From Alphaproteobacteria bacterium (GTDB lineage Bacteria > Bacteroidota > Bacteroidia > Chitinophagales > Chitinophagaceae): a stretch of DNA of 34,682 nt. Positions 1 through 34,682 of this stretch are shown piece by piece. The DNA is taken from contig JASGCT010000006.1 of the NCBI GenBank assembly GCA_030053915.1, positions 30,013-64,694 of the forward strand. The letters run 5' to 3'. The position numbers and the translations under genes were made by a program. Below the pieces are notes generated by a model, which was not told the DNA's origin, made no database searches, and was given only the letters and a program-made list of their open reading frames with translations. Numbering within the stretch: the first letter of the stretch is position 1; every line of letters starts with the position of its first letter.

Positions 1-18
1 TAACTTCCAACCCAAAAA

Positions 19-942
19 TTAAGGGAGTTTTGTAAAGGCAATTTTTTCAACCTTTCCCTGTTGTTCTAAGTCTTTTAAAATTGAATCTAAAAGTCCATTT
101 ATAAAACGTCCACTTTTTTCGGTACTGTACATTTTGGCAATATCAATATATTCATTTAAGGTTACCTTGGCTGGTATTGTTTCAAAATAAAGAAATTCAG
201 TAATAGCCATTTTACATAAAATAAGGTCGTTTTTGGCAAGTCTATCTTCCTTCCAATTCATTAATTTTGGGTTTATGATACTATCATAATCATCATTTTT
301 TTCAAAACATAACGAAAAAAGTTTAATCCCAAAATTCCTTTTTTCGTCATCAATAATAGGGTCAGATATATGTTTTTCTAAATTTTTTATAAAATTATCA
401 AAGCGAATGATAATCCATTCTAAATCACTTTCAAAGCTAGGATATTTTAATTCTAGATGCGACCAAAAACTTTCATCTTCAAGTAAAATCGTTTCCCATA
501 AAAAGCCAATTATTTTTTTTTCATTTGAGTTCGATTGCAGATTACTAAATTCTTTAAAGTTTGGGGTATTTATGAATTGAAAGTACCAATTTTTAATAGA
601 TTCATGGTCAAGATCGGCTTCAGGTTTATACCCTTTAATATTAATAAATTGAATGGATGATGATAACTCTTTAATAAAAACACTATCAGCAAGTTTTAAA
701 TTGACAAATTGATTTTGGTTTTCTGGTAAAAATTTTTGAGATTTTTTTAATTCATCAATATTTGCATATTGAACAATTTTTGTTATTAATAAACAAATAT
801 AATTAAATAAGTTGACCGATTTTTGCAAATCTTCTTCAAAAAAAGATATATAGTGTTTGGTATTGTGAATGTTAGAAGGATTTACAGCGGATTTATATAA
901 TTGTTGAAAGACCTTTATTCTTATGTCATGGCGTGTTATCAT
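19..942 (-). CDS. nusB: Transcription antitermination protein NusB (long Bacteroidota form)
   Basis: NusB binds boxA RNA with NusE (S10) to keep RNA polymerase processive, chiefly on rRNA operons. The 307-residue product carries the NusB signature in its last 60 residues (247-292): ITEFLYFETIPAKVTLNEY, then an AKMYSTEKSGRFINGLLD helix pair. The N-terminal ~190 residues are a charged, weakly conserved extension; E. coli NusB is about 140 residues, and long versions are usual in Bacteroidota. The ATG is at 942, with a -7 box (TATCTTTG on this strand, 957-964) 14 nt upstream. It is divergent from the exonuclease gene. The family call is firm; the role of the N-terminal extension is unknown. Confidence 0.93.
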   Translation of the reverse strand: MITRHDIRIKVFQQLYKSAVNPSNIHNTKHYISFFEEDLQKSVNLFNYICLLITKIVQYANIDELKKSQKFLPENQNQFVNLKLADSVFIKELSSSIQFINIKGYKPEADLDHESIKNWYFQFINTPNFKEFSNLQSNSNEKKIIGFLWETILLEDESFWSHLELKYPSFESDLEWIIIRFDNFIKNLEKHISDPIIDDEKRNFGIKLFSLCFEKNDDYDSIINPKLMNWKEDRLAKNDLILCKMAITEFLYFETIPAKVTLNEYIDIAKMYSTEKSGRFINGLLDSILKDLEQQGKVEKIAFTKLP

Positions 943-956
943 AATAAAATTGTGTG

Positions 957-964
957 CAAAGATA
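957..964 (-). promoter_or_regulatory. -7 box of the nusB promoter
   Basis: TATCTTTG on the minus strand matches the Bacteroidota -7 consensus TAnnTTTG and lies 14 nt before the nusB ATG. Confidence 0.6.
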
Positions 965-1007
965 AAAGATTAAATTAAAATAAACTAATTTAATACAAAA
1001 ATTTTGT

Positions 1008-1015
1008 ATTTTTGT
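1008..1015 (+). promoter_or_regulatory. -7 box almost touching the exonuclease ATG
   Basis: TATTTTTG ends only 3 nt before the ATG at 1019. With the usual 3-7 nt from box to transcription start, the mRNA would be leaderless or nearly so. This box also argues against the upstream in-frame TTG at 1004 as the start. Confidence 0.55.
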
Positions 1016-1018
1016 AGC

Positions 1019-1546
1019 ATGGAGTTTGCAATTGTTGATGTAGAAACTACGGGTTCATCGGCTTATACTAATAGAATAATGGATATCGGTATCGTAATTA
1101 CCGATAGTAAACAGGTTTTAAATAAATACTCAACACTTTTAAACCCAAATCAATCCATTCAACCCTTTGTTCAAAAAATGACAGGCATCTATCAAAACGA
1201 AGTATTAAACGAGCCTTTGTTTCATGATGTTTCAAAAATTGTGTTTGATATGCTTCAGAATAAAATATTTGTAGCACATAATGTTAAGTTCGATTATAGT
1301 TTTATAGAACAATCCTTAAAGAGGTCGGGCTATCAATATCAAACCTCAAAATTATGTACTTTAACAATCGCCAGAAAATTAAAGCCAGAGTTAAAAAAAT
1401 TTAATGTGGGCTTTTTAGCAAATTATTATGGCATGGAATTAACAAAAAAACACCGTGCCTTACCAGATGCCGAAGCTACAGCATATATTTTTATTAAACT
1501 TATTGAAGAATTTGGATTAGAAAAAATTTTAGAATATCTAAAATAA
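1019..1546 (+). CDS. DEDDh 3'-5' exonuclease (DnaQ/epsilon-like)
   Basis: A 175-residue RNase T/DnaQ-fold exonuclease. Visible catalytic motifs are ExoI VDVETTG (Asp7, Glu9), ExoII in AHNVKFDYSF, and ExoIII with His and Asp in HRALPDAEAT, so all metal ligands of the DEDDh class are present. In many Bacteroidota this domain is fused to a UvrC-type GIY-YIG nuclease; here it ends soon after the exonuclease fold, making it a stand-alone form. I chose ATG 1019 over an in-frame TTG at 1004 because the TTG region overlaps the promoter -7 box. It could serve as a proofreading subunit or a repair nuclease; sequence alone does not decide. Confidence 0.85.
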   Translation: MEFAIVDVETTGSSAYTNRIMDIGIVITDSKQVLNKYSTLLNPNQSIQPFVQKMTGIYQNEVLNEPLFHDVSKIVFDMLQNKIFVAHNVKFDYSFIEQSLKRSGYQYQTSKLCTLTIARKLKPELKKFNVGFLANYYGMELTKKHRALPDAEATAYIFIKLIEEFGLEKILEYLK

Positions 1547-1646
1547 ATGCCAATATGTCTTATTTTTTAAGTCAAAATGGCAAAGTGTCTTCTAAAAATC
1601 TTGGTTTTGGGCTTAGTCATCTTTTTGTAAGTTAAAATTTAAAAAT

Positions 1647-4238
1647 ATGAATACAAATAATTTTACAGTTCAGGTTAATAAAGTTTTTCAAGAAGCCCAG
1701 CAAACAGCCTTTAATAAAAGCCATAGTAATATCGAACTTGCCCACGTATTAGATGCCATGCTTGAAGATAAAGAAAGTATTATTAATTTTTTACTTAAAA
1801 AAAACACGATTTCTACGTCTGCTTTAAAATCAAAACTAAACCTCTTAATTCAAAAAATCCCTATTTTAACCGAAGGTCAACCTGCCCAGCAAATATCTAA
1901 TGAAGTGCAACAGGTGGTATTAAAAGCCAATAATCTATTAAATGGATTTGGCGATGAGTTTATTTCGTTAGAATTGCTGCTATTAGCTATGTTAAAAATT
2001 AAATCTTCAGTTTCGGAACTTTTAAAAGATGCCGGCTTAACCGAAAAGGGATTAGAAGAATCCATCAAATTGTTTCGAAAAGGTCAAAAAGTACAATCAA
2101 ACACCGAAGAAATTAAAACAGATTTTTTAAAAAAGTACACCATTAATTTAAATCAGTTAGCCCGCGAAGGCAAACTAGACCCAGTTATAGGAAGGGACGA
2201 GGAGATTAGACGTACCTTGCATATTTTGTCACGAAGAAATAAAAACAATCCTATTTTAATTGGTGAACCCGGTGTAGGTAAAACAGCCATCGCCGAAGGC
2301 TTAGCCATGCGCATTATAAATGGCGATGTGCCTGAAGATTTACTAAGTGTTACGTTATGCAATTTAGACATGGGTTTATTAATTGCAGGCGCAAAATATA
2401 AAGGTGAATTTGAAGAACGATTGAAAGGAGTTATTAAAGAAGTGGTTGATACACATGGCGATGTCGTTCTATTTATTGATGAAATACATACCTTAGTTGG
2501 CATGGGCGGTGGTGACGGTGCGATGGATGCCGCCAATATTTTAAAGCCAGCCTTAGCTCGTGGTGACATTAAAGTCATTGGTGCCACAACTCTTAACGAA
2601 TATCAAAAATATATCGAAAAAGACAAAGCCTTAGAAAGACGATTCCAAAAAGTCCTTATTGATGAACCCTCAAAAGATGATGCTGTAGCAATCTTAAGAG
2701 GTTTAAAAGAACGCTATGAAAGCCATCATCATATTCGTATTAAAGACGAGGCAATCATTGCAGCTGTTGAACTATCTCAACGTTATATTAGCGATCGATT
2801 TTTACCCGATAAAGCTATTGATTTAATTGATGAATCAGCTGCCAAACTCCGTTTAGAAATGAACTCTATGCCCGAGGAATTAGATAATTTGGAACGTGAC
2901 ATCAAACATATTGAAATTGCCTGTGAAGCCTTGAAAAGAGAACAAAATGATATACAACTAAAATCTTTAAAAACGGATTTAAACATTAAAATAGTTGAAC
3001 GCGATACCTTAAAAGTCAAGTGGTTACAAGAAAAAGATCTTGTTGAAAAAATACAAACTCATAAAAAGAATATAGAACAATTAAAAGTATTAGCCGAACA
3101 AGCCGAAAGGGTTTCTGATTTTGGTAAAGTTGCTGAAATAAGATATGGAAAAATTAAAGCTGAGGAACAAGCCATTCAAGATTATTCGCAACAATTTTCA
3201 GAATTTGGTAATCGTTTATTAAAAGAAGAAATTGATGCCGAAGATATTGCCGAAAGTATTTCAAAATCAACTGGCATACCCTTAGCTAAAATGTTACAAA
3301 CCGAGAAAGAAAAACTACTTAATTTAGAAGACGAACTCTTTAAACGCGTGGTAGGGCAAGACGAAGCGGTTACTGCGGTAGCGGACGCTATTCGCCGCAG
3401 CCGTGCGGGATTACAAGACCCCAAAAAACCTATCGGAAGTTTTATATTTTTAGGAAGTACTGGCGTTGGTAAAACCGAGCTTGCCAAAGCTCTTGCAGAT
3501 TATCTTTTTGATGATGAGTCGATGATGATACGCATTGATATGAGTGAATATCAAGAAAAACATAGCATATCCAGATTGGTAGGATCGCCACCCGGGTATG
3601 TTGGCTACGAAGAAGGAGGGCAACTTACAGAACAGGTAAGACGCAAACCTTATAGCGTAGTACTTTTTGATGAAATAGAAAAAGCGCATAGTGAAGTTTG
3701 GAATATTTTATTACAAGTTTTAGACGATGGCAGACTAACCGACAACAAAGGACGTTTGGTTAATTTTAAAAATACCATTATCATTATGACCTCAAATATA
3801 GGGGCACAAGTTTTGAGCGACATATTTATTGATGCCAATTCTAAAAATATCGAAAACAAACGGCAAGAAGCCTATAAAAGCGTTATGGAACTTTTAAAAC
3901 AAGCCGTTAGACCCGAATTTTTAAATAGAATTGATGAGATATTACTTTTTAATCCTTTACTTCCTAAGGATATGGTTCATGTTGTAAACATACAATTAAC
4001 GAAATTAAAAGAATTACTCAATCAACAAGGGCTTCATATTCAATTTACAAAGAATCTTATAAAATATTTAGCAGACATAGGTTACGATTTAGCATTTGGC
4101 GCCAGACCTTTGAAACGACTTATTCAAAAAGAACTATCCAATCCTTTAAGTAAACAAATTTTGGGTGGTTCCATTGTAACTGAAAAAGATATTATAGTAG
4201 ATTATATTGATAAAAAAGGAATTGTTTTCAGCAATTAA
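1647..4238 (+). CDS. clpB: ATP-dependent disaggregase ClpB
   Basis: A hexameric AAA+ chaperone that works with DnaK/DnaJ to pull polypeptides out of aggregates. The 863 residues match the family length. Order: N domain (~1-145); first AAA module with Walker A GEPGVGKT (206-213) and Walker B LFIDEIH; a coiled-coil middle domain (~400-530, rich in Leu, Glu and Lys) that distinguishes ClpB from ClpA and ClpC; second AAA module with Walker A GSTGVGKT (603-610), VVLFDEIEKAH, and the sensor-2 segment GARPLKR near the end. No ClpP-binding IGF/L loop or type VI secretion neighbours were noticed, so it is not a ClpA or ClpV homologue. No clear promoter was seen in the 100 nt upstream. All key residues look intact. 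Confidence 0.97.
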   Translation: MNTNNFTVQVNKVFQEAQQTAFNKSHSNIELAHVLDAMLEDKESIINFLLKKNTISTSALKSKLNLLIQKIPILTEGQPAQQISNEVQQVVLKANNLLNGFGDEFISLELLLLAMLKIKSSVSELLKDAGLTEKGLEESIKLFRKGQKVQSNTEEIKTDFLKKYTINLNQLAREGKLDPVIGRDEEIRRTLHILSRRNKNNPILIGEPGVGKTAIAEGLAMRIINGDVPEDLLSVTLCNLDMGLLIAGAKYKGEFEERLKGVIKEVVDTHGDVVLFIDEIHTLVGMGGGDGAMDAANILKPALARGDIKVIGATTLNEYQKYIEKDKALERRFQKVLIDEPSKDDAVAILRGLKERYESHHHIRIKDEAIIAAVELSQRYISDRFLPDKAIDLIDESAAKLRLEMNSMPEELDNLERDIKHIEIACEALKREQNDIQLKSLKTDLNIKIVERDTLKVKWLQEKDLVEKIQTHKKNIEQLKVLAEQAERVSDFGKVAEIRYGKIKAEEQAIQDYSQQFSEFGNRLLKEEIDAEDIAESISKSTGIPLAKMLQTEKEKLLNLEDELFKRVVGQDEAVTAVADAIRRSRAGLQDPKKPIGSFIFLGSTGVGKTELAKALADYLFDDESMMIRIDMSEYQEKHSISRLVGSPPGYVGYEEGGQLTEQVRRKPYSVVLFDEIEKAHSEVWNILLQVLDDGRLTDNKGRLVNFKNTIIIMTSNIGAQVLSDIFIDANSKNIENKRQEAYKSVMELLKQAVRPEFLNRIDEILLFNPLLPKDMVHVVNIQLTKLKELLNQQGLHIQFTKNLIKYLADIGYDLAFGARPLKRLIQKELSNPLSKQILGGSIVTEKDIIVDYIDKKGIVFSN

Positions 4239-4256
4239 TTAAAATGTTGAAAAGTA

Positions 4257-4279
4257 TTAATATTTTGTTAAAATATTAA
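4257..4279. terminator. AT-only hairpin after clpB
   Basis: A perfect inverted repeat, TTAATATTTT-GTT-AAAATATTAA, 18 nt after the clpB stop. It contains no G-C pair in the stem and is followed only by a short mixed T run, so it is at best a weak terminator. Confidence 0.3.
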
Positions 4280-4303
4280 AGATTTTATTCCGTTTATTAA
4301 AAT

Positions 4304-5185
4304 ATGGTAAAATATTATCCTAAAAAAGAAATTTCTTTAACATACTTATGGTCGGATTCAGATGACACAATTAAGCAAGAAGTCTTTAATAAAATGCTTC
4401 CGCATGTTACTAAGTACCGAAAAATCATTCAATCGCTTATTAATGACGCCTTAACGCAGCATGGAAAATCTAATTTAATTAAATTAGACAAAGAATTAAT
4501 GTACCATGAGACTTTGAATAGTCTTAAAAAATGGGCAAAACAGAAATCCCCGTCTTTAACTGAAGGCATTTTTTATTTAGATAGTTTGGTGTTTCCAAAT
4601 TTAAATTGGATAGCATACCAGTCCAAAATTAATTTTCTTTTAAAAGAAGTCTGGATAGAATTAACCCCGAACTTAACCAATGTAGAATTGGCAATAGTAA
4701 TACAAACACTTTTTAAGAAACATTTTAGATTAAACACCCACAATCCCGAACAAAAGGTTGAAGACTTTACCTTTCACCATTGGTTAGAAACACAACATGG
4801 TAGTCCTGCAGTGGCTATCATTTTATTACATATCATAAGTGATGTTTTAAAATTACCTGCCAAAGTTATTCATTGTAAAGGTCAAACAAATTTTTTAGCC
4901 TTTTATCCTCGAGCTTTTTTGGACGCACCTATTACTAATTTTATTCCAGAAAATATTTGTTTTGTTATGAGTGCTAAAGAGTTTGAGTTAATTCCTATTG
5001 ATGACATAAAAAGTTACATTGATGACGCACAATTATATCATCAAAATAATTATACCATTAAAAACAGCAAACAAGTGTTGGCAAATTTAGTAGAATGGAT
5101 TATTGAATTTTTAGCTACTTCGTCTCATCCCAATCAAACACATATTTTAAATACTTACTTAAAAGTAAAAAAATATTTAAATTAA
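4304..5185 (+). CDS. SirB1-type transglutaminase-like protein
   Basis: A 293-residue soluble protein with no signal peptide. The central part (about residues 150-205) resembles the SirB1/Transglut_core2 pattern: HHWLETQHGSPAVAIILL followed by a helix and KLPAKVIHCKGQTNFLAF, the usual 'G-x-P ... lgl ... GHF-l-a' block. The expected catalytic Cys and His of true transglutaminases are not clearly in place, as is common in SirB1-like proteins, so an enzymatic role is uncertain. It sits 65 nt downstream of clpB on the same strand, with an AT hairpin between; co-transcription is possible but unproven. The family call is moderate and the function unknown. Confidence 0.6.
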   Translation: MVKYYPKKEISLTYLWSDSDDTIKQEVFNKMLPHVTKYRKIIQSLINDALTQHGKSNLIKLDKELMYHETLNSLKKWAKQKSPSLTEGIFYLDSLVFPNLNWIAYQSKINFLLKEVWIELTPNLTNVELAIVIQTLFKKHFRLNTHNPEQKVEDFTFHHWLETQHGSPAVAIILLHIISDVLKLPAKVIHCKGQTNFLAFYPRAFLDAPITNFIPENICFVMSAKEFELIPIDDIKSYIDDAQLYHQNNYTIKNSKQVLANLVEWIIEFLATSSHPNQTHILNTYLKVKKYLN

Positions 5186-5375
5186 AACCTATTCACATTT
5201 AAAAAAAAGGTTTAAAAGATGTGATGTGATCAATGTAGCTCAATTGGGTGTGCAACTAAAGAAAACAACCTAATAATAATTTATAAATTATGAGTTTAAC
5301 TTATTATTTTTATAAAATTTTTTAAAAAAAAGTTTTTTAAAAAAAAAAATTAGTATCTTTAACAAATTTTAAATT

Positions 5376-6857
5376 ATGGGACTATTTTCTAAAAAATCTT
5401 TTACAACATTATTTTCAGATCTTGAAGCGAATCAAGATTTTAAAAAAACACTTGGGGCAACAAGTTTAATTTTATTAGGTATTGGGGCAATAATTGGTGC
5501 TGGGCTTTTTGTTAGAACGGCTTCAGCTACCGCATCGGCGGGAAATGCTGTAACATGGTCTTATGTTGTTGCCGCAGTGGGTTGTGCTTTTGCAGGTTTA
5601 TGCTACGCTGAGTTTTCAACCACCATTCCTGTTTCTGGAAGTGCGTATTCTTATGCATATTTTAGTCTTGGTGAAATAGTAGCATGGATAATTGGTTGGG
5701 CTTTAATTTTAGAATATGCCTTAGGTGCCGCCACTGTGTCTATTGCTTGGAGTGAATACTTTAATACTTTTTTAAAAGATTTTTTTAATACGACCATTCC
5801 TTATGAATGGTGTCATAGCCCTTTTCAACATTTTACTGACTCTAATGGTGTATATCATAGTGGTATTTTTAATATTGTAGCCGTATTTATCATTTTATTA
5901 ATTACACTTTTACTTATTAAAGGCATTGAAGAATCGGCTTTTATTAACGCCATTATAGTTATCATAAAAATATCTATTGTGATTGCCCTGATTGCGTTTG
6001 GTTGGCAATATATTAAGCCAGAAAATTATACACCATTTCTTATCCCAGATAATGAGCCAACAGTATATGGGCACGATTTTTCAGGGTGGCGTAAACATGG
6101 GCTCACCGGAATCTTTGGTGGCGCCGCCATTGTATTTTTTGCTTTTATTGGTTTTGACGCTGTTAGTACAGCCGCCCAAGAAACCAAAAACCCTAAACGA
6201 GATATGCCCATAGGTATCTTAGGATCATTGGCTGTTTGTACTATCTTATATATTTTGTTTGCCCATGTTTTAACAGGTTTAGTACCGTGGCGAGAATTTT
6301 TAGACCCCGAAAAAGGTAAAGAAGCCTCGGTTGTATATGCAATTAAACATGGTATGGGGTCGGGTTATTTATGGCTTTCCAAAGCGGTAACCATTGCTAT
6401 TTTAGCTGGGTTTTCTTCGGTTGTATTAGTTATGCTAATGGGACAAAGCCGAGTATTTTATTCGATGAGCAAAGACGGACTTTTACCGTCCTTATTTGGT
6501 GATATGCACCCTAAATACAAAACGCCTTATAAAGCTAATATGATTCTTTTTGTATTTGTAGGACTCATTGCAGGTATTGTGCCGTCTGACCAAACAGGCG
6601 ATTTAACTAGTTTTGGTACCTTATTAGCATTTACCATTGTGTGCGCCGGCGTGTGGATATTACGAATAAAGAACCCTGATTTAAAACGACCCTTTAAAGT
6701 GCCTATGGTACCTATTGTTTCTACCTTAGGAATTGCTGTTTGTGGGTTCTTAATTTATTCTATTGATTTATTTACGCTTAAAATGTCGTTACTGTGGATG
6801 GCCGTGGGTTTAATTGTTTATTTTTTGTATGGTAAACACCATAGTAAATTAAAATAA
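5376..6857 (+). CDS. APC-superfamily amino acid permease
   Basis: A 493-residue integral membrane protein with about 12-13 hydrophobic helices. It begins with the APC signature around residues 28-50 (SLILLGIGAIIGAGLFVRT), the unwound TM1 glycine motif that binds the substrate amino group. Next come TM2 and TM3 with YAEFSTTIPVSGSAYSY, then FFAFIGFDAVSTAAQETKNP in TM6, typical of the cationic-amino-acid-transporter (CAT/YfnA) branch. It probably works as a proton-coupled importer in the inner membrane; the substrate cannot be told. It is preceded by a 190-nt gap, and the -7 region (TATCTTTA) is a near match only. It looks intact. Confidence 0.88.
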   Translation: MGLFSKKSFTTLFSDLEANQDFKKTLGATSLILLGIGAIIGAGLFVRTASATASAGNAVTWSYVVAAVGCAFAGLCYAEFSTTIPVSGSAYSYAYFSLGEIVAWIIGWALILEYALGAATVSIAWSEYFNTFLKDFFNTTIPYEWCHSPFQHFTDSNGVYHSGIFNIVAVFIILLITLLLIKGIEESAFINAIIVIIKISIVIALIAFGWQYIKPENYTPFLIPDNEPTVYGHDFSGWRKHGLTGIFGGAAIVFFAFIGFDAVSTAAQETKNPKRDMPIGILGSLAVCTILYILFAHVLTGLVPWREFLDPEKGKEASVVYAIKHGMGSGYLWLSKAVTIAILAGFSSVVLVMLMGQSRVFYSMSKDGLLPSLFGDMHPKYKTPYKANMILFVFVGLIAGIVPSDQTGDLTSFGTLLAFTIVCAGVWILRIKNPDLKRPFKVPMVPIVSTLGIAVCGFLIYSIDLFTLKMSLLWMAVGLIVYFLYGKHHSKLK

Positions 6858-6904
6858 TACACCAGTAGTACAAAGCATTTTTTATTAATATATTTTAACT
6901 ACCA

Positions 6905-7564
6905 TTAAAGAGGTTTTTTAAAAATACCTGCTTCAACGGCGTAGGTTATAATTCCAGCTAAGCTTTTAGCACCAATTTTATCCATTATTTTTAGTCGATG
7001 TCCTTCAACTGTTCGTTTACTAATATTCATTTTATCGGCTATTTCTTTATTAGAGCACTCCATACATAACATTTTTATAACATCACGTTCTTTTTCGTTA
7101 AACGTAGCAAAATTATATCTATTATTTTGTTGTTTAGTAATTATAGAGGATAATCTTTCAGCAACAGGTTTATTAAAAAATGGTTTCCCTAAATAAACAG
7201 ATTTTATACAATCTATTAATTCTTCACAATCAATATCCTTACTTACATACCCTAAAACACCCGCCTCTAACATATCAATAATCGTTTTATCGTCTAAATT
7301 ATTAGTTAAAGAAATAACCTTTGTATTTCTATTATTTATTAAAATTTCACGAGTGGCTTCTACTCCAGATTTACTATAGAGTTCAGAATCTAAAATAACA
7401 ATATCTGGCTCGCGCGCAATAGTTAAATCTATAACTTCTTGACCATTTTTGGCTTCACCTATTATATCAATACTAGAGAATTTTGATAACAAAATCTTTA
7501 AACCATTTCTAAAAATGATATGATTATCGCCAATAACGATTCGTATTCTTCTGTTTAACATCAT
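6905..7564 (-). CDS. NarL/FixJ-family response regulator (orphan)
   Basis: 219 residues from the MM start at 7564. A receiver domain (~6-125) has phospho-acceptor Asp59 (VILDSE), switch Thr87 and Lys109 (GYVSKD). A LuxR-type HTH (~150-210) follows, with NEKERDVIKML and SNKEIADKMNISKRTVEGH. The acidic pocket reads GDNH at 12-15, so one of the two usual acidic residues is Asn14; Mg binding or phosphorylation might be altered. No histidine kinase is encoded nearby. The in-frame TTG at 7591 overlaps promoter-like sequence (GTATTTTG) and is a poorer start. It is divergent from yifB across ~230 bp that holds two palindromic sites. Confidence 0.88.
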   Translation of the reverse strand: MMLNRRIRIVIGDNHIIFRNGLKILLSKFSSIDIIGEAKNGQEVIDLTIAREPDIVILDSELYSKSGVEATREILINNRNTKVISLTNNLDDKTIIDMLEAGVLGYVSKDIDCEELIDCIKSVYLGKPFFNKPVAERLSSIITKQQNNRYNFATFNEKERDVIKMLCMECSNKEIADKMNISKRTVEGHRLKIMDKIGAKSLAGIITYAVEAGIFKKPL

Positions 7565-7643
7565 ATAAAATATTTTGATTGCAAAATACAAAAAAGAATA
7601 CTATATTTTTAAAGTATTTATACTTAATTTAATTTTGTATTTA

Positions 7644-7661
7644 TTTAGACTAAATTCTAAT
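7644..7661. promoter_or_regulatory. Degenerate copy of a palindromic operator-like site
   Basis: TTTAGACTAAATTCTAAT resembles the perfect site at 7696-7713. The left half (TTTAGACTAA) is identical and the right half is degenerate. The two copies start 52 bp apart, close to five helical turns. Confidence 0.4.
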
Positions 7662-7695
7662 TAAGAATTTGATTATTATAAATTTAGGAAAACCA

Positions 7696-7713
7696 TTTAG
7701 ACTAAAGTCTAAA
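7696..7713. promoter_or_regulatory. Palindromic operator-like site between the response regulator and yifB
   Basis: TTTAGACT-AA-AGTCTAAA is an exact inverted repeat with 8-bp arms and a 2-bp spacer. It lies in the divergent intergenic region about 130 bp before the response regulator start and 80 bp before yifB. LuxR-type regulators bind inverted repeats, so autoregulation is a reasonable guess, not a demonstrated fact. Confidence 0.45.
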
Positions 7714-7769
7714 GTTTTTAAAGCCTTTTTATGCGTACTTTTACTTCAAATATAATTTGTTTAATAGTT

Positions 7770-7777
7770 TAAATTTG
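7770..7777 (+). promoter_or_regulatory. -7 box of yifB
   Basis: TAAATTTG, 14 nt upstream of the yifB ATG. No well-spaced -33 TTG was found. Confidence 0.5.
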
Positions 7778-7791
7778 CAAAATTTTTATCT

Positions 7792-9336
7792 ATGTTAATT
7801 AAAGTTTTTGGAAGTGCCATTTATGGTGTTAACGCTCTTCAGATAATGGTAGAAGTAAATGTGAGTATGGGACAAGGTTATAGTATGGTTGGTTTGCCAG
7901 ATAACGCTGTTAAAGAGTCGCTCCATCGTATTGAAAGTGCTATTAAATCGAAAGGTCTTATGATGCCAAGAACCAAATTAGTAATTAATTTAGCGCCGGC
8001 TGATATTCGTAAAACGGGTTCGGCATTCGATTTAACAATTGCTATCGGTATTTTAGCGGCTACAGAACAAATTCAAAATATTGAAGAAATTTCTAATTAT
8101 ATTATCATGGGTGAATTAGGTTTAGATGGCACATTAATGCCTATTAAAGGTGTTTTACCAATTGCTTTAAAAGCCAAAGAAGACAAGTTTAAAGGGATTA
8201 TTGTTCCCAAACTAAATGCCTGCGAAGGTGCTTTAGTAGAAGGGCTTGATGTATATGGGTGCACTCATTTTATGGAAGCCGTAAACTTTTTTAATAACCA
8301 AAAACAGGATGGACTTCAAAAAGAAGTGTTCGCTGGTTTTAAACCTATGATATTCAATAAACAAGGATTAGATTTTAAAGAAGTAAAGGGGCAAGAAAAT
8401 ATTAAACGTGCTATCGAAATTTCAGCGGCTGGCGGGCACAACGTCATTTTAATTGGACCTCCAGGTTCTGGAAAGTCGATGATTGCCAAAAGAATGGTTA
8501 GTATTTTACCGCATTTAAGTTTGCAAGAAGCCCTTGAAACCACCAAAATACATAGTATCTGCGGACGAATGCCTCAAAATCAAGCCCTGATTACCGAACG
8601 TCCCTTTAGAAGTCCGCATCATACCATTTCGGATATAGCTTTAGTTGGCGGTGGTGGTTTTCCGCAACCCGGTGAAATATCTTTAGCCAACCATGGTGTA
8701 TTATTTTTAGACGAACTTCCAGAATTTAAACGCAGTGTTTTAGAAGTGATGCGGCAACCTATGGAAGAACGAAAAATTTCAATTTCAAGAGCTAAAATGT
8801 CTGTTGACTTTCCAGCCAATTTTATGCTGATTGCGGCAATGAATCCCTGCCCTTGTGGTTATTTTAACCATCCTGATAAAGAATGTCATTGTCCGCCTCC
8901 CTTAGTTCAAAAATACCTAAATAAAGTTTCGGGACCTTTATTAGATAGAATTGATTTACACGTTGAAGTAACGCCAGTGCCTTTTCAAACCTTGCAATAC
9001 CAAAGAAGTGCCGAGCCGTCGGCAGTAATTTTAGAACGGGTTTTAGCCGCCCGAGAAAGGCAATTTAAGCGCTTTCAAGAGAATGAAGGGGTTTATACGA
9101 ATGCCCAAATGGATAGCCGACTATTACATAAAATTTGTATTCTTAATGAAACCAGCAACCTTTTATTAAAAAAAGCCATGGAAAAATTAAAATTAAGTGC
9201 TCGCGCTTACGATAGAATTTTGAAAGTAAGCCGAACTATTGCCGACTTGTCTGGCTCTGATAATATTGAAACCGTGCATATTGCCGAAGCTATTCAATAT
9301 CGAAGTTTAGACCGTGAAAATTGGGGTGAAAGGTAG
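7792..9336 (+). CDS. comM: YifB/ComM family Mg-chelatase-like AAA+ ATPase
   Basis: 514 residues, normal for the family. ComM is a hexameric helicase that promotes branch migration during integration of transforming DNA; YifB is the same family. The N-terminal ChlI-like domain has the Lon-protease-like fold (~1-180: SMVGLPDNAVKESLHRI, KLVINLAPADIRK). The AAA+ core has Walker A GPPGSGKS (222-229), Walker B GVLFLDELPEF, and a Cys/His cluster NPCPCGYFNHPDKECHCP that probably binds zinc. A C-terminal helical Mg_chelatase_C domain follows. dprA, another gene of the transformation pathway, is in the window at 31.3-32.4 kb. It looks intact. Confidence 0.95.
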   Translation: MLIKVFGSAIYGVNALQIMVEVNVSMGQGYSMVGLPDNAVKESLHRIESAIKSKGLMMPRTKLVINLAPADIRKTGSAFDLTIAIGILAATEQIQNIEEISNYIIMGELGLDGTLMPIKGVLPIALKAKEDKFKGIIVPKLNACEGALVEGLDVYGCTHFMEAVNFFNNQKQDGLQKEVFAGFKPMIFNKQGLDFKEVKGQENIKRAIEISAAGGHNVILIGPPGSGKSMIAKRMVSILPHLSLQEALETTKIHSICGRMPQNQALITERPFRSPHHTISDIALVGGGGFPQPGEISLANHGVLFLDELPEFKRSVLEVMRQPMEERKISISRAKMSVDFPANFMLIAAMNPCPCGYFNHPDKECHCPPPLVQKYLNKVSGPLLDRIDLHVEVTPVPFQTLQYQRSAEPSAVILERVLAARERQFKRFQENEGVYTNAQMDSRLLHKICILNETSNLLLKKAMEKLKLSARAYDRILKVSRTIADLSGSDNIETVHIAEAIQYRSLDRENWGER

Positions 9337-9468
9337 GGTTGATTATTTTAAATTTGAAACTGCTATTTTTTATTGCTTTTTTAAAATTCAATAATTTTAA
9401 AAACAATTGGGCATTAAATTTAAATTTTTCATAACATGTTGTTAAACATAATCATGATATTTTCTTGA

Positions 9469-10038
9469 TTATACTTTTGATAATATTTCCACGCCTCGAT
9501 ATTTGAAAAGTATCTCTATTATTTTAGACTGACTTTCAGAAATTTTTTGTGTTATAAGTTCATCAAATTTAGACTGATGTGATAAATTAATTCCAGCGTC
9601 AAATATTGTATTAGTTAAATGTGCTTGTAAAATATCAGCTTCATTTTTAATTCCGTTATATAAATCAACGTCAATAGCCAACAAAAAATCATAAAAATTA
9701 TTTCTAAATTGGATAAATGAACTTTCTAAACATTTATCTTCTTCTTGCTTTTTTTCTTCTATTAAGTTATCGGTTTTTAGTTCTTCTACGTTTCGTTTAA
9801 TATCATCAAATATTGAATAATAATGTTTTAAATTATGATCTAAAATTAATGTTTTAAGCAATTGCATTTTTCTATCTTTTTCTTTTTCTTTATCATCTTT
9901 TTTGTCTTTAAAATAAAATATTTTTATAGCAAAACATAAATTTAAAATTGCAATGGTTACAGTGCCAATTTTAGACAAAATATCAATATTCGTCATTAAA
10001 TTATTTATGCAATTAATAGCCATAAGAATTTCAAACAT
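9469..10038 (-). CDS. Membrane-anchored coiled-coil protein of the ATPase/STAS module
   Basis: No family was recognised. The 189 residues have one clear membrane segment (~20-43, ILSKIGTVTIAILNLCFAIK). A very charged stretch rich in Lys, Asp and Glu follows (44-60), then a long helical, probably coiled-coil region (60-189). The topology would leave most of the protein in the cytoplasm by the positive-inside rule. The ATG at 10038 is 3 nt after the stop of the STAS-like gene, so the two are almost surely co-transcribed and perhaps translationally coupled. Its place at the end of the operon and its membrane anchor make it the candidate output (effector) of the module; that is inference. Confidence 0.7.
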   Translation of the reverse strand: MFEILMAINCINNLMTNIDILSKIGTVTIAILNLCFAIKIFYFKDKKDDKEKEKDRKMQLLKTLILDHNLKHYYSIFDDIKRNVEELKTDNLIEEKKQEEDKCLESSFIQFRNNFYDFLLAIDVDLYNGIKNEADILQAHLTNTIFDAGINLSHQSKFDELITQKISESQSKIIEILFKYRGVEILSKV

Positions 10039-10041
10039 ATA

Positions 10042-10407
10042 TTAGCCTAATGCTGTTTTGGTTCTTAGTATCCTAATAATAGCTTCTGTAAGCGACCTAT
10101 CATAATTATATGTATTTTCTGAATTAACATCAGGTTTAAATTTGAATTTTTTTTCAAAACCCTCTTTACCGAGTTTTTTAACTACATTTACAAACAATTC
10201 CTCAAAAAAAGAAGGATTGATAGAATAAATATTTCCTGGAATTATTATTTTAACTTCATCATATTCACTTTCAATTTCATCTATTTTTGAATTTATGCGA
10301 ACGTCTTTACCTCTATCCCTCCCTGTAAAAACTTTAGCAACTGTTCCATTATTTCCTATTACCCTATAATCTTCGAGGTTAATTGTATATTCTCTACTTT
10401 TTTTCAT
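10042..10407 (-). CDS. STAS-like (DUF4325-type) protein
   Basis: 121 residues matching what I know of the STAS-like DUF4325 domain: an 'FTGRDRGKDVR' element (27-37), a beta strand with IIIPGNIYSINPSFFEELF (54-72) corresponding to the 'vdFegv..it.SFadElf' core, then a LGKEGFEKKFKF helix-strand (79-90). STAS proteins typically bind GHKL ATPases of the anti-sigma type; here the probable partner is the GHKL ATPase encoded 195 nt upstream. No ATPase, catalytic or membrane features were seen. A promoter with good spacing lies at 10489-10520, so this gene and the membrane gene form their own transcript. Confidence 0.68.
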   Translation of the reverse strand: MKKSREYTINLEDYRVIGNNGTVAKVFTGRDRGKDVRINSKIDEIESEYDEVKIIIPGNIYSINPSFFEELFVNVVKKLGKEGFEKKFKFKPDVNSENTYNYDRSLTEAIIRILRTKTALG

Positions 10408-10488
10408 ATTTTTATTAAGTTGTTTTAATAATGATTTTCCTAATATTTTTATAAAAATAACTATTTAAATAATTCTTAAAGTTGAACG

Positions 10489-10520
10489 CAAAGATAAATG
10501 TTTTTTTTAAATTTACCAAA
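10489..10520 (-). promoter_or_regulatory. Promoter of the STAS-like/membrane gene operon
   Basis: On the minus strand TTTG (10520-10517), a 20-bp spacer, then TATCTTTG (10496-10489): a full Bacteroidota -33/-7 promoter. It leaves a ~75-80 nt leader before the ATG at 10407. The flanking bases closely resemble those of the ATPase promoter at 12054-12084. Confidence 0.65.
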
Positions 10521-10602
10521 AAATTTATATTTTTTGACTTTATTATTAATTTTGAGTAAATATTTTTACAATTTATTAATTATTTATCCATCTTAAATAA
10601 AT

Positions 10603-11994
10603 TTATTCAAAATCCTCTTGGTTAAACAAAATTTTTGCGCTAATAATTGTTCCCGGGAAGTAGTTTTTTACAAACTTTACATACTTTGAATCTGGTTTTT
10701 CTTCAATATCTCCTGAATTGTTAAAAGTCATAAATTTGAATGTTTCGTTATCAACAATTTTTTCTTTTATATTATAACTGCCGTCAAATGTTATACAAGT
10801 ATTACCAGATAAAATTGATAAAGTAGAGAAATCATCAGACTCATTTTCTACACCCTTAATGTTAAAGAAACTTTCAATAAATTGAATTGAACCGTTACCA
10901 CGTTTGGTATAACTATTGGGCGATACCGAAGTAACCCCTTCTTGAAGAGCATATAAAGTCCATAATGTCTCCTCTTCCAACCCATCAATTACGAAAAACC
11001 TTTTTTTAGTATATTGTTCTGATAAAGATCGCATCTTATTTACAATTTCTTTATTTGGACAGTCAGGGTCTTTAAACTTTTCATATATTGTTTTGCCAAA
11101 ATTTAAAATCACTAATCTAAATTCCCCTAACTGTTTTTTACTTTTTTGTTTTTTGTGAAAATAACCTATTGAAAATCGATATCCAGTTGTAGAATGTTCT
11201 TCAGCATTTATAAGGATTTCGCCAATAACATTACTTAAATCTTCAAGTTTATTTGGTGTTAATGTTCTATTTAAAGTTTTCAAGCTATTAATTACATATT
11301 CAACAAGAGTTGTAGTATCTATATCTTTTTGCATTCTAATTTTTTTTGGGTCGCCAATTGAGTTTCTATTATGTATGCAAAGCCTATAAGGCACTATATC
11401 ATCAAAACTCAATGATTGATCCGTATGAATAACAGGAGACCCTACTGAAAACAAAAGTTTTTTAATATGATCGTCATTTACATTTTGACCTTTAATTATT
11501 TTAACATTTTGATTATTTCTCATGTGTGTTCTATTTTTTTTGAAGTAGTCAATTACATCTTTCAAAATTATGTCCATAAAAACTTGCGCATCTAATTCAA
11601 GATTTTTACATCCAGAATAATCAATAATTACACTTTTATATTTTTGGTACATTAATGCCCCAAGAACATTTCGTATAAAATCAAAGGTAACTTTAGGGTT
11701 ATCGATTATTGAAAAATTTTCTGGAACTGAAAAAACACCCATATTTTCAGGTATATTAGTAATGATTTTAGTTAAATGAAAATCACTTTCATTCCTTTTT
11801 AATAGATAAGCCAAATTAACTGGAAGAAATTTATCAATAACAACAAAACCTTTCCTGTCTTGAGTATTTAATTCTATCTCCTCATTAATAAAACGATTAC
11901 TGCTTTTTCGATTTTTCTTCCTTTTCTTTCTTAGTTGCTGTTTTTTAAATCTTTTCAGAGAGATGTTTAATAATATGCTTTTTTTTGACTTCAA
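10603..11994 (-). CDS. GHKL (histidine-kinase-like) ATPase with STAS-like N-terminal region
   Basis: 463 residues. A strongly basic N-terminus (1-30) is followed by a STAS-like stretch (~100-155, with SVIIDYSGCKNLELDAQVFM). A GHKL-type ATPase region follows: N box GEILINAEEHS (258-268) with the Glu, Asn and His of the fold; a degenerate G1-like strand VILNFGKTI (295-303) lacking the usual DxGxG; a Gly-rich RGNGSIQFIE (365-374); and a final PGTIISAKILF strand (447-457). It has no transmitter His domain and no membrane segment, so it resembles anti-sigma/SpoIIAB-like or MORC-like ATPases rather than a sensor kinase. There is no ATG in the correct frame; TTG 11994 is the best start, unless an A8 tract at 11979-11986 is slipped or misread. 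It has its own promoter at 12054-12084. Confidence 0.7.
   Translation of the reverse strand: MKSKKSILLNISLKRFKKQQLRKKRKKNRKSSNRFINEEIELNTQDRKGFVVIDKFLPVNLAYLLKRNESDFHLTKIITNIPENMGVFSVPENFSIIDNPKVTFDFIRNVLGALMYQKYKSVIIDYSGCKNLELDAQVFMDIILKDVIDYFKKNRTHMRNNQNVKIIKGQNVNDDHIKKLLFSVGSPVIHTDQSLSFDDIVPYRLCIHNRNSIGDPKKIRMQKDIDTTTLVEYVINSLKTLNRTLTPNKLEDLSNVIGEILINAEEHSTTGYRFSIGYFHKKQKSKKQLGEFRLVILNFGKTIYEKFKDPDCPNKEIVNKMRSLSEQYTKKRFFVIDGLEEETLWTLYALQEGVTSVSPNSYTKRGNGSIQFIESFFNIKGVENESDDFSTLSILSGNTCITFDGSYNIKEKIVDNETFKFMTFNNSGDIEEKPDSKYVKFVKNYFPGTIISAKILFNQEDFE
11979..11986 (-). other. A8 homopolymer near the ATPase start
   Basis: Eight A residues on the coding strand, six codons into the ATPase ORF. 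An ATG ORF from 12016 runs in another frame through this tract; loss of one A would join it to the ATPase frame. Confidence 0.5.
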
Positions 11995-12053
11995 TTTTTG
12001 TTTTTTTATATAACATTAATTAACTAAAATATCATTCTTTTAAAATTTAATCA

Positions 12054-12084
12054 CAAAGATAAACCTTTTTTTAAAACTACCCAA
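12054..12084 (-). promoter_or_regulatory. Promoter of the GHKL ATPase gene
   Basis: Minus-strand TATCTTTG (12061-12054), with TTGG (12084-12081) 19 bp upstream as a near -33 match. The expected leader is ~55 nt to the TTG at 11994, or ~34 nt to the ATG at 12016. Confidence 0.55.
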
Positions 12085-12150
12085 TTTTTTAGAATTTTTA
12101 TCAAATTTTGTCTATATCTACCCCAATAATTAGTACAAATAACATATTTA

Positions 12151-12213
12151 CCCATTTTTTTACAAAGATATAACTTATACTTTATTCTACAACCATTTAC
12201 ATATTATTAATTT
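12151..12213. repeat. Imperfect direct repeat, copy 1 (carries a promoter)
   Basis: This ~60-bp stretch aligns to 12334-12394 with a few substitutions and small gaps; the shared core includes CCCATTTTTT, ACAAAGA, ATAAC and TTTATTCTACA. On the minus strand this copy holds a well-spaced promoter: TTG (12192-12190), 19 bp, TATCTTTG (12170-12163), aimed at the ATPase gene. The two copies flank the methyltransferase vestige. Confidence 0.55.
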
Positions 12214-12242
12214 CATTCTAATACCCATTGAGGTTTTGAAAA

Positions 12243-12326
12243 TCAATCAGCTTTAGGTTTTAAGGCTTCAAGACGTCGGTTAGCCTGTTTTATGTAGGCT
12301 TCTGATATGTCGTAACCAACAAAGTT
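12243..12326 (-). pseudogene. Vestige of a DNA methyltransferase C-terminus
   Basis: The minus strand reads NFVGYDISEAYIKQANRR then LEALKPKAD and a TGA stop. This matches the last helix-strand of N6/N4-type DNA methyltransferases (the 'kFIGyeI-seeYi..A..Rl' block that binds the AdoMet end of the fold). Only about 27 codons remain; the frame is closed by TGA just upstream (12327-12329), and no catalytic DPPY or FxGxG motif is present. It is a relic of a restriction-modification or orphan methylase gene, not a working gene. Confidence 0.65.
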
Positions 12327-12333
12327 TCATATT

Positions 12334-12394
12334 CCCATTTTTTACAAAGACATAACATTTTTTTATTCTACATCCATATCTATTTACTTAATTT
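12334..12394. repeat. Imperfect direct repeat, copy 2 (promoter decayed)
   Basis: Partner of 12151-12213. Its minus-strand -7 box has become TGTCTTTG (12352-12345) and the -33 TTG has become ATG, so this copy is probably inactive. It lies just upstream of the methyltransferase vestige. Confidence 0.5.
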
Positions 12395-12699
12395 AGAAAT
12401 AAAATATTTTTTAAGTTTAATAGCTCCTGTAATTTCTTCAAAACTTATATTATATTCTCCAGTATAACCAGTTCCATAATAAGGCCGCATGATGCCCAGT
12501 AATAAATCGTATTCACGTACTGCGTTTAAACAATTTTCTAAATTAGAAAGTTTAGGATTAACTTTATTTCGTCCATTGTAAGAACATAACACATCGTAAT
12601 TGAGTATATTGAGTTGTGCAGTTATTGGTGCTAATTGGTCTTAACACCATAAATGCTATGAGCGTATAATACTTTTATCTTTTTATTAACCAGACGCAT
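12380..12699 (-). pseudogene. Frameshifted, truncated DUF4062-type gene
   Basis: Two frames give one recognisable N-terminus. Frame A, from ATG 12699, reads MRLVNKKIKVLYAHSIYGVK and soon stops. A second frame continues with QLNILNYDVLCSYNGRNKVN, then SNLENCLNAVREYDLLLGIM, RPYYGTG and ISFEEITGAIKLKK before stopping at 12380. This order (beta strand with IYG, then 'VNP..SNLENCLeAVr.cDlfLGIirP.YGtG', then 'iTfeEi..AI.lkKp') is the DUF4062 pattern of TIR/nucleotide-hydrolase-like proteins common in defence regions. The switch occurs near 12635-12645. Everything after 'AIKLKK' is missing, so it is a dead gene or an assembly-level frameshift in a truncated one. Confidence 0.65.
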
Positions 12700-12772
12700 G
12701 TTTTTAATATCTTACAAACTACTTTACTTATTTTTCATAGTTAACTATTTATTTTACAATCGCCCTATATCA

Positions 12773-14065
12773 TTATTTAGCAGGTGCTTTCGCCTCGAAA
12801 TAGTCTAAAACAATATTACAAAAGGCTTTTGTGCCTACGTCTAATTTTGAGTCGTCTAGTTCAAAATCGGGGGTATGATGTGGGAAGGCTGTTTCGGGCG
12901 TAAATTTAGCTGGCATGCCACCTACAAAGAAGAAGAAGCCTGGTATTTTATCGGCAAAAAATGAAAAATCTTCGGCACCGGTTGTCCAAACAGTTTGCTT
13001 TACATTTTCTTTCCCCACTGTTTTATATAATGCTGGGAGCGTTTTTTCTACCAATTCTGGATTATTATAAGTTACTAAGGTTTTGGTTTCAATACTAAAT
13101 TCGGCAGTTGCGCCAGAGGCTTCAGCAATATTTTCGGCAGTTCGCTTCATACGTTCATGAATATCTTTTTGCATTTTAGAGTTTAAGGTTCTTACAGTAC
13201 CTTGCATGATAACATCTTCGGGGATAATATTAGACCGCACGCCGCCATTAATAATACCAACTGTAATAACGGCTGGGGCGATAGTAAGCGGTTCTTGACG
13301 GCTAACGATGGTTTGTAGTCCATTGATTATTTGAGCAGCTACTACGATGGGGTCGATACCGCCCCAAGGTTGCGAGCCGTGCGAGCCTTTGCCTTTAACT
13401 TTAATGGTGAACCAATCGCTAGACGCCATGGTAGCCCCCGATTTATAAGAAATAACACCTAAGGGTGTTTGCGAGTTAATATGAATTCCAAAAATGGCTT
13501 CTACTTTGGGATTGTCTAATACGCCTTCTTTGATCATTAAAGGGGCGCCGCCTTCTTCGTTACCTGGAGGTCCTTCTTCGGCGGGTTGAAATATAAAAAC
13601 CACGGTGCCAGCTAATTCGTTTTTTAATGGGGCTAAGGATTGAGCGGCACCTAAAAGCATGGCTATATGGGTATCGTGTCCGCAAGCATGCATCACATTT
13701 ACTTTTTGACCGTTGTATTCGGTAACAACTTTTGAAGCATAAGGTATATTGACTCTTTCAAAAACAGGTAAGGCGTCGATATCAGCTCTTAAAGCGATTA
13801 CAGGACCTGGTTTGGCACCTCTTAATATAGCCACAACGCCTGTTTTAGCTACATGGTCTTTTACTTCTAAACCCATCGCCCTTAATTTTGCGGCGATAAA
13901 ATTGCCAGTATTAAATTCTCGGTTCGACAATTCAGGGTTTTGATGAAAATGGCGTCGCCAAGCTATTAAAGAATCGCTTAAATTTGGTGCATATTGAATT
14001 TTGGGTTTTTGGGCTGATGTCAAAATATTCAACATCAACAAAATGATAAAGAAGTTGTTTTTCAT
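12773..14065 (-). CDS. Secreted M20-family amidohydrolase
   Basis: 430 residues from ATG 14065. A signal peptide (MKNNFFIILLMLNILTSAQ) indicates export. It is an M20D metallopeptidase/N-acyl-amino-acid amidohydrolase with two-metal ligands: ALRADIDALP and HACGHDTH in the N-terminal catalytic half, the general-base Glu in FQPAEEGPPGNEEGG, and the late metal ligand in FPHHTPDFELDD near residue 405. A lid/dimerisation domain (GKGSHGSQPWGGIDPI) lies between. It probably hydrolyses N-acyl amino acids or hippurate-like amides. A TTG 12 nt upstream overlaps the -7 box TATTTTTG (14082-14075), so the ATG is preferred. The substrate is not determinable. Confidence 0.92.
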   Translation of the reverse strand: MKNNFFIILLMLNILTSAQKPKIQYAPNLSDSLIAWRRHFHQNPELSNREFNTGNFIAAKLRAMGLEVKDHVAKTGVVAILRGAKPGPVIALRADIDALPVFERVNIPYASKVVTEYNGQKVNVMHACGHDTHIAMLLGAAQSLAPLKNELAGTVVFIFQPAEEGPPGNEEGGAPLMIKEGVLDNPKVEAIFGIHINSQTPLGVISYKSGATMASSDWFTIKVKGKGSHGSQPWGGIDPIVVAAQIINGLQTIVSRQEPLTIAPAVITVGIINGGVRSNIIPEDVIMQGTVRTLNSKMQKDIHERMKRTAENIAEASGATAEFSIETKTLVTYNNPELVEKTLPALYKTVGKENVKQTVWTTGAEDFSFFADKIPGFFFFVGGMPAKFTPETAFPHHTPDFELDDSKLDVGTKAFCNIVLDYFEAKAPAK

Positions 14066-14074
14066 GTTTTTTTT

Positions 14075-14082
14075 CAAAAATA
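14075..14082 (-). promoter_or_regulatory. -7 box of the amidohydrolase gene
   Basis: TATTTTTG on the minus strand, 9 nt from the ATG at 14065; it implies a very short leader. Confidence 0.55.
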
Positions 14083-14136
14083 CATTTTTTTTTTCTAATA
14101 AAACTATTTTTTTTATTTTTTAGATAAATATTTTGT

Positions 14137-14267
14137 ACAAGGGAGTTTGCGTTAGGGATTGTAAGGGAACGAAGTTGTGCGACATGATATGGCGTACCGC
14201 AGCGCAGCGAAGCCCTGCAAAGCCCGACCCGAGCCCTTTGTAGCCTGCGAGGGTAACGCCCAAAATA
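14137..14267. repeat. GC-rich intergenic element
   Basis: A ~130-bp GC-rich block in an otherwise AT-rich 320-bp intergenic region. It contains CGCAGCGCAGCGAAGCCC, GCCCGACCCGAGCCC and GGGTAACGCCC. Its ends are partly inverted: TTTGCGTTAGGG at the left against TTTTGGGCGTTACCC read back from the right. It resembles dispersed intergenic repeats I associate with Bacteroidota genomes. There is one copy in this window and no ORF. Confidence 0.5.
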
Positions 14268-14374
14268 TCATTTTTTTTAAAAATAGTCATCTCATTACAA
14301 AAAAGAAATTTTTAAGCATTAAGGTTTAAATACCCAAGATAATTTTTAATTGGCTTTTTATCATTTTTTTTAAT

Positions 14375-14382
14375 TAATTTTG
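14375..14382 (+). promoter_or_regulatory. -7 box of the terC/murF-alr operon
   Basis: TAATTTTG, 16 nt upstream of the terC ATG. Confidence 0.5.
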
Positions 14383-14398
14383 CATTTCAATTTGTATT

Positions 14399-15346
14399 AT
14401 GTTTGGTATTTCGATGGATTATGTGATTTTTATGGTTGTTTTAATGTTAGCTTTGGTAATTGATATGGGTGTTTTAGAAAGAAAAAATAAAGTATTTACA
14501 ATAAAAAAAGCCTTGCGTTTAACCTTATTTTGGATTATCATCTCAATAATTTATTTTAGTTATACATGGATTACCAAAGACAGAGCGACTGCATTATCTT
14601 ACTTAAGTGCCTATATAACCGAGTGGAGTTTAAGCGTTGATAATGTATTTGTGTTTGTAATTATTATTGGCGCTTTTAAAATTCATGTTAAATTTGAAGC
14701 CAAAGCCTTGTTATATGGGGTTTTATTAGCCATTGTTTTGAGGGTGTTATTTATAACCTTAGGCGTTGAACTTATTGAAAAATTTCATTGGATTTTATAT
14801 TTTTTTGGTGCATTTTTAATTTATACGGGCATAAAACTTTTAAAAGGCGACCAAGATGACCAAATGGATCCATTAAATAGCAAGGTTTATGTAACGCTTA
14901 AAAAATGGTTCCCAATTGATGATTCGGATGGTAATGGTAAAATATGGTTTAAAAACCCAACGAATGGAAAAAAAATGTTTAGCATTATTTTTGTTATAAT
15001 CGTGATGTTGGCTTTAATTGACATTGTTTTTGCTTTAGATTCTATTCCTGCGGTGTTGAGTATCACGCAAGATAAAATTATTGTGTATTCGTCAAATATA
15101 TTTGCGGTTCTTGGGTTAAGGTCTTTATACTTTTTGGTTAAAGGGGCGTCTCAAAAATTTTATTATTTGCCTTATGGTATTGCTTTTGTGTTAGTTTTTA
15201 TAGGCTTAAAAATTATGGTTGAAGATAGTATGCATGGGTGGGTTTCAAAAGAGTCGTTGAGTCTAATTTCTTTTATTTTTATTATATTTTGTATTTTTGG
15301 TTCTATTTTTTATTCTATTTTTGTCAAAAAACCTAAATCAACTTGA
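14399..15346 (+). CDS. TerC-family integral membrane protein
   Basis: 315 residues with seven to nine hydrophobic helices. TerC hallmarks are present: acidic membrane residues in EWSLSVDNVFVFVIII (~80-95), the LIDIVFALDSIPAVLSIT segment (~208-225), and GLRSLYFLVKG. TerC/Alx proteins are implicated in manganese efflux and in metal loading of exported proteins; tellurite resistance is only the historical name. No tellurite (ter) operon is nearby. The gene overlaps the next one by 4 nt (TTGA), so the two are translated as a unit. Confidence 0.9.
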   Translation: MFGISMDYVIFMVVLMLALVIDMGVLERKNKVFTIKKALRLTLFWIIISIIYFSYTWITKDRATALSYLSAYITEWSLSVDNVFVFVIIIGAFKIHVKFEAKALLYGVLLAIVLRVLFITLGVELIEKFHWILYFFGAFLIYTGIKLLKGDQDDQMDPLNSKVYVTLKKWFPIDDSDGNGKIWFKNPTNGKKMFSIIFVIIVMLALIDIVFALDSIPAVLSITQDKIIVYSSNIFAVLGLRSLYFLVKGASQKFYYLPYGIAFVLVFIGLKIMVEDSMHGWVSKESLSLISFIFIIFCIFGSIFYSIFVKKPKST

Positions 15347-17463
15347 TTACATATTCGTTATCTAAGATTGCTGAAATTGTAGATGGGACTCTTATCCAAA
15401 ATAACCTAACTTGTCTAGTAACAGAACACCTATTTTATGATAGCCGTATGGCTACCACTACAAATATTAATAGTTTGTTTTTGGCTTTTAAAACCCCACG
15501 AAGAAACGGACATGTATTTATTGAAGATCTTTATAATAAAGGTTTTAGGCAATTTATGATTGACGAAAAGAACTTTGTAAGTTTTTTCCCTCAAGCCAAT
15601 TTTATTGTTGTAAATAATGTGCTTGAAAGCTATCAAAAATTAGCTTCATATCATCGCCAACAATTTAAGATTCCAATTATTGGAATTACGGGAAGTTATG
15701 GCAAAACATTGGTTAAGGAATGGTTAGCCCAAATGTTAGAAGCGAAATTTAATATCATTCGTTCTCCCAAAAGTTATAATTCTAGTATTGGGGTTGCTCA
15801 GAGTATCTTAGAAATTTTACCAGAACACGAGTTAGGTATTTTTGAAGCGGGTATATCTACTAAAAATGATATGCACCCATTATACAATATGATTCAACCA
15901 GATATTGGGATTTTAACAAAATTAGGTGATGCTCATAATGATGGTTTTGCTTCCATGCAAGAGAAAATTATGGAAAAACTGATTTTGTTTTCTAAAGCCA
16001 AAGTATTTATTTATAACGAAGATGACCTCGAAAAAAACGGATTTTCGACAGATTTAAAACTGTTAGGATTAAAAAATATTGCGCAGGCTTTGAACATCAG
16101 TTTTGTTAATAAACAGGCGTATTGTTTTGTCCAGGAACTCTATATTTCTAACCAATTCAGCACAATAATTTTGAAAATAAAAGGCAAGATATATCCATTT
16201 CAAATTCCATTTACAGATCGGTTGAGCCTTGAAAATATACTATTAGGAATTGTAGTTTTAATTTATTTCAATATGTCTGGGCAAGACGTTCAAACCCGTC
16301 TTTATTCTTTAAAGCCAATCTATAATCCAACATTACTTGCTCAAGCTAGTATTGGTTATTACGTGCAAGCGCAGCAATTTCATTCTACATATTTGGTGTT
16401 TGAAACCTCAATTTTTAAGCAAAATTTACAAAATATTTTAAATGCATTGCATCCTAAAACAAAAGTAATGGCTGTGTTGAAAGCGTCTGCTTATGGTATG
16501 GGAAGTATAGAAATTGCTAAATTATTAGAATCAGAGGTTAAAATTGCGTATTTATCGGTAGCCTACATTGATGAAGCAATCGCTTTAAAAGAAGCAGGCT
16601 ATTTAAAACCGTTGATGCTTATGAATGTTGAACCCATGCATTTTGAACAAATTATACAATGTCATATCGAACCTGAAATATACAGTTTAGCCTTATTGCA
16701 ATCATTTATTGAATTTATTAAAAATAAGCATTTGCAAAATTATCCAATTCATTTAAAATTTAATACTGGGATGAACCGATTAGGGTTTTCTGAAACCGAT
16801 TTAGACGCTTTAATTAAAATCGTTTTAAACAATGCAACACTCATTAAAATAAAGTCTATTTTTAGTCATTTAATAGATGGAAATAATAAAAATCTATCAT
16901 TTAAACAAGCCGAAAGATTGAATTTTTATAGTACTACCATTCAAAAAAGTGTTCAATATAATTATTTAAAACATATTGCGAGTTCAACGGCGACTTTAAA
17001 ATTTAAAGATTTGCAATTTGATATGGTTCGTATAGGTATTGCTATGTTTGGTTTTTCTACATCAAAAATTCCTTTAAAAAGCCCTATTGCCTTGTATTCC
17101 CAAATTGCTCAAATTCATCATTTAAAAAAAGGGGATTATATCGGTTATGGTACTTTGAATAAGGTTAAAAAAGACACGATTATTGCAACCATAAAAATAG
17201 GCTATGCCGATGGTTATCACCGCATTTTTGGTAATGGCAAAGCCTCGATGTATGTTAATGGTTACGTTGCGCCAACTATCGGGAATATTTGTATGGATTT
17301 ATGCTTTATTGATATTTCAGAGATACCAGGCGTTGATTTAAATAGCCAAGTGGAAGTTTTTGGCAAGCATATTTCACTTGAATCTTTAGCAAAGATTGCT
17401 AAAACAATTCCTTACGAGATTTTAACTTCAATTGGTTCAAGAATTAAAAGAACTTTTTTATAA
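15343..17463 (+). CDS. MurF-alanine racemase fusion with MurF C-terminal domain missing
   Basis: 706 residues. The first part is MurF-like (UDP-MurNAc-tripeptide:D-Ala-D-Ala ligase): N domain, P-loop GITGSYGKT (114-122), SPKSYNSSIGV, GIFEAGIS, and a central domain to ~325. The second part (from ~345) is a complete-looking alanine racemase: PLP Lys380 in LKASAYGMG, the GYGTL catalytic-Tyr region, and IGYADGYHR ... GNICMD. Bacteroidota fusions are normally ~800-830 residues. Here only a ~20-residue linker replaces the ~105-residue MurF C-terminal domain that carries the 'INDsYNaD' region. The start is TTG 15343, overlapping the terC stop. D-Ala supply looks intact; the ligase half may be inactive. 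Confidence 0.9.
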   Translation: MITYSLSKIAEIVDGTLIQNNLTCLVTEHLFYDSRMATTTNINSLFLAFKTPRRNGHVFIEDLYNKGFRQFMIDEKNFVSFFPQANFIVVNNVLESYQKLASYHRQQFKIPIIGITGSYGKTLVKEWLAQMLEAKFNIIRSPKSYNSSIGVAQSILEILPEHELGIFEAGISTKNDMHPLYNMIQPDIGILTKLGDAHNDGFASMQEKIMEKLILFSKAKVFIYNEDDLEKNGFSTDLKLLGLKNIAQALNISFVNKQAYCFVQELYISNQFSTIILKIKGKIYPFQIPFTDRLSLENILLGIVVLIYFNMSGQDVQTRLYSLKPIYNPTLLAQASIGYYVQAQQFHSTYLVFETSIFKQNLQNILNALHPKTKVMAVLKASAYGMGSIEIAKLLESEVKIAYLSVAYIDEAIALKEAGYLKPLMLMNVEPMHFEQIIQCHIEPEIYSLALLQSFIEFIKNKHLQNYPIHLKFNTGMNRLGFSETDLDALIKIVLNNATLIKIKSIFSHLIDGNNKNLSFKQAERLNFYSTTIQKSVQYNYLKHIASSTATLKFKDLQFDMVRIGIAMFGFSTSKIPLKSPIALYSQIAQIHHLKKGDYIGYGTLNKVKKDTIIATIKIGYADGYHRIFGNGKASMYVNGYVAPTIGNICMDLCFIDISEIPGVDLNSQVEVFGKHISLESLAKIAKTIPYEILTSIGSRIKRTFL

Positions 17464-17486
17464 ATAAACCTTAAAATAACAAATTT

Positions 17487-17924
17487 TTAATTGACTTGTT
17501 TTAAAGTGACTGTTATTGTATATGTTGTAACTGATATTGAAGAGATATCTTGCAAAGTTAAAGAATTGCAACTATAGTTTATAACTTCAAATTTACGAGT
17601 GTTTTCATAAAAATAGTTTTTATTATTTCCCATTGATAATAACCAAGAACCAGGTGCTAAAAAATCAGTTGATGGACATTTCCCATAATCAAATGAAAAA
17701 GATGCATCTGCCCTAAGTGTAATATATAATGAATCATAACAAGGGTTATCTTTTCTAAAAGAATAAGTAATATCAACACCATTTGAATCTATAGTATTAG
17801 TTATTTTATATCTTTTGTTTTCAAAAGTTGACCTAACAAATCCACAGGTATCTTCTTTTTTACAAGATAAATACAGGATACTCAAAAATACACCTATAAA
17901 AGCTATTAAAAAAAGTTTTTTCAA
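17487..17924 (-). CDS. Lipoprotein of unknown function
   Basis: 145 residues with a lipoprotein signal peptide and lipobox LYLSC (Cys21) followed by KKED. The mature part is beta-rich with Cys pairs and resembles the small lipocalin-like lipoproteins frequent in Bacteroidota; I do not recognise a specific family. The start is a TTG at 17924: no in-frame ATG lies upstream, and a near -7 box (TATCTTTA on the minus strand, 17945-17938) sits 13 nt away. It is convergent with murF-alr. Confidence 0.65.
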   Translation of the reverse strand: MKKLFLIAFIGVFLSILYLSCKKEDTCGFVRSTFENKRYKITNTIDSNGVDITYSFRKDNPCYDSLYITLRADASFSFDYGKCPSTDFLAPGSWLLSMGNNKNYFYENTRKFEVINYSCNSLTLQDISSISVTTYTITVTLKQVN

Positions 17925-18007
17925 ATTATTTTTCTTGTAAAGATAACTATATATTTTACATTAATACTATAAATTTTTATTTTTTTAAAATTTTCAAATA
18001 AATTTTA

Positions 18008-18015
18008 TATATTTG
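18008..18015 (+). promoter_or_regulatory. -7 box of the S9 peptidase/yceI unit
   Basis: TATATTTG, 21 nt before ATG 18037. It covers the upstream TTG at 18013, which is therefore not the start. Confidence 0.5.
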
Positions 18016-18036
18016 CTAAATTTTAAACTATTAATT

Positions 18037-20217
18037 ATGAAAAACATAGCCTTTATTATGGTGAGTTTCTTGTTAAGTCTATCACTTCTTTCTCAACCAG
18101 CTGACAATAATTTAATTACCTTAACCGATGTTTTTAAAATTAAAAATTTAGGAGGCATTGCCATTTCTGATGATGCAACTAAAGTAGCTTTTACTGTTAC
18201 TTCGTCTATCCCCGATGAATCAAATCCTTTAGATTATAAATATCAAACCCAAATTTATAGTTATACCTTTGCAAACCCTAATTCATTAGTGCAGCTTACC
18301 ACAGGTTCCGAGGGGGCTCGCAATCCTGTGTGGAGTCCCGACGGGAAATGGTTATGTTTTGTAAGAAATGTTAAAGGGAAATCACAACTTTTTCTTTTGC
18401 CCATGCAGGGTGGGGAAGCTATCCAAATTACGCATTTTAGTTATGGGGCTTTTGAACCTGTATGGAGTCCAGATGGCAAAAAAATCCTTTTTGCAAGTGC
18501 AATTGCTATAGAAGACATAGTTCGTGATACTCATTTAAATCCTAACCATTATTTACCTTCTTGGTCTTTAGAAAAGCCGGGAATTGAAAATAAAGATATT
18601 TTTAAATTTGACCAAACCAAGCCCAATCCAGATGGCTCGGTTAACGAAACAAGAACCTATTTAAATTTGAATTCAAAAGATAAAAAAGCCTTAGTTTTAG
18701 ATAAATTAAATTTTCAAAATGAACTTAACTTAAGTGCAGACCTAAATTTTAAAAATTATTTCTTAATTGATCCCTTTAATAATAATCTACCACCAGTAAG
18801 AATTACCTTAGGCTTTTTTAATTATTCCAACGCACAGTTTTTCCCAGATGGCGAAAATGTATTAATGAGCGGCAATTTAGACCCCTTGGAACACCCCGAC
18901 CGTTCTTTAAAAAGTGAGATTTTTGTTTTAAATATTCCAACGAAACAAGTAAGAACATTATTAAGCGATAATAACAAGCGTTTTACCCAACCTGTTTTAG
19001 CTCCAGGTGGCGAAAGTTTTGCCTTTTTAACAAACAGCACTTCTTTTGTAAGCGTTGATACTTTATGCATTACAAGCGTTCATAACCCTTTAAAAGATAT
19101 AAAACATTATATATTCGACAGAAATAAAAATAAATTAATTTGGACTAATGATGAGTCGTTTATTTATTTTACAAGTCAAAGCAATGGGGGCGTGCCAATA
19201 TGTAGAGTTGAGGTTAAAACGGGACATGTTGAGGTTTTATCCGACTATGAATCGGGTATCACAGATTACGATTTAGTGAGTGATAAATTAGTGATAGCCA
19301 AAACTGAAGTTCGAAATCCGTCCGAACTGTATTTAACCAATACCTTAGCAAAATATCCTTTAAGAATTGGAAATTTTAATGAATGGGTAAGTAATAAAAC
19401 ATTATCATTTCCTGTTAAAAATACGTTTAAAGATGCTAAGGGTTTAGAAATAGAGTACTGGACGATGAAACCGACGCAATTTAAGGAAGGTCAAACCTAT
19501 CCTTTATTGTTAGAAATACATGGTGGTCCAAGTGCCATGTGGGGACCTGGTGAAGCCTCGATGTGGCACGAATATCAGTATTTTTGCAGTAAAGGTTATG
19601 GTATTGTTTATAGCAACCCACGCGGTTCTGGAGGTTATGGCAATCAATTTTTAAGAAGTAATATTAAAGACTGGGGTGCTGGTCCAGCTTCAGACGTACT
19701 GGGCGCTTTAAAAAAAGTTACCACCCAATCTTGGGTAGATACGCATAATGTTTTTATAACGGGTGGTTCGTATGCAGGCTATTTAGTAGCCTGGATAATT
19801 GCTCATAATCATCAATTTAGGGCGGCTTGTTCGCAACGAGGCGTTTACGATTTAACTACATTTTTTGGCGAAGGCAATGCGTGGCGGCTGATTCCTAATT
19901 ATTTTGGTGGTTATCCTTGGGAGCCAAAGGTTAAAGAACTTTTAATTAAAGAATCGCCTATCACCTACGTGCATCAAATTGTTACGCCATATATAATTTT
20001 TCATGGTGGTAACGACCGCCGCACTGGTTTTGTGCAAGCCGAAATGATGTTTAGGTCTTTGAAAGTACTCAATCGACCTGTTGAATTTGTGGTACATCCA
20101 GGTGCCAGTCATGAAATTACCCGCAGTGGCGATGGCAGACAAAAAATAGACCAAATGCTAAGGACTTATGAATTTTTTGAACGCTGGAGAATTAAAGAAT
20201 ACGTAGTTAATAAATAA
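18037..20217 (+). CDS. Exported S9-family (prolyl oligopeptidase-type) serine peptidase
   Basis: 726 residues with a signal peptide (MKNIAFIMVSFLLSLSLLSQ). The N-terminal half is a beta-propeller of PD40/WD40-like repeats (for example NPVWSPDGKWLCFV and EPVWSPDGKKILFA). The C-terminal alpha/beta hydrolase has Ser578 in GGSYAGY, Asp660 in HGGNDRRTGF and His692 in GASHEI, the full S9 triad with family spacing. It probably releases dipeptides or acylated residues from peptides in the periplasm, as acylaminoacyl- or dipeptidyl-peptidase-like enzymes do. yceI follows after 19 nt and is likely co-transcribed. Confidence 0.93.
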   Translation: MKNIAFIMVSFLLSLSLLSQPADNNLITLTDVFKIKNLGGIAISDDATKVAFTVTSSIPDESNPLDYKYQTQIYSYTFANPNSLVQLTTGSEGARNPVWSPDGKWLCFVRNVKGKSQLFLLPMQGGEAIQITHFSYGAFEPVWSPDGKKILFASAIAIEDIVRDTHLNPNHYLPSWSLEKPGIENKDIFKFDQTKPNPDGSVNETRTYLNLNSKDKKALVLDKLNFQNELNLSADLNFKNYFLIDPFNNNLPPVRITLGFFNYSNAQFFPDGENVLMSGNLDPLEHPDRSLKSEIFVLNIPTKQVRTLLSDNNKRFTQPVLAPGGESFAFLTNSTSFVSVDTLCITSVHNPLKDIKHYIFDRNKNKLIWTNDESFIYFTSQSNGGVPICRVEVKTGHVEVLSDYESGITDYDLVSDKLVIAKTEVRNPSELYLTNTLAKYPLRIGNFNEWVSNKTLSFPVKNTFKDAKGLEIEYWTMKPTQFKEGQTYPLLLEIHGGPSAMWGPGEASMWHEYQYFCSKGYGIVYSNPRGSGGYGNQFLRSNIKDWGAGPASDVLGALKKVTTQSWVDTHNVFITGGSYAGYLVAWIIAHNHQFRAACSQRGVYDLTTFFGEGNAWRLIPNYFGGYPWEPKVKELLIKESPITYVHQIVTPYIIFHGGNDRRTGFVQAEMMFRSLKVLNRPVEFVVHPGASHEITRSGDGRQKIDQMLRTYEFFERWRIKEYVVNK

Positions 20218-20236
20218 GTTTTAAAATAAAAAAATC

Positions 20237-20842
20237 ATGTATAATTATTTAAAAAAAAGTCTTATTTTATGTGTAACCTTAACATTATCATCAGGGCTAA
20301 TATATTCTCAAAATCAGACACTTGTTGTTAATGTTAAAGATTCAAAAATTGAATGGGCGGCTATTAATAAAAAAGATTATACCCAAGGCTATTTTAATTT
20401 AAACATTAAAAAAGATGATGGTCATACGGGTTATTTTATGCTGAATCATGGTACGGTAAATCTTGCAGCCGGTAAATTACAAAGTGGCAGTTTTGAGATT
20501 AATATAAAAGATTTGGTGTTAAAATTACCAAATGATGATTTTGCGGATCATTTAAAAAATGCGGATTTTTTTGAAGTGAATAAATATCCAACGGCACAAT
20601 TTACAATTGAAACAGTGAATTATACCTCAAATAACGAGTGCGAAATTTCGGGAAGTTTAACATTTAAGGGCATTACGAAAAAAATTAACTTTCCAGCAAC
20701 AACGCAATATTCAGCTGAAAAAGGTTTTTTTGGACAAGCGTATTTTATGTTCAATCGGCTTAATTTTGGGGTAAATTACGATAGTGAAGGTACGCACGAG
20801 AATGTGCAAATTGCGGTATATTTGGTAGCAAAAAAAAACTGA
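20237..20842 (+). CDS. YceI-family periplasmic protein
   Basis: 201 residues with a signal peptide ending near SSGLIYSQ. The YceI lipocalin-like barrel is shown by ESGSFEINIKDL-type strands, FFEVNKYPTAQFTIETV, the SGSLTFKGITKKINFPA block, and a FGVNYDSEG segment near the end. Family members bind polyisoprenoid-type lipids in the periplasm; the ligand here is unknown. It lies 19 nt after the S9 peptidase gene and ends at a strong bidirectional hairpin. Confidence 0.92.
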   Translation: MYNYLKKSLILCVTLTLSSGLIYSQNQTLVVNVKDSKIEWAAINKKDYTQGYFNLNIKKDDGHTGYFMLNHGTVNLAAGKLQSGSFEINIKDLVLKLPNDDFADHLKNADFFEVNKYPTAQFTIETVNYTSNNECEISGSLTFKGITKKINFPATTQYSAEKGFFGQAYFMFNRLNFGVNYDSEGTHENVQIAVYLVAKKN

Positions 20843-20876
20843 TTAAGAATTAAAATTAATTCCTAACCAGTTTTTT
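20839..20876. terminator. Bidirectional intrinsic terminator between yceI and the NTF2-like gene
   Basis: A 15-bp inverted repeat (CTGATTAAGAATTAA, loop AA, TTAATTCCTAACCAG) with two mismatches that become G-U pairs on the minus-strand RNA. It is followed by T6 on the plus strand and a run of T on the minus strand (the A run at 20831-20838). It sits between convergent genes. Confidence 0.75.
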
Positions 20877-20899
20877 AATAATTGAACTGTGAAGCTATA

Positions 20900-21403
20900 T
20901 TATTTTAATGATGTAGCTTGCCTATGCAATAATTTCCAACCTCCTTTAGTGTTATGAAAAATAAATTTAACTAAAGATTTATTGTTAAAATCAGTTCCTC
21001 TCATTGATCCTGAAATGGTAACCTTGCGTGTTAAAATAACTAATTTAGGTGATACAAAATCAAATTCATCATCAGAAGATGTATATGTTGAAATTTTAAA
21101 TAAACCCGAACTTAATAATTGCTCAAAATTTTCAGCAGAAATTTTATTGCCATTTTCTAAAATAAATTTGGTATGCTTTGTAGTATATTTTTTAAGTGAT
21201 TCTACAAATTTAGGAATATTGACAAAGTTTTCATGACTTAAAGCAATCTCATTTAAAATACCTGTAATTTCAGATTTAATTTGAGTTTTTTGAGCCTCTG
21301 TAGATTCGGCTGATTCTTTAGCATTTTCTTTGCTTTCCTGACTAAATACGGTGGTAGTTTTAAGCCCTACCAACAAACAAGCTAATAAAAGTAATTTTTT
21401 CAT
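20900..21403 (-). CDS. Exported NTF2-like protein, function unknown
   Basis: 167 residues with a signal peptide (MKKLLLLACLLVGLKTTTVF). A charged linker follows, then a domain with the SnoaL/NTF2-like look: a KKYTTKHTKFIL helix region and a final GGWKLLHRQATSL strand typical of the fold's last beta strands. No catalytic residue can be assigned. The minus-strand -7 box TATTTTTG is at 21442-21435. It converges on the shared terminator. Confidence 0.55.
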   Translation of the reverse strand: MKKLLLLACLLVGLKTTTVFSQESKENAKESAESTEAQKTQIKSEITGILNEIALSHENFVNIPKFVESLKKYTTKHTKFILENGNKISAENFEQLLSSGLFKISTYTSSDDEFDFVSPKLVILTRKVTISGSMRGTDFNNKSLVKFIFHNTKGGWKLLHRQATSLK

Positions 21404-21772
21404 AATTTTTTGTTTTTTTGTTTAAAAATTTTTACAAAAATATGCAAAATAGCCTTAATATTAGTTAAATATTTGTTAAACTTTATAAAATATCAATTAC
21501 AATATCGCTAAGCCTTTAAAATTAATAAAAGGTCATTTTATTTGCAAAAATATAACCATTAACAGGTATAAAAAATTCATAATTGAGTAGATTTATGTAA
21601 ATTTATAAACTTTTAAATTCACCACTTCCAAAAAATATATACATACTTTGAAAATGGTGATTCGTATTTACCTATTTATAATAATCTTTTCGTAGTAAAT
21701 TTTGAGTTAAATAGTGCTTTTTTTTTAAATAAAGATGTTTTTTTTAAATAAAAATCGTAATTTTGCATTACT
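21404..21772. other. Non-coding gap before gmd
   Basis: About 370 bp of AT-rich sequence with no ORF or RNA gene seen. It holds the minus-strand promoter of the NTF2-like gene on the left, a short direct repeat (two TTTTTTTTAAATAAA units near 21720-21750), and the gmd -7 box TAATTTTG (21758-21765) on the right. Confidence 0.6.
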
Positions 21773-22834
21773 ATGAAAAAAGCATTTATAACAGGCATAA
21801 CTGGTCAGGATGGTATGTATCTGGCAGATTTATTATTGTCGAAGGGTTACGAAGTACATGGGTTAAGACGACGTACCTCACTTTTAAATACCCAACGTAT
21901 CGACAAATATTTTGCAGATAGCGCTACATATAGCCATAAATTTTATTTACATTATGGCGATTTAACCGATAGCTCGAACCTAACCCGTCTTATACAGGAG
22001 ATACAACCAGATGAAATATACAATTTAGCGGCGATGAGCCATGTTCATATCAGTTTTAGTATGCCCGAATATACCGCCAATTGTGATGGTATTGGTACTT
22101 TAAGAATATTAGAAGCCGTGCGATTATTAGGTCTTACCAAAACTACAAAAATTTATCAAGCCTCTACTTCAGAATTGTATGGTCTAGTTCAAGAGGTGCC
22201 ACAAACAGAAAAAACACCATTTTATCCACGTTCACCTTATGCCGTAGCTAAAATGTATGCTTATTGGATAACAGTAAATTACCGCGAGGCTTATAATATG
22301 TTTGCCTGTAATGGTATTTTATTTAATCACGAATCGCCTTACCGTGGCGAAAATTTTGTTACCCGAAAAATTACGCGGGAAGTTGCAAGAATGGCTTATA
22401 ATTTAGCCGACTGCCTTCATTTAGGAAATTTGAACTCTAAACGCGATTGGGGGCATGCCAAAGATTATGTGGATGCCATGTGGCGCATTTTACAACAAGA
22501 TAAACCAGAAGATTATGTTATTTCAACGGGTGTTACCACGAGCATCCGAGATTTTGTTATTAAAACCTTTGCCTTATTAGATGTAGAACTTGCTTTTGAA
22601 GGAACACATGAAAACGAAACAGCAGTAGTGGTTAAAAATAATGGCAAATATGCTTTTAAAGCAGGGCAGGTGGTAGTTAAAGTGCACCCTAAATTTTATC
22701 GACCTACAGAAGTTGATTTGCTCATTGGCGATAGTTCTAAAGCCCGACAAAAACTTGGCTGGCAACCAAAATATAATTTAGATGCCCTGATAAAAGAAAT
22801 GATTGACGCCGATTTAAAACTATTTAATAAGTAA
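21773..22834 (+). CDS. gmd: GDP-mannose 4,6-dehydratase
   Basis: Converts GDP-D-mannose to GDP-4-keto-6-deoxy-D-mannose, the precursor of GDP-D-rhamnose and GDP-L-fucose. 353 residues, a normal length. It shows an NAD(P)-binding [14 protein letters not shown] (7-20), [10 protein letters not shown], the active-site TSELYG, Tyr156-x3-Lys160 (YAVAK), and the Gmd signature [18 protein letters not shown]. The ATG has a -7 box (TAATTTTG, 21758-21765) 7 nt upstream. It pairs with an rmd-like reductase encoded 1.2 kb away on the other strand; there is no fucose-branch wcaG (fcl) gene in the window. Confidence 0.95.
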
Positions 22835-22866
22835 ATTCATAGTGTTATTAGACTTTTAACATAAGG

Positions 22867-22874
22867 TATTTTTG
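22867..22874 (+). promoter_or_regulatory. -7 box of the glycosyltransferase gene
   Basis: TATTTTTG, 21 nt before the ATG at 22896; it suggests an own promoter despite the closeness to gmd. Confidence 0.5.
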
Positions 22875-22895
22875 TATTAGAAACGGATTTTAATT

Positions 22896-24005
22896 ATGAA
22901 TACAATATTATACGATCATCAAATTTTTAGTTTGCAAAAATTTGGCGGTATTTCTAGGTATTTTTATGAACTGAATCAATCCAATAGTTATTATGAAAAT
23001 AATTTATCTTTAATATATACCCCAAATCAATATTTGTTAAACGAATCTAATAACAAATATAAAAAATTTGAGATTCCGGAGGTTTTTAAAAATTCAATTC
23101 AAAAAATTGTTTCTAAAACGAAACGTCGATTTTATAAAATTAATAATCAATATCATACAATAAAATCTCTTAAAAATCAGAATTTTAATATTTTTCACCC
23201 TACTTATTACAACCCCTATTTTTTAAAATATATTTGTAAAAAACCTTGGGTGTTAACCGTGTATGATATGATAGATGAAAAATTGAATTTAAATTTAAAT
23301 GGCAATTCATTTATAAACAATAAAAAAAAACTGATACATCTTGCTCATAAAATTATAGCAATTTCACAAAATACCAAAAATGATATCATAGATTTATATG
23401 GCATAGATGACAAAAAAATTGAAGTGATACATCTTGCTAATTCTTTGCAACCCTATGTTAAGAATACAAAACCCAATTTTCCTTACATTCTTTTTGTAGG
23501 CAATCGCAATCTTTATAAAAATTTTGATATACTATTAAAAGCGATTCATATTATTTTTAAAAAATATCCAGAGTTACATTTAATTTGTACAGGTCCAGCA
23601 TTTAATGATATAGAAAAAAAAAAGTTTTTATCTTTAAATATATCAGAACGAATTCATCATCAATTCACGAATGATGACAATTTATGGCAATTATATCACC
23701 AAGCTGAAATATTTGTTTTTCCAAGCCAGTATGAAGGATTTGGCATACCCATTTTGGAAGCATTTTCAGCAGGATGTCCTGTAGTTTTATCGAATGCTTC
23801 ATGTTTCCCAGAAATAGCTAAAGATGCCGCTGCTTTTTTCGAGAATGATTGTCTTGATGGTTTGGTTCATATTCTACAAACATTAATCTCTAATTCAGAT
23901 ATGCGAGAACATTTAAAAGTGACAGGTCTAGAACGTCTTAAAAATTTTTCATGGGATAAAACAAGACAACAACATGCCGAAATATATCTAAAGGCTTTAA
24001 TTTAA
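22896..24005 (+). CDS. GT4-family glycosyltransferase
   Basis: 369 residues, GT-B fold. The N-terminus MNTILYDHQIFSLQKFGGIS is typical of GT4 enzymes in polysaccharide loci (the glycine-rich acceptor loop). The nucleotide-sugar domain has VGNRNLYKNFDILLKA, then PSQYEGFGIPILEAFSAGCP, whose first Glu (E-x7-E type motif) contacts the donor. The gene lies between gmd and an rmd-like gene, so GDP-D-rhamnose is a plausible donor, but this is inference from context only. The 3' end overlaps the convergent reductase gene by 9 nt. No membrane segments were seen. Confidence 0.85.
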   Translation: MNTILYDHQIFSLQKFGGISRYFYELNQSNSYYENNLSLIYTPNQYLLNESNNKYKKFEIPEVFKNSIQKIVSKTKRRFYKINNQYHTIKSLKNQNFNIFHPTYYNPYFLKYICKKPWVLTVYDMIDEKLNLNLNGNSFINNKKKLIHLAHKIIAISQNTKNDIIDLYGIDDKKIEVIHLANSLQPYVKNTKPNFPYILFVGNRNLYKNFDILLKAIHIIFKKYPELHLICTGPAFNDIEKKKFLSLNISERIHHQFTNDDNLWQLYHQAEIFVFPSQYEGFGIPILEAFSAGCPVVLSNASCFPEIAKDAAAFFENDCLDGLVHILQTLISNSDMREHLKVTGLERLKNFSWDKTRQQHAEIYLKALI

Positions 24006-24947
24006 TAATTTTTGTTTTTTGTCTGTAATCATATCTTTTAAAGTCTGAATTAAAGATATTGACGGCTGCCACTGGGTGAGTTCTCGTAGTTTTTCGTAGC
24101 TACCTACTATTTTCATCGTATCTTGCTTTCTTAAAAGATTGGGGTCAATAACTACTTCTTTTTCATATCCCAAAATATTAAATATAAGTTTTAACACATT
24201 TTTTAATTTAATACCACGCCCACTACAAACATTGTAAAATGCACCGCTTTGCCCTTTTTCAAGCAAGTTGTGGTAAGCACATACTGTATCGCGAACGTCT
24301 GTAATATCTCGTACAACGTCTAAATTACCAACGAATATCTTTTTTTGATTGGTATCTAATGCTTTATCAATAAATGCCGAAACCACGAATTGCGTGGTTT
24401 GTAATGGACCAATATGCATAAAAGCGCGCACATTAACAATATCTAAATGATAGTTTTTAACATAAAACTGACTATAGTTCTCTTGCGAAATGCGGGCTAA
24501 AGCATAAGGATTATTATTGGCGTTGAGTTTTGATGTTTCTTTTAAAATTTTGGTTTTTAAAACGTCATAAACCTCTGAACTGGATATTGATAAAATGCGT
24601 GTTTTAAATTCTAATATTCTAACACTTTCCAAAATATTTAAAAAAATGGTAGTATTATTTTGAATACATTCTAAGGGCTTTAACCAACTTTGCGACACAC
24701 TACTTACCGCCGCTAAATGAATAATATATTGGGGTTGAAAGTGTTGTAAAGCCTTTTTAACCGCTTCAAAATCATTCAGTTCTATCTGATAGTTTATAAT
24801 TTCAATGTGCGGGGGCAGCATCACAGAAATCGCATGAGAACCTCGGGCACAAGCGATAATTTTAATGGGCGTTTGTATATTTTTAAAATGGTTAATAAAA
24901 TAATGTCCAACAAAACCACAAGCCCCAGTTACAAAATATGTTATCAT
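23997..24947 (-). CDS. rmd: NAD(P)-dependent reductase, likely GDP-6-deoxy-D-mannose reductase (Rmd)
   Basis: 316-residue extended SDR. It has VTGACGFVGHYFINHF (6-21) for NAD(P), SSSEVY (122-127), a GPLQTTQFVVSAF stretch, VRDITDVRDTVCAY (212-224) and YNVCSGRGIKL, a pattern I associate with Rmd, which makes GDP-D-rhamnose from the Gmd product. The catalytic Tyr148-x3 motif reads YALAR, so Arg152 stands where most SDRs have Lys; I cannot tell whether this is common in Bacteroidota Rmd. It could also be another GDP-sugar epimerase. The -7 box TATTTTTG is at 24971-24964. Confidence 0.75.
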   Translation of the reverse strand: MITYFVTGACGFVGHYFINHFKNIQTPIKIIACARGSHAISVMLPPHIEIINYQIELNDFEAVKKALQHFQPQYIIHLAAVSSVSQSWLKPLECIQNNTTIFLNILESVRILEFKTRILSISSSEVYDVLKTKILKETSKLNANNNPYALARISQENYSQFYVKNYHLDIVNVRAFMHIGPLQTTQFVVSAFIDKALDTNQKKIFVGNLDVVRDITDVRDTVCAYHNLLEKGQSGAFYNVCSGRGIKLKNVLKLIFNILGYEKEVVIDPNLLRKQDTMKIVGSYEKLRELTQWQPSISLIQTLKDMITDKKQKLLN

Positions 24948-25100
24948 GTATTAAAATATGTTGCAAAAATAACTTAATATTTTTATATAATAGTGATTTA
25001 GAATAGTTAATTTTTTAAATTTTATCTAAATCCTAAGTATTATTTTAAAAATTATATTTTTTTAATATGTATCTTTTACTGTTTTCATTTTTATTAACGT

Positions 25101-25117
25101 ATCAATTGCAAATTGAT
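25101..25117. promoter_or_regulatory. Dyad upstream of katG
   Basis: ATCAATT-GCA-AATTGAT, a perfect 7-bp inverted repeat. It lies 5 bp from a second palindrome at 25123-25134, ~140 bp before the katG ATG. Confidence 0.35.
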
Positions 25118-25122
25118 GTAAT

Positions 25123-25134
25123 ATTTCATGAAAT
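25123..25134. promoter_or_regulatory. Second dyad upstream of katG
   Basis: ATTTCATGAAAT, a perfect 12-bp palindrome. Its position between divergent genes fits a regulator site, but the regulator is unknown. Confidence 0.35.
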
Positions 25135-25221
25135 TTTGAAAAATGAAACATTTTTTTTTAATTTTGATTTAAATTTACGAACCCCAATAATTTTTTTGTC
25201 AAAAACGATACTTTTATTTAA

Positions 25222-27441
<2,220 letters not shown>

Positions 27442-27548
27442 GCTAAAAAATATTGAGATTTTTAAAATGAAATTTCTTGTACCCGAAACGATAATTAACG
27501 ATTCATTATTGTCAATAATAAATTATACATCTTTTAAATTTTTTGTTG

Positions 27549-27556
27549 TACATTTG
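27549..27556 (+). promoter_or_regulatory. -7 box of the porin-like gene
   Basis: TACATTTG, 16 nt before ATG 27573; it rules out the upstream TTG at 27543 as the start. Confidence 0.5.
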
Positions 27557-27572
27557 TCTGAAGTTTTTATAT

Positions 27573-28646
27573 ATGAGAATGAAAAATTTACTAGGTTTAG
27601 TTCTTATTTTAGTTGTAAATGTAGGTAAGGCGCAGCTAGATTCAAGTATCAACGTATTGCCGAAACAATCTTTTAAAAATTTAACCGTTTCGGGATATTT
27701 AGATTTTTATTACCGTTACGATTTTAGTAGTCCAAGTAGTAAAGTACCGGATGTTTATATCAATTATACCGATATTAAAAATAATATTGTTTTGGGATTG
27801 GCAAATTTAGCTTTTAAATATGAAAATAAAAAAGTTGAAGGGTTTTTGGAATTTGGATTTGGTAGGAAAGCCGATGATTTTTCGTATGAAGAGAATACTT
27901 TTACAAGCAGAATTTTGAAAAGAGCTTATTTTAGTTATATGCCCAATGAACGATTTAAAATTAGCATAGGGAAGAAGTACACCATAGAAAATTATGAAAG
28001 TGTAGATGTTCCGGATAATAATTTTTATAGTTATACGTATTCATTTTATATAACACCCAATTTCAATTCAGGTTTGTTTTTAAATTATAAATCTAAAACT
28101 GACCATAGTTTTGAATTGGCTTTAACTCAACCATATAATTATTTATACGGCAATTCGGATGATAGATACTTGTCGTTTCAGTATATAAGTCCAGATTTTG
28201 CTCAAAAAACAAATGTTTCTTTAATATTTTTTTACTACAATAAAAATGCGGCTAATTTTTTTTATTTGGCAGAATTAATTCTCACCCAACGTTTTAATAG
28301 TAAATTACAAATGATTTTAGATGTGTCTTATAGTAATACCAAAAATAATGGCGTTCAAAATTTATGGCAAGATTTAGCTTTGTTTTTAAATTACCAATTA
28401 CGACCTAAGTGTTCTATTAATTGGCGAAGCGAACTTTTTAATAGTGTCAATAAAGGATTTTTCCCTGTTGAAAATACTTTAGTAAATACCCATACTATTT
28501 CGGCAAAATTTAAACTTCATAAAAATATTTATTTAACTCCAGAACTTAAATTTGATTTTGCTAATAATAAGATATATAAAAAAACTGAGACGGCGTTTAC
28601 GGGTTTTGATAGTAATTTTTTTCTATCGACTTATTTTGTTTTTTAA
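27573..28646 (+). CDS. Outer-membrane beta-barrel (porin-like) protein
   Basis: 357 residues (ATG 27573; ATG 27579 is equally possible). A signal peptide (MKNLLGLVLILVVNVGKAQ) is followed by alternating aromatic/polar strands ending in Phe, which fits a barrel with a C-terminal aromatic residue (STYFVF). The sequence 'LTVSGYLDFYYRYDF' near the start and the repeated Tyr-rich strands resemble Bacteroidota BBP2-type porins. No plug domain, TonB box or SusD neighbour is present, so it is not a SusC-type transporter. Substrate unknown. Confidence 0.78.
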   Translation: MRMKNLLGLVLILVVNVGKAQLDSSINVLPKQSFKNLTVSGYLDFYYRYDFSSPSSKVPDVYINYTDIKNNIVLGLANLAFKYENKKVEGFLEFGFGRKADDFSYEENTFTSRILKRAYFSYMPNERFKISIGKKYTIENYESVDVPDNNFYSYTYSFYITPNFNSGLFLNYKSKTDHSFELALTQPYNYLYGNSDDRYLSFQYISPDFAQKTNVSLIFFYYNKNAANFFYLAELILTQRFNSKLQMILDVSYSNTKNNGVQNLWQDLALFLNYQLRPKCSINWRSELFNSVNKGFFPVENTLVNTHTISAKFKLHKNIYLTPELKFDFANNKIYKKTETAFTGFDSNFFLSTYFVF

Positions 28647-28668
28647 AAATATGAATACTGTCATAAAA

Positions 28669-29877
28669 TTATATGAACCTTGCCTTAATAGTATGTGGAA
28701 CTTTTTGTATGTCGTTTAAGATATGACTTTGAATTGGTTTATCAACATCTAAAACAACATAGCCAAGGGTATCGTTTGTTTTTAAATATTGTGCCACAAT
28801 ATTTAAATTATTTTTTGAAAACACTGCGTTCAATGATGATAAAACGCCTTTTTTATTGTGGTGGATATGGCAAATTCTATGTTGTTTAGCAACATTTGGT
28901 AACTGCAAAGCGGGTATGGTTAAGCAACCAATGCTAGACCCTGTAAGTAAATAATTTGCGATTTTTTTACTAACATCTTCACCAATATTTGCTTGAGCTT
29001 CTTCGGTAGAACCGCCAATATGTGGGGTTAAAATAACATTAGGATACCCTTGTAACGGTAAAAGAAAGGGGTCGCCATTTTTTTCAGGTTCAATGGGATA
29101 AACATCTAAAGCAACACCTGAAATAATTTCGTTATCAATTGCCCATTTTAAATCGTTGATATGTACTACTTCACCGCGGGCATAATTTATTAAAATAGAC
29201 CCTTTTTTGAATTTTTTTAATAAGTTTTTTTGAATTAAATTTTTGGTAGATGCATTGTCTGGAACATGCAAAGAAATAAGATCCGATTTAGACACTAGTT
29301 CCGTTAATGTTTTTACTTGAATAGCGTTGCCAATTGGTAATTTGGTTTCTATATCGTAATAAAGTATTTTTAAACCCAACGATTCAGCTAAAATGCTTAA
29401 TTGCATGCCAATATTACCATATCCAATAATACCTAAGGTTTTGCCTCTTAGTTCTCTAGAATTTGTAGCTTCTTTTAACCAAACACCGCTATGTGCTGCA
29501 TTGTTTTTTTCTGGGATTCTTCTAATGAGCATAATAGAAACACCAATAACTAATTCAGCCACACTACGCGTATTACTATACGGTGCATTAAAAACAGCAA
29601 TACCTTGTTTTAAAGCGGTACTTAGATCAACCTGATTCGTGCCGATACAAAAGCATCCAACGGTCATTAAGTTATTGGCTTTTAATAACATATTTTTTGT
29701 TAGTTCTGTTTTACTGCGTATGCCAAGAACAGAAATGTCAGAAATTTTAGTACTAAGCTCGGCAACACTTAACGCCTTTTTATGTTGTTCAAGGTTTTTT
29801 AAACCTACGCTTTTAAAATAGTTTACTGCAGATGCATGTATATTTTCTAAGAGAACAATTTTAGTAGAACTCAACAT
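28669..29877 (-). CDS. serA: D-3-phosphoglycerate dehydrogenase
   Basis: The first committed step of serine synthesis, from 3-phosphoglycerate. 402 residues, like the short E. coli type. It has an NAD-binding TLGIIGYGNIGMQ (~147-159), a catalytic Arg in INYARGEVV, Glu in YPIEPEKNGDPF, and His in LTPHIGGS. A C-terminal ACT domain (~325-402, GVLSSLNAVFSKNNLNIVAQ) is expected to mediate serine feedback. The -7 box TAACTTTG is at 29907-29900. No other serine biosynthesis gene is adjacent. Confidence 0.95.
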   Translation of the reverse strand: MLSSTKIVLLENIHASAVNYFKSVGLKNLEQHKKALSVAELSTKISDISVLGIRSKTELTKNMLLKANNLMTVGCFCIGTNQVDLSTALKQGIAVFNAPYSNTRSVAELVIGVSIMLIRRIPEKNNAAHSGVWLKEATNSRELRGKTLGIIGYGNIGMQLSILAESLGLKILYYDIETKLPIGNAIQVKTLTELVSKSDLISLHVPDNASTKNLIQKNLLKKFKKGSILINYARGEVVHINDLKWAIDNEIISGVALDVYPIEPEKNGDPFLLPLQGYPNVILTPHIGGSTEEAQANIGEDVSKKIANYLLTGSSIGCLTIPALQLPNVAKQHRICHIHHNKKGVLSSLNAVFSKNNLNIVAQYLKTNDTLGYVVLDVDKPIQSHILNDIQKVPHTIKARFI

Positions 29878-30019
29878 AATGAAAAAATTTTTATAGATGC
29901 AAAGTTAATTTTTTTTCATAAAATAAAGTATAATATTACATTAAATTATTGGATTATATTTTAATTGTTAAATTTTGTTAAATATTTACAATAAATTATT
30001 TTTTTTAACGTTTTATTAG

Positions 30020-30027
30020 TAAATTTG
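30020..30027 (+). promoter_or_regulatory. -7 box of the serine hydrolase gene
   Basis: TAAATTTG, directly followed by the 17-bp tandem duplication that contains both start-like ATG pairs. Confidence 0.5.
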
Positions 30028-30061
30028 CAAAAATTAAATGATGACAAAAATTAAATGATGA
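30028..30061 (+). repeat. 17-bp tandem duplication at the gene start
   Basis: CAAAAATTAAATGATGA occurs twice in a row (30028-30044, 30045-30061), followed by a partial third copy. The first copy creates a mini-ORF MMTKIK (30038-30058) whose TGA overlaps the ATG of the real gene at 30055. Confidence 0.8.
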
Positions 30062-31290
30062 CAAAATTACTCTTTGGATTTTTTTTTATTATAGGTGGAA
30101 TAACTTATGGTTTTAATGTGAGTACCGAAAAGGCTGAAAATAAAGCCGTTGAAACACCAAAAAAAATCGATGGTATATTTAATGTAATATCTGATAATTA
30201 TAAAGAAAAAATAAGTACAGCAATCGATGTAAAACTTAAAGAAATATTACTTAATAAAAATTTTAATGGTCAGATTTTAGTTGCCAAGAATGGTCAAACG
30301 GTTTATAAAAATTATGTTGGTTATTCAGATATTCGTAATCGGATTCCTTTTTCCGATAATACGCCTATTCATCTCGCCTCAATATCAAAAACCTTTACGG
30401 GCATGGCAGTTCTTAAGCTTATGGAACAAGGTTTATTAAATTTAGATGATTCAATTAATAAATTTTTCCCTGATTTTCCGTATCAAAGTGTAAGTGTTCG
30501 TATGCTTTTGTGCCATCGTTCCGGGCTACCTAATTATGAAAACTTTTTTGATAAATATGCCTATAGTTTTGCCTATCGCATCGCCAAAAATGGGAAAAAG
30601 ATAAAGACTAAAACATTAGTTAAAAAATTAATACCGGGAGATAAGACATTTTATAATAATAATGATGTTCTAAATTATATAGTAAATAGTAAACCGCATC
30701 TCTATTTTAAGCCTAATACTAAATTTGACTATTGTAATACAAATTATGTGCTTCTTGCTTTGATAATTGAAAAGCTGTCGCATAAATCATATCCAGATTA
30801 TATTCAAGAAGAGATATTTGATAAATTAGGCATGCGTCATTCGTTTGTGCTTTGTGAAAAAAACAAGTCTCGCATTACGCCTTCATATCATCCTAACAAT
30901 ACACCGTATTCATTAAATAATATAGATTTTATTTATGGCGAAAAAAATGTTTATAGCACGGTTGAAGATTTATTAATCTGGGATAAAAATATGTACAGCG
31001 ATAGCCTATTAAGTGCTGAAACAAGAGAATTAGCATTTTCCCCACATAACGAAATGCGTGGTTCGGTTCATAATTATGGATTAGCCTGGCGGATGATTGT
31101 TAATCCTGAAGAGAAAATTATTTATCATAATGGTTGGTGGCATGGCAACAATACGGTATTTACACGTTTTATTAAAGATACTGTAACGGTTATTGTTTTG
31201 GGCAATCGCTTTAATAATAATATTTATAAAAGTAAAGCGGTACATGAAGTGTTTACAAATGTGGTTGATAGTTCATCTACTATTAACTAA
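30055..31290 (+). CDS. Beta-lactamase-fold serine hydrolase
   Basis: 411 residues of the class C beta-lactamase/PBP-like family (PF00144). A hydrophobic N-terminus suggests export. Active-site motifs: Ser109-x2-Lys112 (SISK), Tyr226-x-Asn228 (FDYCN), and an HNGWWHG motif in place of KTG near the C-terminus. It may be an esterase, D-aminopeptidase or carboxypeptidase; nothing indicates antibiotic resistance. The ATG at 30055 lies in the second copy of a tandem duplication. The 3' end overlaps dprA by 4 nt, convergently. Confidence 0.88.
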   Translation: MMTKLLFGFFFIIGGITYGFNVSTEKAENKAVETPKKIDGIFNVISDNYKEKISTAIDVKLKEILLNKNFNGQILVAKNGQTVYKNYVGYSDIRNRIPFSDNTPIHLASISKTFTGMAVLKLMEQGLLNLDDSINKFFPDFPYQSVSVRMLLCHRSGLPNYENFFDKYAYSFAYRIAKNGKKIKTKTLVKKLIPGDKTFYNNNDVLNYIVNSKPHLYFKPNTKFDYCNTNYVLLALIIEKLSHKSYPDYIQEEIFDKLGMRHSFVLCEKNKSRITPSYHPNNTPYSLNNIDFIYGEKNVYSTVEDLLIWDKNMYSDSLLSAETRELAFSPHNEMRGSVHNYGLAWRMIVNPEEKIIYHNGWWHGNNTVFTRFIKDTVTVIVLGNRFNNNIYKSKAVHEVFTNVVDSSSTIN

Positions 31291-32390
31291 TTTACTTCTA
31301 ATCGTTTACCAGGCAACCATTTAATTATTCCTTTTAATTCTAATTCTAAAATAATTTCAGAAAGTTTTGAGCTACTCATTTGGCATAAATGTAATAACTC
31401 GTCAACTTCAAGTATGCCTTTTTCATTTAAAATTTTTAAGATATTTTTTTCATTATCATTAAATTCGGTAAAAAGTTCGGCTTGAATTATTTTGGTTTTT
31501 TTTGTTGTAGATTGCCAGTTCATAATTTCGAGAAACTGTTTGGTGTTGGTAATAAGCATGGCTTTGTTTTCAAAAATTAATTTTAAGCAACCTTCGCTTT
31601 TAGGGTCGTTAACTCTACCAGGAAAGGTAAATACATCACGGTTGTAGTCATTAGCTAATTCAGCGGTAATCATACTACCGCCTTTGGCAGCGGTTTCAAT
31701 AACGATGGTGGCTTCCGATATACCTGCAACAATTCGGTTACGTTTGGGAAAATTAAATTTATCGGGTTCGGTGCCTAATTTAAATTCGGTCATAATGCCC
31801 CCGTGTTCTTGAAGTTTTTGGGCGATTTTAGTATTTTCGGGTGGATAAATCATGTGCATGCCATGTCCTAACACACCTACGCTTGCAATGCCTAAATCAT
31901 ACGCTAAATTATGAACGAGGGCATCAATTCCGTAAGCTAATCCACTCATAATACATAAATTATCTTTGGGAAGATTTGATATAAATTCTTGGGTTAAAAA
32001 TTTACCATAAGCGGTGGGCAACCGTGTTCCTACAATACTAATAAAACGTTGGTTATTAAATTTAAAATTTCCTTTAAAGAATAATAGAATTGGGGCATCT
32101 GGACAATGTTTTAATCTTTTTGGAAAGCCAGACTCTAGTAATCCTAAGCATTCAATCCCATGTTTTTGAATATATTTGAGGTCTTTTTCGGCTTCTGCTA
32201 AATAATTTTTAGCTTTTAACAATTCAATCCCTTTTGTTTTACTATGTATTCCTAAATCAATAAGGTCTCTTTTTTTTAAGGAGAATAATGGTAGGGGTGA
32301 ACCTAATTTTTCTAATAAATTTTTTAAATTGATGGCACCTAATTGGGGAATTTTTTGTAATGCCAAATAGTATAAGGTTTCATGTGTCAT
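31287..32390 (-). CDS. dprA: DNA-processing protein DprA
   Basis: Protects incoming single-stranded DNA during transformation and loads RecA. 367 residues from ATG 32390. The Rossmann-like core shows SIVGTRLPTAYGKFL, MSGLAYGIDALVHN, GHGMHMIYPPEN, FPKRNRIVAGISEATIVIE and AAKGGSMITAELA. A helical N-terminal segment precedes it and a winged-helix (DML1-like) domain follows (~290-367). A longer in-frame start at 32423 would run through the -7 box TATTTTTG (32409-32402), so 32390 is preferred. Confidence 0.94.
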   Translation of the reverse strand: MTHETLYYLALQKIPQLGAINLKNLLEKLGSPLPLFSLKKRDLIDLGIHSKTKGIELLKAKNYLAEAEKDLKYIQKHGIECLGLLESGFPKRLKHCPDAPILLFFKGNFKFNNQRFISIVGTRLPTAYGKFLTQEFISNLPKDNLCIMSGLAYGIDALVHNLAYDLGIASVGVLGHGMHMIYPPENTKIAQKLQEHGGIMTEFKLGTEPDKFNFPKRNRIVAGISEATIVIETAAKGGSMITAELANDYNRDVFTFPGRVNDPKSEGCLKLIFENKAMLITNTKQFLEIMNWQSTTKKTKIIQAELFTEFNDNEKNILKILNEKGILEVDELLHLCQMSSSKLSEIILELELKGIIKWLPGKRLEVN

Positions 32391-32401
32391 TTTTTTTATT
32401 G

Positions 32402-32409
32402 CAAAAATA
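32402..32409 (-). promoter_or_regulatory. -7 box of dprA
   Basis: TATTTTTG, 11 nt upstream of the ATG at 32390; it decides against the longer start. Confidence 0.5.
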
Positions 32410-32495
32410 AGAATTCGATTCATTCATATTTTGCGTAAAAACCACATGTTTTGGTATTGAAATATTTTGTATATTCAGCCGATTTTTTAAAATGC

Positions 32496-32873
32496 TTACT
32501 GAACTGCTGTTACCGTAATTTCTACATTGGCATTTTTGGGCAATCCTTTTACGGCTACGGTTTCTCGAGCAGGAAAATTATCTTGAAAATAACTGGCGTA
32601 GATTTCATTAACTTTTACAAAATAAGCCATATCGGTTAAGAAAATGGTTGTTTTAACCACGTGGCTAAAATCTAAATTATGTTCTTGAAGTACCGCAGCG
32701 ATATTTTTCATAATTTGTTGGGTTTCATCTTGTACCGAACTTGTAACGAGTTCGCCAGTTTCCGGAACAATGGCTATTTGACCACTTGCAAATAAGATAC
32801 CGTTGGCAAATACGGCTTGACTATAAGGACCAATTGGTGCAGGTGCATTTTTTGTGTTAATAATTTTTTTCAT
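32496..32873 (-). CDS. ridA: RidA-family enamine/imine deaminase
   Basis: 125 residues, full length. RidA hydrolyses reactive 2-aminoacrylate-type imines made by PLP enzymes. Visible signatures are GPYSQAV at the start, FASGQIAI, and the substrate-binding Arg in PARETVAVKGLPKNANVEIT. The -7 box TATTTTTG (32891-32884) is 10 nt upstream. It is probably an independent transcription unit next to dprA. Confidence 0.95.
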   Translation of the reverse strand: MKKIINTKNAPAPIGPYSQAVFANGILFASGQIAIVPETGELVTSSVQDETQQIMKNIAAVLQEHNLDFSHVVKTTIFLTDMAYFVKVNEIYASYFQDNFPARETVAVKGLPKNANVEITVTAVQ

Positions 32874-32964
32874 AGTTTTTTTACAAAAATACGTTTTTTA
32901 TTTTAAAATTTTTATTAGTTATAAAAAAAAATCACCAAAAAAGAAAAATATTCTTTTATTTTTA

Positions 32965-32972
32965 TATATTTG
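32965..32972 (+). promoter_or_regulatory. -7 box upstream of the BlaR1-tail-like gene
   Basis: TATATTTG, 15 nt before ATG 32988; the upstream in-frame TTG at 32970 overlaps it and is not the start. Confidence 0.5.
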
Positions 32973-32987
32973 CTAAAAATATTTTAT

Positions 32988-33608
32988 ATGAAATCAAAAA
33001 TTTTTGTTGTGCTCTTAGTTAGCATAAGCCTTTTTTTAAGTAACAAAATGGCAATGTGTCAAAACAATGTTACCAGTTTTAATGATAAAAGTATTAAATA
33101 TGGTGTTACAGAAGAAGAAATGAAAGAATATACTGCAATCATCTCAAAATATCACCTTGAACCCGATAACAAAACCTCATGGGAAAATTTTAAAAAACAA
33201 TTGACAAATAAAGACAAACAACGACTTAAAGAAATTTTTACTAAAATGAATAATGAACAACAGAAACAACAATTTGTTATCTGCCGAGAGGCTACTAAAC
33301 CTTTGCCTAAAATGGTGCCCACATTAGACCAGCTAAAGTCTTGGAAAAATGAAAATTTATATGGTGTGTGGATTGATGGCAAAAAAATTGACAATAAAGA
33401 TTTAAATAATTATACGAATACCGACTTCGACCAATTTTTTGTAAGTAAACTTTATAAAAATGCCAAAGAAGGTAAAAGATATTCTTATCAGGTTGATTTA
33501 ATGACCCCAAAATATTATAATAACTATTTTCAAGAAACTATTGCCAAGGGGGATATTGATATATTTTATAAAATGAGTATTAATCAAAAATCGTTTCTAA
33601 GCCGATAA
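32988..33608 (+). CDS. Secreted protein resembling the C-terminal domain of Bacteroidota BlaR1/M56 proteins
   Basis: 206 residues with a signal peptide (MKSKIFVVLLVSISLFLSN). The body resembles the soluble tail often fused to Bacteroidota BlaR1/M56 peptidases: 'GVTEEEMKEYTAIISKY', a Lys/Gln-rich helix with 'KMNNEQQKQQFV', then LKSWKNENLYGVWIDGKKID, FDQFFVSKLYKNA and YQVDLMTPKYYNNYF. No M56 membrane/peptidase part is attached, so it is a stand-alone version of that domain. Its role is unknown; the family link comes from memory of the motif. Confidence 0.62.
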   Translation: MKSKIFVVLLVSISLFLSNKMAMCQNNVTSFNDKSIKYGVTEEEMKEYTAIISKYHLEPDNKTSWENFKKQLTNKDKQRLKEIFTKMNNEQQKQQFVICREATKPLPKMVPTLDQLKSWKNENLYGVWIDGKKIDNKDLNNYTNTDFDQFFVSKLYKNAKEGKRYSYQVDLMTPKYYNNYFQETIAKGDIDIFYKMSINQKSFLSR

Positions 33609-33631
33609 AGTTTATTGAAATTATTACATAT

Positions 33632-34261
33632 CTATTTTTTCCTTTTTTGTTTTGTATTTAACAGAATTCCTATATTAAATTCTGCAATGGGAGAAGGCAA
33701 AGCAATTATTGTATTTAATTTGATACCATGGTCATTCGATGAAGTTTGAACTAATGATAGTCCTAAGCCCAGGTTAAGTTCCAAATTAAGGCGTTTTTTA
33801 TAAGTTCTTTGCAAACCCCACACAAAACCAGCTGTACTAATAGTTTGCCGTGCTTGGAATTGATCATTTTCATCATTAAAAACAGAATAAATAATAGAAA
33901 GCGAAGGTCCAAAATAATTTGCACTATTTAAATTTGTTCTTTTGTTTTTATTTTTACGATTTTCAAAATTGTAATAATTACGATATTGTAAATTAAAACT
34001 CGGACTCAGATTTATTTTTCGGTCGGTGATTCCAAATAATAGGGGAGAAATTATATAAGTTCTAAAAGGATTTAAAGATATTTTGCCAACGATGGACTTA
34101 GAATTTCCAACTTTAATTTCCCGACTAATTCCTAATGTGAATGGGGTTATTTTTGTAAGATTGACAATAGTACCATTTGGTTTTTCTTGTGCCGAACATG
34201 GTTGGTGAATTATCAAAAAAGGACATACTATAACAAGTATTTTTATTAAAAATCGAATCAT
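33632..34261 (-). CDS. Putative outer-membrane beta-barrel protein
   Basis: 209 residues with a signal peptide (MIRFLIKILVIVCPFLIIHQ). The mature chain has alternating strands with frequent Asn, Tyr and Phe and a short final strand, in the style of small Bacteroidota barrels (DUF3575-like). No specific family was recognised, and the last residues are Lys/Arg rather than aromatic. It is convergent with the BlaR1-tail-like gene across 23 nt. The -7 box TAAATTTG is at 34285-34278. Confidence 0.5.
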   Translation of the reverse strand: MIRFLIKILVIVCPFLIIHQPCSAQEKPNGTIVNLTKITPFTLGISREIKVGNSKSIVGKISLNPFRTYIISPLLFGITDRKINLSPSFNLQYRNYYNFENRKNKNKRTNLNSANYFGPSLSIIYSVFNDENDQFQARQTISTAGFVWGLQRTYKKRLNLELNLGLGLSLVQTSSNDHGIKLNTIIALPSPIAEFNIGILLNTKQKRKK

Positions 34262-34354
34262 ACTTAGTGTTTTTTTTCAAATTTAATCAATTATTTGAAA
34301 TAACCAATTATTTTTATTTACTATTGTCAGATTAAAATATGAGTTTTTACCAAC

Positions 34355-34395
34355 CACCCCGTCCTGCGGACACCCCTCCTTTCCAGGCGAGTAGC
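34355..34395. repeat. GC-rich hairpin repeat
   Basis: Contains CACCCCGTCCTGCGGACACC, whose core GTCC-TGC-GGAC is a perfect hairpin. It is followed by CCTCCTTTCCAGGCGAG. This resembles an intergenic repeat I have seen in Bacteroidota genomes; one copy is in the window. Confidence 0.5.
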
Positions 34396-34513
34396 TAAAA
34401 CCCGTCAAGTTTTCCAAAGTTTTTAGTTTTAAAAGTTCAGACATAAAAAAATTATAACACATTAAAAATGATAAAATGGTAGTATAAATAAAACACCCCC
34501 TTAAAAAATTAAA

Positions 34514-34636
34514 TTAATGAGAATTCTGGGCTATATGAGCATCGATAAACAAACCTAAAATAAAACCGGTACCCATTAATAATGAAATTACATAACGATA
34601 ATTCCATTAGATTTTTTTAACTTCTTCAATATACAT
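34514..34636 (-). pseudogene. Small membrane-peptide ORF interrupted by TAA
   Basis: The minus-strand frame reads MYIEEVKKI, a TAA stop (34607-34609), then WNYRYVISLLMGTGFILG and LFIDAHIAQNSH before a stop. The second part looks like one membrane helix. It may be a broken small membrane protein, or start at ATG 34576 (20 codons), or be chance. No homologue was recognised. Confidence 0.25.
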
Positions 34637-34682
34637 AATTTTTAATTTTACCAGTTTTTAATAAAACTATCAGCATATAAAT

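Follow-up and report, generated by a model that had tools for sequence, protein, structure and literature searches.

Layout of the MurF-racemase locus

The window, by which we mean the whole 34,682-nucleotide stretch of DNA that was analyzed, contains a gene whose 706-residue product joins an incomplete MurF ligase to an alanine racemase. The following features were assigned at this locus:

14399..15346, + strand: gene for a TerC-family membrane protein (PF03741), directly upstream of the fusion, which is the gene order of most relatives
15343..17463, + strand: truncated MurF-Alr fusion of 706 aa; begins with TTG, which overlaps the stop codon of terC
15343..15657, + strand: MurF N-terminal domain, residues 1-105, DSR motif retained (89 bits, profile of intact fusions)
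15658..16320, + strand: MurF central (ATP) domain, residues 106-326 (PF08245, 92.5 bits; fusion profile, 224 bits)
15691-15708, + strand: P-loop GSYGKT, residues 117-122 (motif comparison)
16321..16368, + strand: 16-residue stretch YNPTLLAQASIGYYVQ, in place of the ~134-residue MurF C-terminal domain of intact fusions (alignment; PF02875 unmatched)
16369..17460, + strand: alanine racemase half, the genome's only alanine racemase (PF01168, PF00842; TIGR00492)

A Pfam search of the 706-residue protein placed Mur_ligase_M at residues 115-305, Ala_racemase_N at 358-572 and Ala_racemase_C at 583-704, and found no Mur_ligase_C. The best NCBIfam match was to NF008897, with 691.6 bits in two stretches, which is below the cut-off of 804. 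When compared with the MurF model TIGR01143, the fusion scored 169.9 bits (cut-off 288.6) and covered model positions 2-284 of 418, with positions 285-418 missing. The racemase half matched TIGR00492 at 270.7 bits, above the cut-off of 168, with complete N- and C-terminal domains. As originally predicted, it keeps its PLP lysine and tyrosine regions: alignment to solved racemases located KASAYGMG at 380 (PLP Lys 380) and IGYG at 600 (Tyr 602), along with others. The motifs DSR, FEAGIS, AH and EKIMEK are retained in the MurF part, and base composition is even along the whole fusion gene. A single-sequence AlphaFold2 model of the fusion had a mean pLDDT of 33.6, too low to be informative. Elsewhere in the window, we observed a gene for a 734-aa haem peroxidase, probably a catalase-peroxidase (25237-27441; PF00141 in two stretches), and after it a gene for an OmpL-like porin (27543-28646).

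Extent and lineage of the truncation

In an alignment that included ~30 intact fusions of other genera, similarity stops at I326 and restarts at A343. The 16 residues found there stand against ~134 in relatives, a net loss of ~118, and the absent segment is where relatives carry the MRLEL..INDSYNAD and KGAR motifs. Judged by these alignments, the C-terminal MurF domain of the fusion is gone through an in-frame, domain-precise loss in the lineage of this genome. The possibility that the domain is present but diverged was rejected, since only 16 residues are available and the domain profile matches nothing in the fusion. We likewise rejected relocation of the domain: the six Mur_ligase_C domains of the genome all sit in full-length proteins, namely MurE, MurD, MurC, an Mpl-like ligase, FolC and a stand-alone MurF. 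The C-terminal domain of MurF is the part that binds D-Ala-D-Ala, and it closes over ATP (PMC6085368); with this domain absent, the fused half would therefore be without the D-Ala-D-Ala site and half of the ATP cleft.

The absence of the MurF C-terminal domain had been proposed in the original prediction, and both the missing Mur_ligase_C match and the alignment gap between I326 and A343 bear it out. Its estimate of an in-frame deletion of ~100 residues was close to the ~118 obtained here by alignment to MurF-Alr fusions. Two other figures needed adjustment. The link between central domain and racemase is indeed short, but rather than ~20 residues it measures ~33, counted from 'IYFN' up to where the racemase begins to align, with 16 between the aligned blocks; and while the fusion is shorter than its relatives, these are mostly 815-870 aa long and not ~810-830.

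We considered the truncated gene in the context of its relatives. It shares ~40% identity with intact fusions in both halves, and terC lies directly upstream both in this genome and in 15 of 21 intact fusions of the same family whose flanks could be read. Because it has this neighbor in common with most relatives, we regard the truncated gene as an orthologue of the Bacteroidota MurF-Alr fusion, with the same locus and the same descent as far as sequence and gene order indicate. A tree placed the fusion near family f39, whose fusions are eroded (see below). Horizontal acquisition from that lineage was rejected, as terC is placed in the manner of the genome's own family, and the position in the tree is probably due to long-branch attraction.

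The same layout was not found in 195 genomes of the same family, nor in the 104 best matches of a search across 394 genomes of that family; in these sets, apparently complete fusions ranged from ~774 to 932 aa. Of the shorter same-family fusions, two that were checked (G142 and G032) end at contig ends, and the coordinates of several more suggest the same; the 571-aa fusion of G173 lay outside this contig-end check. A scan of genome contigs gave no closer relative of the truncated fusion, and searches of an open-access collection of papers found none that studies the MurF-Alr fusion. The truncated form is a variant of a known fusion.

The remaining MurF part also differs from intact fusions in its nucleotide-binding loop. 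The original prediction had pointed to a P-loop reading GSYGKT instead of GSNGKT, and this proved correct: each of the 47 intact fusions in the comparison carries Asn at this place, against Tyr in the truncated fusion. The four fusions compared whose central or C-terminal domain is eroded or missing have all replaced this Asn, with Tyr in the genome under study and with Val, Ile and Ile in three f39 fusions. Among the six losses at positions that are at least 95% conserved, four (N119Y, Q148S, L153Q and E176D) are in or beside putative active-site motifs, and these substitutions favor a relaxation of ligase function. N119Y alone is no proof of inactivity, because the P-loop of the aligned E. 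coli MurF carries Ser in this position (GSSGKT).

A second MurF and erosion of the fused copy in Bacteroidia

The suggestion that the cell might have another MurF was confirmed by a search of the genome: contig C126 encodes a stand-alone MurF of full length (431 aa) that scores 349 bits, above the TIGR01143 cut-off of 288.6, and retains GSNGKT and KGSR. The other enzymes whose presence was to be checked, MurC, MurD, MurE and Ddl, were also all found, the first three clustered on contig C42 within the dcw cluster and Ddl on contig C124, and the genome also encodes the Mpl-like ligase. The fusion is its single alanine racemase; a second PF01168 protein belongs to the YggS family. Given the stand-alone MurF together with MurC, MurD, MurE and Ddl, normal peptidoglycan synthesis by the standard route is expected in this bacterium. 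The same genes refute, at the sequence level, the idea that the fusion is the only MurF of the cell and that peptidoglycan is consequently altered or absent, and we consider that reading to have practically no likelihood. Loss of the fused MurF would be tolerated because of the separate full-length MurF on C126.

Most of the Bacteroidia surveyed have two MurF copies, one of them fused to alanine racemase, and the fused copy was found damaged or missing in several other genomes. In G221 and in the 0.49-Mb genome G241, the N-terminal and central MurF domains are lost and a C-terminal domain remnant precedes the racemase; the remnant scores 80 bits in G221, and only 12 bits (E 0.014) in G241, where its assignment is tentative. 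These genes (L086 of G221, 1301-2905, 535 aa; L087 of G241, 1357-2901, 515 aa) are the mirror image of the truncation studied here. In three genomes of family f39 (G361, G336 and G235), the central domain is decayed and the C-terminal domain is both shortened and decayed. The f39 fusions (L088, 1996-4266; L089, 1114-3453; L091, 1728-4112) are 757-795 aa long, with the P-loops GKIGKT, GSVGKT and GAIGKT. In four genomes (G249, G339, G286 and G344), no MurF part accompanies the racemase; L095, L096, L097 and L098 are stand-alone racemases of Bacteroidia genomes, 366-385 aa in length. A MurF scoring above the TIGR01143 cut-off was present elsewhere in all of the damaged or MurF-less cases checked as well as in the genome under study, although the match in G344 reads through one stop codon. 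The fused MurF thus appears dispensable in Bacteroidia, and its loss was probably piecemeal and took place on more than one occasion.

Some further features of these genes were observed. Two genomes have two MurF-Alr fusion genes on separate contigs: G220 (C22 and C85) and G411 (C58 and C26), the latter with a listed contamination of 6%. In many genomes (L099-L107), the stand-alone murF adjoins a gene whose product ends in 'YKGGSW.DRAYW..GFRCAM' and presumably resembles gliding-motility lipoproteins of the GldJ/GldK type.

We compared the decay of the two halves of the truncated fusion using positions at least 90% conserved among intact fusions. Of 72 such positions in the MurF domains, 9 were lost, against 21 of 97 for the racemase half (odds ratio 0.52, p = 0.16). 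The opposite was seen in two of the three f39 fusions, in which 33/72 and 25/72 MurF positions were lost (odds ratios 4.6 and 3.2). Terminal branch lengths of the truncated fusion were 1.10 for MurF and 1.26 for Alr, a ratio of 0.87. This test has low power and fails to set the eroded controls apart; the comparison of conserved positions separates two of the three f39 controls. These values suggest that, along the branch as a whole, constraint on the remnant was similar to that on the racemase. The truncated form is unusual in comparison with other eroded fusions because its two remaining MurF domains are as conserved as the racemase half. The deletion may be recent, or the domains may have kept a non-catalytic role; both would fit this conservation.

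Interpretation and comparison with known families

The explanation that we favor, at a probability of roughly 0.87, is that the fusion supplies the only alanine racemase of the cell, carried on two MurF domains that are unable to ligate, while the MurF on C126 covers ligation. The ancestor would have been a MurF-Alr fusion of the Bacteroidota type, and an in-frame loss of ~118 residues on this lineage would have removed its MurF C-terminal domain. MurF activity would then come from the separate full-length enzyme, and the racemase half, with its catalytic motifs kept, would provide D-alanine. With its dipeptide-binding domain missing, the MurF half of the fusion has very probably ceased to work as a ligase, and the complete domains and motifs of the racemase half predict that it is active. 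It counts against this explanation that the N-terminal and central domains seem less decayed than expected of an old dead passenger. The earlier view of the MurF half as a dead scaffold was probably right as to ligation, whereas the remaining domains are no more decayed than the racemase half.

Within the favored explanation, two accounts of the remaining MurF domains were weighed. They may be the passengers of a recent, functionally silent truncation, kept in frame only because an essential racemase lies downstream; we consider this slightly better than an even bet. It agrees with the redundancy of MurF in this genome, with the ways in which other Bacteroidia have eroded or lost one part or another of the MurF half, and with the alteration already visible at the P-loop Asn and further motif positions. 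However, with both domains as conserved as the racemase over the whole branch, decay has hardly begun, and a silent truncation therefore needs a young event on a long branch. Alternatively, the two domains may be kept for a job other than ligation, such as an N-terminal platform for the racemase dimer, or the binding of UDP-MurNAc-peptide and/or ATP in a way that ties Alr to the levels of precursors or to other Mur enzymes. Conserved positions are retained no worse in the MurF part than in the racemase, and the DSR, FEAGIS, AH and EKIMEK motifs survive; both points speak for this account, and fused Mur enzymes have been proposed to work in complexes (PMC6420597). Yet a recent deletion would yield an identical pattern of conservation, four of the six losses at the most conserved positions lie in or beside putative active-site motifs, and other lineages do without the entire MurF half, so that we hold this account only tentatively. 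Its stronger form, in which selection kept a MurF without its dipeptide domain as a non-catalytic sensor or platform on the sole alanine racemase, through binding of UDP-MurNAc-peptide and/or ATP, seems unlikely. Finally, the sequence comes from a single genome in draft assembly (166 contigs, 95% complete), and the deletion could in principle be an artefact of assembly or sequencing. We judge this very improbable, given that the junction is in frame and at domain borders, that it is filled by 16 residues unlike those of relatives, that the missing domain occurs nowhere else in the assembly, that base composition is even along the gene, and that the substitution in the P-loop points independently to a relaxation of ligase function.

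The main use of the truncated fusion is as a natural experiment that addresses why a second MurF is fused to the racemase in these bacteria. Lineages with an intact stand-alone MurF whose fused copy has lost one part or another represent ready-made deletion variants, which may be used to find out if the fused ligase is of importance and if the racemase benefits from the folded domains of that ligase. The fusions of G221, G241 and f39 resemble the one studied here in having an incapacitated fused MurF and a stand-alone MurF that is kept, but the parts they have lost differ from the C-terminal domain lost in this genome.

Among known families, the closest is the MurF-Alr fusion NF008897 (822 aa), which has in common with the truncated fusion its domain order, the ~40% identity in both halves, the terC neighbor and the best NCBIfam match. 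It is characterized by three MurF domains followed by a racemase; the truncated fusion is without the whole third MurF domain, scores below the cut-off and has the N-to-Y change in its P-loop. The N-terminal and central domains align with the MurF family TIGR01143, from which the protein departs by lacking the dipeptide-binding C-terminal domain (model 285-418). The alanine racemase family TIGR00492 is matched completely, above cut-off and with the catalytic motifs, but here the racemase bears a 342-residue MurF remnant at its N-terminus.
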